Source of the DNA: an uncultured Pelagibacteraceae bacterium
GTDB taxonomy: Bacteria; Pseudomonadota; Alphaproteobacteria; Pelagibacterales; Pelagibacteraceae
Length of the DNA: 64,000 nt
Assembly: GCA_902582345.1 (NCBI GenBank)
Contig: CACHRU010000002.1
Coordinates: 145,081 to 209,080 of the forward strand
Direction of reading: 5' to 3'
Shown one piece after another: positions 1 to 64,000 of this stretch. The translations under genes and the position numbers were made by a program. Position 1 is the stretch's first letter, and each line of letters opens with the position of its first letter. The notes below the pieces were generated by a model. The model had not been told where the DNA came from. It made no database searches and was given only the letters and a program-made list of their open reading frames with translations.

Positions 1-1578
1 AATTCCAATAAATCTTTCTAAGGAACCAAATAATGCTCTATGAAGCATCACGGGAACTTTTTTAGATCCATCATTTGATACATAAGTTGCACCCAGTCTA
101 GATGGTAGGTTAAGATCAACTTGAAGTGTTCCACACTGCCAATCACGACCAATCGCATCAGTCAAAACAAATTCTATTTTTGGACCATAAAATGCGCCTT
201 CACCTTTATTCACTGTATATTTTAATTTTGATTGTTTTATAGCAGTAAGCAAAGCAGCTTCAGATTTATCCCAAACAATATCATCTCCGACCCTTTTTTC
301 TGGTCTGTCAGAATATTTCAATATTACATCTTTGAATCCCAAATCTTTGTAAATTTCTAAAATTAAATTTGTAACTGCTAAAGACTCTTGTGTGATTTGA
401 TCTTCAGTACAAAAAATATGTGCATCATCTTGGGTAAAAGCTCTAACTCTTAAAAGTCCATGTAAAGCACCAGAAGGTTCGTATCTATGAACCTTTCCAA
501 ACTCAGAGAGTTTTAATGGTAAATCTCTATAACTTTTTAAACCTTGATTAAATACTTGAACACATCCTGGGCAATTCATAGGTTTAACCGCAAATGTTTT
601 TTCATCGGGAGTCTCTGAAGTGAACATGTGCTCTCCGAATTTGTCCCAATGACCAGATTTTTCCCATAGCGTTTTATCTAAAAGTTCAGGTGTATTAATC
701 TCTTTGTACCCTGCAAGACGCTGTTTCATACGCATGTACTCAACAAGTCTTTGGAACAATATCCATCCTTTTTCATGCCAAAATACAGATCCGGGACTTT
801 CTTCTCTGAAGTGAAATAAGTCCATTTCTTTTCCAAGTTTTCGATGGTCCCTTTTTTCAGCTTCCGCCAATTTATGTAAATAATCTTCGAGATCTTTTTT
901 TGTACTCCAGCAAGTTCCATAGATCCTTTGAAGCATTTCATTTTTTGAGTCTCCTCGCCAATATGCTCCTGAAACTTTTGTAAGTTTAAATGCTTTTCCA
1001 ATTTTTCCTGATGATGCTAAATGAGGGCCTCTACATAAATCATGCCAGCTATCACCATGGTGGTAAATTGAAAGTTCTTCACTTTCTGGTATACTCTCAA
1101 TTATTTCAGCTTTATACTTTTCTCCAATTTTCTTAAAATGAGAAATAGCTTTATCTCTTTTCCAGACCTCTCTTTTAGTTTTAACATCCCTATCTATTAT
1201 TTCAGACATTTTTTTTTCTATTTTGTTTAAATCATCACTGGTAAATGGTTCTTTTCTAGCAAAATCATAATAAAAGCCATTTTCAATTACTGGACCAATA
1301 GTAACTTGAGTACCAGGGAATAACTCTTGAACAGCCATTGCCATTATGTGAGCTGCATCATGTCGTAAAACTTCTAAACCTTCTTTATCTTTAGATGTTA
1401 TCACTCTTACTTTTGAGTCTTTGGTAATTTCGTGACTTAAGTCTTTCAGTTGGCCATCGACTTCTATTATTAAAGCACTTTTTTCAAGTGACTTGCTTAT
1501 CTTTTTAATAATATCAAAGCCGTTGATTGAATTTGTAAAAGTTATTTTTTTTCCATCTAGAAGTTGTATATTTGGCAT
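1..1578 (-). CDS. thrS: threonyl-tRNA synthetase, C-terminus cut by window edge
   Basis: This frame is open from the ATG at 1576-1578 to the left edge with no stop, which is why the ORF track lists only a shadow here. It gives 526 residues. The N-terminus is a TGS-type domain ([11 protein letters not shown]), followed by the editing-type second domain with HDAAHI and a class II catalytic core with the motif-2-like stretch [13 protein letters not shown] and the zinc-site motif MNCPGC. The enzyme charges tRNA-Thr in the cytoplasm. The remaining catalytic end and the anticodon-binding domain lie outside the window. A glycosyltransferase gene ends 4 bases upstream on the same strand, so the two are probably co-transcribed. 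The family assignment is secure. Confidence 0.95.
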
Positions 1579-1582
1579 TAAG

Positions 1583-2737
1583 TTATTTTATCAATTTTTG
1601 ATATTCGACAAAAGTTCTTTGACACATTTTTTCAACATCAAATTTTTTACTTACGTTTTTTCTACCTTCGTTTCCAACTGAATTCAACGTTTCTTTATCC
1701 ATTTCTAGAATATTATTAAGAACTTTGGCTAATTCACGTGGGTCTCCAGCTTTAAATAGAAAGCCCGATTTATCATTTAAAATAGTTTCTTTTGAACCTC
1801 CAATATTACTCGCTACGATTGGTTTTTTCATAGCTTGAGCTTCAACTGAAACTCTTCCAAAAGCTTCGGGTCTTATCGAGCTTGAAACTATAATATCAGA
1901 TATTGCATATGCGACGGGCATTTCTTTACAATAATTTATAAACTTAATTTTGTTGCCTAGTTGATATCTTTCAACCAAACTGTGAATTTTTTTTGAGAAA
2001 ATATTCCTTCCTTGATCTGATCCTAAGATAATTACTTGATAATCAATTTTGTTATAATCCTCTTTTAAAATATTTATTGCCTCAATAAACATCTCTTGAC
2101 CTTTCCAAGGTGTTATTCTGCCAGGCAAAAGTATTGTAGTTTTGTTTTCTTCAACTTTCCAAAGATTCATATAATCGTTTATTTTTTTTGTTGAAACACT
2201 TTCGCGATTAAAATATTCCAAATTTATTCCTCTAAAAATTACTAGAAGTTTATTTTTTGAATTAATAAAATTTGAATAATTTTTACTTATGTGATCAAAA
2301 ATAAAATTTGAACCAGCTATAGTAAGTTTTGATTTAAGCATTACACTATTATAATATTTTTTAATATTGTTTTTGAAGCTATATGTACCATGAAATGTTG
2401 TAACAAATTTTTTTCTTGTGAAAAAGCAAGACCAATAACACGACCAAGCAGGAGCTCTACTTCTTGCATGAACAATATCGATATTTAAAAAAATAACTAT
2501 TAAAGAAATAATTATAGTATTAATTAACATCAAAAGAGGATTTTTTGTATGAACTGGTAACTTAATAACCTTTACTCTTTTTTTTTTTATATATTTTATT
2601 AGCTCACCACCACTTGTAATTATATATGAGCCACAACCTACTTCCGAAAGGTAATGAGCAAGATCATAACATCCTGTCTCTGCTCCGCCAAAACCTAGTT
2701 TTGGAATTACTTGTAAAACTTTAAATTTGGTTGTCAT
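1583..2737 (-). CDS. GT4-family glycosyltransferase
   Basis: The 384-residue product has the GT-B fold layout of glycosyltransferase family 4. The N-terminus [12 protein letters not shown] is the usual glycine-rich start, and the C-terminal half carries the donor-binding EX7E-type motif within [13 protein letters not shown] followed by [10 protein letters not shown]. Such enzymes move a sugar from a nucleotide donor to a lipid or glycan in cell-envelope synthesis at the inner membrane; the donor and acceptor cannot be read from the sequence. It lies directly upstream of thrS (4-base gap) and is divergent from the hydrolase gene at 2780, with only 42 A+T-rich bases between. I am confident of the family, not of the pathway. 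Confidence 0.85.
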
Positions 2738-2779
2738 AAATTAAAATATTATAATATAGATAAGTTAATTAAAAATTAT

Positions 2780-3532
2780 ATGAAAAAGTTTAAATACCTC
2801 AAAGTTTCTAAAGCAAAAAAGCTAAGATATATCGATAATTTTGGGGAAAAACTGTATATCGTTTTTCTTCCAGGATTCATGTCTGATGTTGAGGGTGTTA
2901 AACCAAATACGTTTAGAAAATATGCTATTAAAAAAAAATTTGGTTTTTTGGCTTTAGAATATACGGGACACGGGAAATCTTCAGGCAAATTTACGGATGG
3001 AAATATAAGTATATGGACACGAGATAGTAAGAAATTAATAAAAAAAATTGTAAAAAGAAAAAACTTTATTTTAATTGGTTCGAGTATGGGTTCATGGATT
3101 TCACTAAATTTGTTTCAATTTTTTAAGAAACAAATTAAAGGTTTTATTGGTATAGGGTCTGCACCTGAATTTCTAGATAAATTGATGTGGAAAAAATTTC
3201 CAAAAAAAATTAAAGATGAAATAATCAATAAGGGGTTAAGTATTATTAAAAGTGGAAATTACGAATATCCAATATCATATCAACTTATTAAAGATGGACG
3301 AAAAAACAAAATCTTATCAAAAAAAATTAGACTTAAAATTCAGGTTTCGATGTTTCATGGAAAAAAAGATGAAGTTGTACCCGTCTCTTTTTCTAGAAAA
3401 GTGCTTAACTTGTTCCCTGATGCTAAAAAGAAAATTATTATTATAAAGGATGGTGATCACAGTCTTTCTCAGATAAAAAATCTCAAAAAGATTATTGCTG
3501 AACTAAATAGATTTTCTAAAAATATTATTTAA
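2780..3532 (+). CDS. alpha/beta hydrolase
   Basis: This 250-residue protein has the alpha/beta hydrolase fold. It shows an early LPGFMSD strand-turn, the nucleophile elbow GSSMGS (serine nucleophile), a late Asp region in HGKKDEVVP and a catalytic His in DGDHSLS. It has no signal peptide, so it is expected to be cytoplasmic. Overall layout resembles short serine hydrolases of the ABHD10/thioesterase type common in alphaproteobacteria, but the substrate is unknown. Its end overlaps the end of the convergent epimerase gene by 30 bases. The start follows a very A+T-rich divergent promoter region and no strong ribosome binding site is visible. Confidence 0.8.
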   Translation: MKKFKYLKVSKAKKLRYIDNFGEKLYIVFLPGFMSDVEGVKPNTFRKYAIKKKFGFLALEYTGHGKSSGKFTDGNISIWTRDSKKLIKKIVKRKNFILIGSSMGSWISLNLFQFFKKQIKGFIGIGSAPEFLDKLMWKKFPKKIKDEIINKGLSIIKSGNYEYPISYQLIKDGRKNKILSKKIRLKIQVSMFHGKKDEVVPVSFSRKVLNLFPDAKKKIIIIKDGDHSLSQIKNLKKIIAELNRFSKNII

Positions 3533-4375
3533 ACCCTCTTTATAAGTGGGATACTTAAGTTTGATTTTTAACTTCGATTTCATCCTTTTATTACTCACTT
3601 TTTTTGAGTCTTTATAAAATTCTTTTATCATTTTATTTTTAAAACTTAATATTGAAACTTTATTTAGTTTTTTTATTTTTAAAAGTTTCGCCGCATAATA
3701 TGCAACCTCAGTATTGGTCGAAGGTTTATCATCAGAAGCATTAAGTATAAGTGATTTTTCTTTGCTCAGAAATAGCTTATTAATAATTCTTGCCAAATCT
3801 TCAATCCTTATCCTTGAAAAATATTTTTTCTCTTTTACTAAAATATTTGATCTTTTAATTTTTTTTAAAACATTACTTTCTTTTGAGTAAATACCTGCAA
3901 CTCTTAGAATATTTACATCCTTTTTTGTTTTGTCTTTAAAGTTAAGCCATAATTTTTCAATTTTTTTACGTCGACTTCCAAAAAAAGTTTTTCCCTTAAG
4001 TTTTGAGCTTTCGTTTACCCACTTTCCATTATGATTGCCGTATACACTTGTAGCGGAAAGATAAATAATTTTTTTTATTTTTGAATCTTTTAAAGTTTGA
4101 GCAAAATTTTTTAAAACTACATCTTGAGTTTTTTGGGGTGGGATTGATATTAAAACAAAATTAGAATTAAGTAAATTTTTTTTGATTTCCTTATCAAACA
4201 AATTATCTTTAAATTTAAAAGAAACAAATCTTTTTTTTTTAAAGTAATAAGCCTTAGTTTTTTTAGTGTTGGTAGATAAGAAGGTAAAATTTCTTTTTTG
4301 TCTTAAAAGTTCGCTTACAAAATATTTTGCGGTTTGACCAAATCCAAAAAAGAAAAATTTTTCTTTTATTTTCAT
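3503..4375 (-). CDS. NAD(P)-dependent epimerase/dehydratase-like (extended SDR) protein
   Basis: The 290-residue product begins with a Rossmann-type dinucleotide-binding motif (FFFGFGQTAKYF) and has a YLSATSVYG segment, where SDR enzymes place the active-site Ser/Thr and Tyr. Its layout resembles the YeeZ-like branch of NAD-dependent epimerases, whose substrates are mostly undefined. The ATG overlaps the gltB stop by one base (TAATG), so it is probably translated by coupling as the last gene of a gltD-gltB-SDR operon. The 3' end overlaps the convergent hydrolase gene by 30 bases. A link to glutamate metabolism is only positional. Confidence 0.7.
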   Translation of the reverse strand: MKIKEKFFFFGFGQTAKYFVSELLRQKRNFTFLSTNTKKTKAYYFKKKRFVSFKFKDNLFDKEIKKNLLNSNFVLISIPPQKTQDVVLKNFAQTLKDSKIKKIIYLSATSVYGNHNGKWVNESSKLKGKTFFGSRRKKIEKLWLNFKDKTKKDVNILRVAGIYSKESNVLKKIKRSNILVKEKKYFSRIRIEDLARIINKLFLSKEKSLILNASDDKPSTNTEVAYYAAKLLKIKKLNKVSILSFKNKMIKEFYKDSKKVSNKRMKSKLKIKLKYPTYKEGLNNIFRKSI

Positions 4376-7300
4376 TAGGCAGACTTAATAGTTTTAGCTT
4401 TCATAGTAATTGGGTTTTCTAATTTATCTAACATTTCTATTGGACAAACTTGTTTAAAATTAGATAGCTCCCTTTCAAAGTTTTGAAATATCTTTTTCGC
4501 TTTTTCCGAACCGGTATTCTTAATAAATTCTTCTATCATACCTTTAAGTTTATCTTGCCAGAATTTAGTTTCAACCTCTTGCCATATTAAAGAAGCTGGA
4601 TTGACAAAATTCTCAAACTTATCCTCAGGATCATAAATGAAAGCGATACCACCAGTCATGCCCGCACCAAAATTATCTCCTACATTTCCTAAAATAACTA
4701 CATTTCCTCCTGTCATATATTCACAACCGTTTGAACCGCATCCTTCTGTAACTGCATTACCGCCAGAATTTCTTACTGCAAACCTCTCACCAGCTAACCC
4801 AGAAATAAATAAGTTACCACTTGTTGCTCCATAAAAAACTGTATTACCTACTATTGCATTTTCATGGGATTTTAATTTACTTAAAGAATGCTTTTTAACT
4901 ACAATAGTACCTCCTGATAAACCTTTACCGACATAATCGTTAGCATCTCCTTCTACGATTAGTTTGATTCCTTTGGATAAAAAAGCACCTAGAGACTGGC
5001 CGGCTGAACCAGTTAAATTTATAGTTATAGTGTCTTCCTGAAGTTTATTGTTTCCAAATTTTTTAAATACATAATGAGATAATCTTGTTCCTACAGATCT
5101 ATGAGTGTTTTCAATTAAATAATTGAATGAATTTTTTTTATCTGAGTGTATTTTGGCTTTGATATCTGACCAAATTTTTTCGTCTAAAGTTTCAGGAACA
5201 TAATTAATTTTTTTATCTTTGCAGTATCGAGGATTTTCTCCTGGGTCTGCTTGTACTAAAAGAGGATTTAAATCTAAATCATCAAGATTTGAGGATCCCC
5301 TGCTAACTTGGGTCAAAAGGTCAGTTCTTCCAATTATTTCATTTAGATTTTTAAACCCTAAACTTGATAATATTTCTCTTACTTCTTGCGCTACAAAATT
5401 AAAAAAATTTACTACTTTTTCTGGAGTTCCACTAAATTTTTTTCTTAAATTTTCATCCTGTGTGCAAACGCCCACCGGACATGTATTCGAGTGACATTGA
5501 CGAACCATTATACATCCCATAGCAATTAGAGACGATGTTCCCATTCCGAATTCTTCCGCACCCATCATTGCAGCTATAACAACATCTCTGCCTGTCTTAA
5601 GACCTCCATCCGTTCTTAATGTAACTTTGTGTCTAAGGTTATTTAAAGTTAAAATTTGGTTTGCTTCAGTCAACCCCATTTCCCACGGTATTCCTGCGTA
5701 TTTTACACTTGTTTGTGGGCTGGCTCCTGTGCCTCCAGAATGTCCTGATATCAATATTACATCAGCTTTTGCCTTAGCTACTCCTGCAGCTATTGTTCCT
5801 ATTCCAGTTGAAGCAACTAATTTAACGCCTATTCTTGCTGAAGGATTAATTTGTTTGAGGTCATATATTAATTGAGCTAAATCCTCAATGGAATAAATGT
5901 CATGGTGAGGTGGTGGAGATATCAAAGTTACTCCGGGTGTTGAATGTCTTAATCTTGCAATATCTTTTGTAACTTTAAAACCCGGTAATTGTCCTCCTTC
6001 TCCTGGTTTAGCACCTTGAGCAATTTTAATTTCAATCTCATTACAATTATTTAAATAATTAATTGTCACTCCAAATCTCGCAGATGCAACTTGTTTTACT
6101 CTCGAATTAGCACTGTCACCATTTTCAAGTACTTTAAATCTTTTTGAGTCCTCTCCGCCCTCACCACTGCAAGAGGCTCCTTTAATTCTATTCATTCCTA
6201 TCGCTAAAGTTTCATGGGCTTCCTCTGATAAAGCTCCATGAGACATACTTCCACTTCCAAATCTTTTAGTAATTTCTTCTATTGGCTCCACTTCGTCTAA
6301 ATTTAGTGATTGTTTAGCTTTTTTAAATTCAAGCAAATCTCTTAAATTAATTGGGGTAAGATCATGAATCGCTTTCGAATATCTTTTATATGTTTCGTAT
6401 GAGCCTGTGGTAACTGCATTTTGAAGTATATGAATTAAATTTCCTTGTATCTGGTGTTGCTCACCTGTTTTTCTATACTTATAGATTCCACCAATTGGCA
6501 AAATAAATAAATTTTTACTGTAAGCTTTTTGATGAAGTTTTTTGATCTTTTCTTCTATTCCAATCAATCCAATACCTGATATTCTTGATACCATACCTGG
6601 AAAGTATTCGGAGACTACGGCTCTACTTAGTCCCACTGACTCAAAATTACATCCACCTCTGTAAGAGCTTAAAACCGAAATTCCCATTTTAGACATTATT
6701 TTGAGTAAACCGTTTTCTATTGCCTTTTTAAAACGTTTAGTACATTCATCAAAATTCAAATTTCCGTATAATTTTTTTTCATGTCTTTGATAAATACTGT
6801 CTATTGCTAAGTAAGGATTTATCGTAGTCGCTCCGACTCCTATTAAAACAGCAAACGAGTGGGTGTCCAGTGTTTCAGAGGTTTCCACATTTATTGAACA
6901 AAAACCTCTTAAGCCAAGTTTTACCAAATATGAATGAACTGCCCCAACAGCAAGAATTATAGGAACATTCATTTTTTTTTCATTAATTCCTTTATCAGTT
7001 AATATAATGTTGGTTACCCCTTCACGTACTGCAATTTCGGTTTCCACTTTAATCTGCTCTAATCTTTGTTTTAAAGATGATTTAAATTCAAAAGTACAAT
7101 CTATTTGTTTTATTTTTTTTGAAAATAAATTCTTAAACTTTTTAAATTGTGAATTCGTCAATATTGGACTGTCCAAAACATATATTTTTTCTTGAGTTAA
7201 ATTATCAAAATCTAATATGTTACCTAAATTTCCAAATCTTGTTTTCAAACTCATTACTTTGTTTTCCCTTAATGAGTCTATCGGAGGATTAGTAACTTGA

Positions 7301-8877
7301 CTAAAGTTCTGTCTAAAATAATGAGAAACTGGTCTAAAATGACTTGATAAAACTGCTACAGGTGTATCATCTCCCATTGAGCCGGTTGCTTCCTTCCCTT
7401 CCTCTACCATTGGATGTAAGATCATTTCTAAATCCTCCACGCTCATTCCAGAAAGGTATTGTCTTCTTCTTAAATCATCTCCTTTAAATAGGGGTAGCTC
7501 TTTTACATTTTGTAGTTTAGAGTCCAGGTCAACTATCTGATTATTAAATTTTTTATAATCTTTTGATATGAAATCTTTAATTTCTTTATCTTTAAATAAT
7601 TTTCCTTGTTTGAGTTCAACCGCTATAAGTTGTCCAGGACCTAATCTTCCTTTAGAGACTATCTTCTCTTCGGGGATTTTAATCATACCAGTTTCTGAAC
7701 CTGCAAAAAGTAGATTATCTGAGGTTATTGAATACCTTAAAGGACGAAGACCGTTTCTATCGGTTGAGGCTATTACCCACTTGGCATCGGTTGCGCAAAT
7801 GGCAGCTGGACCATCCCAGGGCTCAATTGAACTATTTAAAAAATTAAAAAGTTGTTGGTGATTTTTAGGCACAGTTTTACTTCTCTTTGACCAAGCGTCC
7901 GGTATCATCATTAATTTAATCAATGGTGCCAATTTTCCTGAGTGAGCTAATAATTCAAACACATTATCTAAAGAGGCTGAATCTGAATTTCCTGGAATTA
8001 TAACTGGCTTAAGGTCATCAATATTCTCGTATAGTTTGCTCGACATATCTTGTTCGTGTATTTTCATCCAATTCACATTTCCTTTTAAGGTATTAATTTC
8101 GCCATTATGTGCCAGTGTTCTAAATGGTTGAGCTAAATCCCAACTTGGAAATGTATTTGTTGAATATCTTTGGTGAAAAATTGCAAATCTAGAAGTAAAT
8201 TTATTATCAAGTAAGTCAGGATAAAACTCAGATAAAGCTTCAGCTAGAAACATACCTTTATACACAATTGATCTTGAGCTTATCGAACAAATATAAAATT
8301 CTTTCAGTTGAGACTCTCTTGATAATTTTTCAATTTTTTTTCTACTAATATAAAGTTGCCTTTCTAGTAAATCTGTTTCTAAATTCTCATTTTTTCTGAA
8401 TAATACTTGAGCTATTTCTGGTCTGCTTAGCTCAGCGGTAACACCAAGAACTTTAGGATTAACAGGAACTTGTCTCCAACCATAAATATAAAAACCATTA
8501 TTTAATAAAACTGTTTCAATTATTGATCTACATTTTTCCTGAGATGTGTAATCATTCCTTGGTAAAAATACCATTCCAACACAAATTCTTTTGTTTTCAT
8601 CATGCGAGTGTCCTGTTGCTAAAATTTTTTCTTTAAAAAATTCTGGTGAAATTTCTAATTTTATACCAGCCCCGTCTCCAGATTTACCATCTGCATCGAC
8701 TGCTCCTCTGTGCCAAACTGCTTTTAAAGCTTCAATACCATAGTCGACAACTTTTCTAGATTTTTCCCCGTTCGTGGAAGCGATTAAGCCAACACCACAA
8801 GCCTCGTGCTCCATTTCTTTACTATAAGAAAAATTTTTTTCTAGATGGGTTTTATTTTTTAAATATCTCGTTTTCAT
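4375..8877 (-). CDS. gltB: glutamate synthase (NADPH) large subunit
   Basis: GltB makes two glutamates from glutamine and 2-oxoglutarate together with GltD, and is the main nitrogen-assimilation step after glutamine synthetase. The track ORF starts at 9054, inside gltD, but the ATG at 8875-8877 is the better start: it overlaps the gltD stop as ATGA and gives 1500 residues, the usual length. The N-terminal amidotransferase nucleophile is Cys27 in EACGVGL after a short propeptide. The synthase half shows the 3Fe-4S Cys cluster CHSNTCPVGVC, and the C-terminal glycine-rich GXGXG-type repeat domain is present (GGNVVILGNVGDNFGAG). The gene is intact. Confidence 0.97.
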   Translation of the reverse strand: MKTRYLKNKTHLEKNFSYSKEMEHEACGVGLIASTNGEKSRKVVDYGIEALKAVWHRGAVDADGKSGDGAGIKLEISPEFFKEKILATGHSHDENKRICVGMVFLPRNDYTSQEKCRSIIETVLLNNGFYIYGWRQVPVNPKVLGVTAELSRPEIAQVLFRKNENLETDLLERQLYISRKKIEKLSRESQLKEFYICSISSRSIVYKGMFLAEALSEFYPDLLDNKFTSRFAIFHQRYSTNTFPSWDLAQPFRTLAHNGEINTLKGNVNWMKIHEQDMSSKLYENIDDLKPVIIPGNSDSASLDNVFELLAHSGKLAPLIKLMMIPDAWSKRSKTVPKNHQQLFNFLNSSIEPWDGPAAICATDAKWVIASTDRNGLRPLRYSITSDNLLFAGSETGMIKIPEEKIVSKGRLGPGQLIAVELKQGKLFKDKEIKDFISKDYKKFNNQIVDLDSKLQNVKELPLFKGDDLRRRQYLSGMSVEDLEMILHPMVEEGKEATGSMGDDTPVAVLSSHFRPVSHYFRQNFSQVTNPPIDSLRENKVMSLKTRFGNLGNILDFDNLTQEKIYVLDSPILTNSQFKKFKNLFSKKIKQIDCTFEFKSSLKQRLEQIKVETEIAVREGVTNIILTDKGINEKKMNVPIILAVGAVHSYLVKLGLRGFCSINVETSETLDTHSFAVLIGVGATTINPYLAIDSIYQRHEKKLYGNLNFDECTKRFKKAIENGLLKIMSKMGISVLSSYRGGCNFESVGLSRAVVSEYFPGMVSRISGIGLIGIEEKIKKLHQKAYSKNLFILPIGGIYKYRKTGEQHQIQGNLIHILQNAVTTGSYETYKRYSKAIHDLTPINLRDLLEFKKAKQSLNLDEVEPIEEITKRFGSGSMSHGALSEEAHETLAIGMNRIKGASCSGEGGEDSKRFKVLENGDSANSRVKQVASARFGVTINYLNNCNEIEIKIAQGAKPGEGGQLPGFKVTKDIARLRHSTPGVTLISPPPHHDIYSIEDLAQLIYDLKQINPSARIGVKLVASTGIGTIAAGVAKAKADVILISGHSGGTGASPQTSVKYAGIPWEMGLTEANQILTLNNLRHKVTLRTDGGLKTGRDVVIAAMMGAEEFGMGTSSLIAMGCIMVRQCHSNTCPVGVCTQDENLRKKFSGTPEKVVNFFNFVAQEVREILSSLGFKNLNEIIGRTDLLTQVSRGSSNLDDLDLNPLLVQADPGENPRYCKDKKINYVPETLDEKIWSDIKAKIHSDKKNSFNYLIENTHRSVGTRLSHYVFKKFGNNKLQEDTITINLTGSAGQSLGAFLSKGIKLIVEGDANDYVGKGLSGGTIVVKKHSLSKLKSHENAIVGNTVFYGATSGNLFISGLAGERFAVRNSGGNAVTEGCGSNGCEYMTGGNVVILGNVGDNFGAGMTGGIAFIYDPEDKFENFVNPASLIWQEVETKFWQDKLKGMIEEFIKNTGSEKAKKIFQNFERELSNFKQVCPIEMLDKLENPITMKAKTIKSA

Positions 8878-10310
8878 GCTGCTTTGATCTTTTTTGCTGT
8901 TGATTCTAAATATTTTTCGATTTGCACAGCTGCATCTCTTCCGTCTCTTATAGCCCAAACTACTAATGAAGCTCCCCTGACTATATCTCCTGCAGCAAAA
9001 ACTCCATCGATATTTGTTTGCATTGTTTTCAGATCTATTTTTATTGTTCCCCATTTTGAAACCGCTAACTCTTCTTGATTAAAAAGTTTAGGAATATTTT
9101 CTGGATCAAAACCTAATGACTTAATTACGAGATCTGACTCTATTTGAAATTCTGATCCTTTTTGAATAACAGGTTTTTTTCTACCAGAGGCATCTGCATC
9201 ACCTAGTTTAATTTTGCTTACCTCTACCTTTTCAACTTTCGTTGAACCAATAAATTTGTTTGGGCTAGATAACCACATAAACTCCACGCCTTCTTCTATA
9301 GCATTAGAAACTTCTCTTGCAGACCCAGGCATGTTTTCTCTATCCCTTCTATAAAGGCATTTTACAGATTTGGCTTTTTGTCTTATGGCCGTTCTCACAC
9401 AATCCATAGCGGTATCACCACCACCTATAACAACAACATTTTTTCCTTCGGCGTTGAGCGTGCCTTGGTCAAAAAGTTTATGATTATCACCTAGACCTTT
9501 TTTATTTGAAGCAGTTAAAAAATCCATTGCAGGAAAAATATTTTCTAAATTAGAACCTTCTATCTCTATCTCTCTAGCTTTATAAACGCCAGTAGCAATT
9601 AAAACTGCATCATGTTTTTTTCTTAATCCTTCTAAACTTGAGTTCTTTCCAACCTCAAAATTCTGAATAAATTTAATGCCACTTTCCTTAAGAAGTTTTG
9701 TTCTTCTTTCAACTACAAATTTTTCCAACTTGAAATTTGGAATTCCATAAATTAATAAGCCTCCTGGTCTGTCATATCTGTCATAAATTGTAACTTGAAA
9801 ACCAGATTTTCTTAATTCTTCCGCACAAGCTAGACCTGCGGGTCCTGAGCCAATTATTCCAATAGATTGTTTTAATTCTTTTTTAATTGCTAACGGTTTA
9901 ACCCAGCCTTTTTCCCAAGCGGTCTCCGTAATGAATTTCTCAATAGACCCTATGGTAACTGTTCCATGTCCCGATTGCTCTATAACACAATTTCCTTCGC
10001 ACAATCTATCCTGAGGACAAATACGACCGCAAACTTCGGGCATATTATTTGTGCTTTGAGACAGCTCGTAAGCTTCTTTTAATCTACCTTCAGCCGTAAG
10101 TTTTAACCAGTCAGGAATGTTATTACTTAATGGACAGTGTATTTGACAAAAAGGCACGCCGCATTGCGAACATCTACTTGACTGTTCTTTGGCTTTGTCA
10201 TTAATGAATTCTTTATAGATTTCATTGAAATCTGTTTTACGTTTTTCAGTCTCCCTTTTTGTCGGGTTCTGCTGATCTAAATCAGTAAATTGAAGCATTT
10301 TATTTTTCAT
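8874..10310 (-). CDS. gltD: glutamate synthase small subunit (NADPH oxidoreductase)
   Basis: GltD takes electrons from NADPH through FAD and passes them to GltB. The 478-residue protein has the N-terminal iron-sulfur Cys motifs (CSQCGVPFCQIHC and CGRICPQDRLC), an FAD-binding GSGPAGLACAEE near residue 155, the NADP-binding GGGDTAMD near residue 300, and the C-terminal AAGDIVRGASLVVWAI FAD motif. It is first in a tightly coupled operon with gltB (4-base overlap). The 169-base region upstream, shared with uppP on the other strand, contains two short perfect palindromes that could be operators. Confidence 0.96.
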   Translation of the reverse strand: MKNKMLQFTDLDQQNPTKRETEKRKTDFNEIYKEFINDKAKEQSSRCSQCGVPFCQIHCPLSNNIPDWLKLTAEGRLKEAYELSQSTNNMPEVCGRICPQDRLCEGNCVIEQSGHGTVTIGSIEKFITETAWEKGWVKPLAIKKELKQSIGIIGSGPAGLACAEELRKSGFQVTIYDRYDRPGGLLIYGIPNFKLEKFVVERRTKLLKESGIKFIQNFEVGKNSSLEGLRKKHDAVLIATGVYKAREIEIEGSNLENIFPAMDFLTASNKKGLGDNHKLFDQGTLNAEGKNVVVIGGGDTAMDCVRTAIRQKAKSVKCLYRRDRENMPGSAREVSNAIEEGVEFMWLSSPNKFIGSTKVEKVEVSKIKLGDADASGRKKPVIQKGSEFQIESDLVIKSLGFDPENIPKLFNQEELAVSKWGTIKIDLKTMQTNIDGVFAAGDIVRGASLVVWAIRDGRDAAVQIEKYLESTAKKIKAA

Positions 10311-10360
10311 AAATTTCGGGAAATTTACTGTAAAAAGATCAATCTTAAAAGAAAAAATAG

Positions 10361-10375
10361 GTAAGTATCACTTAC
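10361..10375. promoter_or_regulatory. inverted repeat upstream of gltD (putative operator)
   Basis: GTAAGT-ATC-ACTTAC is a perfect 6-3-6 inverted repeat, 51 bases upstream of the gltD start in the gltD/uppP divergent region. Its size and position fit a dimeric regulator site. The regulator is unknown, and chance short palindromes are common in A+T-rich DNA. Confidence 0.3.
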
Positions 10376-10415
10376 TATTGTTTATAAAAACCCTTAATTT
10401 TAATGACTAATTTTA

Positions 10416-10430
10416 GCATACCTGCTATGC
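10416..10430. promoter_or_regulatory. second inverted repeat in the gltD/uppP divergent region
   Basis: GCATA-CCTGC-TATGC is a perfect 5-5-5 inverted repeat 50 bases before the uppP start. It is unusually G+C rich for this intergenic region. It could be an operator or simply a short hairpin; nothing in the sequence names the protein. Confidence 0.3.
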
Positions 10431-10479
10431 ATTTAGAATTGTCCATAAAAAAACAAGCTTTAATAGTAAATTTTAAACT

Positions 10480-11238
10480 ATGTTAGAAATTTTAATTTTA
10501 GCAATCGTACAAGGTATATCTGAATTTATACCTGTAAGCTCATCCTCTCATTTAATTATAACTTCGGAATATTTGAACTTTAAAAGAAGTAATTTAGCCC
10601 TAGATGTAAGCTTACATATTGGTTCATTTTTCGCAGTTATTTTTTATTTTAGATTTGAGATATTAAAATTTCTAGATAACAAAATATTATTTTTAAAAAT
10701 ATTAGTTTCTTCAATTCCTGTTATGATAGCGGGTTTCTTGTTGGTAAAATTTGATATTGTAAACCAACTTAGAAACTTAAAAGTAATAGGTTGGACAACT
10801 CTATTTTTTGGAATAATTTTATATTTTAGTGACAGATTTGAGACCTCAAAAAATTTAAGGAAAAACTTAAGTTATAAATCTGCGATGATAATTGGTTTTT
10901 TTCAAGTACTTTCATTAATTCCAGGTGTTAGCAGATCTGGCATAACTATAAGTTCTGCGAGATTATTGAAATTTAACAGAGTAGATTCTGCAAAAATATC
11001 ATTCTTATTGTCAATACCAACTTTGGCTATAGTTTCTATTTACGGTTTAAGAGAAATTTTCTTATCTGAAAATCCTGAATTTTCTTTTACTAATTTTATT
11101 GCAATAATTTTCTCTTTTATTTTTTCTTATTTAACAATTAAATATCTTCTATTATTTCTTAAAAAATTTAGTTTAAATATTTTCGTGGTTTATAGAATTA
11201 TTTTAGGTCTGATAATACTTTTAATAAGTTATTTATAA
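10480..11238 (+). CDS. uppP: undecaprenyl-diphosphatase (BacA/UppP)
   Basis: UppP dephosphorylates undecaprenyl diphosphate to recycle the lipid carrier for peptidoglycan and other envelope glycans. The 252-residue protein is largely hydrophobic with several membrane segments and carries both family motifs: the N-terminal (E/Q)GXSEFXPVSSSXH motif, seen as QGISEFIPVSSSSHL, and PGVSRSG near residue 147. It is a single-gene unit divergent from gltD. Its last 6 bases overlap a possible miniprotein gene on the opposite strand. Confidence 0.95.
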   Translation: MLEILILAIVQGISEFIPVSSSSHLIITSEYLNFKRSNLALDVSLHIGSFFAVIFYFRFEILKFLDNKILFLKILVSSIPVMIAGFLLVKFDIVNQLRNLKVIGWTTLFFGIILYFSDRFETSKNLRKNLSYKSAMIIGFFQVLSLIPGVSRSGITISSARLLKFNRVDSAKISFLLSIPTLAIVSIYGLREIFLSENPEFSFTNFIAIIFSFIFSYLTIKYLLLFLKKFSLNIFVVYRIILGLIILLISYL

Positions 11239-11328
11239 AATTATAGTCAAGGCCAAAAGCATTAATAAAACTATTATAAAAAAAAGTACAACAGCTCGTT
11301 GAAGAGAAAGGTTGCTAAAAAATTTCAT
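11233..11328 (-). CDS. possible 31-residue single-pass membrane miniprotein
   Basis: An ATG-started frame of 31 residues, too short for the ORF track, reads MKFFSNLSLQRAV followed by an uninterrupted hydrophobic stretch (FFIIVLLMLLALTIIL) to the stop. That is a short positively charged N-terminus and one membrane span. It lies between the 3' end of uppP (6-base antisense overlap) and tRNA-Arg, and could be transcribed from the tRNA-Arg promoter. A weak AGGA lies about 14 bases upstream. I do not recognise it, and chance is possible in A+T-rich DNA, where hydrophobic codons are common. Confidence 0.35.
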   Translation of the reverse strand: MKFFSNLSLQRAVVLFFIIVLLMLLALTIIL

Positions 11329-11372
11329 AGATTTAATTTATTCCTAAAAAAAAAATAATCAAACGTTTTTCG

Positions 11373-11446
11373 TGCGCCTGCTAGGATTTGAACCCAGAAC
11401 CTCCTGGTCCGTAGCCAAGCGCTCTATCCAGTTGAGCTACAGGCGC
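11373..11446 (-). tRNA. tRNA-Arg(ACG)
   Basis: The reverse complement folds as a complete cloverleaf. The acceptor arms GCGCCTG/CAGGCGC pair perfectly, the D arm is GCTC/GAGC, the anticodon stem is CTTGG/CCAGG around loop CTACGGA (anticodon ACG, read as ICG after deamination), and the T loop is GTTCAAATC. The discriminator is A. CCA is not encoded. A run of ten T residues on the transcribed strand lies 15-25 bases downstream and may end transcription. Confidence 0.95.
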
Positions 11447-11533
11447 ACATATCACAATTATCAAAAAAAGTAGCGTAAATAAAGGCGATAATGACCTATT
11501 GTTATTCTTAATTTATAACCTTAAATTATATTA

Positions 11534-12715
11534 ATGTCTAATAAAGGTAATATTGTAATAACTTCTGCTGTTAGAACGGCTGTGGGAACTCTAGGCAAAT
11601 CACTCAAGAACATACCTGGATATGAACTGGGAACTACAGTTTTGAACGAAGCGATTATAAAGTCAAAACTTAAAAAAGATGAAATTGATGAAGTGATAAT
11701 GGGCCAAGTTTTAACAGGAAGCACCGGACAAAATCCTGCTCGGCAAGCTTCTATGAAATCTGGTATTCCAAAGGAAAAACCAGCTTATCTGGTGAATCAA
11801 GTTTGTGGATCTGGCTTGAGATCCATTGCCTCTGCATACCAAAGTATCAGATCGGGAGACTCAAAAATTATTTTAGCTGGTGGACAAGAGAGTATGTCTT
11901 TAGCTCCTCATGCTATATTTTTAAGGGAAGGAAAAAAATTAGGCGATGCAGAAATAGTAGATACAATGATTAAAGATGGATTGTGGGACGCGTTTCACGG
12001 ATATCACATGGGAGTAACAGCAGAAAATGTTGCAGTCAAATTTCAAGTTACTAGGGATCAACAAGATAAATTTGCATTAAACTCTCAACACAAAGCCTTA
12101 AAAGCTCAAAAGAATCAAAAATTTAAAGATGAAATTGTAAGTTTTAAAATCAAGTCTAAAAAAGCTGAAATTGATTTTGACAAGGATGAACATCCAAGGG
12201 AAGGTATAAATCTTGAATCTTTGTCGCGACTAAAACCAGTTTTTCAAAAGGAAGGGACAGTAACAGCAGGAAACGCATCAGGAATTAATGATGGTGCTGC
12301 CGCTGTAGCATTAATGACAGATGCTGAGGCAGAGAAAAGAGGTCTTGAAAAATTGGTCTCAATTAAATCTTGGGCAAGCTGTGGAGTTGATCCTTCTATT
12401 ATGGGAACTGGTCCTATTCCTGCTTCAAAAAAAGCTTTAGAAATCGCAGGATGGTCAATAAAAGATTTGGATTTACTAGAAATTAACGAGGCATTTGCTG
12501 CACAAAGTATTGCGGTAATTAAAACACTAGGAATACCTGAAGAAAAGATTAATGTTAATGGTGGTGCAATTGCTCTTGGACATCCAATAGGTGCGTCGGG
12601 AACAAGAATTTTAGTAACACTTATTCACGAAATGAAAAAAAGAAATGTAAAAAAAGGTTTGGCAACGTTATGCATTGGGGGAGGCATGGGTATAGCCATG
12701 TGCATTGAAAGATAA
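11534..12715 (+). CDS. atoB: acetyl-CoA C-acetyltransferase (thiolase)
   Basis: This 393-residue thiolase interconverts two acetyl-CoA and acetoacetyl-CoA. It has the nucleophile Cys in NQVCGSGLR near residue 90, the NEAFAAQ segment, the catalytic His in GHPIGASG and the second Cys in CIGGGMG near the C-terminus. The length and the Met-rich loop after GGQESMS fit the biosynthetic or acetoacetyl-CoA thiolase group (PhaA/AtoB) rather than the long-chain FadA group. With the acetoacetyl-CoA synthetase at 14138 it would complete the route from acetoacetate to acetyl-CoA. No polyhydroxybutyrate synthase or reductase is seen in the window. The next small gene starts on its stop codon. Confidence 0.93.
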   Translation: MSNKGNIVITSAVRTAVGTLGKSLKNIPGYELGTTVLNEAIIKSKLKKDEIDEVIMGQVLTGSTGQNPARQASMKSGIPKEKPAYLVNQVCGSGLRSIASAYQSIRSGDSKIILAGGQESMSLAPHAIFLREGKKLGDAEIVDTMIKDGLWDAFHGYHMGVTAENVAVKFQVTRDQQDKFALNSQHKALKAQKNQKFKDEIVSFKIKSKKAEIDFDKDEHPREGINLESLSRLKPVFQKEGTVTAGNASGINDGAAAVALMTDAEAEKRGLEKLVSIKSWASCGVDPSIMGTGPIPASKKALEIAGWSIKDLDLLEINEAFAAQSIAVIKTLGIPEEKINVNGGAIALGHPIGASGTRILVTLIHEMKKRNVKKGLATLCIGGGMGIAMCIER

Positions 12716-12849
12716 TGGAAATTTCGAAACCATATAAAGGTAAAGGTAAAAGAAAATTAAAAAAAATGCCTTTTACTGTAAGAGGGTATTTTTATTATTA
12801 TTTATTTTTTTGGTGTTTAATTTTATCTGTTTATTTTTTCTACGATTAA
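12715..12849 (+). CDS. 44-residue single-pass membrane miniprotein coupled to the thiolase gene
   Basis: An ATG-started frame of 44 residues overlaps the thiolase stop by one base (TAATG), the coupling arrangement used throughout this window. The first half is very basic (KPYKGKGKRKLKKM) and the second is aromatic and hydrophobic (YFYYYLFFWCLILSVYFFYD), so it should sit in the membrane with its Lys-rich end in the cytoplasm. I do not recognise the family. The coupling and the clean charge/hydrophobicity split make it more likely real than chance, and its role is unknown. Confidence 0.6.
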   Translation: MEISKPYKGKGKRKLKKMPFTVRGYFYYYLFFWCLILSVYFFYD

Positions 12850-12862
12850 CAATTTTCTTTGG

Positions 12863-12877
12863 TAATGATTATCATTA
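12863..12877. promoter_or_regulatory. Fur-like iron box 1
   Basis: TAATGATTATCATTA is a perfect 7-1-7 palindrome and matches the core of the classical Fur box. It is 89 bases upstream of the Cys-rich miniprotein start and centred about 41 bases (four helical turns) from a second copy. Confidence 0.7.
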
Positions 12878-12899
12878 AAAATAAAAACTTGAGTTTTTT

Positions 12900-12929
12900 T
12901 TGATAATGATTTTCATTAAAAACTATATT
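12900..12929 (+). promoter_or_regulatory. promoter of the Cys-rich miniprotein with Fur-like box 2 inside
   Basis: TTGATA (12900-12905) and TATATT (12924-12929) are separated by 18 bases. The second iron-box copy, TAATGATTTTCATTA (12904-12918, one mismatch from perfect dyad symmetry), covers the -35 edge and spacer. Binding there would block RNA polymerase, the normal layout for Fur repression under iron-replete conditions. The site is read directly; the regulator is inferred. Confidence 0.65.
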
Positions 12930-12965
12930 TCTTGAAAATTATTTCAGTTCTAATAGAGTTAACAC

Positions 12966-13145
12966 ATGAATACTTATAGTTGTAAAAAATGTGGCTTAAC
13001 AATTCCAGTTACATGCTCAAAGTGTGATAGAGTTGTGGATATAAAAGTTACTGGCGAAGGATGTTTAGTCAAAGAAAATAAATGTTTTGACTGCTCAAGC
13101 GTACCAATTATTAAAGACGTTTGTTTAGAACAAAAAACAGCTTAA
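12966..13145 (+). CDS. 59-residue cysteine-rich protein under putative Fur control
   Basis: The frame encodes 59 residues with eight cysteines at about 6, 9, 17, 20, 33, 40, 43 and 53, arranged as three CXXC pairs plus two single Cys (CKKC, CSKC, CFDC). This is the look of a metal-binding treble-clef, zinc-ribbon or rubredoxin-like fold; I do not recognise the family. There is no signal peptide, so it is expected to be cytoplasmic. It has its own promoter overlapped by an iron box, a second box upstream and a terminator hairpin downstream, so it appears to be a monocistronic, iron-responsive gene. It is too short for the ORF track. Iron storage, iron-sulfur trafficking or zinc-for-iron substitution are possible roles, none shown. 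Confidence 0.75.
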   Translation: MNTYSCKKCGLTIPVTCSKCDRVVDIKVTGEGCLVKENKCFDCSSVPIIKDVCLEQKTA

Positions 13146-13185
13146 TTTTATATTTATCTTAAATTAAGTAAACTATTAATGATAT

Positions 13186-13218
13186 AGGGTCTAGCTTGAG
13201 ACCCTAATTCCCTTTTTT
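13186..13218 (+). terminator. rho-independent terminator after the Cys-rich gene
   Basis: AGGGTCT-agcttg-AGACCCT forms a perfect 7-bp stem with a 6-base loop and is followed after 7 bases by a run of six T. It sits 41 bases after the stop of the Cys-rich gene and before the HDAC-family gene, separating the two units. Confidence 0.55.
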
Positions 13219-13247
13219 AACTTATAATTTTATTATAAATTAAATCT

Positions 13248-14141
13248 ATGGAATTACCTGTTGTCAATCATCCAGATTATGTAGCCAAGATTAATGATGA
13301 TAACAAATTTCCAATTAAAAAATTTGGAGCGCTAGCAGAGTATTTGATAAACAAAAATATTGTAAAAAAATTTTACATTCCTAAGGAGTGTTCTGTTGAT
13401 ACTCTAAAAACTTCTCATTCAATAAAATACATAGAAAACATAAAAAACAAGACTCTTGATATTAAGCTTCAAAAAAAAATAGGTTTCCCTATTAATGATA
13501 GTGTAGTTAGGAGGTCTTTTGTTGCAACTGGTGGAACCGTTTTAGCAAGTAAATTGGCAATGGATTTTAAACTTGCGTGCAACACTGCGGGTGGAAGTCA
13601 TCACGCAACTTATGATTTTGGAGCTGGTTATTGTGTATTTAATGATGTTGCTGTTGCTGCAAATTATCTTAAAAATAAGAAGTACGCTAAAAATATTTTA
13701 ATAATTGATTTAGATGTTCATCAAGGTAATGGAAATTCCGAAATTTTTAAAAATGATAAAGATGTCCTAACATTTAGTATGCATTGTACTTCTAATTATC
13801 CTGCAAAAAAATCATTAAGTGATATCGATATTGAATTGAGAGATAACATGGAAGATAAAGAATACATTAATATTTTAAAAAAAAATATTACGGTTTTAAA
13901 CCAGTACAAATTTGATGCGGTTTTTTATGTAGCTGGAGTAGATGTTCACTTTAATGATCGTTTAGGCAAATTAAAATTAACAGACGAAGGTGTGAATTTA
14001 AGAGATCAAATTGTAATAGAAAATTTCTTTTCGAAGAAAATTCCATTATGTGGAGTTTTAGGCGGTGGCTATAACAAGGAATTTAAAAAATTAGTCGAAC
14101 TACATTCTTTATTACATAAGAACTGTGCAAAAATGCTTTAA
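13248..14141 (+). CDS. histone deacetylase-family (AcuC/acetylpolyamine hydrolase type) deacetylase
   Basis: The 297-residue protein is a zinc-dependent deacetylase of the HDAC superfamily. It has the active-site His pair in GGSHHATYDFGAGYC, the zinc ligands in IDLDVHQGNG, and a later Asp ligand region in AGVDVHFND. Bacterial members remove acetyl groups from lysines in proteins or from acetylated small amines. The gene ends 4 bases into the convergent acetoacetyl-CoA synthetase gene. AcuC-type enzymes elsewhere reactivate acetylated acyl-CoA synthetases, so control of AacS here is an attractive but unproven idea. It has no signal peptide. Confidence 0.85.
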   Translation: MELPVVNHPDYVAKINDDNKFPIKKFGALAEYLINKNIVKKFYIPKECSVDTLKTSHSIKYIENIKNKTLDIKLQKKIGFPINDSVVRRSFVATGGTVLASKLAMDFKLACNTAGGSHHATYDFGAGYCVFNDVAVAANYLKNKKYAKNILIIDLDVHQGNGNSEIFKNDKDVLTFSMHCTSNYPAKKSLSDIDIELRDNMEDKEYINILKKNITVLNQYKFDAVFYVAGVDVHFNDRLGKLKLTDEGVNLRDQIVIENFFSKKIPLCGVLGGGYNKEFKKLVELHSLLHKNCAKML

Positions 14142-16066
14142 TTTTTAAGCTGATTTAATTTTTCAAAAAAATCTAAAGCTTTGGGATTTGCTATAGCTTC
14201 TTTATTATTTATTTTTTCACCATTTATAATTTTTCTCACAGCAAGTTCGACAATTTTACCGCTTTTAGTTCTGGGTATATCCGGGGCTTTTAAAACTAGA
14301 GCAGGAACATGTTTAGGTGAGCAATTTTTTCTTATCTTATCTTTTACAATCTTTATGTCGTCTTCTGTTAAATCCTTATTGTTTACTGTAGTCAAAAATA
14401 AAATAATCCTCACGTCGTCTTTATATTTCTGACCTATAACTAAGCCCTCTGTTATAAAATCAATACTCTCAACTTGTTGATATATTTCAGCAGTTCCTAT
14501 TCTTACACCACCTGGGTTAAGTGTTGCATCTGATCTTCCAGAGATAATGAATCCATTGTTAGAAGTTTTTTCTATAAAATCACCGTGATGCCAGATATTA
14601 GAAAATTTACTAAAATAAGCTTTAAGGTATTTCTCATCTTTATCATCATCCCAAAATTTAATTGGCATTGACGGAAAAGGTTTTTTTACTACTAGTTCTC
14701 CTTTTTCTCCTGCTTTTAAAGTTTTTCCATCATCATCAAAGATGTCCACATCAATCCCTAGACTTTGTCCCTGTATCTCACCCTTAAAAACATTTGAGTA
14801 AAGATTTCCCAAAACCAGACAACCGACTAAATCTGTACCTCCGGCTATTGAGCATAAATGTACGTCTTGTTTAATATTTTGATAAATATATTCAAAACTT
14901 TTTGCCGATAATGGTGATCCCGTTGAAGCTATAATTTTTATAGAGCTTAGATTTAAATTTTCTGCTTTGTAATTATTATTTTTGAGATGATCTATATACT
15001 TCGCACTTACACCAAAAAGATTAATTTTTTTATTTTGGCAGTATTCTAATAGGATATCTAATTTAGGAAAAGTTGGTGCACCGTCATAAAGAAATATTGA
15101 TGAGCCTGTTGCTAGTCCACTAACTAGCCAATTCCACATCATCCACCCAGTAGTAGTATAATAAAATAATTTATCATTCTCCTTTACATCACAATGGAGA
15201 ATAAACTCTTTATTGTGTTCAATTAAGACATTTCCGGCACCATGAGTAATACATTTTGGTTTACCAGTAGTGCCACTTGAATAAAGAATGTAAATTGGAT
15301 GATTAAACTCAAATCTTGTAAATTCCTCATCTAAACTTGAATTATTTAATACTGAATAAAAATCAATATATTTTTTTTGAATTAATCTTTCATTTCTTTT
15401 ATAAGAAAAAATTAAAGTATTTTTTATTGACGGAATTCCTTTTAAAATATCATCTACTTTTTCTAGTATATTAATTTTTTTTCCATTGTAATAATAGTAA
15501 TCACAAGATATTAAAACTTTTGGTTCAATTTGTTTAAATCGATCTAAAACTCCCTTAGAGCCAAAATCGGGAGAACAAGATGACCATATAAATCCATTTT
15601 TTGCACATGCTAAAAAACTTATAATTGTTTCGATTTTATTAGGAACATAGGCGGCTACTCTATCCCCTTTTTTTAAACCAATTTTTTTAAGATAAAATGA
15701 GAGTCTACAAACTTTTTCATAAAGTTCTTCCCAACTAATAAAGTCTTCGTAGCCACTTTCTGATAAAAAAGAAATAGCATTGCTTTTGTCCTTTTTTTTT
15801 AAAATATTTTCTGCATAATTTATTTTAGAATCTGGAAAAAAAACATTTTTATGAAATCTTTTATTTTTTTGAATTACTATCTTACCTTTATCACCGATGA
15901 TTCTTGAAAAATCCCAAAATTTGGACCAAAAATTTTCTGAATTTTCTACACTCCATCTCCAAAGTTTTTCAAAATCATTTTTTGTGTTCAGTCCTAAATA
16001 TTTTGTAAATGAATGAAGTGAAGAGCTTTGAACTCTATCTGCTGACGGTTTCCAAATATAACTCAT
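14138..16066 (-). CDS. aacS: acetoacetyl-CoA synthetase
   Basis: This 642-residue adenylate-forming enzyme activates acetoacetate with ATP and CoA. The N-terminal segment (IWKPSADRV, then WRWSVENSENFW) is typical of the acetoacetate branch rather than acetyl-CoA synthetase. The ATP-binding loop YSSGTTGKPK, the HHGDF motif and the C-terminal RTKSGKIVE with the catalytic, acetylatable Lys are all present. With the thiolase at 11534 it converts acetoacetate to acetyl-CoA. It is convergent with the HDAC-family gene, overlapping by 4 bases. Its own promoter must lie in the 265-base region shared with aceE. Confidence 0.92.
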   Translation of the reverse strand: MSYIWKPSADRVQSSSLHSFTKYLGLNTKNDFEKLWRWSVENSENFWSKFWDFSRIIGDKGKIVIQKNKRFHKNVFFPDSKINYAENILKKKDKSNAISFLSESGYEDFISWEELYEKVCRLSFYLKKIGLKKGDRVAAYVPNKIETIISFLACAKNGFIWSSCSPDFGSKGVLDRFKQIEPKVLISCDYYYYNGKKINILEKVDDILKGIPSIKNTLIFSYKRNERLIQKKYIDFYSVLNNSSLDEEFTRFEFNHPIYILYSSGTTGKPKCITHGAGNVLIEHNKEFILHCDVKENDKLFYYTTTGWMMWNWLVSGLATGSSIFLYDGAPTFPKLDILLEYCQNKKINLFGVSAKYIDHLKNNNYKAENLNLSSIKIIASTGSPLSAKSFEYIYQNIKQDVHLCSIAGGTDLVGCLVLGNLYSNVFKGEIQGQSLGIDVDIFDDDGKTLKAGEKGELVVKKPFPSMPIKFWDDDKDEKYLKAYFSKFSNIWHHGDFIEKTSNNGFIISGRSDATLNPGGVRIGTAEIYQQVESIDFITEGLVIGQKYKDDVRIILFLTTVNNKDLTEDDIKIVKDKIRKNCSPKHVPALVLKAPDIPRTKSGKIVELAVRKIINGEKINNKEAIANPKALDFFEKLNQLKN

Positions 16067-16331
16067 AAAGCTTATTAACTTTATGAATTTATCTTAATAG
16101 ATATTTTTTTAATAGGATTTTTTGTATTAAAAAGCCGTTGCTTTGTGGTCTCTCTTTTTTTTTAAATAGAATGTTGATAAGCCATTTCATGCCTTTATTA
16201 TCAATTTTACAGTGACGAAAAAAGGAGGAAAATGTGTCCAAAAACGATCTTATTAGGAAAATTGCTTCAATTTTAGCGTTTATTGTCGAATGAATTTTTA
16301 ATAAATTCCATTACAGACTATAATATTAATC
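16067..16331. other. 265-base divergent region between aacS and aceE
   Basis: This is one of the longest gene-poor gaps in the window. It holds A+T-rich promoter DNA for aacS, a possible long-loop hairpin with arms TTGATAA (16174-16180) and TTATCAA (16198-16204), a strong AGGAGG at 16223-16228 with a possible 19-codon leader ORF, and a TATAAT at 16319-16324 only 8 bases before the aceE start. No known riboswitch is recognised. Confidence 0.5.
16234..16293 (+). CDS. possible 19-residue leader peptide upstream of aceE
   Basis: A GTG-started frame, MSKNDLIRKIASILAFIVE, lies 5 bases after a full AGGAGG, the ideal spacing and one of the strongest ribosome-binding sequences in the window. Its stop is 38 bases before the aceE ATG. 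An alternative ATG two bases earlier gives a 14-residue frame at a poor spacing of 3 bases. It may be a regulatory upstream ORF or a true miniprotein. Only the ribosome-binding site argues for translation. Confidence 0.4.
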   Translation: MSKNDLIRKIASILAFIVE

Positions 16332-19300
16332 ATGGCTCAAAACATTTCTGTTCCAGATATAGGTGATTTTAAAGATGTAGAGGTAATCGAAGTGCTGGTT
16401 AAACCTGGAGATAAAATCAAAAAAAATGACCCTATAGTTACAATAGAAAGTGATAAATCAAGTGTGGAGATTCCATCTCCGTCTGATGGGATGGTAAAAG
16501 ATTTGAAAGTAAAAATAGGCGATAAAGTTTCAGAGGGAAGTCTTTTAGTAACGTTAGAATCCAGTGTAACCTCAGAAACTCCTGATAAAAAAAAAGATCA
16601 AAAAGTTAAAAAAGAAAAACCTAAAGAAAACGGAAACATTGTTACAAGTCAGTCTTTAAAACAAATTAAAAAAGTTTTTGCAGAGCCGGCTTCTAAAGAT
16701 GATATAGACCCTTTAGAGACTAATGAGTGGATCGAGTCTCTTAATTCTGTAATAGAAAATGATGGTGCATCAAGAGCAAGTTACTTATTAAATAAAGTTA
16801 TAGACCAGGCCTATAAAGCTGGACTAGTTCTTCCAGATACTAGAACTACGCCTTATATAAATACAATTCCACCAGAGTCAGAGGTAAAATCTCCCGGAGA
16901 TCAAAATATTGAAAAAAAAATACGTGCATACATAAGATGGAATGCAGCTGCAATGGTGGTAAAAGCAAACAAAAAAAGTTCAGAGCTTGGTGGCCATATA
17001 GGTACATTTGCATCAGCTGCAACTTTATATGATGTCGGTATGAATCATTTTTGGAGAGCAAAAAATAATAAATTTGGAGGTGACTTGATTTACTTTCAAG
17101 GTCATTCAGCTCCAGGTATGTATGCTAGAGCGTTTCTTGAAGGAAGACTTACAGCTAAACAACTTGATGGCTTTAGACAAGAAGTTGGAAAAGATGGATT
17201 GTCCTCTTATCCTCATCCATGGTTAATGCCGAATTTCTGGCAATTCCCTACTGTATCTATGGGGCTTGGACCAATAATGGGTATTTATCAGGCTAGGTTT
17301 TTGAAATATTTAATTAATAGAGGATTAATCAAAGATGAAGGAAGAAAGGTTTGGGTTTTTCTTGGTGATGGTGAGATGGATGAGCCAGAGTCTTTGGGTG
17401 CGATTGGATTGGCAGCGAGAGAAAAGTTAGATAATTTAATTTTCGTAATCAATTGTAATCTGCAAAGACTTGACGGTCCTGTTAGAGGAAACGGTAAAAT
17501 TATTCAGGAGCTTGAGGGTAGCTTCAGAGGGACAGGATGGAATGTGATTAAAGTAATTTGGGGTTCTTATTGGGATCAACTTTTGGCTAAAGATAAAAGT
17601 GGGCTTTTAATCAAAAGGATGAATGAGTGTGTAGATGGTGAGTATCAAGCTTTTAAGGCAAAAGGTGGTAATTATGTACGGGAAAAATTTTTTGGTAAAT
17701 ACTCTGAGTTAAAAGAGTTAGTATCTTCTTTAACAGATAAAGACATATGGAAATTAAATAGGGGTGGTCACGATCCACATAAAGTTTATGCTGCATACGA
17801 TGCTGCCATGAAAAATAAGGGCTCCCCAACAGTAATCATTACTAAAACAATTAAAGGATATGGAATGGGTAAATCTGGTGAAAGTATTAATACCACTCAT
17901 CAACAGAAAAAAATGGATGAGGAAGATTTGTTATATTATAGAGATAGATTTGGTGTTCCATTAACAGACAAACAAGTTAAAAATATTGAGTACTATAGAC
18001 CTGACGAAAATTCAGAAGAAATTAGGTACCTTAAAGATTGCAGAATAAAATTAGGGGGATTTATTCCAGAGCGGACATCTTTTGCAAAAGCAATTAAAAC
18101 TCCTCCGAAAGATATTTTTGATAGTTTTATGAAATCAACGGGGGAAAAAGAAATGTCGACCACTATGGCATTAGTAAGAATGCTTACTGCTCTGTTAAGA
18201 GATAAAAATGTATCACCAAGGTTAGTTCCAATAATTCCTGATGAGGCAAGAACATTTGGTATGGAAGGTTTTTTTCAAAAGATAGGTATTTACGCTCACG
18301 AAGGACAAAAATATGAACCGGTCGACTCAGAGCAACTTAGCTCTTATCGCGAAGATAAGAGTGGGCAAGTTTTAGAGGAAGGAATTACAGAATCAGGAGC
18401 TATGTCATCTTGGATTGCGGCAGGAACAGCATACACAAATCATGATATAGAAATGATACCTATATACATATTTTATTCTATGTTTGGATTTCAAAGAGTT
18501 GGTGATTTAGCCTGGGCTGCAGGAGACTCTCAAGCGAGAGGTTTTTTAATTGGTGCTACGGCTGGAAGAACAACTTTAGCTGGGGAAGGATTGCAACACC
18601 AAGACGGTCATAGTCATCTTATGGCATCTAATATTCCAAATTGTATAAGTTATGATCCAACTTTTGCATACGAAATGGCTGTAATCTTAAGGGATGGAAT
18701 GAGAAGAATGCATGAAAAAAAAGAAAATATTTTTTACTATATCACGGCAATGAATGAAAACTATCCTCATCCTGCTAAACCTAAAGATGCAGACGAAGGT
18801 ATCTTAAAAGGAATGTATTTACTTAAAGAGACAAAAAACAAAGGGACTACAAGAGTTCAACTACTAGGCTCTGGCACAATCTTGAGAGAAGTATTGAATG
18901 CAGCTGAAATCCTTTCAAAAGAATACGGTATTGACTCAGATATTTGGAGTGTCACAAGTTTTAATGAACTCAGAAAAGATGGTATGGAAACAGAAAGATG
19001 GAATTTATTAAATCCTGATGGAAAAAAGAAGAAATCATACGTAGAAAAATGTTTAGAAAAAAGAGAAGGTCCAGTGTTTGCAGCTTCTGATTATATTAGA
19101 TCATTTTCAGATCAGCTTAGACCATATGTAAATAAGCCTTTCTATTCGTTTGGTACAGATGGATATGGAAGAAGTGATACAAGAAAAAATTTGAGAAAGT
19201 TTTTTGAGGTTGATAAAGAACATATTGTTGCTTACACTCTGAGTGCATTAGCAAAAGAGCAATTGATTGCATCAAAGCATGCAGAAAAAGCGATTAAAAA

Positions 19301-19343
19301 ATATAAAATAGATAAAGAAAAGGTGTTTCCAACAAAATTATAA
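16332..19343 (+). CDS. aceE: pyruvate dehydrogenase E1 (homodimeric type) with N-terminal lipoyl domain
   Basis: AceE decarboxylates pyruvate with thiamine diphosphate and reductively acetylates the lipoyl group of E2. The 1003-residue protein is about 115 residues longer than usual because residues 1-75 are a complete lipoyl domain with the lipoylation site ESDKSS (Lys42). A Lys-rich linker follows to about residue 118, and then the canonical AceE begins at DPLETNEWIESL. The ThDP/Mg motif GDGEMDEPE to NCNLQRLDG and the transketolase-like second half (DEARTFGMEG, GEGLQHQDGHSH) are intact. The lipoyl domain is about 70% identical by eye to that of AceF in the next gene, suggesting local duplication. 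aceF starts one base after the stop. Confidence 0.95.
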   Translation: MAQNISVPDIGDFKDVEVIEVLVKPGDKIKKNDPIVTIESDKSSVEIPSPSDGMVKDLKVKIGDKVSEGSLLVTLESSVTSETPDKKKDQKVKKEKPKENGNIVTSQSLKQIKKVFAEPASKDDIDPLETNEWIESLNSVIENDGASRASYLLNKVIDQAYKAGLVLPDTRTTPYINTIPPESEVKSPGDQNIEKKIRAYIRWNAAAMVVKANKKSSELGGHIGTFASAATLYDVGMNHFWRAKNNKFGGDLIYFQGHSAPGMYARAFLEGRLTAKQLDGFRQEVGKDGLSSYPHPWLMPNFWQFPTVSMGLGPIMGIYQARFLKYLINRGLIKDEGRKVWVFLGDGEMDEPESLGAIGLAAREKLDNLIFVINCNLQRLDGPVRGNGKIIQELEGSFRGTGWNVIKVIWGSYWDQLLAKDKSGLLIKRMNECVDGEYQAFKAKGGNYVREKFFGKYSELKELVSSLTDKDIWKLNRGGHDPHKVYAAYDAAMKNKGSPTVIITKTIKGYGMGKSGESINTTHQQKKMDEEDLLYYRDRFGVPLTDKQVKNIEYYRPDENSEEIRYLKDCRIKLGGFIPERTSFAKAIKTPPKDIFDSFMKSTGEKEMSTTMALVRMLTALLRDKNVSPRLVPIIPDEARTFGMEGFFQKIGIYAHEGQKYEPVDSEQLSSYREDKSGQVLEEGITESGAMSSWIAAGTAYTNHDIEMIPIYIFYSMFGFQRVGDLAWAAGDSQARGFLIGATAGRTTLAGEGLQHQDGHSHLMASNIPNCISYDPTFAYEMAVILRDGMRRMHEKKENIFYYITAMNENYPHPAKPKDADEGILKGMYLLKETKNKGTTRVQLLGSGTILREVLNAAEILSKEYGIDSDIWSVTSFNELRKDGMETERWNLLNPDGKKKKSYVEKCLEKREGPVFAASDYIRSFSDQLRPYVNKPFYSFGTDGYGRSDTRKNLRKFFEVDKEHIVAYTLSALAKEQLIASKHAEKAIKKYKIDKEKVFPTKL

Positions 19344-19344
19344 A

Positions 19345-20586
19345 ATGCCCTCTAAAGATATCTTAGTTCCAAACATAGGTGATTTTAAAGATGTTGAAGT
19401 TATTGAGGTTTTGGTTAAAGCCGGGCAAAAAATTAAAAAAAATGATTCTCTAATTACAATCGAAAGCGACAAATCTAGTGTTGAGGTACCTTCTACATCG
19501 GATGGAATTATAGAGAAAATTAATATCAAAATAGGAGATAAAGTAAGCGAAGGCGATCTAATAGTAACTGTAAATGTAGAGTCAAAAATGGATGTAAAAG
19601 AGAAACCTTTACAAAAAAACAAAATTAAGGAGGTAGTCTCAAAAAAATCAGATCCAGTTCCTTCGCCAGTTGCTCAATCTACATCAGGGGTAAAATTAGC
19701 AAGTCCTAAAGTCAGAAAATTTGCAAGAGAACTTGGCGCAAATGTAACTCAAATACAAGGTTCACAGAGATCGGGAAGAGTAACAGAAGACGATGTTAAG
19801 AAATTTGTTAAGTCTCAAGTATCTGTAAATCAGGGTAAAGTTGAAATAAAAAAATACAAAGATGAATATACCCATGAAGAATTTGGAGAAATTGAGATTA
19901 AAGAGATGCCAAGGGTAAAAAAGCTTTCAGGACCTCAATTAGTAAGATCATGGACTGAAATACCACATGTAACTCAACACGATGAAATTGATATTACTGA
20001 AATGGAGCAATTTAGAACATCATTATTTGATCATTTCACTGGAGAAAAAATTTCTGTAACACCTTTAGCTTTCATAACAAGAGCGGTTGTGAATGCTTTG
20101 AAAGATTTTCCTAATTTTAATTGTTCGATCGATACTAATCAAAATAAAATAGTTTATAAAAAATACTACCACGTTGGTTTTGCTGTAGACACTCCACATG
20201 GACTTATGGTTCCAAAATTAAGAGATGTTGATCAGATGAATATTAAAGAAATAGGAGATGAATTAAGAAGGGTGAGTAGAGAATGTAGAGATTTAAAAAT
20301 AAATAAAAAAGAATTTTTTGGTGGGTCAATGACTATTTCAAGCTTGGGAGGAATTGGCGGAACTTTTTTTACACCTATAATTAACCCACCGGAAGTAGCT
20401 ATTTTGGGAGTTGGAAAAAGTTTTGATAGACTTGTTAGAATAAAAGGTCAAATAGTTTCAAGAAAAATTTTGCCAATTTCTTTATCTTATGACCACAGAA
20501 TAATAGACGGTGCTGAAGGTGCAAGATTTTGTGTTCATTTAAACAAAAGTTTAGGTAAAGATTTTGCTTTCAAGCTTGCCGTTTAA
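19345..20586 (+). CDS. aceF: pyruvate dehydrogenase E2, dihydrolipoamide acetyltransferase
   Basis: AceF carries acetyl groups on lipoamide and transfers them to CoA, forming the core of the complex. The 413-residue protein has one lipoyl domain (ESDKSS, Lys43), a peripheral subunit-binding domain around residues 112-155 (ASPKVRKFARELG, GRVTEDDV) and the acyltransferase domain ending with the catalytic DHRIIDGAEG. Having one lipoyl domain here is compatible with a second one carried by E1. It lies one base after aceE. E3 is not encoded in this operon; lpdA at 61294 is the likely partner. Confidence 0.95.
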   Translation: MPSKDILVPNIGDFKDVEVIEVLVKAGQKIKKNDSLITIESDKSSVEVPSTSDGIIEKINIKIGDKVSEGDLIVTVNVESKMDVKEKPLQKNKIKEVVSKKSDPVPSPVAQSTSGVKLASPKVRKFARELGANVTQIQGSQRSGRVTEDDVKKFVKSQVSVNQGKVEIKKYKDEYTHEEFGEIEIKEMPRVKKLSGPQLVRSWTEIPHVTQHDEIDITEMEQFRTSLFDHFTGEKISVTPLAFITRAVVNALKDFPNFNCSIDTNQNKIVYKKYYHVGFAVDTPHGLMVPKLRDVDQMNIKEIGDELRRVSRECRDLKINKKEFFGGSMTISSLGGIGGTFFTPIINPPEVAILGVGKSFDRLVRIKGQIVSRKILPISLSYDHRIIDGAEGARFCVHLNKSLGKDFAFKLAV

Positions 20587-20609
20587 TTTAAATTACAATA
20601 ATAAAGAGC

Positions 20610-21509
20610 ATGAGTAAAAATTTCATCGCTTTAACTTGTGCTATTTCATGTTCTTTTCTTTGGGGAACTGCTTTCATTGCACAGGACACTGGTATGGACT
20701 ATATCGGCCCCTGGACTTTCTCGGCAGCTAGATTGACATTGGGTTTTTTTGCTTTATTGCCTTTCTTTTTTATTTTTGAATTTAATAAAATTAAAAAAGA
20801 GAGACTAAATTATAAGATAATACTTGGATATATGATTTTACTCGGTTTCTTTTTAGCGAGTGGGAACATATTTCAACAAATTTCATTGTTATATACTGAT
20901 GTTGCAAACTCAGCAGTATTCACTGTATTATATGTCGTAATAGTACCAGTATTAGCTTATTTTCTTTTTTCAAAGAAAATTCATAAGTCTGTTTGGCCCT
21001 CGGTCCTGATGTGTTTGATAGGAGGGTTACTTTTAAGCGAACTAGATAATCTTAGAGTAAGGATTGGAGACTCACTAGTTGTGATTGGAGCAATTTTTTG
21101 GGCCCTTCATATTGTTTATGTTTCTAAATTTTTAAAAATTTTCAACTTTCCAATTACAATTGCAGCTTTTCAATGTTTAATTGCTTCTATATTTTCGGCG
21201 GTACCAGCTTTTTCATTTGAGTTTGTTTCGCTCAAACTTTTATCATTAGAGGCTACAGAGTTAATTTACGCTGGTGTACTTTCTAGCGGTATAGCCTTTC
21301 TCTTACAAATTATTGCTTTACAACACCTTTCCCCTGCGCCTGCGGCTATAATTTTTTCTCTTGAAGGAGTTTTTGCATCTATTGCTGCATGGATTTTACT
21401 AGATCAATATCTAAATGAATTCAAAATACTTGGAATTTTGATAATTTTATTTGCAGTTATTTTCTCTCAACTTGCGCCAATTTATGGTAAAAAAAGTTAT
21501 GAAAATTAA
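20610..21509 (+). CDS. EamA/DMT-superfamily transporter
   Basis: The 299-residue protein has about ten hydrophobic spans and two homologous halves of the EamA type. The N-terminal SCSFLWGTAFIAQDT and the repeat-2 segment SGIAFLLQIIALQHLSPAPAAI...LEGVFA are characteristic. These inner-membrane carriers usually export amino acids, purines or other metabolites; the substrate is unknown. The gene follows aceF by 23 bases and overlaps the start of the dioxygenase gene by 11 bases, so it is probably part of the same transcript. Confidence 0.85.
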   Translation: MSKNFIALTCAISCSFLWGTAFIAQDTGMDYIGPWTFSAARLTLGFFALLPFFFIFEFNKIKKERLNYKIILGYMILLGFFLASGNIFQQISLLYTDVANSAVFTVLYVVIVPVLAYFLFSKKIHKSVWPSVLMCLIGGLLLSELDNLRVRIGDSLVVIGAIFWALHIVYVSKFLKIFNFPITIAAFQCLIASIFSAVPAFSFEFVSLKLLSLEATELIYAGVLSSGIAFLLQIIALQHLSPAPAAIIFSLEGVFASIAAWILLDQYLNEFKILGILIILFAVIFSQLAPIYGKKSYEN

Positions 21510-22293
21510 ACCCTGCAAAAATAATATTGGTGCAGAAATTAATATTGATTTGCTATCTACATCAAAAAAAGATGTTTATGAAATTCAGAAAGTCTTGGAT
21601 GAATTCGGTGTTATTTTTTTTAGAAATCAAAACCTAGACCCACAATCTTATATAAATTTTGCCAAAAATTTCGGGGAATTGGCAGATTATCCCATGCTTA
21701 AAGGATTGAGCAAAGAATTTTCTAAAATAACAGTTATTGAGAGAAAATCTTCTGACAAAGGACCAAGCTTTGGTGAACAATTTCATACAGACTCTAGTTA
21801 TACAAAGAAGCCTCCGCGATACACTATGTTATTAGGAAAATTAGTTCCGCCTCGAGGTCAGGGTAATACTGATTTTGCCTCACAATATTTAGCATATAAA
21901 AATTTGCCTGAAAAAATTAAAATAGAACTTGAAAATTTGAGAGCTGTATTTTCTTCTTCTGGTCCAATTTCTGTGACAAGATTAGAAAGAGAAAAAGAGA
22001 AGGGAACAGGCAAATCAAAAGACTTTCAATGTTCTCACAAAATAATTCAAAAAGTAAATAATAGAAAAACAATATATTTTAGTCCTGGGCATGTAATTGG
22101 GATTAAAGGAGTAGATCCTAAAAAATCTCGAGATTTACTTGACTTTTTAATTAATCATCAAACCAAACCTGAATTTGTTTACTCTTTTGAGTGGGAGAAA
22201 AATTCAATAGCCATGTGGGACAACAGAGCTATTTTACATCAAGCAACAGCTTATACAGGTGACAGGATAATGCACAGAATTACAATTCAATAG
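21499..22293 (+). CDS. TauD/TfdA-family Fe(II)/2-oxoglutarate dioxygenase
   Basis: I prefer the ATG at 21499 (MKIKPCKNNIG, 264 residues) over the track start at 21451, which lies deep in the transporter gene; 21484 is also possible. The iron ligands are visible as HXD in QFHTDSSY and a distal His in ILHQATAY, with the 2-oxoglutarate-binding Arg in RIMHRIT. Relatives hydroxylate taurine, other sulfonates, aromatic ethers or carnitine precursors, so the substrate cannot be set. The preceding EamA carrier may move the substrate or product. The next gene starts 4 bases downstream. Confidence 0.85.
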   Translation: MKIKPCKNNIGAEINIDLLSTSKKDVYEIQKVLDEFGVIFFRNQNLDPQSYINFAKNFGELADYPMLKGLSKEFSKITVIERKSSDKGPSFGEQFHTDSSYTKKPPRYTMLLGKLVPPRGQGNTDFASQYLAYKNLPEKIKIELENLRAVFSSSGPISVTRLEREKEKGTGKSKDFQCSHKIIQKVNNRKTIYFSPGHVIGIKGVDPKKSRDLLDFLINHQTKPEFVYSFEWEKNSIAMWDNRAILHQATAYTGDRIMHRITIQ

Positions 22294-22297
22294 GATT

Positions 22298-22675
22298 ATG
22301 GAAGAAACGAAATCAGATTTTGCAAATCATATCGGTGGAATGCTTACAAAAAAAATTGATGATAATAATTATGAATTTTATGCTGAAGTTAAAGATATAA
22401 ACTTAAATACTGGTAAAATTGCTCATGGAGGTTTTATTTGCTCTATAGCAGATACCGGTATGGGAAATGCAGCACATCAAAGAGTTGGAGATAAAAGATG
22501 TGTTACTATATCTTTAGATGTAAAATTTATATCTGCTGCTAAAAAAGGACAAAAATTAGTAGGCAAAGTAAAAATTCAAAAAAAAACCAAAACTTTAGTT
22601 TTTATTTCCTGTGAAATTAATAACTCGGAAGGTGTGGTTGCGAATGTTTCTGGTGTTTGGAAAATTCTATCTTAA
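22298..22675 (+). CDS. PaaI-type hotdog-fold thioesterase
   Basis: This 125-residue protein has the hotdog thioesterase pattern: an HGGFICSIADTGMG segment, where the family places the HGG oxyanion loop and the catalytic acidic residue, and a closing strand with GVWKI. Members hydrolyse acyl-CoA or phenylacetyl-type CoA thioesters in the cytoplasm. It is last in the aceE-aceF-EamA-dioxygenase run and ends 4 bases into msrB on the other strand. The substrate is unknown. Confidence 0.8.
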   Translation: MEETKSDFANHIGGMLTKKIDDNNYEFYAEVKDINLNTGKIAHGGFICSIADTGMGNAAHQRVGDKRCVTISLDVKFISAAKKGQKLVGKVKIQKKTKTLVFISCEINNSEGVVANVSGVWKILS

Positions 22676-23124
22676 TCTGGTATAAAAATTAAGCAAAGAC
22701 CATTATTACAATATCTTTTTCCTGATGGACCTGGTCCATCATTAAAAACATGTCCATGGTGAGCTCCGCAATTAGCACAATGATATTCGATTCTTTTCAT
22801 TCCGTATGAGTAATCAATTTTAGTTTTGAACGCACCTGGTAAAGCTTCGCTAAAAGAGGGCCAGCCAGTTCCACTATCAAATTTAGATACAGACTCAAAA
22901 AGTTTAGCATTACAATTTGCACAGTGGTATGAGCCTTTTCTTTTCTCAAAGTTAAGTTCACTGGTACCTGCTCTTTCTGTTCCCTCTCCAAACATTATTT
23001 TTTTTTGTTCCTCTGTGAGATTTGGATTGATGATTTTGGGATTTCCTAAAGCGAACAATCTGTTTGAAACAAAAAAACTAAAAAAATAGAGGGATATAGT
23101 TTGTAAAAAAAGCCTTTTATTCAT
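22672..23124 (-). CDS. msrB: peptide-methionine (R)-S-oxide reductase, exported form
   Basis: MsrB reduces methionine-R-sulfoxide in oxidised proteins. The 150-residue product has the zinc-binding CXXC pairs (HCANCNAK and HCANCGAHHGH), the GTGWPSF motif and the catalytic Cys in KRYCNNG near the end. The first 25 residues look like a Sec signal or membrane anchor (MNKRLF then LQTISLYFFSFFV), which suggests a periplasmic or membrane-attached enzyme. It lies 21 bases after the 50-residue gene and shares its direction with the TRAP permease gene, so the three may be co-transcribed. Confidence 0.93.
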   Translation of the reverse strand: MNKRLFLQTISLYFFSFFVSNRLFALGNPKIINPNLTEEQKKIMFGEGTERAGTSELNFEKRKGSYHCANCNAKLFESVSKFDSGTGWPSFSEALPGAFKTKIDYSYGMKRIEYHCANCGAHHGHVFNDGPGPSGKRYCNNGLCLIFIPD

Positions 23125-23145
23125 AAGATATTCTTATTTTATTTA

Positions 23146-23298
23146 TTACTTTTCTTTTTGTCTTACTTTAACCATCCCGCAGTCTTTACATTTTATAGTC
23201 TCCGTTGATCCTGCGGCACCAAAACCATACTTTGTATCAATGATATCGTACCTATGAATTCCAATATAGCAGAACCATTTGTAAATCTGCTTTAACAT
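23146..23298 (-). CDS. 50-residue putative zinc-binding miniprotein
   Basis: A 50-residue frame too short for the track reads MLKQIYKWFCYIGIHRYDI and ends ETIKCKDCGMVKVRQKEK. The C-X4-H near the N-terminus and the CXXCG near the C-terminus suggest one CHCC zinc site, as in small zinc-ribbon proteins with a phage- or housekeeping-type C-x-x-x-x-H...CxxC pattern. It fits snugly between the TRAP permease (10-base gap) and msrB (21-base gap), the spacing expected for a real operon member. The function is unknown. Confidence 0.6.
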   Translation of the reverse strand: MLKQIYKWFCYIGIHRYDIIDTKYGFGAAGSTETIKCKDCGMVKVRQKEK

Positions 23299-23308
23299 AA
23301 ATTAGCTT

Positions 23309-25648
23309 TTATTTTCTTCTAAAATTATTATATCCAAAAATTAGTATGAGTAAAAAAGAAAATGGATAAATTATCGCTTTATTTGGTCTATCCAAATTCT
23401 CTATTTTAAATTCACTTATTACATCACCAGTTTCAACCCCTTTGTTTTTAGCTAACCCATTCCATTTTAATGTATCAACAGTTAGTCGCCCTTCTTTGTT
23501 AACCAAATTAATGCCATAATCTTCTAAATTAAAATTATTTTCAAAACTATCCTTTTCAATAATGAACAATTTATATCTATCTCCATACTCTGTTCGTCTT
23601 GTCACTTTTAAATGAACTTCTCTTTTAGGATCAAAAGTTAATGATTGAACCTCCTCAGCTTTTAAAATTTGCTCTTCAAATTTAGGATAAAACTTATCAA
23701 GAATATAACCAGGTCTAAATAAGGACATTGAAATTAAAAGGAAAACAACTATTTCATACCACTTTAATCTGTTAATAAACCACCCTTGTGTTGCTGCAGT
23801 AAAAATTAAGATGGCAGTTAAAGAAGTTACGACTATCGTCAAGGCGTGCCAAATATTTTCAACGCCGATTAATAATAGTTCAGGGTTAAAAATAAATACA
23901 ATAGGTAGAATACCCGTTCTCAAGCTGTACCAAAAAGCTTGTACTCCTGTTTTTATTGGATCTGCCTTTGATATTGCGGCCGCAGCATAGGAAGCTAGCC
24001 CTACCGGAGGTGTGACATCAGCCATTAATCCGTAATAAAAAACATATAAGTGAATTGCAATTAGTGGAAAGACATACCCTGATGCACTTCCAACTTCTAC
24101 GACTACCTGGGCCATTAGAGCCGCTACAACCAAATAGTTTGCAGTCGTGGGTAAACCCATACCTAAAATAATACAAAGCACAGCGGTCAATAAAAGAAGT
24201 GTAATAACATTCCCGCCTGAAATAGCTTCTACAATCACTATAAGATTATTGCTAAGACCAGTGGAAGCAACTGCACCAACAATAATTCCAGCGGTTGCGA
24301 TAGCTATTGCAACACTAATCATATTAAGGGCCCCTTTTTCTAATCCAGTGATAACTTTATTATATCCTTCTCGTATACCATTTAAGAAACCTTGATTTAA
24401 GCGAATAGCTGTCAAAATTTCTTTAATGAAAATAATAAAAAATAAAGATAAAATTGAATAAAATACAGCTGATGCAGCCGTCCATCGTTCGACTAATAAT
24501 AAATAAACTAGAATAAATATTGGTATCAAAAAGTGAATACCGCTTAAAAATGTTTTTCCTAATGGTGGTATTTGACTCTCCGGTAAACCTTTAATGTCTA
24601 ATTTAACTGACTCTAAATGCGATATATAAAACAAAGCTATATACGAAATTATAGCAGGTAAAAACGCATGAGTTATAACTGTAAAATATGAAATTCCAAG
24701 TAATTCTGCCATGACAAAAGCAGCTGCACCCATGATTGGTGGCATGATTTGTCCGTTAACCGACGCAGCAACTTCAATAGCTCCCGCTTTTGTAGGGGTA
24801 AGACCTGTTCTTTTCATGATAGGAATTGTAAAAGTTCCAGTAGTTACAGTGTTTGCAACCGAAGATCCTGATATTAATCCTGTCAGTCCAGAAGCTAAAA
24901 TCGCAGCTTTGGCTGGACCACCTCTCATTTTACCAACTAATGCAAAAGCTAAATTAAGAAAATATTTTCCTCCACCTGCTGCATCCAGGGTAGCTCCAAA
25001 TAAAACAAATAAAAAAATAAAACTAACCGATACACTTATTGGTATTCCAAAAATTGCCTCTCCTCCAAACCAATGATAGCCAACAAGTCTCGTTATCGAC
25101 AAACCTTGGTGGGAGATTAAATCAGGCATTTTTTGGCCAAATATTGAGAAAAGTAAAAATATCAAAGCTATAGCTACTAAGGGAATACCGATTGCTCTTC
25201 TAGTGGCCTCCAAAAGTAGTAAAATTCCAAGACTTCCAAGAATTAGTTCGTATGAAACTTTAAAACCAAATAAATCGACTGAAGCAAGTATGCCTTGCCT
25301 ATAAACCAAGCCTTCGTATTCTATTACAAGATAAAATGTAGCTAAAAGGGAAATTAAAGCTAAAGCAAAATCAAAAATATTTATAGATGAATTTCTTTTT
25401 GATTTTAAAGCTGGGTAAGCCAAAAAACAAAGACCCATACCAAATGCTAAATGAATAGCTCGTGCAGGAACATCTATAAATTTTCCAAAGTCTAATAAAA
25501 ACGGAAGAGGTGAGGCGTACCATAATTGAAATAACGACCAGGCTATTGATATAAATCCAACAAGCTTAAGATTCCAACTTTTAAGGATTCTTCTAGAACC
25601 ACCCTCCTCGTCATGTCTCTTAAAAAAACTTTCTTTCACTTGTGACAT
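23309..25648 (-). CDS. TRAP transporter fused 4TM/12TM permease
   Basis: The 779-residue membrane protein fuses the small (DctQ-like) and large (DctM-like) TRAP permease subunits. It has many hydrophobic spans and DctM-type glycine-rich segments such as GSSVANTVTTGTFTIP and LGMGLPTTANYLV. The C-terminal part is a soluble PDZ-like segment (NGLAKNKGVETGDVISEF) plus a final membrane span, as in the DUF3394 subgroup. It uses an ion gradient to import the ligand caught by the TAXI binding protein encoded upstream, from which it is separated by a strong terminator. The substrate is unknown; relatives take up C4-dicarboxylates, amino acids or other organic acids. Confidence 0.9.
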   Translation of the reverse strand: MSQVKESFFKRHDEEGGSRRILKSWNLKLVGFISIAWSLFQLWYASPLPFLLDFGKFIDVPARAIHLAFGMGLCFLAYPALKSKRNSSINIFDFALALISLLATFYLVIEYEGLVYRQGILASVDLFGFKVSYELILGSLGILLLLEATRRAIGIPLVAIALIFLLFSIFGQKMPDLISHQGLSITRLVGYHWFGGEAIFGIPISVSVSFIFLFVLFGATLDAAGGGKYFLNLAFALVGKMRGGPAKAAILASGLTGLISGSSVANTVTTGTFTIPIMKRTGLTPTKAGAIEVAASVNGQIMPPIMGAAAFVMAELLGISYFTVITHAFLPAIISYIALFYISHLESVKLDIKGLPESQIPPLGKTFLSGIHFLIPIFILVYLLLVERWTAASAVFYSILSLFFIIFIKEILTAIRLNQGFLNGIREGYNKVITGLEKGALNMISVAIAIATAGIIVGAVASTGLSNNLIVIVEAISGGNVITLLLLTAVLCIILGMGLPTTANYLVVAALMAQVVVEVGSASGYVFPLIAIHLYVFYYGLMADVTPPVGLASYAAAAISKADPIKTGVQAFWYSLRTGILPIVFIFNPELLLIGVENIWHALTIVVTSLTAILIFTAATQGWFINRLKWYEIVVFLLISMSLFRPGYILDKFYPKFEEQILKAEEVQSLTFDPKREVHLKVTRRTEYGDRYKLFIIEKDSFENNFNLEDYGINLVNKEGRLTVDTLKWNGLAKNKGVETGDVISEFKIENLDRPNKAIIYPFSFLLILIFGYNNFRRK

Positions 25649-25659
25649 TTAGAGAACAT

Positions 25660-25692
25660 AAAAAAAAAGGCCCAGTTTTGCAACTGGGCCTT
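25660..25692 (-). terminator. strong terminator between TAXI binding protein and TRAP permease
   Basis: On the minus strand AAGGCCCAGTT-GCAA-AACTGGGCCTT forms a perfect 11-bp stem with a GCAA tetraloop and runs straight into a U-tract of about nine. It begins 14 bases after the binding-protein stop and ends before the permease start, so it should cut most transcripts and raise the binding-protein to permease ratio. Confidence 0.9.
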
Positions 25693-25706
25693 AAATTTTA
25701 TTAAGC

Positions 25707-26705
25707 TTACATTAAGCCTTTTTCTTTATAGTATTTAACTGCACCTGGATGTAAAGGAGCAGATAAACCATCTACAATCATTTTTTTAGGATCAAGATTA
25801 GCAAATGCTGGGTGTTGTTTTTTAAAATCGTCAAGATTTTCAAAAACTGCTTTTACAACTGCATAAACTAAATCATCTGAAACATCGGCACTTGTTACAA
25901 AAGATGCCATTACACCAAATGTTGTTACATCTTTTTTTGATGTTTTGTATGTTCCTTTTGGAATTGTAGCAAAAGCATAAAATGGATTGTCTGCAACTAA
26001 TTTTTTAACTGCATCAGTATTAAGATTAATAATACTTGCTCCACATCCATCTGTAGATTGAGCTACACCTGCATTAGGAACCCCAACCGTATAACCAAAT
26101 GCATCTATTTTTTTATCACATAGCGCACCTGATTGTTCTGATGAAGTTAATTCAGATGTAGATCCGAAATATCCAGTGTCTACTCCGTGTGATTCCATCA
26201 ATACTTCAAATGTTCCTCTTTGACCAGATCCAGGATTTCCAATGTTTACTTTTTTACCTTTAAGACTTTTCCAGTCTTTAATTCCTGATCCTTTTCTAGC
26301 TATAATCTGAAAAGGTTCTGGGTGAGCCGAAAATACCGCTCTTAACTTATCATAAGGTTTTACCTTATCGGGTCTTGTACCATTGTAGGCATGATATTGC
26401 CAATCTGACTGCGCAACACCAAACTGTAACTCACCTTGCATAATTTGACCTATATTGTAAGTCGAACCTCCAGTTGATGGAGCTGAACAACGGTAAGCTT
26501 TGTCTGTACCCTTTTTTCTTCCATGATCTGCGGATTGAATTTTTGCTACCATTTTACAAACTGCGTTTCCAACTTGGAAATAAACTCCAGTTGGTCCGCC
26601 AGTTCCTATAGAAAAGAACTCAGCTGATTTTGCAATAGTTGTAATTGGACTTGAAACAGCAAATAAAACCAATGCTGCAGAGATAGTTGATATTATTTTT
26701 TTCAT
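25707..26705 (-). CDS. TAXI-family TRAP transporter solute-binding protein
   Basis: This 332-residue periplasmic protein captures the ligand for the TRAP permease downstream. It has a Sec signal peptide (MKKIISTISAALVLFAVSS) and the TAXI-family opening FFSIGTGGPTGVYFQVGNAVC. The SGQRGTFE region and the VPNAGVAQ stretch lie in the ligand-binding lobes. Its ATG follows an excellent AGGAG at 7-8 bases, one of the best ribosome-binding sites here, and the gene is followed by a strong terminator, both consistent with high expression. The ligand is unknown. Confidence 0.92.
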   Translation of the reverse strand: MKKIISTISAALVLFAVSSPITTIAKSAEFFSIGTGGPTGVYFQVGNAVCKMVAKIQSADHGRKKGTDKAYRCSAPSTGGSTYNIGQIMQGELQFGVAQSDWQYHAYNGTRPDKVKPYDKLRAVFSAHPEPFQIIARKGSGIKDWKSLKGKKVNIGNPGSGQRGTFEVLMESHGVDTGYFGSTSELTSSEQSGALCDKKIDAFGYTVGVPNAGVAQSTDGCGASIINLNTDAVKKLVADNPFYAFATIPKGTYKTSKKDVTTFGVMASFVTSADVSDDLVYAVVKAVFENLDDFKKQHPAFANLDPKKMIVDGLSAPLHPGAVKYYKEKGLM

Positions 26706-26733
26706 ATATCTCCTCTTGTTTATTAATACAATA

Positions 26734-26762
26734 ATTTAACTATGGAAAAAGGTTAAGGTCAA
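26734..26762 (-). promoter_or_regulatory. promoter for the TAXI binding-protein gene
   Basis: On the minus strand TTGACC (26757-26762) and TTAAAT (26734-26739) are 17 bases apart, 30-60 bases upstream of the start codon and just after the aminotransferase stop. It would give the binding protein its own transcript. The -10 is imperfect. Confidence 0.45.
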
Positions 26763-26771
26763 AGGGAATCT

Positions 26772-28007
26772 TTAGAGATTTTTAGCCCAATTAGATAACT
26801 TTTGGATGCCTTCAACTACATTTGGGGCATACTTTTCGATTATTTTGTCGTCTAATAAATTTCCATTGATATTAGCTTTTAAAAACTCTGCTCCATTAAA
26901 ATCTGTATAACTCAATCTTGTAAGCATCTTTTTTGATTTAAATCCAAATTCAGAAGCAGGTAACATTGCTACACCAGTATCTTCTAATATTGTTTCGCAC
27001 AATTTTATTGAAGATTTAAATTTATTATTTAAAAACTCTGGCATTAAATAAAATGCCCCTTGAGGAGGTCTAACAAGAACTTTATTTGATTTAAGATTAT
27101 TATAAACATAGTTACCAACCGATCTTAAAATACTTGTAACTTTTTTTTTGTATTCACTATAATCACCTTTATACGCTTCTATAGCTGCAAATTGTAATGG
27201 ACTATTTACTGTCGAGTAAGACTCACTTGCTAATGTTTTAATACTCTCTAAAAAACTTGACAATTTATGTGGAACTGCAAAGAAACCTAACCTCCATCCA
27301 CCAGCACCACACCATTTACTTAAACCACCACTTATAAAAGTGCCTTGAGGATAAAATTTTGATATAGAGTCATATTTATTACAAAATGTTAGATCAGTAT
27401 AAATTTCATCCGATAAGATCAAAAGATTATGTTTTTTTGCAACTGTAGCTAGCTCTTTTAAATTCTTACAAACTGTTCCAGATGGATTGTTTGGAGAGTT
27501 TAAAATAAAAATAAGGTTTCTATTTTTTAGAGATTGTATTTTTTTTTCAAGCTGTTTTGCTGTTGGAAACCAATTGTTCTCCCTAGAAGTTTCAATCCAG
27601 TGAACTTTGTTCCTTCCGATTATAGCTTGGGGTTCATATGAAACCCAGCTAGGAGCTGATAAAATAATTTCTCCATCAAATGCAACGTGCATTAATAACA
27701 TTGCCTCTTTTGAACCAGGTGTAATTATAATATTTTCTTTGGAATAATTAACCCCAGTTTTTTTTTCAAGATATTTTGAAATTGCATCTCTTAAGTCGTT
27801 AAGTCCTTGCATTGGTAAATATTCTTTTCTGTGAGCATTATTTTTAAGTGCACCTACTATTTGCTCAGGAACTGGGAAAGGAGATTGACCAAATCCAAAT
27901 TGATAAACTTTTTTACCTTGTTTGATTAGCTCTTTACACTTTTCGTTTATAACTAAGGTGGCTGACGGTTTTAGCTTTGCGACGTTTTTCTTAGTAAGGT
28001 TTTTCAT
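26772..28007 (-). CDS. class I/II PLP-dependent aminotransferase
   Basis: The 411-residue protein is a fold-type I aminotransferase. It has the NSPNNPSGT motif, the Asp of ILSDEIY that binds the PLP ring nitrogen, the Schiff-base Lys in GGLSKWCGAGGWRLG and the substrate-carboxylate-binding Arg region in RLSYTDFNG. It groups by eye with aspartate/aromatic-like aminotransferases, but the amino donor is not certain. It is upstream of and in line with the TAXI-TRAP genes, so a nitrogenous ligand for that importer is possible. It is divergent from the helicase gene. Confidence 0.85.
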   Translation of the reverse strand: MKNLTKKNVAKLKPSATLVINEKCKELIKQGKKVYQFGFGQSPFPVPEQIVGALKNNAHRKEYLPMQGLNDLRDAISKYLEKKTGVNYSKENIIITPGSKEAMLLMHVAFDGEIILSAPSWVSYEPQAIIGRNKVHWIETSRENNWFPTAKQLEKKIQSLKNRNLIFILNSPNNPSGTVCKNLKELATVAKKHNLLILSDEIYTDLTFCNKYDSISKFYPQGTFISGGLSKWCGAGGWRLGFFAVPHKLSSFLESIKTLASESYSTVNSPLQFAAIEAYKGDYSEYKKKVTSILRSVGNYVYNNLKSNKVLVRPPQGAFYLMPEFLNNKFKSSIKLCETILEDTGVAMLPASEFGFKSKKMLTRLSYTDFNGAEFLKANINGNLLDDKIIEKYAPNVVEGIQKLSNWAKNL

Positions 28008-28092
28008 AATAACTTTTTTTAAAAAAAAGCTATTTCTCTCTATACGGGGACTTAGGGTTTTAAGTCAATTCAATTCTTTAAAATTAGAACAT

Positions 28093-28121
28093 TTGACAAA
28101 TTGATTCGGTCATGTTTTAAT
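28093..28121 (+). promoter_or_regulatory. promoter for the helicase-TerB-fdxA-carD run
   Basis: TTGACA (28093-28098) and TTTAAT (28116-28121) are 17 bases apart, about 60 bases upstream of the helicase ATG. The -35 is a perfect consensus and the -10 is weaker. Confidence 0.45.
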
Positions 28122-28180
28122 CTTATTTTGTTCTCAACCGATATCTATATATAGTGTAAAAAAAAAATTCGAACACAATT

Positions 28181-30646
28181 ATGATTAAATCCTCTAAAAA
28201 AGTAGTCGCTCTTCTGGGGCCCACAAATACCGGCAAGACACATGATGCCATTGAAAAAATGTTAGAGTTTAACTCTGGCATATTTGGCTTGCCACTTAGA
28301 CTTCTAGCTCGTGAGGTTTATGATAAATGTGTTAAAAAAATTGGTATTGATAAAGTGGCTCTGATCACTGGGGAAGAAAAGATAATCCCAAGCAGCGCAT
28401 GTTTTTTTATTTGTACGGTAGAGTCAATGCCAAAAGATAAAATTGTGGATTTTGTAGCGGTAGATGAAATTCAAATGTGTGCGGATAAAGAAAGAGGACA
28501 CATTTTTACTGACAGATTGCTTAACTTCAGAGGAGAAGTTATGACAATGTTTTTAGGCTCACAAATAATGAAAGGCATAATTTCCCAACTGGTTGATAAT
28601 GTCGAATTTTTAAAAAAGGAAAGATTTTCAAAACTAACATACTCTGGATACAAAAAAATTTCTAGATTAGATCAAAAAACTGCGATTATCGCTTTTTCAA
28701 TCGAAGAAGTTTACGCAATTGCAGAATTAGTCAGAAGACAAAAAGGTGGGGCGGCTGTAATAATGGGTTCATTAAGTCCTAAAACCCGAAATTCACAAGT
28801 TGATTTATATCAATCTGGGGATGTTGATTACCTTGTTGCAACAGATGCAATAGGAATGGGGTTGAATATGGATATAGATAATATCTATTTTTCCAACCTA
28901 AAAAAGTTTGATGGAAAAAAAACAAGACGATTAAATCTTATTGAAATTTCACAAATAGCTGGAAGAGCTGGAAGATACAAAAATAATGGAACTTTTGGAA
29001 CAACAGGGGAATGCGGCAATCTTAACTCTGATGAAATTGAAGTAATTGAAAATCATAATCTACCAGAGAATAAATTAATTTATTGGAGAAATTCAGAATT
29101 AGATTTTTCAAATCCAGCAAAACTCATATCATCCTTGGAAGCTAAACCAAGATTTAAAAATCTTCTAAGGACTTCAGATTCAAAGGATGAGAGCGTGTTA
29201 AGATTTTTACTCAAAAAATCAGATCAAAACATTCTTTATTCAAAAAACTTAGAATTGTTATGGGAATGCTGTCAAATCCCTGACTTCGAAAAAAAAGCTT
29301 ATGGTCAACATACAAATATCGTAGATAAAGTTTATATGTTTTTATCAACTAGAAAAAAAAGAATTCCAAATGATTATATGAAAGAACAGTTGAAGGGTTT
29401 GAATAAAAAACATGGTAATATAGATGTACTTGCAAACAGGATATCTAATGTAAGAACATGGTCATACGTTGCAAATAAGAAAAATTGGGTTGAAAATTCT
29501 GATTACTGGATACAATTAACCAAAAAAATTGAAGACGACCTTTCCGATAAACTTCACGAAGAATTAACAAGAAGTTTTATTGATAAAAAAATAAGTATGT
29601 TATCAAAAAGTTTAAAACAAGATTTGATATTAAAAACTGAGATTAAGGAAAATGATAAAATTCTTATAGATAATCAATATATAGGTACTCTTAAAGGATT
29701 AAAATTTCATGTTGAGTTCACTTCTAGAACTCTTGATACAGATATTAAATCTATCAAAAAAGCAGCAAGAAAAGGTATACACGAAGAGTTAATCAAAAGA
29801 GTTAAATTGATAATTTCTGAAAAGGATATCGTATTAAGTCAAGATAATAAAATATTATGGAAAGATAATCCTATAGCAAAAATCACAAAAGGCTCAAATT
29901 ATTTAAAACCAAATGTTGAGATTATTTCAGATGATAGCCTTGAAAATTCATCTAAAGAAAACCTGGAAACTTTTCTTAAATCGTGGCTAAACAATTTTAT
30001 TCATTCAACACTAGGGGACTTACTTAATTTAACCAAATTAAAGCTGAACAACCAGTATCTTAGAGCATTAGCATTTCAACTTTATGAGAGAAATGGAGTA
30101 ATTAAAAGAAAAGAAATTGAAAATATTATTAAAAAGATTCCTAAAGAAGAAAGGAAAAAACTTTATGGAATGGGTATTAAATTAGGAAGATATCACGTCT
30201 ACTTACCTAAGATGTTTAAACCAAAGTCTGTAGGATTGAGGGTCGGATTATGGAAATTATTCAATGATCAAAACACTTATGCTGAAATTCCAAAATTTGG
30301 GCTTAATTTTATCATAAATAAAAAATATGATAAAAAATTCCTTTTATTATGTGGTTTTGAAAATTTTAAAGAGTTTTTTGTAAGAATTGATATTTTAGAA
30401 AAATTATTTATAAGCATTATTGAGAAAAGTAATAATCGAAGGTTTAAAGTAACAACAGAAATGATGAATTTATTGGGTTGTAGTAAAGATAATTTTCATA
30501 AATTAATGAGTTTTATGAATTATAAAAAATTAAAAGATGAGGACACTTACGAATTTAAAGGAGAAAGAGAGAAAAAAATAAAGGTTTTTAATAAAATAAA
30601 AACAACTAACCCATTCAAAAAACTTTTATCTTTAAATATAAAATAA
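28181..30646 (+). CDS. SUV3-like superfamily 2 helicase
   Basis: The 821-residue protein starts with Walker A GPTNTGKTHDAI, followed by PLRLLAREVYDK and the Walker B variant VDEIQMC, and later has helicase motif VI in QIAGRAGRYKNNG. This is the pattern of the SUV3/alphaproteobacterial RNA helicase group. The mitochondrial relative works with RNA degradation enzymes, so a role in RNA turnover is likely. The long C-terminal half is Lys-rich and not assigned. It leads a compact run with TerB, ferredoxin and CarD genes; the gap to TerB is 4 bases. Confidence 0.85.
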   Translation: MIKSSKKVVALLGPTNTGKTHDAIEKMLEFNSGIFGLPLRLLAREVYDKCVKKIGIDKVALITGEEKIIPSSACFFICTVESMPKDKIVDFVAVDEIQMCADKERGHIFTDRLLNFRGEVMTMFLGSQIMKGIISQLVDNVEFLKKERFSKLTYSGYKKISRLDQKTAIIAFSIEEVYAIAELVRRQKGGAAVIMGSLSPKTRNSQVDLYQSGDVDYLVATDAIGMGLNMDIDNIYFSNLKKFDGKKTRRLNLIEISQIAGRAGRYKNNGTFGTTGECGNLNSDEIEVIENHNLPENKLIYWRNSELDFSNPAKLISSLEAKPRFKNLLRTSDSKDESVLRFLLKKSDQNILYSKNLELLWECCQIPDFEKKAYGQHTNIVDKVYMFLSTRKKRIPNDYMKEQLKGLNKKHGNIDVLANRISNVRTWSYVANKKNWVENSDYWIQLTKKIEDDLSDKLHEELTRSFIDKKISMLSKSLKQDLILKTEIKENDKILIDNQYIGTLKGLKFHVEFTSRTLDTDIKSIKKAARKGIHEELIKRVKLIISEKDIVLSQDNKILWKDNPIAKITKGSNYLKPNVEIISDDSLENSSKENLETFLKSWLNNFIHSTLGDLLNLTKLKLNNQYLRALAFQLYERNGVIKRKEIENIIKKIPKEERKKLYGMGIKLGRYHVYLPKMFKPKSVGLRVGLWKLFNDQNTYAEIPKFGLNFIINKKYDKKFLLLCGFENFKEFFVRIDILEKLFISIIEKSNNRRFKVTTEMMNLLGCSKDNFHKLMSFMNYKKLKDEDTYEFKGEREKKIKVFNKIKTTNPFKKLLSLNIK

Positions 30647-30650
30647 TTTT

Positions 30651-31043
30651 ATGGATAAGAAAATAAAAGAACAGGATTTAACAGGAATTGTGGCTTTGTT
30701 GGTACACGCGGCAAAAATTGATGAAAAATACACTGAGCAGGAAAAATCAATGTTAAAAAGTTTTATTAATTCATTAACCGACAATTCAAATGAAATAGAT
30801 AAAATTTTATCTAAAGCTGAAAATTTAGAGGAAAATTCAAACCAATTGTTAGAATTTACTAATATAATTAAAAAAAAAGATGTAGAATTTAAATCAAAAG
30901 TTATAAAAGAACTCTGGAAGATTATAATTTCAGATAAAAAGTTAGACGAATATGAAAGCAATTTAATGAGAAGAATTTGCGGTTTAATTTATTTTCCAGA
31001 TAAATTAAGCGCGGAGATAAAATTACAATTAACAAACAAATAA
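30651..31043 (+). CDS. TerB-like domain protein
   Basis: This 130-residue all-helical acidic and Lys-rich protein matches the TerB (tellurite-resistance) fold. The N-terminal [20 protein letters not shown] and the second, similar [22 protein letters not shown] form the internally repeated helix pairs with conserved acidic residues. It lacks a signal peptide. Despite the family name, chromosomal members are not tied to tellurite, and the exact function is unknown. It lies 2 bases before fdxA. Confidence 0.75.
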
Positions 31044-31045
31044 TT

Positions 31046-31390
31046 ATGACATATATTGTAAAAGACGAATGTATAAAATGTAAACTTACTGATTGTGTTG
31101 AGGTCTGCCCTGTAGACTGCTTTTACGAAGGTGAGAACATGCTAGTAATTAATCCTGATGAATGTATAGATTGTGGAGTGTGCGAACCAGAGTGCCCTAT
31201 CGATGCTATTGTATCTGATAATGAGTATAATGAAGAGGATAAAGATAAATGGCTATTGATTAATAAAAAATTTTCTAATATATGGCCTAACATAACAAAA
31301 AAGAAAGAGCCTATGCAAGAACATGAAAAATTTAGAGAAATTAAAAATAAGCATGAAAAACACTTTTCAGAAAAACCGGGAAATCAATAA
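31046..31390 (+). CDS. fdxA: FdxA-type 7Fe ferredoxin
   Basis: The 114-residue protein is a bacterial ferredoxin with two cluster motifs: CIKC-X4-C-X3-CPVDC near residues 9-25 and [12 protein letters not shown] at 40-51. The first motif has the spacing of the 3Fe-4S plus 4Fe-4S (7Fe) group common in alphaproteobacteria. The C-terminal tail ([17 protein letters not shown]) is typical of FdxA. It carries electrons in the cytoplasm for partners not visible here. Its stop overlaps the carD ATG by one base. Confidence 0.93.
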
Positions 31391-32061
31391 TGCCTAAAAA
31401 GAAAAAAAAGAAAATTAAAAAAAAACCTCTAAAACTTAAAAAAGTAAAATTATTAAAAGTTAAAAAAACTAAAGAACCAGAACCAAAAAAAAATATATCT
31501 TCTAATGGCGAGGAAAAAGTTGAAATTAAAAAGATCAAAAAACAACCAACAGAAAAAAGACAGTATAATCTTAAAGATTATGTCGTTTACCCTAAACATG
31601 GAGTTGGTAAAATTATTGCAATAGAAAGGCAAACTATAGGACAAATTGATATTCAATTTTATAAAATTCTCGTCGAAAAAGAAAAATTGACTTTAACAGT
31701 TCCAATAAATCAACAATTTAATTTGAGGCCTGTTTCCTCAATAAACCAAATCAATAAGTGTATATCGATTTTAAAAAGTAAACCAAAAATAAAAAGAACT
31801 ATGTGGAGTAGAAGGGCTCAAGAATATGATCAAAAAATTAATTCTGGAAAAATTTATGAATTGTCTGAAGTAGTAAAAGATTTAAATAAAAATACAGACA
31901 TTATTGCAGATCAATCCTATAGTGAAAGACAACTTTTTGAAAAGGCTTACGATAGATTAAAATCTGAATTTGAGGTTGTTTTGAAGATAAGTCCAGAAGA
32001 TGTTAGAAAAAAAATGGATAAAGCTTTAGGAAGAAATCAAAACTTAACTGTAGCCGAATAA
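31390..32061 (+). CDS. carD: CarD/CdnL-family transcription regulator with Lys-rich N-terminal tail
   Basis: CarD binds RNA polymerase beta and stabilises open promoter complexes. The RNA-polymerase-interacting domain starts at LKDYVVYPKHGVGKI (around residue 58), followed by the helical DNA-binding C-terminal domain (MWSRRAQEYDQKI to YDRLKSEF). The first 55 residues are an unusual, almost purely Lys-rich extension ([12 protein letters not shown], then KKVKLLKVKK). The start is fixed by a TAATG overlap with fdxA. Typical CarD proteins are about 160-170 residues, so the tail accounts for the extra length. The gene ends just before a hairpin at 32063. Confidence 0.88.
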   Translation: MPKKKKKKIKKKPLKLKKVKLLKVKKTKEPEPKKNISSNGEEKVEIKKIKKQPTEKRQYNLKDYVVYPKHGVGKIIAIERQTIGQIDIQFYKILVEKEKLTLTVPINQQFNLRPVSSINQINKCISILKSKPKIKRTMWSRRAQEYDQKINSGKIYELSEVVKDLNKNTDIIADQSYSERQLFEKAYDRLKSEFEVVLKISPEDVRKKMDKALGRNQNLTVAE

Positions 32062-32062
32062 A

Positions 32063-32098
32063 AAACGCCCTTCTTAAAAAAATTTAAAAAGGGCGTTT
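32063..32098 (-). terminator. terminator shared between carD and the polybasic peptide gene
   Basis: AAACGCCCTT and AAGGGCGTTT (10 bp) are separated by a 16-base A/T-rich loop. On the minus strand the stem runs into six U, so it should end the polybasic-peptide transcript. On the plus strand the T-run is only three or four, giving weaker termination after carD. Confidence 0.7.
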
Positions 32099-32112
32099 AG
32101 TTAAAAAGGAAA

Positions 32113-32187
32113 CTATCTTCTTCTTCTTCTTCTTTTTTTAGCTTTCTTTTTAGTTTTCTTTTTAGCTTTTTTTCTTCTTTTAGCCAT
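32113..32187 (-). CDS. 24-residue polybasic peptide
   Basis: An ATG-started frame of 24 residues begins MAKRRKKAKKKTKKKAKK and ends in six Arg; 19 of 24 residues are Lys or Arg, the rest Ala, Thr and Met. A GGGAG lies 7 bases before the ATG, a TTGACA/TAATGT promoter stands about 50 bases upstream and a terminator follows 15 bases after the stop, so it has every element of an expressed gene. It is too short for the ORF track. The composition suggests nucleic acid binding, like histone-H1-type tails or very small ribosome-associated proteins. I do not recognise a named family. Confidence 0.65.
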   Translation of the reverse strand: MAKRRKKAKKKTKKKAKKRRRRRR

Positions 32188-32237
32188 CTTTATCTCCCTT
32201 TGTTTAAACAAATCAATTGATTCGTTTGTTAATAATT

Positions 32238-32265
32238 ACATTAAGTTTTTTTTCATAAGTGTCAA
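32238..32265 (-). promoter_or_regulatory. promoter of the polybasic peptide gene
   Basis: On the minus strand a perfect TTGACA (32260-32265) and TAATGT (32238-32243) are 16 bases apart, about 50 bases before the ATG. The rest of the gap up to 32389 is plain A+T-rich DNA in which I see nothing else. Confidence 0.6.
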
Positions 32266-32389
32266 ACACAAATTATCTTAATAAATTTTAAAAAAAATTA
32301 AATTTTACAAAATTTAAACTAAAAATTATTTTTTTAAAAAAAGTTAATAATATCAATGATTTTTTAGCGTTATTTATTAATTAATAATA

Positions 32390-34072
32390 TTAATTTGAAT
32401 AAAGTTTTTCCAATTGATGTTTATAAATATTAATTATTTCTTTTCTTTTTAATTTAAGTGTTGGAGTTAACATTCCATTTTGAATTGTAAATTCTTTACT
32501 AATTAATAAAAACTTTTTGATTTTTTCAATTAATGCTAAATTTTTATTAACTTTTTCAATTATTTCTTTTATTTTTTCTTTTTTAACTTCTTTTTCAGCT
32601 ACAATTATTGCTACAAGATAGTTTTTTTTATCACCATAAACTAAACTTTGTTTTATACTTTCCTCTAAACATAAAAGATTCTCAATTTTAGTTGGAGAAA
32701 TGTTATCTCCACCTAAATTTACGATTAAATCTTTTTTTCTATCAGTTATTTTTAAGAATCCATCTTCACCAATTTCACCAATATCACCCGTATGAAGCCA
32801 ACCGTTTTTTATAGCTTCTTTGGTTTCCTCAATTTTGTTCCAATAACCAATCATCAAGTTCTCGCCCTTAACAAGTATCTCGCCATCTTCGGCTATTTTT
32901 ACTTTGTTGGTTCTAAATGGAGGCCCTACAGTATCAACTTTTACAAGGTCAGGTAAATTACAACTTACGACTGGCGAAGCCTCTGTTAATCCATATCCTT
33001 GAAGTGTAGGTAAGCCTATTGCGTTTAGAAATTCACCAATATTTTTGTCTAAGGCACCACCTCCTGAAACGAATGCTTGTAAATTTCCACCAAATTGTTT
33101 TTTGACCTTTTTTCTAACTAGAATTTCGCAGAGAAAATTTAATAAATTTTCATAAAGGGATAATTTAGTTTTATTAAGTTTTTTCTTTCCCAAAAAAACT
33201 GTTGAAAATATAAAAAACTTTTTCAATCCACTTTGCTTGTTGAAATTAATATTTATCTTGTTAAATAAGTTTTGATAAAATCTTGGGACAGCAGTCATAA
33301 TAGTTGGTTTGGCGATCAACATGTTTGGTAATAATTTATCTAAACTCTCAGCGTAGAAAACTTTAGCACCTAATAATATTTGTATGAACTGAACAGTATG
33401 TTCGTACGAATGCGATAAAGGTAGCCATGTTAAAAATACTGGCTTACGTTTTTTGATAATTGGGACAAGTAAATCATATGCACCCTCACAGTTTGCAAGA
33501 ATCCCTCCATGGCTTAAAACTACTCCTTTAGGAAACCCAGAAGTTCCTGATGTATAAATAATGCATGCAGGGGATGTTCTTTTCAAATTATAATTAATTA
33601 TTTTTTTATAATTACTAATGTTTATTATCTCGTCAATTAGTAAACTTTCGATATCTAATTTTTCAAAAGAGATTATTTTTTTTACTTCTGGTCCAACGAA
33701 ATTTTTTATCTTGTTATATTGTTCATTATTTGAAACAATGATAAGTGAAGGTTTACAGTCCTTAAGAATATATTGATAATCTTTTGATGAGTAAGTTGTA
33801 AAAATTGGAACTGATACCCCTCCTGCATTCATTACTGCAATATCAGATATTAACCAGTACGGTCTATTTTCAGAAAGAATTAGACATCTGTCCCCCTCAT
33901 TAATCAAAGACTTTATGTGAAAAGTTAGCTTTAATATCCTTATATATATATCTTTCCATGTATAAAAAGGTTTGTCTGGTTTTAACCATTTCAGAAAAGG
34001 CTTGTTCTCACTAATTGAGTCATACTTTTTAAAAAATAACTCAACAAGACTATTTAACTTATTAATTTCCAT
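32390..34072 (-). CDS. long-chain acyl-CoA synthetase-like AMP-binding protein
   Basis: The 560-residue adenylate-forming enzyme shows the ATP loop YTSGTSGFPKG, the motif LQGYGLTEASP and the WLHTGDIGEIGEDGFLKITDRKKDLI signature. The overall pattern (SENRPYW near residue 68, LPLSHSYEH) fits the FAA1/long-chain fatty acid-CoA ligase group. It activates free fatty acids for lipid synthesis or breakdown at the inner membrane face. Its ATG lies only 4 bases after the encoded CCA end of tRNA-Leu on the same strand, so the mRNA 5' end may be produced by tRNA processing. Confidence 0.85.
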   Translation of the reverse strand: MEINKLNSLVELFFKKYDSISENKPFLKWLKPDKPFYTWKDIYIRILKLTFHIKSLINEGDRCLILSENRPYWLISDIAVMNAGGVSVPIFTTYSSKDYQYILKDCKPSLIIVSNNEQYNKIKNFVGPEVKKIISFEKLDIESLLIDEIINISNYKKIINYNLKRTSPACIIYTSGTSGFPKGVVLSHGGILANCEGAYDLLVPIIKKRKPVFLTWLPLSHSYEHTVQFIQILLGAKVFYAESLDKLLPNMLIAKPTIMTAVPRFYQNLFNKININFNKQSGLKKFFIFSTVFLGKKKLNKTKLSLYENLLNFLCEILVRKKVKKQFGGNLQAFVSGGGALDKNIGEFLNAIGLPTLQGYGLTEASPVVSCNLPDLVKVDTVGPPFRTNKVKIAEDGEILVKGENLMIGYWNKIEETKEAIKNGWLHTGDIGEIGEDGFLKITDRKKDLIVNLGGDNISPTKIENLLCLEESIKQSLVYGDKKNYLVAIIVAEKEVKKEKIKEIIEKVNKNLALIEKIKKFLLISKEFTIQNGMLTPTLKLKRKEIINIYKHQLEKLYSN

Positions 34073-34076
34073 ATAT

Positions 34077-34163
34077 TGGTGGGCGAAGAGAGACTCGAAC
34101 TCTCAAGGTATTGCTACCACCGGATTTTGAGTCCGGCGCGTCTACCAGTTCCACCATTCGCCC
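34077..34163 (-). tRNA. tRNA-Leu(CAA)
   Basis: The reverse complement folds as a class II tRNA. Acceptor GGGCGAA pairs with TTCGCCC, the anticodon stem CCGGA/TCCGG encloses loop CTCAAAA (anticodon CAA, reads UUG), a long variable arm follows (TGGTAGCAATACC), and the T arm is GAGAGTTCGAGTCTCTC. The discriminator is A and CCA is encoded at 34077-34079. It is bounded by the BASS transporter gene upstream (27 bases) and the acyl-CoA synthetase ATG downstream (4 bases). Confidence 0.95.
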
Positions 34164-34189
34164 TTGTAATTCATATAAATTGTAAAAAT

Positions 34190-35035
34190 TTAATTAATTT
34201 TTCTAACAACTAGCACAAAAATTATTGATGTTACAAACATTATTAATGCATAGGCAGCTGTTGGCACCATAAACACAATATCATCAAATAATTGCGTGGC
34301 TACAAAAACAGCTAAAGTTCCATTTTGTAAGCCACACTCAAGTGAAATACATTTCCTTTGTTCTAATCCCGAAACTAAAAATTTTGCTATGAAGTAGCCT
34401 ATAAAAATCATTGTAATATTTAAAATGAAAGCTACTAAACCTGCTCTCGTTATAAAACTTACTATCCTGTCCCACTCTTCTACCCAAATAGAGATAAAGA
34501 CAACTAAAAATAATATTACTGACAATCTCTGAACTAACAGAGTTTTAGATACAATAAAATTCGTCATTAAACTTCTTACAATCATGCCTAAGATGACAGG
34601 AATAGTTACTATATAGAACATTTTCAATGCTATTATTAACATTGATATTTCTTTTGTAATTTCAACTCCTAAAAATTCTGCAGAATTATAGACAATTAAA
34701 GGCACTGTTATTACAGATAATAAACTCACAACTGCTGTTAACGTTACAGAAAGTGCTACATCTCCATTTGCAAATTTAGTCAAGATATTTGATGTAACTC
34801 CACCTGGAGCTGCTGCAATTACCATTACACCAAGAGCTATTTCGGGTGGCATTGAAATAATATGAATTAAAATAAAAGCGATAATTGGAAGTATTATTAC
34901 TTGACCCAAAAAACCTATTATAAAATCTCTAGGGATTGTAACAACTCTTTTAAAGTCTGCTACGGTTAGGCCAAGACCCAATCCGAACATTATTAAGGCT
35001 AAACACAACGGGGCAATTGTTTTTGCGATTTCCAT
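34190..35035 (-). CDS. bile acid:Na+ symporter (BASS) family transporter
   Basis: The 281-residue membrane protein has about nine to ten hydrophobic spans and BASS-family motifs: the N-terminal LIMFGLGLGLTVADFKRV, the APGGVTSNILTKFANGDVALS crossover region and the ECGLQNGTLAVFVA segment near residue 235. Bacterial members import organic anions such as keto acids or sulfonated compounds with sodium; bile acids are not implied. Its ATG overlaps the stop of the upstream regulator gene by one base (TAATG), so that regulator may control it. Confidence 0.88.
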   Translation of the reverse strand: MEIAKTIAPLCLALIMFGLGLGLTVADFKRVVTIPRDFIIGFLGQVIILPIIAFILIHIISMPPEIALGVMVIAAAPGGVTSNILTKFANGDVALSVTLTAVVSLLSVITVPLIVYNSAEFLGVEITKEISMLIIALKMFYIVTIPVILGMIVRSLMTNFIVSKTLLVQRLSVILFLVVFISIWVEEWDRIVSFITRAGLVAFILNITMIFIGYFIAKFLVSGLEQRKCISLECGLQNGTLAVFVATQLFDDIVFMVPTAAYALIMFVTSIIFVLVVRKIN

Positions 35036-36114
35036 TAGTTTTTTAAACTTTCATTTTTAAAAAGTTCAAAAAAAGTAGCGACGAATTTACAAAGATCTAT
35101 TTGATTCTGTATAAAAAGTTTCTCTAAATCTTTAATATTTTTTTTGTAATGTTGACCTAAGGTATACAGTTGATTTTGATCCTTGTGGACTATATCTTTT
35201 TTTACAATTTGACGTAATTTTCTTATAACTGTTGCCCTTGGTATGCCGGTTATTTCTGAAATTGAAGATGCGTTCACACCTGTAATCTTTTCTTTAGATA
35301 ACATTAAAACTTTAACCCATTGTTGGTAAGAGTTCTCACCAAAATCATCGAAATTATTTTCGATTGTTATAGGTTTGTGAATAAAATGCTCTTTCAATCT
35401 CGTTATATGATTACCAAAAACTACAAATGCAACTACAAAGGTTTCTAGGTCATCGTGATAATCTCTTTGCCTTTTTAAATAAGGTATTTGAAATCTAAAG
35501 AAAAATCTCCAGACTAAAGTAAAGTTTTTTCTCATAAAATTCTCCAAATCTGTAGCTTTTTGAGGAGGACCAAACCAATCTTCGGTTGCCAAATATTTAG
35601 ATGCGTTAGAAAGAAATATGCTTAGTTGCCTTATTGAATGCCTAGGCCTTTGAGATTGAAATGCTTTCATTGTAATGATGATTTTCTTACCTTTTCTTGA
35701 AATAATATTATCTTCACTCATTTCGTTAATTTTTCTACGCACTGTTTCTTTTGCAATATTTAAACTTTCAGATATTTCTATTAGGTTTATTTTTTCTATT
35801 TCAAAATAGGGTTTAGCGTAAAAATCGTTTTCAGAATAAACTAAAAAAACATCAGAGTAATGCCTAAATGATTTTTGAACTAGATAAATTAGAATAAAAT
35901 ATTTGTCCATATCATTAAAAGTTTGATAAGCATTGGTATTCCAATTCATAACAAATTTATACCAACTATCGCTTATTTTCCCGAAATTTTTTGATAAAAT
36001 TGAATGCACTTCACTTCTACTTATAAATTCTTCTGGAAATTCAAGTTTTTTTTTAACTTTAAAGTCAACCTGTGTAAGATTATTTTCTTTTTTATCTACA
36101 AATTTATCAGACAT
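35035..36114 (-). CDS. unusual regulator with two winged-helix DNA-binding segments
   Basis: I do not recognise this 359-residue family. It contains two separate helix-turn-helix-like segments: LIEISESLNIAKETVRRKI near residue 130 and ASSISEITGIPRATVIRKL near residue 285, each followed by a wing-like turn (RKGKKIIITM and HKDQNQLYTL). Between them is an aromatic, helical region rich in Phe, Arg and His. It looks like a duplicated MarR- or Crp-type winged helix around a ligand or dimer domain. There is no signal peptide. It is translationally coupled to the BASS transporter and divergent from dedA with only 17 bases between starts, so autoregulation would also touch dedA. Confidence 0.65.
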   Translation of the reverse strand: MSDKFVDKKENNLTQVDFKVKKKLEFPEEFISRSEVHSILSKNFGKISDSWYKFVMNWNTNAYQTFNDMDKYFILIYLVQKSFRHYSDVFLVYSENDFYAKPYFEIEKINLIEISESLNIAKETVRRKINEMSEDNIISRKGKKIIITMKAFQSQRPRHSIRQLSIFLSNASKYLATEDWFGPPQKATDLENFMRKNFTLVWRFFFRFQIPYLKRQRDYHDDLETFVVAFVVFGNHITRLKEHFIHKPITIENNFDDFGENSYQQWVKVLMLSKEKITGVNASSISEITGIPRATVIRKLRQIVKKDIVHKDQNQLYTLGQHYKKNIKDLEKLFIQNQIDLCKFVATFFELFKNESLKN

Positions 36115-36131
36115 GCGAGTATATATTTATA

Positions 36132-36728
36132 ATGATAACAAATTTATATGATAGTTGTGTTAAATTTGCTAGACACAAATTTTCAAAGTATTTATTAGCA
36201 TTTATTGCTTTTATAGAGAGCTCAATTTTTCCAATCCCTCCAGATGTCATGGTGGTCCCAATGGTAATAGGAAAAAAAGAGGATTACATAAAAATTTTTT
36301 TTATAACAACAATTTTTTCTGTTTTGGGTGGAGTATTTGGCTATTATCTTGGTTCTCTATTTTTAGAATTTTCAGTTTCTATAATGGAGATGTACGGGTA
36401 TCAAGATAAAGTAATAGAGCTTCAAAACAAACTGTCTAACAAATCAGGTTTTATTTTTTGGTTAGGAACACTTTTTTTAGCAGGTTTTACACCACTCCCA
36501 TATAAAGTTTTTACTATTTCAAGTGGAATAATTGGATTTAATATTTATCTATTTATCTTAATAAGTTTAATTTCTAGAGGGTTAAGGTTTTTTATAGTCT
36601 CTTATGTCTCAATGAAATTTGGAGAAAAATCCATAATAATCTTACAGAAATATGGTGCAAAGTGGTCTTTTATCATTGGGTTTATAATAGTTTTAGTTTT
36701 TATAATGATATACTTTTTATTAAAATAA
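36132..36728 (+). CDS. DedA/YqaA-family membrane protein
   Basis: The 198-residue protein has about five hydrophobic spans and the DedA/SNARE-associated pattern: AFIESSIFPIPPDVMVVPM with the acidic residue in the first re-entrant region, GGVFGYYLG, and FTPLPYKVFTISSG. DedA proteins are linked to lipid-carrier flipping and membrane potential homeostasis. The start is close to the divergent regulator gene (17 bases). dsbB follows with no gap, suggesting an operon dedA-dsbB-coq7. Confidence 0.85.
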   Translation: MITNLYDSCVKFARHKFSKYLLAFIAFIESSIFPIPPDVMVVPMVIGKKEDYIKIFFITTIFSVLGGVFGYYLGSLFLEFSVSIMEMYGYQDKVIELQNKLSNKSGFIFWLGTLFLAGFTPLPYKVFTISSGIIGFNIYLFILISLISRGLRFFIVSYVSMKFGEKSIIILQKYGAKWSFIIGFIIVLVFIMIYFLLK

Positions 36729-37202
36729 ATGAAAAAAGATTTTGCTTTAAAAAGTTTGTTAGTTTTTTCTTTACTAACAATTGGTTTTGCTCTTTTTGTT
36801 GAGTTTTATCTTGGTCATCGACCATGTAATCTTTGTAAAATTGAAAGAATACCCTATATAGCCGCTATAGTTTTAATATCTTTATATCTAATTTTAAATA
36901 GAGGTTCAAAAATGATGATTTCGATATTAATCATTTTGTTTGTAATCGGGATTGCAATTTCTTTCTATCACTTTGGAATTGAACAAGGTTTTTTTAATGA
37001 AAGTTTTGTTTGTAAGCTGGGTCAAAATAAAGCATTTGATAACCCAGAAGATCTATTAAAAAGTTTAAAAAAAACAAGTATAAGCTGCCAGGAGGTAACT
37101 TTTAGAATTTTTGGTTTATCACTTGCTACAATAAACATATTTGTATCTGCCTTAATAAGCGCTATACTTATAAGATTATATTTTAAAAATGAAAAAAACT
37201 GA
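36729..37202 (+). CDS. dsbB: disulfide bond formation protein B
   Basis: DsbB reoxidises DsbA and passes the electrons to quinone in the inner membrane. The 157-residue protein has four hydrophobic spans, the first redox pair in RPCNLCKIER and a second periplasmic pair at about Cys98 (FVCKLGQ) and Cys118 (ISCQEV). The pair spacing fits the alphaproteobacterial type. It follows dedA directly and overlaps coq7 by 14 bases, placing a quinone user next to a quinone-synthesis gene. Confidence 0.9.
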   Translation: MKKDFALKSLLVFSLLTIGFALFVEFYLGHRPCNLCKIERIPYIAAIVLISLYLILNRGSKMMISILIILFVIGIAISFYHFGIEQGFFNESFVCKLGQNKAFDNPEDLLKSLKKTSISCQEVTFRIFGLSLATINIFVSALISAILIRLYFKNEKN

Positions 37203-37722
37203 TCAAAAAGAACTAGAAGAAATAATAAGAGTTGATCATGCAGGTGAAAGAGGTGCTATTAAAATTTATGAGGGCCAGCTTCTTGCATTGAAAACTTTTA
37301 TAAACGACGACGAATTAAAAAAAAAAATTGAAGAAATGAAAGAACACGAAAAAGAGCATTTCGAATATTTTGATAAAGAAATCCAAAAAAGAAACATTAA
37401 ACCTACAAAATTATTGCCTTTATGGGACCTTATGGGAATTACTCTTGGATTTGGTACAGCGATGTTAGGTAAAAAAGCGGCAATGCTATGCACTGCATCA
37501 GTTGAAGAGGTAATTGATGGCCATTACAAAGATCAAACATATAAATTACAAGAAGATGAGAAAGAACTTAAGGAAAAAATTAAAAAATTTAGAGAAGATG
37601 AACTACATCATAAAGATATAGCATATGAAAGTGGAGCAACAAAAACTGGCTTTTACAATATACTCGATAAAGTGATAAAAACCTCATCAAGAATAGCAAT
37701 TACTATTTCGGAAAAGATTTAA
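37189..37722 (+). CDS. coq7: demethoxyubiquinone hydroxylase
   Basis: Coq7 performs a late ring hydroxylation in ubiquinone synthesis with a di-iron centre. The 177-residue protein has the two repeated ferritin-like ligand motifs: VDHAGERGAIKIYEGQ with EHEKEHFEYF, and SVEEVIDGHY with DELHHKDIAYE. The 14-base overlap with dsbB implies coupled translation, and both proteins act on the quinone pool. It ends tail to tail with an HNH nuclease gene, with a 4-base overlap. Confidence 0.93.
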   Translation: MKKTDQKELEEIIRVDHAGERGAIKIYEGQLLALKTFINDDELKKKIEEMKEHEKEHFEYFDKEIQKRNIKPTKLLPLWDLMGITLGFGTAMLGKKAAMLCTASVEEVIDGHYKDQTYKLQEDEKELKEKIKKFREDELHHKDIAYESGATKTGFYNILDKVIKTSSRIAITISEKI

Positions 37723-38288
37723 GGTTCTAATTCTATATCCCAGTATAAATAATCCATCCAACTTTCGTGTAAAAAATTTGGAGGAAAATTTCTTCCATTT
37801 TTGTGAAGATCATCTACGGTTGGTCTGTATGGTTTATTAAATAACTTCATCCCACTCTTTTCATAAAATTTGCCGCCTTTTTTAACATTGCATGTTGAAC
37901 ATGCGGTCACAACATTCTCCCAATCAGTTAGCCCTCCTTTTGATTTAGGAAGAAGATGATCAAATGTAAGATCTTTTTTATCTCCACAATATTGACATGT
38001 AAATTTGTCTCTCAAAAAAACATTAAATCTTGTGAAGTTTGGATTTTCAGATGGTTTTATAAAACTTTTAAGAGCTATAACACTTGGTAAGTTCATCTCA
38101 AAAGATGGGCTCCTGATTTTTCTTTTGTAGTTAGAAACAATGCTTACCCTATTTAGAAAAACAGATTTAACGGCATCCTGCCAACACCATAATGATAAAG
38201 GGTAATAACTTAACGGTCTGAAATCAGCATTTAAAACCAGCGCTGGGCACTTCTCAAGCGGGACTTTTTCATTAGAAGAAATAATCAT
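37719..38288 (-). CDS. HNH endonuclease-family protein
   Basis: The 189-residue protein carries an HNH nuclease domain: CQYCG, then LTFDHLLPKSKGG and WENVVTACSTCNVKKG, with two zinc CXXC pairs and the catalytic His in FDHL. The N-terminal LNADFRPLSYYPLSLWCWQDAVK is the typical start of the short chromosomal HNH proteins widespread in alphaproteobacteria and cyanobacteria. There is no phage or restriction gene near, so DNA repair or a housekeeping role is more likely than defence. It has its own promoter. Confidence 0.88.
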   Translation of the reverse strand: MIISSNEKVPLEKCPALVLNADFRPLSYYPLSLWCWQDAVKSVFLNRVSIVSNYKRKIRSPSFEMNLPSVIALKSFIKPSENPNFTRFNVFLRDKFTCQYCGDKKDLTFDHLLPKSKGGLTDWENVVTACSTCNVKKGGKFYEKSGMKLFNKPYRPTVDDLHKNGRNFPPNFLHESWMDYLYWDIELEP

Positions 38289-38313
38289 ATTTAAAAGTTA
38301 ACTGAATATAAAA

Positions 38314-38341
38314 ATTATATCAAGGTATAATTTTGTATCAA
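38314..38341 (-). promoter_or_regulatory. promoter of the HNH gene
   Basis: On the minus strand TTGATA (38336-38341) and a perfect TATAAT (38314-38319) are 16 bases apart, about 26 bases upstream of the HNH start codon. It lies between the HNH gene and the end of the esterase gene. Confidence 0.55.
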
Positions 38342-38351
38342 AGTGAGCAAA

Positions 38352-39005
38352 TTAGTATAAATTTTTTTTGATAAATTTAAGACCAAGACTTGATCCTTCT
38401 AATGGAATTCTATGTTCGCAGTCTTTGAATATTTGTGTCTCAATGTTATAATCATTTTTTTTAAAAAAATCTTTAGCTTCTAGTAAATGACTTACTGGTA
38501 CTACTGCGTCCTTTTCCCCGTGCATTAAAATTACTTTTGGTCTAGAAACTAGATTTTTTTCAAGATGTTTTAAGTCAATTATTTTTCCCGAATAACCGAT
38601 TATAGAATTTATTCTATCTTTTCTTTTTAATCCTGTTTGAAGAGTTATCATACATCCTTGACTAAAACCTGATAGTATAATTTTTTCAGAAGGCAAATCA
38701 TGTTTTGATTTAACTTCATCAATAAATTTATTAAGTTTGATTTCAGCGACAATTGATTTCATTAATATTTGTTCCGATGTCTGATCCATTAAATCAAACC
38801 ATTGATAGCCAGTTGGGCTAATTGAACATTTTTCAGGGGCATCTGGGCAAATGAAAATTGTTTGTGGCAAATAAGTTTTCCAATAGTTAGCAAGTATTGA
38901 AATATCTTTACCATCACCACCATAGCCGTGACAAAGAATTATAGCATTTTTTGGTTTTTCCCCTGAAATTGGATTTATTATTGTTGTGTTTAGAGAGTAG
39001 CTCAT
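38352..39005 (-). CDS. carboxylesterase/phospholipase-type alpha/beta hydrolase
   Basis: This 217-residue protein belongs to the short phospholipase/carboxylesterase group (Abhydrolase_2, YpfH-like). It has LCHGYGGDGKD near the start, the nucleophile elbow LSGFSQGC, the acid in GEKDAVVP and the catalytic His in CEHRIP. It has no signal peptide and is probably a cytoplasmic esterase on short acyl esters or lysolipids. It is divergent from the HIG1-type gene, whose start lies 17 bases away. Confidence 0.85.
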   Translation of the reverse strand: MSYSLNTTIINPISGEKPKNAIILCHGYGGDGKDISILANYWKTYLPQTIFICPDAPEKCSISPTGYQWFDLMDQTSEQILMKSIVAEIKLNKFIDEVKSKHDLPSEKIILSGFSQGCMITLQTGLKRKDRINSIIGYSGKIIDLKHLEKNLVSRPKVILMHGEKDAVVPVSHLLEAKDFFKKNDYNIETQIFKDCEHRIPLEGSSLGLKFIKKNLY

Positions 39006-39021
39006 GATAGTAACCTATATA

Positions 39022-39222
39022 ATGTCAGAATTTTTATTTAATTTTATTGGTTTTAGTTTACTCGGTGCTGTTGGCATAGTTTTAGTTTTAGGTATTTATA
39101 CTTTATTTAAAGGAGGAAGTACTAGTAAAAAATACTCCAATAAATTAATGCAGTTGCGGGTTCTTCTTCAATTTATAGCAATAATCGTACTAGTCGTTCT
39201 TGCGTATTTTTTTAAAAATTAA
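39022..39222 (+). CDS. twin-transmembrane HIG1-domain protein
   Basis: I choose the ATG at 39022 (MSEFLFNFIG, 66 residues) rather than 39004, because the earlier start would overlap the divergent esterase start. It has two hydrophobic spans flanking the basic loop KGGSTSKKYSNKLMQLRV, followed by LLQFIAII. This is the hypoxia-induced HIG1 domain seen in alphaproteobacteria and mitochondria, where it associates with respiratory supercomplexes and cytochrome oxidase. The role here is inferred from the family. Its end overlaps tlpA by 4 bases on the opposite strand. Confidence 0.8.
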   Translation: MSEFLFNFIGFSLLGAVGIVLVLGIYTLFKGGSTSKKYSNKLMQLRVLLQFIAIIVLVVLAYFFKN

Positions 39223-39746
39223 ATATATTTTTTCAAAAGATCTATAAATTCTTTACTTTGAAAATCTATTTCTCCTACAACTCTACCGAATTCGTCTCCA
39301 TTTTTGTCAATTAGGATACTGGTTGGAAGTCCTCTCATTTTAAAAGATTTTACTAATTCTAATTTTGGATCAAAATATGAGTTTAAGCTAACAACCCCAA
39401 TTTCTCTAAAAAAATCTCTTACTCTTAATTTGTTGGGAGGCTCCATATTTATTGCATATATTTTAATTTCAGGAAAACTTACAGCCAATTTTTCAAGCGA
39501 TGGCATCTCTCTTTTGCATGGAGCACACCATGTTGCCCAAAAATTTAAAATCATGATATTGCCTTTTTTTGAAGTTAGATCAACATCTTGAAGATTGTAA
39601 TCTTTGAATTTAAGTTCTTTAATATTTACTGGTTTATCGTGAATTATCACATTTTTCGATAAACCTTCATTTGCTGGAAGATTGTTTACTAATATTAAAG
39701 ATAATATTATGTGAATATAGATTTTAAAAGATTTACTAATTTTCAT
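39219..39746 (-). CDS. tlpA: TlpA-like thiol:disulfide interchange protein
   Basis: The 175-residue protein has a Sec signal or membrane anchor (FKIYIHIILSLILVNN) and a thioredoxin-fold domain with the redox motif WATWCAPCK near residue 73 and the cis-Pro region MRGLPTSILID. TlpA/ResA proteins reduce periplasmic thiols for cytochrome c or oxidase assembly. It stands head to head with argH, an arrangement conserved in alphaproteobacteria. It is convergent with the HIG1-type gene, and both would act in respiratory assembly. Confidence 0.87.
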   Translation of the reverse strand: MKISKSFKIYIHIILSLILVNNLPANEGLSKNVIIHDKPVNIKELKFKDYNLQDVDLTSKKGNIMILNFWATWCAPCKREMPSLEKLAVSFPEIKIYAINMEPPNKLRVRDFFREIGVVSLNSYFDPKLELVKSFKMRGLPTSILIDKNGDEFGRVVGEIDFQSKEFIDLLKKYI

Positions 39747-39775
39747 ATTAATTTAAATTGAAAATAACATAGATT

Positions 39776-41164
39776 ATGACAAATAAAAATAAGACAGTTT
39801 GGTCTGGTAGATTCAAAAGCCCGATTTCTAAATCATTCCAAAGAATTGGTGCTTCTATAAACGTGGATAAAAGACTCTACGAACAGGATATTTTTGCATC
39901 AAAAATTCATACTCAGATGCTTATCAAAAATAAGATAATTCCTGTCAAAGACGGAAAAAAAATTCTTAAGGGTCTAGAAAAAATTAAAAAGCAAATAAAA
40001 AAAGGTAAATTTGTTTTTAAAGAGAAGTTTGAAGATATTCATTTAAATATTGAAAAAAAATTATTTGAGATAATCGGAGTTTCTGCGGGTTACATGCATA
40101 CTGCAAGATCAAGAAATGATCAGGTTGTCACCGACTTTAAGCTTTGGGTGAAGGACTCATCTTTAATTATAATAGATGAGTTAAATGATTTGATGAAAAA
40201 TATAATAAAAAAAGCAGAAAAAAATATAGGAACAGTAATGCCAGGTTTCACTCACTTAAAAAATGCTCAACCTATTTCATTTGCACATTACTTATTAGCA
40301 TACTATGAAATGTTTAAAAGAGACAAATCAAGATTTTTCAATAATTTAGAATTAATTGATGACTCACCTTTAGGTGTGGCAGCTTTATCTGGAACCTCAT
40401 ATAAAATTGATAGGCATTTTACATCAAAAAAACTTGGATTCAAAAAGCCGACTAACAACTCGATCGACACCGTTTCAGATAGAGATTTTGCCATTGATTT
40501 TTTGTATGCTTGTGCCGTCTGCGCCATGCACCTATCTAGACTTGCAGAAGATTTTATAATTTTAAATTCTGATGCTTACAAATTAATTAGTTTTAATGAT
40601 AAGATGCTTACAGGATCATCAATCATGCCTCAAAAAAAAAATCCAGATCCAGCTGAACTTATCAGGGGGAGAACAGGAATTAATTATGGTAAATTAAATT
40701 CAATTTTAACAATAATGAAAGGTCTTCCAATTTCTTATTTTAAGGACTTACAAGACGATAAGTCGCTCGTGTTTGATGGATTTGATACTCTTAAAGATAC
40801 ACTTATAATGAGTAATGAATTGATTAAAAATGTTTATCCAAATAAAACAAGAATGTTGAATATGGCTAATACTGGTTATACAACTGCAACTGATTTTGCA
40901 GATTATTTAGTTAAAGAAAAAAATTTATCCTTTAGGGCGGCTTACAAAATATCTTCAAAAATAGTCAATTATGCTGAAAAAAATAAAAAAAATTTAGATG
41001 AATTGAATTTAAATGAGATAAAAAAATTTTATAAAGATTTAGATTTAAAAGTTTTAAAAATTTTTAACGTAAAAAATTCAATGAATTCTAAAAATTCTTT
41101 TGGAGGCACTTCAGAAAAAAACGTAAAAAGTATGATTAAAAGATATAAAAAGGAACTCAGATGA
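39776..41164 (+). CDS. argH: argininosuccinate lyase
   Basis: ArgH splits argininosuccinate into arginine and fumarate, the last step of arginine synthesis. The 462-residue protein has the N-terminal WSGRF motif, the HTARSRNDQV motif near residue 110, THLKNAQPISFAHY, and the superfamily signature GSSIMPQKKNPDPAE with the catalytic Ser. It is intact and of normal length. Its stop overlaps the lptM ATG (ATGA), followed by lysA, so one transcript probably serves arginine and lysine synthesis. Confidence 0.96.
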   Translation: MTNKNKTVWSGRFKSPISKSFQRIGASINVDKRLYEQDIFASKIHTQMLIKNKIIPVKDGKKILKGLEKIKKQIKKGKFVFKEKFEDIHLNIEKKLFEIIGVSAGYMHTARSRNDQVVTDFKLWVKDSSLIIIDELNDLMKNIIKKAEKNIGTVMPGFTHLKNAQPISFAHYLLAYYEMFKRDKSRFFNNLELIDDSPLGVAALSGTSYKIDRHFTSKKLGFKKPTNNSIDTVSDRDFAIDFLYACAVCAMHLSRLAEDFIILNSDAYKLISFNDKMLTGSSIMPQKKNPDPAELIRGRTGINYGKLNSILTIMKGLPISYFKDLQDDKSLVFDGFDTLKDTLIMSNELIKNVYPNKTRMLNMANTGYTTATDFADYLVKEKNLSFRAAYKISSKIVNYAEKNKKNLDELNLNEIKKFYKDLDLKVLKIFNVKNSMNSKNSFGGTSEKNVKSMIKRYKKELR

Positions 41165-41271
41165 GACTTGCTATAACTTTAATTTTGTTAATCTTCGTTT
41201 TAACAGCTTGTGGAAAAAAATCTAATCCACAATATCAAGGTTCAACTAATAACCTAATAAGCATTATATAA
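41161..41271 (+). CDS. lptM: LptM/YifL-type small lipoprotein
   Basis: This 36-residue frame, too short for the track, starts MRLAITLILLIF and has a lipobox LTAC with Cys17, followed by GKKSNPQYQG. It fits the LptM (YifL) family of tiny outer-membrane lipoproteins, which help mature the LPS transporter LptD in E. coli. It overlaps argH by 4 bases and precedes lysA by 3 bases, the conserved argH-lptM-lysA (or -dapF) context. The usual GKKGPL motif is degenerate here (GKKSNP). The family is inferred from lipobox and position. Confidence 0.8.
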   Translation: MRLAITLILLIFVLTACGKKSNPQYQGSTNNLISII

Positions 41272-41274
41272 ATC

Positions 41275-42504
41275 ATGTCTTATATAAGATATAAAAATAA
41301 TAAGCTCTTTATAGAGAATGTCTCTGTTAATCAACTCGCATCAAAATTAAAAACACCTTTTTATCTTTATTCAGAAGGTAATATAGTTGAAAATTACAAC
41401 TCATTTTCAAATAGTTTTAAAAAATCTAAACCTTTAGTTTGCTTTTCAGTGAAAGCTAATTCTAATATTCAAATTTTAAAAATTTTAAAAAAGTTGGGTT
41501 CAGGAGCTGATGTAGTCTCTGGTGGTGAATTGCTAAAGGCAATTAAATCTGGGATAAAACCCAATAAAATTGTTTTTTCAGGTGTAGGAAAAACTGAAGA
41601 AGAAATAAGATTAGCAATTAGAAAAAATATTTTATTAATAAACGTTGAGTCAGAAAACGAAGCTTTACTAATAAATAAAATATCTGGTCAATTAAAAAAA
41701 AAGACAGCAATAGGTATCAGACTAAATCCTGATATTAATGCGCCTACACATAAAAAAATTTCTACTGGAAAAGCTGAAGATAAATTTGGACTTTCAAAAA
41801 CAAATTTAATTTCTTTTTGTCTTAATATAAGTAAACTAAAAAATTTGAAACTAAATGCAATTAGTGTTCATATCGGAAGTCAGATTTTAAGTGAAAATCC
41901 ATTTAAAAAAACTTTAAAAGTTTTAGAAGAAATAATGATCAAAACAAAAATGCACTTTAAGTTTGTTGATCTTGGAGGTGGCTTTGGTATTGCCTACAAA
42001 AAAAATGACCGAAAAATAAACTTAAAAAATTATTCGAGTTTAGTTGAAAAGTTTAGAAAAAAGTATAATTGTAATATTATTTTTGAACCAGGTAGAGCTA
42101 TTCTAGGAAATACAGCTGTTTTGGTAACTAAAATTCAATATCTTAAAAAAGGATCAAACAAAACGTTTGCTATTTTAAATGCGGGGATGAATGACTTTAT
42201 GCGAACTGCACTTTATGATGCAGTCCACAATATAATTCCAGTAATAAAAAATTCAAAAAAAAATAAAGGTCCCCTGGAGTTTGTAGGACCAATTTGCGAA
42301 ACAACTTGTAAATTTATTAAATACAATAAATACCAAAAACTAAGAGAGTCTGATTATGTTGCTATTGCTGATGTGGGGGCTTACGGAGCTTCTCTATCTT
42401 CAAATTATAATACTAAACCGCTAATAGCCGAGGTAATCATTAATAAAACCAAAGCTAGAATAATAAGAAAAAAACAAGATATAAAAAGTTTACTCATCCA
42501 ATAA
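41275..42504 (+). CDS. lysA: diaminopimelate decarboxylase
   Basis: LysA decarboxylates meso-diaminopimelate to lysine with PLP. The 409-residue protein has the PLP-Lys motif FSVKANSN near residue 60, the SGGEL region, HIGSQI, the phosphate-binding GGGFGI, and the EPGRAI and GPICETTCKF motifs, the last with the active-site Cys. It is of normal length. Its stop overlaps the plsC ATG by one base. Confidence 0.96.
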   Translation: MSYIRYKNNKLFIENVSVNQLASKLKTPFYLYSEGNIVENYNSFSNSFKKSKPLVCFSVKANSNIQILKILKKLGSGADVVSGGELLKAIKSGIKPNKIVFSGVGKTEEEIRLAIRKNILLINVESENEALLINKISGQLKKKTAIGIRLNPDINAPTHKKISTGKAEDKFGLSKTNLISFCLNISKLKNLKLNAISVHIGSQILSENPFKKTLKVLEEIMIKTKMHFKFVDLGGGFGIAYKKNDRKINLKNYSSLVEKFRKKYNCNIIFEPGRAILGNTAVLVTKIQYLKKGSNKTFAILNAGMNDFMRTALYDAVHNIIPVIKNSKKNKGPLEFVGPICETTCKFIKYNKYQKLRESDYVAIADVGAYGASLSSNYNTKPLIAEVIINKTKARIIRKKQDIKSLLIQ

Positions 42505-43211
42505 TGCAATTGATAAGATCAGTCTTGTTCACAATATTATTTTACTCAACTTTAATTTTAGTTTTTATTTTAGCAATACCAACATTGGTTTTACCTAGCA
42601 AAGCTACAATGATTTGTGGAAAGATACTGGCACATATCATTATTTTTTTGCTAAAGTTTGTCTTAGGAGTTAGAGTTACTTTTTCTGGAATAGAAAATTT
42701 AAAAAAAAATGAAAGGTTTTTTGTTGCTAGTGCACATCAATCTTTACTTGAAACATTTATACTTCAAGCTCCTTTGGAATATCCTATTTTTATCCTTAAA
42801 AAGGAACTTCTTAAAATTCCCTTATTTGGTTGGTATTTAAAAAAAATTGGTGCGATTGATATTGTTAGAGATACCACAACAAAAGAAAATTTAAATTTTT
42901 TTGAAAAAATTAAGAACAACGATGAAATTAAAAAAAGACCTTTGTTGATTTTTCCTCAAGGAACAAGAGTTAAATTTGGTGAAAGAATACCATTTAAAAA
43001 GGGAGCGGGAAGGATTTACGAAGCATTAAATTTACCTTGTGTTCCCGTAGCATTAAACACCGGAAAAGTATGGCCAAAAAATAGTTTCTTTAAAAAAAAT
43101 CACAATATAGAAATATCTTTCTTAGAACCTATTGAACCTGGAAAAGATAAAGATGTTTTTATAAAAGACTTGGAAACAAATATTTATTCCTCTATTGATA
43201 AATTATTTTAA
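42504..43211 (+). CDS. plsC: 1-acyl-sn-glycerol-3-phosphate acyltransferase
   Basis: PlsC adds the second acyl chain to lysophosphatidic acid at the inner membrane. The 235-residue protein begins with a hydrophobic span and contains the acyltransferase blocks SAHQSLLE, KKELLKIPLFGWYL and FPQGTRVKFG. The HX4D catalytic motif appears as HX4E, a change seen in many alphaproteobacterial relatives and not a sign of inactivation by itself. It is coupled to lysA by a TAATG overlap and ends tail to tail with tyrA (4-base overlap). Confidence 0.88.
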   Translation: MQLIRSVLFTILFYSTLILVFILAIPTLVLPSKATMICGKILAHIIIFLLKFVLGVRVTFSGIENLKKNERFFVASAHQSLLETFILQAPLEYPIFILKKELLKIPLFGWYLKKIGAIDIVRDTTTKENLNFFEKIKNNDEIKKRPLLIFPQGTRVKFGERIPFKKGAGRIYEALNLPCVPVALNTGKVWPKNSFFKKNHNIEISFLEPIEPGKDKDVFIKDLETNIYSSIDKLF

Positions 43212-44110
43212 TCTTTTTTTCTACCAAAGTCAGGGGATTTAACATCTTGACCCGCTTTAATGATCTCTTTCCTAACATTCTTAGTAGATGCAAATATTTT
43301 AAGAAGTTTTTCGCTATTTTTTTCTATAATGGCTTTTTTAAAATCATTAATATTTTCAGAAAATTCATCTAATATTTTTATAATATTGTTGCTGTTATCA
43401 ATAAAAATATCTCTCCACATTAAAGGATCTGATGAAGCAATACGAGTAAAGTCTCTTAGACCTCCAGCGCTATATTTTATAATTTCATCTTTAAATTTCT
43501 CATCAGCACTAATAGCTGTTTTTACAATATTATATGCAACTGCATGAGGTAAATGACTTGTAAGTGCTAGTATATGATCATGATCTTCTATAGTCATCAA
43601 TTTTACTTTGCTACCTAAAAATTCCCAAAACTTTTTTAATTTTTCAACTTTATCTGTGTTTGAGTTTTTTCCTTTACAAATAATTGTCCATCTATTTTTA
43701 AAAAGATTTTTTAATCCTGCAGAAGGTCCACTTTCTTCAGTTCCTGCTATAGGGTGCGATGCTATCCAGTTAACATTATTTAAATTAAAATTTTCAAATA
43801 TTTTATTCACTTCTTTTTTTACTGAGCCAGTATCCGTGATGATGGCATCTTTTTTGAATGAGTCCCTCGCGGATAATAAAACTTCTTTATATGCGCTTAG
43901 AGGTACTGCGAAAATTACTAAGTCCGCATCTTTAACAGCAGATTGAATATCTTTTGATAAGTCTCTGCATAAATTTTCTTTTTTAATAATTTCAATGACA
44001 TCCTTAGACTTGTCAAAAACTGTAACTGATTTACTAATTTTATTATTAATATTTCTAAGGATTGATGATCCTATTAAACCACAACCAATAATAGCAATTT
44101 TTTCAAACAT
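43208..44110 (-). CDS. tyrA: prephenate/arogenate dehydrogenase
   Basis: The 300-residue protein has the NAD(P)-binding motif IIGCGLIGSSILRN at the N-terminus, DTGSVKKEV, the substrate-binding SHPIAGTEESGP and the helical C-terminal domain with LTSHLPHAVAY. It oxidises prephenate or arogenate for tyrosine synthesis. No ACT or chorismate mutase domain is attached. Its ATG overlaps the hisC stop by one base, the frequent alphaproteobacterial hisC-tyrA pair, in which HisC may also transaminate aromatic keto acids. Confidence 0.93.
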   Translation of the reverse strand: MFEKIAIIGCGLIGSSILRNINNKISKSVTVFDKSKDVIEIIKKENLCRDLSKDIQSAVKDADLVIFAVPLSAYKEVLLSARDSFKKDAIITDTGSVKKEVNKIFENFNLNNVNWIASHPIAGTEESGPSAGLKNLFKNRWTIICKGKNSNTDKVEKLKKFWEFLGSKVKLMTIEDHDHILALTSHLPHAVAYNIVKTAISADEKFKDEIIKYSAGGLRDFTRIASSDPLMWRDIFIDNSNNIIKILDEFSENINDFKKAIIEKNSEKLLKIFASTKNVRKEIIKAGQDVKSPDFGRKKD

Positions 44111-45186
44111 TAAACTATCTTTCTAATAATTTTTATAAATTTTTTATTCTCTAAATTGTTTCCAATCGTTATTCTTAATGAATTTTTAATATTATATACA
44201 TCCATTTTTCTTACAAGTATTCCACTTTTAGCTAATTTTGAAAATATTTTTTTTGAATTTCCTCTAATCTTATTAAAATTTATTAGTAAAAAATTTCCAT
44301 ATCCTAAATTTGTTTCAATTCTTAAGTTTTTAAAAATATTATAAAAAATTTTTACCCATTTATTAACGTGATTTATTTCTTTATTTAGCCATTTGGTATC
44401 TTTTATTGACTCGGCTGCAGCAAATAAAGCAGCTCTGTTTATATTAAAGGGTGGCTTAACTTGATTTAATGCGTATATCAAATTTTTTGGACCATATCCC
44501 CAACCAATTCGCAATCCAGCAAGACCATAAATTTTAGAGAATGTTCTTGTTATGATAACATTTTTAGAATTAGAAAATAATTTGATACCAGACAAATAAT
44601 TTTTTTCTTTTACATACTCATAATACGCGTCATCAATTACCAATAATATATTGCTCCTTAGCTTTTTTCTTAATAGTAACAATTCTTTTTTATTTACAAT
44701 GGTCCCAGTAGGGTTATTGGGATTTGCTAAAAAAACAATCTTAGTTTTTTTCGTAACTTTTGAAAGTATATTTTTTACTGAAATTTTAAAGTTTTTTTCT
44801 TTTGCATATTTAATTTTTGCCCCGTAAATTTTACTATAAATTCTATAAATAATAAAACTAAACTCTGGAACAATAACTTCATCCTTTTCAGTAAGGAATG
44901 CTTTACAAATTAATTCGAAGATTTGATCTGATCCTGAGCCAAGAATAATTCTTTTTGGATCCAATTTAAATTTCTTTGATAATACTTTTCTTAAAAAAAC
45001 ACCATCAGAGTCAGGGTACCTTTTTAGATTTTTAGCTACTTTATAAAATTCTTTTATTGCTTTAGGGCTAGGACCTAATGCGGACTCATTGGCTGAAAGT
45101 TTTATTTTAGCAGTTTTTTGCTTAAACGAGCTTAATCCAGCGACATACCTTTCGGCATTAATTTTTTTTGGTTTAGGTAAATTCAT
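44110..45186 (-). CDS. hisC: histidinol-phosphate (aromatic) aminotransferase
   Basis: The 358-residue PLP enzyme has LSANESALGPSP at the N-terminus, NPNNPTGT, the DDAYYEY motif, and the Schiff-base Lys in RTFSKIYGLAGLRIGW. It makes histidinol phosphate, and because it is coupled to tyrA it may also act on prephenate or aromatic keto acids. It is first in a hisC-tyrA operon divergent from the SAM-riboswitch-controlled metX unit. Confidence 0.93.
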   Translation of the reverse strand: MNLPKPKKINAERYVAGLSSFKQKTAKIKLSANESALGPSPKAIKEFYKVAKNLKRYPDSDGVFLRKVLSKKFKLDPKRIILGSGSDQIFELICKAFLTEKDEVIVPEFSFIIYRIYSKIYGAKIKYAKEKNFKISVKNILSKVTKKTKIVFLANPNNPTGTIVNKKELLLLRKKLRSNILLVIDDAYYEYVKEKNYLSGIKLFSNSKNVIITRTFSKIYGLAGLRIGWGYGPKNLIYALNQVKPPFNINRAALFAAAESIKDTKWLNKEINHVNKWVKIFYNIFKNLRIETNLGYGNFLLINFNKIRGNSKKIFSKLAKSGILVRKMDVYNIKNSLRITIGNNLENKKFIKIIRKIV

Positions 45187-45243
45187 TTTAATTAAGTTAA
45201 TATATAAAAAGCTTTAGTAATGCTAGTTTCATTGCATATGAAT

Positions 45244-45272
45244 TTGACAAGTTTGCGACTATTTAGTATTAA
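45244..45272 (+). promoter_or_regulatory. promoter of the metX riboswitch transcript
   Basis: A perfect TTGACA (45244-45249) and TATTAA (45267-45272) are 17 bases apart. The expected transcription start falls about 45278-45280, right at the 5' edge of the riboswitch, so the aptamer would be at the very start of the RNA. Confidence 0.75.
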
Positions 45273-45280
45273 TTCTTATA

Positions 45281-45332
45281 AGGCGCCGATTTAACCAAAT
45301 TGCAGGCGCTTGATAAATGTAGCTAAACAGGA
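45281..45332 (+). ncRNA. SAM-II riboswitch
   Basis: The stretch from AGGCGCCGATTTAACC through GGCGCTTGATAAATGTAGCTAAA matches the SAM-II (metA-motif) aptamer known from alphaproteobacteria and Sargasso Sea metX RNA. Stem P1 is AGGCGCC/GGCGCTT, the loop segment GATTTAACC and the conserved GATAAATGTAGCTAAA are both present, and the pseudoknot can form between them. It lies between the promoter and metX and should repress metX when S-adenosylmethionine is high. Confidence 0.9.
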
Positions 45333-45335
45333 GAT

Positions 45336-45362
45336 AGCCCAGTTTAGCTGGGCTTTTTTTTT
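45336..45362 (+). terminator. SAM-II expression-platform terminator before metX
   Basis: AGCCCAG-TTTAG-CTGGGCT (7-bp stem) is followed by nine T, ending two bases before the metX ATG. The segment GTTTAGCT (45342-45349) is perfectly complementary to AGCTAAAC (45321-45328) of the aptamer, which would act as antiterminator when SAM is absent. Confidence 0.85.
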
Positions 45363-45364
45363 GA

Positions 45365-46504
45365 ATGGATAATAAACTTGAAAATATAAAAAAACTTGAT
45401 GTATCAAAACCACTTAGATTAGATTGTGGAAAAACTATTGAAAATTTTCCACTTGCTTACGAAACTTATGGAAAATTAAATGCAAACAAAGACAACGCTA
45501 TTCTAGTTTTTCATGCTTTAACTGGAGATCAATTTGTTGCTGGTACAAACCCAATAACCAAAAAAGAAGGATGGTGGGTTACGGCCGTTGGTCCAGGTAA
45601 AGCTATAGATACTAATAAATATTTTGTAATTTGTGCTAATGTAATTGGAGGCTGTATGGGCTCAGTGGGACCAAAAAATATCAATCCTGAGACCAAAAAA
45701 CCATATGGATTAGATTTTCCAGTTATTACAATTAAAGACATGGTCAGAGCACAAGAATCTTTATTAGATCATCTAGGTATTAAAAAACTTTTATGTGCAA
45801 CTGGTGGTTCGATGGGTGGTATGCAGCTCTTACAGTTCTGCGCTACATTCCCTGAAAAGACCTTTTCTGCTGTTCCTATTGCATGCAGTTCAAGTCATAG
45901 TGCACAGAACATTGCTCTTAATGAATTAGCTCGTCAAGCAATAATGGCTGACCCTGTTTGGGATAATGGTAAATATTTTCTTAAAAATGTGCAGCCTAAG
46001 AATGGGCTAGCAGTTGCTCGAATGGTTGGTCACATTAGTTACTTATCTGAAAAAGGTATGCAAGAAAAATTCGGAAGAAAGTTACAAGAAAAAGCTGATT
46101 ATGAATTTAGTTTTGATGCAGATTTCCAAGTAGAAAGTTATTTAAGACACCAGGGTTACGCATTTGTTGAAAGATTTGATGCTAATTCCATTCTTTATAT
46201 TACAAGAGCAATGGATTACTTTGATCTTTCCAAACAATTTAAAGGAGGCCTAGTCGAAGCTTTTAAAAATCAAAAAACAAAGTTTTTCATAATGTCTTTT
46301 TCTTCGGATTGGCTTTATACAACTAGAGAGAATAAAGATATAGTAATTGCTTTAAATGCATCTGGTGCTGATGTTTCATATTCTGAAATAATTACTGATA
46401 AAGGACATGATTCATTTTTACTTAACGTACCAGAATTTTTAAAAAATTTAAAAAATTTTATCGACACAATGTATGAGAAATTTAAGAATGAAAAAAGAAT
46501 TTAA
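45365..46504 (+). CDS. metX: homoserine O-acetyltransferase
   Basis: MetX acylates homoserine at the start of methionine synthesis. The 379-residue alpha/beta hydrolase-fold protein has VFHALTGDQFVAG, the nucleophile elbow GGSMGGMQLLQF near residue 155, a late catalytic Asp in SFSSDWLY and the His in DKGHDSFL. No Shine-Dalgarno sequence stands before the ATG, only the T-run of the terminator. Expression appears to be governed by the SAM-II riboswitch. Whether it uses acetyl- or succinyl-CoA cannot be read reliably. metW overlaps its end. Confidence 0.95.
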   Translation: MDNKLENIKKLDVSKPLRLDCGKTIENFPLAYETYGKLNANKDNAILVFHALTGDQFVAGTNPITKKEGWWVTAVGPGKAIDTNKYFVICANVIGGCMGSVGPKNINPETKKPYGLDFPVITIKDMVRAQESLLDHLGIKKLLCATGGSMGGMQLLQFCATFPEKTFSAVPIACSSSHSAQNIALNELARQAIMADPVWDNGKYFLKNVQPKNGLAVARMVGHISYLSEKGMQEKFGRKLQEKADYEFSFDADFQVESYLRHQGYAFVERFDANSILYITRAMDYFDLSKQFKGGLVEAFKNQKTKFFIMSFSSDWLYTTRENKDIVIALNASGADVSYSEIITDKGHDSFLLNVPEFLKNLKNFIDTMYEKFKNEKRI

Positions 46505-47081
46505 AGTAATTGCAGAATTAATACCTAAAAACACAAGAGTACTAGATGTAGGTTGTGGAGATGGTTCTTTAATGAATCTGCTTCAAACAGAAAAAAATAT
46601 TGAAGTCCGGGGATTAGAGCTAAGTCAAGAAAATGTTCAAGCATGTATTCACAAAGGTTTACCAGTTATTCAAGGAAATGCTGAAACAGAACTTCATCAA
46701 TTTCCCAATCAATCTTTTGACTATGTTGTGCTTAGTCAAACACTTCAAGCTTTTTATAATCCTGAAAGAGTATTAAGAGAATTGTTGAGAATAGGAAAAT
46801 CAGTAATCATATCTATTCCGAATTTTGGATATTGGAAAGTAAGGACTAAACTTTTATTTTTTGGAACAATGCCTGTGACAAAGACTTTGCCAAATACGTG
46901 GTACAATACTCCCAATCTACATATGTGCACCATTAAAGATTTATTTTATTTTTGTGATGAAAAAGATATCAAAATTAAAAAAGTTGTAGGTGTAAATGAA
47001 GATAAAACTTCATTAATTAAAAGAAGAAATCTAGAAATAAAAAACCTTTTTTCAAAACTAGGAATTTTTCTTATAGGATAA
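46488..47081 (+). CDS. metW: methionine biosynthesis protein MetW
   Basis: MetW is a SAM-dependent methyltransferase-fold protein paired with MetX in proteobacteria. I prefer the ATG at 46488 (MKKEFKVIAELIP, 197 residues) to the track start at 46473, because family members start close to VIxxLIPxxxRVLDVGCG. The SAM motif I is LDVGCGDGSL, with SFDYVVLSQTLQ further on. It overlaps metX by 17 bases and would share its riboswitch. It ends one base before gloB. Confidence 0.92.
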   Translation: MKKEFKVIAELIPKNTRVLDVGCGDGSLMNLLQTEKNIEVRGLELSQENVQACIHKGLPVIQGNAETELHQFPNQSFDYVVLSQTLQAFYNPERVLRELLRIGKSVIISIPNFGYWKVRTKLLFFGTMPVTKTLPNTWYNTPNLHMCTIKDLFYFCDEKDIKIKKVVGVNEDKTSLIKRRNLEIKNLFSKLGIFLIG

Positions 47082-47082
47082 T

Positions 47083-47841
47083 ATGAAGATAGAAATTATA
47101 GCGTGTTTAAATGATAATTATAGTTATTTGATAGAAGATAAAAATACGAATATTATATCAATAATCGATCCGTCAGATTTTAATGCATGTGATAAAATAG
47201 TTAAAAAATATAAAAAATTAGATTATATTTTAAATACACACCATCATGCTGATCATGTTGATGGGAACCTGCAGCTTAAAAAAAAATATAATTCAAAAAT
47301 ATTAGGTTTTACTGGAGATAAAGATCGTATTCCTGGTATAAGTATCTTATTAAATGAAAATCAAAAGTTTAAAATCGGGAGTTTAGATTTTAAAGTAATA
47401 TTTACTCCAGGACATACTAGTGGGCATATTGCATTTTTTTTTGAGGAGTCAAAAATTGTTTTTACCGGCGACACTTTATTTTCTTTAGGATGCGGTAGGG
47501 TTTTTGAAGGTACTTGTGATCAAATGTTTAACTCTATTAATAAACTCAAAAATTTACCTCCTGAAACTAAAGTTTATTGCGGACACGAGTATACCAAAAA
47601 AAATTCAGAATTTTGTTTAAAATATGATCCTAAAAATTTAAAGCTTATCGAAAAAATTAATTTAATTAGCTCACAGCGTAATAAGAATCTCCCTACGATA
47701 CCGACAACTATTCAAGAAGAAAAAGAAACAAATATATTTTTAAGATGCAATTTGGCAGAGGTTAAAAAGGCTTTAAATATGAAAGATCAACCAGATCATG
47801 AAATATTTCATAAATTACGTGATTTAAAAGACACTTTTTAA
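47083..47841 (+). CDS. gloB: hydroxyacylglutathione hydrolase (glyoxalase II)
   Basis: The 252-residue metallo-beta-lactamase-fold protein hydrolyses S-lactoylglutathione, the last step of methylglyoxal detoxification. It has the binuclear metal motif NTHHHADHVDG, a metal His in FTPGHTSGH, FTGDTLFSLGCGR, and a C-terminal CGHEYT plus FLRCN domain typical of glyoxalase II. It follows metW by one base, so it would also be under the SAM-II riboswitch unless an internal promoter exists. Confidence 0.94.
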   Translation: MKIEIIACLNDNYSYLIEDKNTNIISIIDPSDFNACDKIVKKYKKLDYILNTHHHADHVDGNLQLKKKYNSKILGFTGDKDRIPGISILLNENQKFKIGSLDFKVIFTPGHTSGHIAFFFEESKIVFTGDTLFSLGCGRVFEGTCDQMFNSINKLKNLPPETKVYCGHEYTKKNSEFCLKYDPKNLKLIEKINLISSQRNKNLPTIPTTIQEEKETNIFLRCNLAEVKKALNMKDQPDHEIFHKLRDLKDTF

Positions 47842-47852
47842 GCTCAATAATC

Positions 47853-47880
47853 TTGACTTGTTTTTTATGGGGGATATATT
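47853..47880 (+). promoter_or_regulatory. promoter for the rplU-rpmA-obgE run
   Basis: TTGACT (47853-47858) and TATATT (47875-47880) are 16 bases apart and end 25 bases before the rplU ATG. It lies in the 64-base gap after gloB, the right place to separate the ribosomal genes from the methionine unit. Confidence 0.65.
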
Positions 47881-47905
47881 GCGTGGAAACTAACAAATAA
47901 ATTTT

Positions 47906-48340
47906 ATGTCATTTGCAATTATTGAAACCGGTGGAAAACAATATAAAGTCTCTGCAAGTAAAATCATTGAGGTGGAAAAACTTAATGCTGAAGCTGGGAA
48001 AACAATTCAATTTAAGAAAGTTTTACTTTTAAAAGATGACAAAGGCACTGAAGTAGGAAATCCTAATATTAACGGTGCAATGGTTGAAGCTAAACTTTTA
48101 AGTAATGTAAAAGATAGAACAATTTTAGTTTTTCACAAAAGAAGAAGAAAGCACTCAAGAAAAAAAAATGGACATAGACAGAGACATTCAAAAATTCAAA
48201 TAACAAAAATTTTCTCTAAAGACGGAAAAATAATAGCACAAGCTGAGACTAAGCAATCTACTACAAGACAAATAGATAAAGAAAAAGTCCAAAAAAAAAT
48301 TAAAGTTAAACCAGTAGTAAAAAGTGCAAAAAAAAAATAG
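47906..48340 (+). CDS. rplU: 50S ribosomal protein L21
   Basis: The 144-residue protein has the L21 fold start FAIIETGGKQYKVS and the RNA-binding signature VFHKRRRKHSRKKNGHRQ. It is longer than the usual roughly 103 residues because of a Lys-rich C-terminal extension, a feature also seen in other alphaproteobacteria. It is followed by rpmA after 7 bases and then obgE, the conserved rplU-rpmA-obgE order. Confidence 0.97.
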   Translation: MSFAIIETGGKQYKVSASKIIEVEKLNAEAGKTIQFKKVLLLKDDKGTEVGNPNINGAMVEAKLLSNVKDRTILVFHKRRRKHSRKKNGHRQRHSKIQITKIFSKDGKIIAQAETKQSTTRQIDKEKVQKKIKVKPVVKSAKKK

Positions 48341-48347
48341 GAATTAA

Positions 48348-48602
48348 ATGGCAACAAAAAAAGCAGGTGGATCATCTAGGAATGGACGAGATAGTAAAGG
48401 GCGAAGGCTAGGCGTCAAAAGATACGGGGATCAAATTGTTGTGCCTGGAAATATTATTGTTAGACAGAGAGGAACCAAAATTCACCCTGGTAACAATGTA
48501 AGCATGGGTAAAGACCATTCAATATTCTCTTTAGTTAAAGGAAAAGTTAAGTTCAAAAAATCAAAACTTAATAGAACTTTTGTTTCAGTAATTCCCAGTT
48601 AA
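48348..48602 (+). CDS. rpmA: 50S ribosomal protein L27
   Basis: L27 is a small protein near the peptidyl-transferase centre. The 84-residue sequence has the classical N-terminus [21 protein letters not shown] and [13 protein letters not shown]. The flexible N-terminal arm begins right after the start Met, with no cleavable Firmicutes-type extension. It lies 7 bases after rplU. Confidence 0.97.
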
Positions 48603-48624
48603 GTATTAAACTTAATTAAATTAA

Positions 48625-50698
<2,074 letters not shown>

Positions 50699-50699
50699 T

Positions 50700-51941
50700 A
50701 TGAATTATTTAAACAAAATTGGCGAAAATTCAAAAAAGGCCTTTAAAAAAATCAAAAACCTTGATCACAAAATCGTTAAAAAAGTTTTAAATGATTTTGA
50801 TCAAAATATAAAAAAAAATAAAAATTTAATCATCAATGCAAATCAAAAAGATGTTAAAAATGTAAAAAGAAAACATCTAATCGACAGATTAATACTAAAT
50901 ACTAAAAGAATTGAAGGAATAAGGAACTCTATACATGAAATAATAAAATTTCCAAATCCTGTGGGAAGAGTTATTGAGACTTGGAAAAGACCAAATAATC
51001 TTTTAATCAAAAAAGTTTCTATACCAATTGGAGTTATAGGTATTATTTATGAAAGTAGACCAAATGTAACAGCTGATGTAGCTGCATTATGTTTTAAATC
51101 TGGTAATTGTGCAATTTTAAGAGGAGGCACAGAAGCGTTTAATTCTAACATTACTTTAGCAAATTTATTTAGAGATTCATTGTACACAAATCGTGTAGAT
51201 AAAAATTCTTTACAATTTATTGAAAAAAAAGAACGAAAAGTGGTCGATTATATCCTTTCAAAAATGAATAATTATATCGATGTAATTGTACCAAGGGGTG
51301 GAAAAAATTTAGTAAGAAAAGTTCAAAAAATTTCTAATGTTCATGTGATAGGTCATTTGGAAGGTTTGTGTCACATTTATTTAGATAATAATGCAAGTTT
51401 GGATATAGCAAAAAAGATTATTATAAATGCTAAAATGAGAAGAACCAGTATTTGTGGAGCATTAGAAACTTTGCTGGTAAATGATAAATTGCCAAAGACA
51501 TATCTAATATCAATAATAAATAAACTTGAAGAGTCAGGTTGTGAAGTTAGAGTAGATAAAAAGATTAATAAGTATTTTCGAAATAGATTTAAATTAGCTA
51601 AAGAAAGTGATTGGAAGACTGAATATCTAGACTCCATTTTATCAATAAAAAGTGTTAAAAATGTAAACGAAGCCGTAAATCATATTTTAAAATATGGTAC
51701 GATGCATACTGACTCAATTATTACTAAGAATTCAAAAATAGCTAAATATTTTTTAGAAAATGTAAATAGTTCTATTGCAATGCATAATGTGTCTACTCAA
51801 TTCGCAGATGGGGGTGAGTTCGGATTCGGTGGTGAAATTGGGATTTCAACGAGTAGTATGCCACCTAGAGGTCCTGTCGGTGTAAATCAACTTACATCTT
51901 ATAAATATGTTGTCACAGGTAAAGGCGTTATCAGAAAATAA
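50700..51941 (+). CDS. proA: glutamate-5-semialdehyde dehydrogenase (gamma-glutamyl phosphate reductase)
   Basis: ProA reduces the unstable gamma-glutamyl phosphate made by ProB, using NADPH. The 413-residue aldehyde-dehydrogenase-fold protein has YESRPNVTADVAALC, GGTEAFNSN, VPRGGKNLV, the catalytic Cys in RTSICGALETLL, and TQFADGGEFGFGGEIGIS near the C-terminus. The placement next to proB suggests channelling or coordinated expression. Confidence 0.95.
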   Translation: MNYLNKIGENSKKAFKKIKNLDHKIVKKVLNDFDQNIKKNKNLIINANQKDVKNVKRKHLIDRLILNTKRIEGIRNSIHEIIKFPNPVGRVIETWKRPNNLLIKKVSIPIGVIGIIYESRPNVTADVAALCFKSGNCAILRGGTEAFNSNITLANLFRDSLYTNRVDKNSLQFIEKKERKVVDYILSKMNNYIDVIVPRGGKNLVRKVQKISNVHVIGHLEGLCHIYLDNNASLDIAKKIIINAKMRRTSICGALETLLVNDKLPKTYLISIINKLEESGCEVRVDKKINKYFRNRFKLAKESDWKTEYLDSILSIKSVKNVNEAVNHILKYGTMHTDSIITKNSKIAKYFLENVNSSIAMHNVSTQFADGGEFGFGGEIGISTSSMPPRGPVGVNQLTSYKYVVTGKGVIRK

Positions 51942-51944
51942 CAT

Positions 51945-52478
51945 ATGATTAAGTACAAAGAAAATATAGGTATCTTTGGAGGATCTTTTGACCCTCCGCA
52001 TAGAGGTCATCTCTTAATTGCTAAACACAGTATAAAAAGATTAAAGTTAAAAAAACTTTATTGGCTTGTGACAAATAAAAACCCTTTAAAAGAAAAAACT
52101 TTTTTTTCTCTTAATGATAGGCTAAAAAAATCAAGGAAAATCGCAAAAAATGAAAAAAAAATTTTTGTGAAATTTTTAGAAAATAGAATAAAATCTAATA
52201 AGACTATTAAAACCCTTGAATACTTTGTAAAAAATAATAAAAAAACTAATTTTTTTCTGATAATTGGTTATGATAATCTTATTAACTTTGACAAATGGAA
52301 AGACTGGAAAAAAATATTAAAATTATGTAAACTGGTTGTATTTTCAAGAAAGGGTTATAAAAAAAAATTGAAAAAAAAAGAAATTTTAAATTCTTTGCAA
52401 GATAAACAAGTTATATTTGTTAAAAATTTTAACGTTAAAATCTCTTCTTCACAATTGAGAAATTATTATTATGGATAA
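51945..52478 (+). CDS. nadD: nicotinate-nucleotide adenylyltransferase
   Basis: NadD forms deamido-NAD from nicotinate mononucleotide and ATP. The 177-residue protein has the nucleotidyltransferase motif GIFGGSFDPPHRGH at the N-terminus, FFLIIGYDNLINF and the closing SSSQLRNYY motif. It is somewhat shorter than the E. coli enzyme but keeps all active-site blocks. It precedes rsfS by 6 bases, the usual proA-nadD-rsfS arrangement. Confidence 0.93.
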   Translation: MIKYKENIGIFGGSFDPPHRGHLLIAKHSIKRLKLKKLYWLVTNKNPLKEKTFFSLNDRLKKSRKIAKNEKKIFVKFLENRIKSNKTIKTLEYFVKNNKKTNFFLIIGYDNLINFDKWKDWKKILKLCKLVVFSRKGYKKKLKKKEILNSLQDKQVIFVKNFNVKISSSQLRNYYYG

Positions 52479-52484
52479 TTTTTG

Positions 52485-52832
52485 ATGCAAATATCTGAAA
52501 TTAAAAAGTTTATTGAAAAAACGCTCGATGAAAATAAAGCACAAAATATTTCTACTATAGATTTGAGAAAAAAATCATATATTGCAGATTATATGATTGT
52601 AGCTTCTGGAACCTCATCAAGACATCTACAGGCATTATCAGAAATTCTTCTCTCAAAATTAAAAAAAAAAGGAGTAGAAAATTGTAGAATTGAAGGTAAA
52701 GATAGCAAAGATTGGAAATTAGTGGATGCTATAGATATTATTGTCCACATTTTTCACCCAGATAAAAGAGAATTTTACGACATTGAAAAAATGTGGTCAG
52801 AACCAATACCTAAACAAAAAGCAATAATATGA
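52485..52832 (+). CDS. rsfS: ribosomal silencing factor
   Basis: RsfS binds L14 and prevents 50S-30S joining during starvation. The track start at 52482 is a TTG; the ATG at 52485 (MQISEIKKF, 115 residues) is preferable. It has the family pattern DYMIVASGTSSRHLQALSE, EGKDSKDWKLVDAIDIIVHIF and a final YDIEKMW. The stop overlaps the ctpA ATG (ATGA). Confidence 0.93.
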   Translation: MQISEIKKFIEKTLDENKAQNISTIDLRKKSYIADYMIVASGTSSRHLQALSEILLSKLKKKGVENCRIEGKDSKDWKLVDAIDIIVHIFHPDKREFYDIEKMWSEPIPKQKAII

Positions 52833-53968
52833 AAAAAATATTTTTAATAATTGGAATATCTTTTTTTATTACATCGAATTCTAGTTCGAGTAATTCAGAA
52901 AAATTATACGAAAAAATTGATTTGTTTGGTGAGGTTATTGAAAAAGTAAAAGATAATTATGTTGATGAAATTGACCAAGCTGAGGTAATGGACTCAGCAA
53001 TAAATGGTGTCCTACAGTCTCTTGATCCTTATTCGGCATATATGAGCCCAGAACTTTTCAATGAAATGCAAACGGATACTAGAGGTGAGTTTGGTGGTTT
53101 AGGAATTGAAATCGGAATGGAGGCTGGTGTAGTAAAGGTGATTTCACCAATTGATGATACTCCAGCTTCAAGGGCGGGAATAAAATCAGGAGATTATATT
53201 GTTAAGATTGATGAAATACAGGTTCAAGGTAAAACTTTAATGGAAGCTGTTAAATTGATGAGGGGTAAAGTTGGAACTAGTATTAAATTAACAGTTAGAA
53301 GAAAAGGAACTAAGAAAGCTTTAGAATTTAAAATAAGAAGAGAGGTAATTGAAGTTCAATCTGTTGATGCAAAAATACTAGGAGATAAAAAAAAGATAGG
53401 GTACATAAGACTTAAATCTTTCAATGAAAATAGTGATAAGCAATTTATAAAGAATATTAAATCTTTTGAAAAGAAAGAAAAACCAATCGGATATATAATT
53501 GATCTAAGAAATAATCCTGGAGGACTTTTAACACAAGCGATTAGTATAACTGATTTTTTTCTTGAAGATGGTGAAATTGTTTCTACTAAGGGAAGAAAAT
53601 CATCAGAAACCAGAAAGTTTTTTGCTAGAGCCGGTGACGGTATTAATGGAAAACCGGTAATTGTAATGATCAATAATGGATCAGCATCAGCATCTGAAAT
53701 TTTTGCAGGCGCCTTGCAAGATCACAAGAGAGCAATTGTTCTTGGTGAAAACACTTATGGTAAAGGTTCAGTACAATCTATAATTCCCCTGAGAAATGGT
53801 GGAGGTATGAGATTAACTATTTCAAAATATTATTTACCATCTGGTAAATCTATTTCTGAAGTCGGTGTTACACCAGACATAATTTTAGAAGAGTCGGGGG
53901 ATAATTTTGTTATAAATACAGAAACTGATAATCAACTAAATTATGCGATTAAACTGTTCACATCTTGA
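52829..53968 (+). CDS. ctpA: C-terminal processing peptidase (S41)
   Basis: This 379-residue periplasmic protease has a signal peptide (KKIFLIIGISFFITSNSS), an N-terminal helical segment with DSAINGVLQSLDPYS, a PDZ domain around residues 90-165 (GGLGIEIGMEAGVVKV, AGIKSGDYIVKID) and an S41 catalytic domain. The Ser nucleophile is in NNGSASASEIFAGALQDH and the Lys in NTYGKGSVQS. It cleaves tails of periplasmic or envelope proteins. It is coupled to rsfS, and rppH follows 3 bases later, an arrangement common in alphaproteobacteria. Confidence 0.94.
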   Translation: MKKIFLIIGISFFITSNSSSSNSEKLYEKIDLFGEVIEKVKDNYVDEIDQAEVMDSAINGVLQSLDPYSAYMSPELFNEMQTDTRGEFGGLGIEIGMEAGVVKVISPIDDTPASRAGIKSGDYIVKIDEIQVQGKTLMEAVKLMRGKVGTSIKLTVRRKGTKKALEFKIRREVIEVQSVDAKILGDKKKIGYIRLKSFNENSDKQFIKNIKSFEKKEKPIGYIIDLRNNPGGLLTQAISITDFFLEDGEIVSTKGRKSSETRKFFARAGDGINGKPVIVMINNGSASASEIFAGALQDHKRAIVLGENTYGKGSVQSIIPLRNGGGMRLTISKYYLPSGKSISEVGVTPDIILEESGDNFVINTETDNQLNYAIKLFTS

Positions 53969-53971
53969 TAA

Positions 53972-54442
53972 ATGGATAAAAAAAAATTACCTTTACGAAT
54001 GGGTGTTGGTGTTGTCGTGTTAAACTCTAAAAATAAAGTTTTTGTTGCAAAACGTAAAGACAATGCAGTGGATAAGTGGCAAATGCCTCAAGGTGGAGTA
54101 GATCAAAATGAAGACCTTGTAACAGCAATGAGAAGAGAGCTCGACGAAGAAACAAGTATAAAAAATATTTCTATATTAAAAACAATAGACAAATGGCTCG
54201 AATATGAATTACCTAAAAACCTAGTTGGAATAATATGGAAAGGTAAATTCAGAGGTCAAAAACAAAAATGGTTTATTGTAAAATTTTTAGGTGATGATAA
54301 AGAAATAAACATCGAAACGCAAAAGCCAGAATTCATAGAGTGGAAATGGATTAACGTTGAAGATTTACCAAAAGTTATTGTTGATTTCAAAAAACATGTT
54401 TATGAGGAACTTGTTCCAGAAATAAAAAAAGTTATTGGCTAA
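53972..54442 (+). CDS. rppH: RNA pyrophosphohydrolase
   Basis: RppH removes pyrophosphate from mRNA 5' ends to start decay. The 156-residue Nudix protein opens LPLRMGVGVVVLN and has the Nudix box GGVDQNEDLVTAMRRELDEET, with Thr where the consensus often has Gly. The KWQMPQGG segment and the WKGKFRGQKQKWF region are typical of RppH/InvA rather than other Nudix enzymes. Its 3' end overlaps the convergent atpC by 11 bases. Confidence 0.92.
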   Translation: MDKKKLPLRMGVGVVVLNSKNKVFVAKRKDNAVDKWQMPQGGVDQNEDLVTAMRRELDEETSIKNISILKTIDKWLEYELPKNLVGIIWKGKFRGQKQKWFIVKFLGDDKEINIETQKPEFIEWKWINVEDLPKVIVDFKKHVYEELVPEIKKVIG

Positions 54443-54823
54443 TATTTTTTAACCCCTCGATTTTATAAGAAAGTATATATTTTTCTTTATCGGTACAATC
54501 CTCTAGGTTAAGATCTTTTGTTGCTTTATCAATTTGTTCTTGAATTTCATCTTTTGAAAATTCTTTAGAATTTTTCACTGTAGAAGATAAAATCAACAAG
54601 GTATCATTTGAAAACTCTACAATCCCCTCTTCTAAAAAAAACTTTTCTTTTTTTTGTGAACCAATTATCTCAACAAATCCTGGACGTAAAAAAGTAACAA
54701 TAGGAATATGATTTTTTAATACTCCCATTTCACCTTCAAAAGATGGTATTGTAACAAGGTTTGCTGAACCTTTAAAAATTATTTTTGCTGGACTTATTAT
54801 CTCAACTTTAAAGTCTTCAGGCA

Positions 54824-54824
<1 letters not shown>
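54432..54824 (-). CDS. atpC: F1 ATP synthase epsilon subunit
   Basis: The epsilon subunit couples the gamma rotor to Fo and regulates ATPase activity. The 130-residue protein has the N-terminal beta-sandwich pattern FKVEIISPAKIIFKG, VTIPSFEGEMGVLKNH and PGFVEI, with a short helical C-terminus. It is last in atpHAGDC and its ATG overlaps the atpD stop by one base. Its end overlaps rppH by 11 bases. Confidence 0.94.
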
Positions 54825-57134
<2,310 letters not shown>

Positions 57135-57135
<1 letters not shown>

Positions 57136-58666
57136 TATTTTAAATCTTTTTTAATTTTTTCAATGATATTGATAAGATCTTTTTCGATCTTCTCATCTAA
57201 TTTACCGCTTGTGTGAATGTTTTCAAAAATTTCAGGTTTATTATTTTTTATTTCTTCGATTAGTTTTTTTTCAAATGAATTTATCATACTTAAATCTAAA
57301 TTATCTAGATATCCATTTACTCCTGAAAAAATTGTTACCACTTGTTCAGCTACAGTAAGTGGGGAGTATTGGTTTTGTTTTAAAAGCTCTGTTAATTTTG
57401 AACCTCTATTTAATAATTTTTGTGTTGATGCATCCAAATCTGATCCAAATTGTGCAAAAGCAGCCATTTCTCGGTATTGGGCTAATTCTAGCTTTATCGA
57501 TCCCGCCACTTTCTTCATTGCTTTTGTCTGTGCTGCAGATCCTACTCTAGAAACAGATAAACCAACGTTTACAGCAGGTCTTATACCTTGGTTAAATAAC
57601 TCTGTTTCAAGAAAAATTTGGCCATCTGTAATTGAAATCACGTTTGTAGGAATATAAGCGGAAACATCGCCAGCTTGTGTTTCAATTATTGGAAGTGCTG
57701 TTAGTGAACCACCACCTTTATCATCATTTAATTTTGCAGCCCTTTCAAGTAATCTACTATGTAAATAAAAGACATCACCAGGATATGCTTCTCTGCCTGG
57801 TGGTCTTCTCAATAATAAAGACATTTGTCTATATGCAACTGCTTGTTTCGAAAGATCATCATATATTATTAAAGCATGCATACCATTGTCTCGGAAGTAT
57901 TCACCAATAGTGCAACCTGTATAGGGAGCTAAAAATTGTAAAGGTGCGGAGTCGGATGCCGTCGCAGAAACGACTGTTGTATATTTCATCGCACCTGCAT
58001 CTTCTAATGTTTTTACTATTTGAGCAACGGTAGATCTTTTTGACCTATAGCGACATAAACACAATATAATTTTTTAGACTCGTCATTCGATTCATTAACA
58101 GCTTTTTGATTAATTATTGTGTCAACAGCGACCGCTGTTTTACCTGTTTGTCTATCTCCGATTATCAATTCTCTTTGACCTCGTCCGATTGGAATAAGGC
58201 TATCTATAGCCTTCAGACCTGTTTGCATTGGCTCATTGACTGACTTTCTTGGAATTATTCCTGGGGCTTTAACTTCGACTCTTTGTCTTTTTACTTTAGT
58301 AGGTAGTGATCCTTTTCCATCTATAGGATTGCCTAATCCATCAACAACTCTTCCTAAAAGTTCTTTTCCAACTGGAACATCAACAATAGATTTAGTTCTT
58401 TTAACTATGTCACCTTCTTTAATTTCTCTATCGTCACCGAATATTACTATTCCAACATTATCACTTTCTAAATTTAGTGCCATTCCTTTTGAGCCATCTT
58501 TAAACTCAACCATTTCTCCTGCCTGAACATTATCTAGTCCGTATACTCTTGCTATACCGTCACCAACAGATAGTACCTTGCCAACCTCTGAAATTTCAGC
58601 TTTTTCACTGAAATTTTTAATTTGTTCTTTTAGTAATTTAGTTACTTCTGAGGGATTTATTTCCAT
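57135..58666 (-). CDS. atpA: F1 ATP synthase alpha subunit, split by a frameshift
   Basis: The alpha subunit holds the non-catalytic nucleotide sites of F1. Two track ORFs (58016-58666 and 57135-58064) are the two halves of one atpA. The first ends ...YVAIGQK and then out of frame; the second resumes [17 protein letters not shown] in the next frame, exactly where normal AtpA continues. The break is at about residue 210, at five A on the minus strand (T at 58037-58041), where six A would restore a 510-residue protein. Walker A is GDRQTGKTA. The gene is essential and the rest of the operon is intact, so a sequencing or assembly error is the best explanation. The second track ORF's Met is not a real start. 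Confidence 0.93.
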
Positions 58667-58667
58667 T

Positions 58668-59225
58668 TTAATTTTCCAGCATCAATTTTTCGTATTTTCT
58701 TAATTTATTCTTAATCGAAGAATCTATCATTAAACTACCAATTTGAATTTTAAAACCACCAATCAAACTTTCATCTATTTTATAATTCAAATTGATTGAG
58801 GAGTTTAAAACCGATGAAAGCTCTCCATTCAATTTTTTTATTTCATTTTCTGATAGCTTTTTTGATGATATTATTGAAGCAGAAACTTCTTTATTTTCAA
58901 TTGATACTAATTTGATAAAATTATCAATAATTCTTTCTAAAAAAAATATTCTTCTTTTCTTAACTAATAAATTCAAAAAGTTTTCTAAATTTTTTGGGGC
59001 CTGTAACATTCCAGATATTTTTTTTAAAACCAAAGATTGTTCTTGAATATTTTTAGTAGGATTTTGAATGAAATTTTTGAAATCCTTATTTTCTCTATAT
59101 ATTTTTAAAAGTGTTATTAACTTCTCATTAACGACTTTTAATTCAGAATTCTCTTTTGATACTTCAAACAAAGCAAGCGCGTATCTGCCAGCGGTCTCAG
59201 ATGAGAATGATTTATTTGTAGTCAA
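58668..59225 (-). CDS. atpH: F1 ATP synthase delta subunit
   Basis: The delta subunit links the F1 head to the peripheral stalk. The 185-residue protein has [15 protein letters not shown] near the N-terminus and the C-terminal [31 protein letters not shown] signature. The start codon is TTG at 59223-59225; no in-frame ATG lies between it and the upstream stop. A TAGGT about 10 bases upstream is the only ribosome-binding candidate. It begins the atpHAGDC operon, one base before atpA. The 80-base gap to priA shows nothing further. Confidence 0.93.
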
Positions 59226-59305
59226 TTTAATACCTATAAGAGTTCTAGATTAAAAATTGTTTCGTACCATATGAAATAATCGTCTTCAAGGTGCTTTACT
59301 GTAAT

Positions 59306-61263
59306 TTAAACAAAATTAACTGGGTCAACATCAACCGTGAGTTTAATTTTAGGGGAGATTTTGAGGCTATCCAAGCATTTCTCAAGAAGCTCTTTATTTT
59401 CTTTTCTTTGGTCGGTTTTTATTAACAATCTGGTTCTAAAATTTTTTCTCACTTTATGTAATGGAGAGTCGACTGGTCCTAAAATTTCTAAATTGGTTTT
59501 TTTCAAAATTTCATTTTTTATTTCTTGAGCTCCCCTGAAACTATTCTCTTTAATTTTTGACGATACAATAATCGATATAAGTTTTTTAAATGGAGGTAAA
59601 TTATTTTTTTTTCTAATCTTAAGTTCATTTTCTAAGAAATCAGTTGGATTATTTTTAACTAAATCTTGAAGTATTTCATTTGTAGGAGTAATTGTTTGAT
59701 AAATTATTTGCGAGTCTGATTCAAATCTTCCTGCTCTACCACTTAATTGATTATATAATTGTATATTTTTTCTGTTGATCTTAAATCAAAACCTCTTCCA
59801 GAGAAATCTGCATCTACAACTACGATGCAGTTTAATTTTGGAAAATTAAAACCTTTTGAAATCATTTGAGTCGCAACTAAAATATTAATTTTATTTTTTT
59901 CAATTTCTCTTAACATTTCAATATTAGTTTTATTCTGAGTTAAATAATCGCTGGAAATAATCTTTATTTTTTTATTGGGAAATTTTTTTTTAACTTCTTC
60001 AAATATTTTTTCTACTCCTGGGTTAAACATTTTAAAATCACACGAATTTTTTTTATTTCTACAATGTCTTTTTATTTGAGCGGAATGACCACAGTAATGA
60101 CAAAAAATTTTTTCTGAATATTTATGATAAGTTAAATAAATTGAACAGTTTGGACAAGTATGTTTAAAACCACAATTTTTACAAATTAAAAAAGTTGAAT
60201 ATCCTCGTCTATTTAAAAAAAATAACACTTGATTTTTTTTTTTTAAATATTCCTCAACTATTTTTTGTGTTTCCTCTGCAATAAAATTGTTTTTAATTTT
60301 ATTTAAATTAAGATTAATAATTTTTGATTTAGGGAATGGGAAATTTTTATATCTTTTTTTTAAAGATGTAATGTTATATTTTTTCCTTTTGATATTATAA
60401 AAAGTTTCAAGTGATGGTATTGAAGTAACTAGGTAAATTGGAATATTTTCAAAAGAAGCTCGCACGATACCCATATCTCTAGCATTATAAATTAAGCTTT
60501 CCTCTTGCTTGTAAGAAGTATCATGCTCTTCATCAATAATTATTAATCCAAGTTTAGAAAAAGGTAAAAGTAAAGAAGATCTTGCTCCTATTACGAGTTT
60601 AATTTTATTTTTTATAACCCCTTGCCAAATTTTTCTTTTAGTTTTTGGAGTAACTTTTGAATGCCAAATGCACGGTTCAAATCCGAAAAAATCGCTAAAT
60701 CTTTCCCTAAATTGGTTGGTCAAAAATATTTCTGGGAGCATAACAAGAACTTGTTTGTTAGTTTTAAGAACTTTTTTTATTTTTTCAAAATAAACTAATG
60801 TTTTCCCTGACCCTGTTACACCTTGAAGAACAGAAACACTAAAATTGTTTCCAAATCTTTCTAGATCACTTAGTGATTTTTTCTGATCGTGATTCAACTC
60901 AAACAGTTTTCCCTTATTTAAAATTTTTGACTCTTTATAAGAACTTTCTTCTTTAAAAAGACTTTTTTTATTACTAATACACATTTTTAAAACAAGGCCT
61001 TTTGAAACAAGATTATAACTCGAAAACCAGTTGATAAAATGAACCAAGTTTTCATTAATTGATAAATTTTCAAATCTTTTTTTTACTAGCTTGATCTTAA
61101 ATTTTTTTGATGTTGTTTGTTGTTTGTTCCAAACCACACCTATTTCTGTTTTATTTCCGAACGGAACTTCAACGATATCCCCGATTGACAAAGATTTAAT
61201 GTTTCCTTTTCCATAAGTTAACGGATAATTGAATATTTTAGGTAATAGGACCGGTATATCCAT
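59306..61263 (-). CDS. priA: primosomal protein N' (PriA helicase), split by a frameshift
   Basis: PriA restarts collapsed replication forks. The long track ORF (59743-61263) holds the N-terminal 3'-end-binding domain, Walker A GVTGSGKTLVYF, the DEEH box and zinc-binding Cys pairs (CKNCGFKHTCPNC, CHYCGH), but stops early after RSTEK. In the next frame the sequence continues as LYNQLSGRAGRFES, motif VI, and on to DVDPVNFV at 59306. The shift is at six A on the minus strand (T at 59766-59771); seven A would give RSTEKNIQLYNQLSGRAGR, aligning residue for residue with E. coli PriA, and a 652-residue protein. A homopolymer error is likely, as in atpA. Confidence 0.9.
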
Positions 61264-61293
61264 AAGATACGATTTTAAATATATTTATTATAA

Positions 61294-62697
61294 TTAAAAA
61301 TGAATTGGTCTTTTATCAACAGCTAACGCCGCCTCTTTAATTGCCTCTGTGTGTGTTGGATGAGCATGACATGTTCTAGCTATATCTTCTGAACTTGCTC
61401 CAAACTCCATAGCTATAGCCATTTCAGCTATCATATCCCCACTATGAGGACCAATAATATGAACACCTAAAACTTTGTCCGTTTCAGAGTTTGCTAATAT
61501 TTTAACAAAACCCTCAGTTTCATTATTCACTTTTGCTCTGGAGTTGGCTAAAAAAGGAAATTTACCAATTTTGTAATTAATATTTTCCTTTTTTAATTCT
61601 TCCTCAGTTTTGCCTACAGCTGCAACTTCTGGTGAAGTATATATCACTCCAGGTATCACATCGTAATTAACATGGCCTGCTTGTCCAGCCAAAATTTCAG
61701 CTACAGCTATTCCCTCTTCCTCTGCTTTGTGAGCTAACATCGGTCCTTTTATTACATCTCCAATTGCAAAAATATTTTTTACATTTGTTTGTAATTTAGT
61801 ATTAACTTCTACCCTGCCTTTTAAGTCTGTTTTAACTCCAGCTTTATCTAAGTGTAATCCACTGGTAAAAGGTTTTCTACCGACTGAAATCAAAACCTTT
61901 TCTGAAATAATTTCTTTTTTTGCTTTACTTAAAATATCTTCATAATTTACATTAACGTTTGTTCCACTTTTTTTAACACTTAACACCTTTGAATTAAGTT
62001 TAAACTCTATTCCTTGTTTCGATAATATCTTTTTAAATTCATTAGAAATTTCTCTATCCATACCAGGAGTGATATGGTCAAGATATTCTAAAACTGTAAC
62101 TTTTGATCCTAGTCTTGACCAAACTGAGCCCATTTCCAAACCAATGTAGCCTCCGCCTATAACAATCATGGACTTTGGAACTTTTTCAAGAGAAAGAGCG
62201 CCTGTTGATGAAATAATGTTTTTTTCATCAATATTCACGCCAGGAATATTTGTGTGCATTGAACCCGTTGCTATAACAATATTTTTGGATTTGTAAGTTT
62301 TTTTTTCTTTTTCATTTGAAACTTGTATCTCATTTTTATTTTTAAACTCACCTTTTCCTTTCAAATATGTAACTTTATTTTTTTTAAAAAGAAATTCTAC
62401 TCCTTTAGTAAGTATTTGAACTGATTTATCTTTGTTAGACATCATTTTTTTTACATTTAATTTCAAATCACTTATTTCGATTCCCTGTAAGTTAAAATCG
62501 TTTTTTGCTTTAGCATAATTTTCAGAAAGATTAAGGAGACTTTTAGATGGTATACAACCTACATTGAGACACGTTCCACCTAAAGTTCCTCTACTTTCTA
62601 CGCAGGCAGTTTTAAGACCAAGTTGTGCGGCTCTAATAGCGCATACATATCCACCTGGGCCTCCACCAATAACTATTAAATCAAATTCATTTTCCAT
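61294..62697 (-). CDS. lpdA: dihydrolipoamide dehydrogenase (E3)
   Basis: LpdA reoxidises dihydrolipoamide using FAD and NAD+. The 467-residue protein has GGGPGGYVCAIRAAQLG, the redox disulfide GGTCLNVGCIPSK, the NAD-binding GGGYIGLEMGSV, AIGDVIKGPMLAHKAEEEG and the catalytic HAHPTHTEA. It is 2 bases downstream of sucB, so it belongs to the 2-oxoglutarate dehydrogenase operon. It is the only E3 in the window and probably also serves the pyruvate dehydrogenase encoded at 16332. No lipoyl domain is attached here. Confidence 0.96.
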   Translation of the reverse strand: MENEFDLIVIGGGPGGYVCAIRAAQLGLKTACVESRGTLGGTCLNVGCIPSKSLLNLSENYAKAKNDFNLQGIEISDLKLNVKKMMSNKDKSVQILTKGVEFLFKKNKVTYLKGKGEFKNKNEIQVSNEKEKKTYKSKNIVIATGSMHTNIPGVNIDEKNIISSTGALSLEKVPKSMIVIGGGYIGLEMGSVWSRLGSKVTVLEYLDHITPGMDREISNEFKKILSKQGIEFKLNSKVLSVKKSGTNVNVNYEDILSKAKKEIISEKVLISVGRKPFTSGLHLDKAGVKTDLKGRVEVNTKLQTNVKNIFAIGDVIKGPMLAHKAEEEGIAVAEILAGQAGHVNYDVIPGVIYTSPEVAAVGKTEEELKKENINYKIGKFPFLANSRAKVNNETEGFVKILANSETDKVLGVHIIGPHSGDMIAEMAIAMEFGASSEDIARTCHAHPTHTEAIKEAALAVDKRPIHF

Positions 62698-62699
62698 TT

Positions 62700-63998
62700 T
62701 TATAGGTTTAAAAATAATCTTTTTGGTTGTTCAAGAGAGTCTTTAATAATTTTTAAAAAGGAAACTGCCTCTTTGCCATCAATAATTCTATGGTCATAAG
62801 ACAAAGCTAAATACATTATTGGCCTAACAATAACGTTACCATCCTTTACAATTGGTCTCTCTACAATGTTGTGCATACCTAGAACTGCAGATTGGGGTGG
62901 ATTTAAAATAGGAGTTGATAACATCGAACCGTAAATCCCCCCGTTTGTTATCGTAAATGTTCCACCTTGCAAATCGTCTATTGTAATTTTTCCGTCTCTA
63001 GCTTTTTGGCTCAGATCTCCAATATTTTTCTCAATTTCTGCGAACGACATTTCATCCGAATTTCTCAAGACTGGAACGACCAAACCTCTCTCGGTGCCAA
63101 CTGCAATACTTATATTGTAATAATTTTTATAGACTATTTCTTCCCCTTGAATTTCTGCGTTTATCGCTGGATAATTTTTAAGACCTAATACGCAAGCTTT
63201 TACAAAAAATGACATGAAACCAAGTTTTACTCCATATTTTTTTTGAAACTCTTCCTTATAATTGTTTCTCATTAAAATTACTTCATTCATATCAACTTCA
63301 TTAAAAGTCGTAAGCATTGCAGCTGTTTGTTGAGCTTCTTTTAATCTTTTTGCAATAGTCGCTCTCAACCTTGTCATTTTAATTCTTTCCTCTGGACCAT
63401 GAAGTCTTCGTCTTTCTGAGGTTTGAGGTTTGGTTCCCATAAGATTCATTATATCTTCCTTGAGCACTAATCCATTTTTTCCAGTTCCTTCTACTTCTTC
63501 TAAATTTATATTCGACTCGGAGGCCATCTTCCTTGCAGATGGTGTTGCACCTTTTTGATTACTTGGAATCTTTTTTTCTTTATGGATTTGATCAAGTACA
63601 AGAGGTTTTGCTTCGTGAATAATTTTCTCATTTTTTTCCTCAATATTGTTAAGAACTAAAGGGGCTTCCTTTATAACTTCTTTTTGACTGTGTTCTTTTA
63701 TATTTTTTGGTGGAGTATACTTTTTTTCTGCGCTTGATTCTTTTGGCTTAGCTACAGTATCTTTTTTTGATATTGTTCCTAACAAAGATCCTACGTTTAC
63801 AGTTTCACCTTCTTTAACACTTATCTTTTCTAAAATTCCTGATGAAGGAGATGGAACTTCGACATTTACTTTGTCTGTCTCCAACTCTACAAGTGGTTCG
63901 TCTGAAGATACTTTCTCTCCCTGACTTTTTAACCATTTTGAAACAGTTGCCTCTGTAACTGACTCACCTAAAGTTGGAACTACAATTTTATCTGACAT
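62700..63998 (-). CDS. sucB: 2-oxoglutarate dehydrogenase E2 (dihydrolipoamide succinyltransferase)
   Basis: SucB is the succinyltransferase core of the 2-oxoglutarate dehydrogenase complex. The 432-residue protein begins [20 protein letters not shown], with a single lipoyl domain (ELETDKVNV, Lys43), then a Lys/Glu/Pro-rich linker, a peripheral subunit-binding domain ([13 protein letters not shown]) and the catalytic domain with [10 protein letters not shown]. The GESVTEA N-terminus separates it from the pyruvate enzyme. The start is at 63998; the E1 gene sucA is expected just outside the window. Confidence 0.95.
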
Positions 63999-64000
63999 TA

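What the first reader, a model, noticed from the sequence alone, without database searches (positions are those of the whole stretch)
32113..32265. 24-residue polybasic peptide gene with its own promoter, RBS and terminator
The frame is MAKRRKK...RRRRRR with 19 of 24 residues basic, using only five amino acid types. It has a perfect TTGACA -35, GGGAG before the ATG and a strong terminator, so it is not just a low-complexity artefact of A-rich DNA. The purine tract could also be read as simple-sequence DNA, but the Ala and Thr codons are regularly spaced (AKKKTKKKAKK), as in histone-H1-type repeats. It may be a nucleoid- or ribosome-associated peptide.
Basis: partly seen in the sequence, partly recalled or inferred. 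Interest (0 to 1): 0.7.

Follow-up and report, generated by a model that had tools for sequence, protein, structure and literature searches.

The report
Tiny histone-like gene in SAR11 bacteria
The most abundant group of ocean bacteria carries, next to the carD gene in every genome that could be checked, a real but overlooked gene for a 19-91-residue protein made almost only of lysine, arginine and alanine (24 residues here), and its start region holds a DNA-methylation control site that some of these bacteria also place in front of their DNA-packaging protein HU, so it is probably a miniature histone-like protein tied to the cell cycle.

Summary
On the minus strand (ATG 32187, stop 32113) lies MAKRRKKAKKKTKKKAKKRRRRRR with GGGAG, a TTGACA box and a terminator shared with convergent carD.

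It is a real gene. It is present in every Pelagibacterales carD locus whose contig reaches it: 29/29 same genus, 40/40 from 11 other genera (one with an apparent one-base error), 19/19 in the sister family. Indels stay in frame, pN/pS is about 0.10, and 15 of 18 replacements are K<->R. Length runs from 19 to 91 aa; long forms are classic histone-H1-tail-like (AAPKKK, KRKPA), so the 24-mer looks like a shrunken H1-type polycation.

All 187 intact leaders carry CGAATCA (one CGAATCG), 38-42 nt after TTGAC, starting a conserved 5' hairpin. The heptamer is the reverse complement of TGATTCG, the extended methylated GANTC site linked to GcrA activation in Caulobacter. Pelagibacterales keep GcrA (18/19) and CcrM (19/19). 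A matching site at the same spacing precedes the nucleoid protein HU in the sister family and three early Pelagibacteraceae genera.

Best explanation: a minimal H1/protamine-like nucleoid polycation, methylation- and cell-cycle-controlled with HU. Gene reality is shown; DNA binding and GcrA control are inferred.

The parts
32113..32187 (-). CDS of the 24-aa polybasic peptide MAKRRKKAKKKTKKKAKKRRRRRR (ATG 32187-32185, stop TAG 32115-32113)
   Evidence: orthologues at the same place in all testable Pelagibacterales carD loci; pN/pS about 0.10
32194..32198 (-). Shine-Dalgarno GGGAG, 6 nt before the ATG
   Evidence: GGGAG-type SD conserved in the same-genus alignment and in the order-wide leader list
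32206..32227 (-). 5'-UTR hairpin AAACGAATC-AATT-GATTTGTTT near the predicted mRNA 5' end
   Evidence: RNA fold -7.3 kcal/mol, z -2.69 for the window; mean z -3.66 over 122 distinct leaders, all z < -1; covariation modest in type A and clear in type B
32218..32224 (-). Invariant heptamer CGAATCA (TGATTCG on +), a GANTC site matching the extended GcrA/CcrM motif, predicted about +4 to +10 of the transcript
   Evidence: 186 of 187 intact leaders exact, one CGAATCG; motif from PMC7987155; GcrA and RAMA/CcrM present in the order
32260..32265 (-). -35 box TTGACA, 41 nt before the heptamer
   Evidence: TTGAC-to-motif distance 38-42 nt in all 185 measurable loci; one copy of the composite motif per Pelagibacteraceae genome that has it
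32063..32098 (.). Bidirectional intrinsic terminator between the convergent peptide gene and carD
   Evidence: GCCCTTTT..AAAGGGC core conserved in the same-genus alignment
31390..32061 (+). carD, the convergent neighbour, with a Lys-rich N-terminal tail
   Evidence: convergent with the peptide gene in every locus with enough flank
28093..28121 (+). Promoter before the helicase ORF that opens the co-directional helicase-fdxA-carD run: TTGACA, 17-nt spacer holding TGATTCG, then TTTAAT (GcrA-like site between -35 and -10)
   Evidence: GATTCGG(T/A)C conserved before this gene in 17 of 17 parsed relatives

Best explanation
This is a genuine, order-wide conserved small-protein gene of Pelagibacterales (SAR11). 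Its product is an unstructured polycation of the histone-H1-tail/protamine type, reduced to about 20-35 residues in most lineages, which most likely binds DNA (and perhaps other polyanions) electrostatically and helps neutralise and compact the nucleoid. Shown: the ORF, its purifying selection, its conserved promoter box, leader hairpin, SD and terminator, and its H1-like long orthologues. Inferred: transcription starts just upstream of CGAATCA, a CcrM-methylatable GANTC site of the extended type linked to GcrA activation; passage of the replication fork makes it hemimethylated and GcrA/RNA polymerase responds, so synthesis is coupled to chromosome replication, as for HU, which shares the site in deep-branching lineages. 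The short hairpinned mRNA is then translated from an open SD; in some lineages the SD lies in a CTCC/GGAG stem, which could add translational control.
For: Present and convergent with carD in 29/29, 40/40 and 19/19 testable loci. pN/pS about 0.10, 15 of 18 replacements K<->R, and the only A<->G change at codon position 1 is an Ala/Thr exchange. Every distinct CDS has a stop in the +2 frame, yet the reading frame stays open. Long forms carry H1-type AAPKKK/KRKPA repeats. CGAATC(A/G) in 187/187 intact leaders, 38-42 nt from TTGAC where measurable. Composite motif at most once per Pelagibacteraceae genome; the second sister-family hit lies at HU. HU leaders in the three sister-family genera sampled and in Pelagibacteraceae genera g283, g289 and g5 carry ACGAATCA, ACGAATCG or ACGATTCG. 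GcrA in 18/19 and RAMA/CcrM in 19/19 genomes. TGATTCG/YGAKTCK is the proposed GcrA-activating site in Caulobacter, direct targets being sought within 40 bp of the start (PMC7987155). Pelagibacter GANTC sites are largely methylated with an ori-ter gradient (PMC9516812).
Against: No transcript, ribosome or protein data were available. Binding to DNA rather than RNA, ribosomes or polyphosphate is not shown. In Caulobacter, GANTC sites whose promoters rise at 40-60 min lie between -35 and -10, and promoters with sites elsewhere are lowest then (PMC4287350); here the site is predicted at about +4, so activation is not assured. The HU link is absent in the window's own genus and in g6, the largest Pelagibacteraceae genus sampled. 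Brevundimonas GcrA targets showed no extended motif (PMC7987155). The TSS is inferred from promoter geometry only, and the -10 is weak.
Confidence: 0.6

Rival explanations
1. It is a lineage-specific ribosomal or ribosome-associated peptide (as the small basic proteins bTHX, bS22/mS38 or mycobacterial bL37) that fills rRNA, with autoregulation through its leader hairpin.
For: Short, MAK-R start, extremely basic, single copy, universal in the order; structured leader, with the SD in a stem in some lineages.
Against: Length varies from 19 to 91 aa with repeat expansion even within one family, unlike a protein fixed in an rRNA pocket; the motif is shared with HU, not with ribosomal genes; no PDB chain or family hit, although low-complexity filters make that uninformative.
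Confidence: 0.15
2. The peptide is a general polyanion ligand (RNA, polyphosphate) or phase-separation agent rather than a chromosome protein, as proposed in part for AlgP.
For: Composition has no DNA specificity; AlgP, an H1-like protein, localises to polyphosphate granules (PMC9239181).
Against: Motif shared with HU points to the nucleoid.
Confidence: 0.15
3. The conserved unit is a structured RNA (hairpin leader plus terminator, an sRNA), and the ORF is incidental or a purine-rich tract.
For: The leader hairpin is conserved and covaries in part; the predicted transcript is short.
Against: In-frame indels, pN/pS about 0.10, conserved ATG and SD, charge-preserving changes.
Confidence: 0.04
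4. CGAATCA is not a GcrA/CcrM site but a binding site for another regulator, or purely an RNA element at the mRNA 5' end.
For: The motif also forms the 5' arm of an RNA hairpin in most lineages, and its position downstream of the predicted start is unusual for GcrA activation.
Against: In type-B leaders the CGAA part is unpaired yet unchanged; HU variants (CGAATCG, CGATTCG) keep GANTC and the extended motif; GcrA and CcrM are retained throughout the order.
Confidence: 0.3

Closest known systems
Bacterial histone H1-like lysine-rich proteins (AlgP of Pseudomonas; Chlamydia Hc1/Hc2)
   Same: K/A/P-rich low-complexity tail resembling the H1 C-terminal domain, repeat-number variation (PMC9239181, PMC2848022)
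   Different: Those are far longer (AlgP has a 124-aa helical N-terminal domain before its tail; Hc2 165-237 aa); here the whole protein is the tail, down to 19-25 aa and Arg-capped; no detectable sequence homology
Protamines
   Same: Very short, Arg/Lys-dominated, C-terminal R-run
   Different: Lys exceeds Arg, Ala spacers, free-living bacterium; no relation tested
HU (hupA/hupB)
   Same: Shares the TTGA-...-ACGANTC(A/G) start region in the sister family and three early Pelagibacteraceae genera
   Different: HU is a folded protein; no sequence similarity to the peptide
GcrA/CcrM methylation-controlled promoters of Caulobacterales
   Same: Extended GANTC motif TGATTCG close to a sigma-70-type start; GcrA and CcrM present
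   Different: Site lies downstream of the predicted start; SAR11 lacks CtrA (PMC2877005); targets in SAR11 were essentially unknown (PMC7987155)
Pelagibacter leader motifs of Meyer et al. 2009 (rpsB, rpsL, ffh)
   Same: Cis-element before a single gene in SAR11
   Different: The carD-side intergenic region is not in that paper's Table 1 or among its motifs; no Rfam family matched at this locus

Membership tests
Protein-coding gene (versus spurious ORF) | Conserved start, stop, SD and frame across lineages | tested here: met
   single apparent one-base disruption in L184 (G449), inside a run of eight A
Protein-coding gene (versus spurious ORF) | Synonymous excess over non-synonymous change | tested here: met
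   pN/pS 0.102, 36 disjoint pairs; A<->G position 1 vs 3 = 1 vs 32, p = 8e-9
Protein-coding gene (versus spurious ORF) | Detected protein or ribosome footprint | not testable with these tools
Histone H1-like bacterial proteins | Low-complexity K/A/P(-R) composition with repeats | tested here: met
   Composition K 51%, R 24%, A 17% in 110 distinct CDS; AAPKKK/KRKPA repeats in long orthologues
Histone H1-like bacterial proteins | Sequence homology to a described H1-like family | tested here: inconclusive
   No Pfam, NCBIfam or PDB match, but bias filters suppress such sequences and no positive control was run
Histone H1-like bacterial proteins | Binds DNA / nucleoid localisation | not testable with these tools
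   Needs biochemistry or imaging
GcrA/CcrM target gene | Extended methylatable GANTC site (YGAKTCK) within 40 bp of the start | tested here: met
   CGAATCA (rc TGATTCG) in 186 of 187 intact leaders, CGAATCG in one, position relative to an inferred start
GcrA/CcrM target gene | GcrA and CcrM encoded in the genome | tested here: met
   PF07750 in 18/19, PF18755 in 19/19, both in G000; the PF07750 control also rang in Sulfolobus acidocaldarius
GcrA/CcrM target gene | Site between -35 and -10, as in Caulobacter promoters rising at 40-60 min | tested here: not met
   Site predicted about +4 to +10; the promoter before the helicase-fdxA-carD run does meet it
GcrA/CcrM target gene | GcrA occupancy and methylation-dependent expression | not testable with these tools
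   Needs ChIP-seq, SMRT-seq, RNA-seq
Ribosomal protein (bTHX/bS22/bL37-like) | Near-constant length and specific contact residues | tested here: not met
   Length 19-91 aa, repeat-number changes
Structured 5' leader RNA | Hairpin kept by covariation | tested here: met
   Type B: 96% of cells paired, covariation score 0.213 vs 0.098 shuffled, 0/500; type A weaker, 0.158 vs 0.134, 14/500

The most novel reading that the evidence does not exclude
Probability: 0.3. Interest if true: 0.85.

Novelty: new variant of a known kind. Interest (0 to 1): 0.7.

Why it matters
SAR11 is among the most numerous bacterial groups on Earth and has a strongly streamlined genome, so a gene kept in every testable genome of the order is unlikely to be idle, yet this one is short enough and basic enough to escape annotation and tryptic proteomics. 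If it is a chromosome protein, it shows how little of a histone-like tail suffices. Its leader gives a concrete, highly conserved candidate target for the GcrA/CcrM methylation system in bacteria that lack CtrA, where what that system controls is open. Because cultured strains exist and genome-wide methylation data have been published, the prediction can be tested directly.

Tried and rejected
Spurious purine-tract ORF: rejected. sRNA without translation: rejected on codon evidence. Leader-peptide attenuator: rejected, since only a terminator and the convergent carD follow. Membrane-active antimicrobial peptide: judged unlikely, no hydrophobic residues. Riboswitch/Rfam family: no Rfam hit at this locus. 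Pfam, NCBIfam, PDB and phage searches: nothing, uninformative for low-complexity sequence. First class-wide peptide pattern was badly written, did not match the window's own gene and is discarded. Direct protein search of the own genome failed for low complexity. carD neighbours in 27 non-Pelagibacterales alphaproteobacterial loci show no comparable gene; the one 24-aa K/R-rich frame there (L234) was not followed up. All 13 non-Pelagibacterales hits of the genome pattern scan that were translated are other proteins, 54-646 aa. A laid-out copy of the whole genome was not available. Structure prediction was not run: a 24-mer of K, R, A and T would give no usable model.

Full report
OBSERVATION. 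The frame is exactly where described: minus strand, ATG 32187, TAG 32115-32113, MAKRRKKAKKKTKKKAKKRRRRRR, 19 of 24 residues K/R, GGGAG six bases before the ATG, TTGACA at 32265-32260, and a 16-pair terminator hairpin at 32098-32063 that also ends carD from the other side. The generic promoter scan does not list the promoter because no good -10 lies at 16-18 nt. It is the only ATG-started frame of 18-60 aa with at least 70% K/R in the window, and none appeared in 40 Markov-simulated windows.

IS IT A GENE? Yes. carD was used as an anchor in relatives. The peptide gene is present and convergent with carD in 29 of 29 same-genus loci (20-25 aa, indels in whole codons). In 40 loci from eleven other genera of the same family it is present in all; one (L184, genome G449) has an apparent one-base disruption inside a run of eight A, and two that a first filter missed are intact. 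In the sister family, 19 of 19 loci whose contig reaches the place have it. Among the 189 loci in which the gene was parsed automatically, 179 show carD directly, one more has a carD whose motif the filter missed, and the other nine have under 0.7 kb of flank. In 36 disjoint sequence pairs there are 41 synonymous and 18 non-synonymous differences, pN/pS 0.10; 15 of the 18 are K<->R; A<->G differences at codon positions 1, 2 and 3 number 1, 15 and 32. The +2 frame of all 110 distinct CDS contains a stop, so the open frame is not a by-product of a stop-free purine tract.

WHAT KIND OF PROTEIN. Among the 110 distinct MAK/MPK-type CDS lengths run from 19 to 58 aa, mostly 21-27; composition is K 51%, R 24%, A 17%. 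Deeper lineages have longer forms: G480, whose contig length equals that of IMCC9063 from memory, has 58 aa, MAKKRKKAAKKKVAKKPAKRKVAKKKPAAKKRKPAAKKKAPAKKRKPAKKKTAKKRKR; the sister family has 40-91 aa such as MEELKVIFAKARKKAKKKAAPKKKRKAAKRKPAKKK..., with repeat-number variation. A genome of HTCC1062 length (G466, 1308759 bases, identification from memory) has MATKKKAKKAKKKTKKKAKKAKKAKKRKR. The sister-family and Pelagibacteraceae proteins cannot be aligned convincingly, but position, orientation, promoter box and leader motif are shared, so I treat them as orthologous loci (inference). This is the composition of a histone H1 tail or of AlgP/Hc2-type proteins (PMC9239181, PMC2848022), without their other domains. 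Pfam, NCBIfam and PDB give nothing, as expected with low-complexity filtering, so family membership by homology is untested rather than failed.

THE LEADER. All 187 intact leaders carry CGAATCA (186) or CGAATCG (one), starting 38-42 nt after the start of TTGAC in the 185 where the box could be measured (two further leaders are cut by contig ends). Standard promoter geometry puts the transcription start a few bases before the motif (inference). The composite pattern occurs at most once per Pelagibacteraceae genome tested and was found in 109 of 118 genomes of the order. The motif opens a hairpin: mean z of the first 40 nt is -3.66 and every one of 122 distinct leaders is below -1. In most lineages (type A) the heptamer is the 5' arm, with A-U/G-U/G-C variation at one pair; shuffles put the support as modest. 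In g5, g283, g285 and g289 (type B) the hairpin is moved downstream and covaries clearly, while CGAA, now unpaired, stays invariant. So two constraints overlap: a sequence motif and an RNA hairpin. In g5, g285 and g289 a CTCC...GGAG stem can cover the SD; the sister family has a similar CC/GG arrangement, but its predicted fold is weak (z -1.70).

THE MOTIF. CGAATCA is the reverse complement of TGATTCG, the extended methylated GANTC site proposed for GcrA activation in Caulobacter (TGATTCG, more broadly YGAKTCK; direct targets sought within 40 bp of the start; PMC7987155). GcrA (PF07750) is found in 18 of 19 and the CcrM-type RAMA domain (PF18755) in 19 of 19 Pelagibacterales genomes, the window's own included; the PF07750 control rang in Caulobacter but also in Sulfolobus acidocaldarius. 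SAR11 is reported to have a CcrM homolog (PMC3973325) and Pelagibacter GANTC sites to be largely methylated with a replication gradient (PMC9516812), while Pelagibacter lacks ctrA (PMC2877005). GANTC is depleted in the window (115 against 187 expected) and CGAATCA/TGATTCG occurs only twice in 64 kb: here, and at 28102-28108 inside the 17-nt spacer of the TTGACA-TTTAAT promoter before the helicase gene that opens the co-directional helicase-fdxA-carD run. There GATTCGG(T/A)C is conserved in 17 of 17 parsed relatives, the placement seen at Caulobacter promoters that rise at 40-60 min (PMC4287350).

THE HU LINK. In the sister family the second hit of the composite pattern lies directly before the HU gene. 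HU leaders carry ACGAATCA or ACGAATCG in the three sister-family genera, ACGAATCA in g283, ACGAATCG in g289 and ACGATTCG in g5; all keep GANTC and fit the extended motif on one strand or the other, at the same spacing from TTGA where measured. Other hits of a relaxed pattern in eleven genomes look like tRNA or gene-internal sequence by inspection only. The HU site is missing in g1 (the window's genus) and g6, so the link is ancestral or lineage-limited.

MECHANISM AND LIMITS. Shown: gene, selection, leader motif, hairpin, synteny, HU motif sharing, presence of GcrA/CcrM. Inferred: start site, GcrA/CcrM control and its direction, nucleoid binding. The site lies downstream of the predicted start, where Caulobacter data do not promise S-phase activation. 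I put about 0.6 on the combined reading (nucleoid polycation under methylation-linked control); that this is a real translated gene I hold near 0.97.

Noticed in passing
28093-28121 (+): Highly conserved promoter before the helicase-fdxA-carD run: GAACATTTGACAAATTGATTCGGTCATGTTTTAATC...TTTGTTCT, with a TGATTCG GANTC site in the spacer and outer GAACA/TGTTC inverted ends; GATTCGG(T/A)C kept in 17 of 17 parsed relatives.
   Followed up: partly
31390-31500 (+): CarD of SAR11 has a lineage-variable Lys-rich N-terminal tail ([23 protein letters not shown]...), so both convergent genes encode polybasic segments; relation not tested.
   Followed up: no
L248, L249-L251 (HU leaders): HU leaders of the sister family carry ACGAATCA/ACGAATCG followed by a C-rich/G-rich pair around the SD, like the peptide leader.
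   Followed up: partly
53504-53810 (-): Rfam Rp_sR47 (Rickettsia sRNA47) match just above its gathering score (60.6 vs 60).
   Followed up: no
window: GANTC is depleted: 115 sites against a Markov expectation of 187.
   Followed up: no
L179 source genome G470:C6: Two carD matches of identical score in opposite orientation about 2.4 kb apart, probably an assembly artefact.
   Followed up: no
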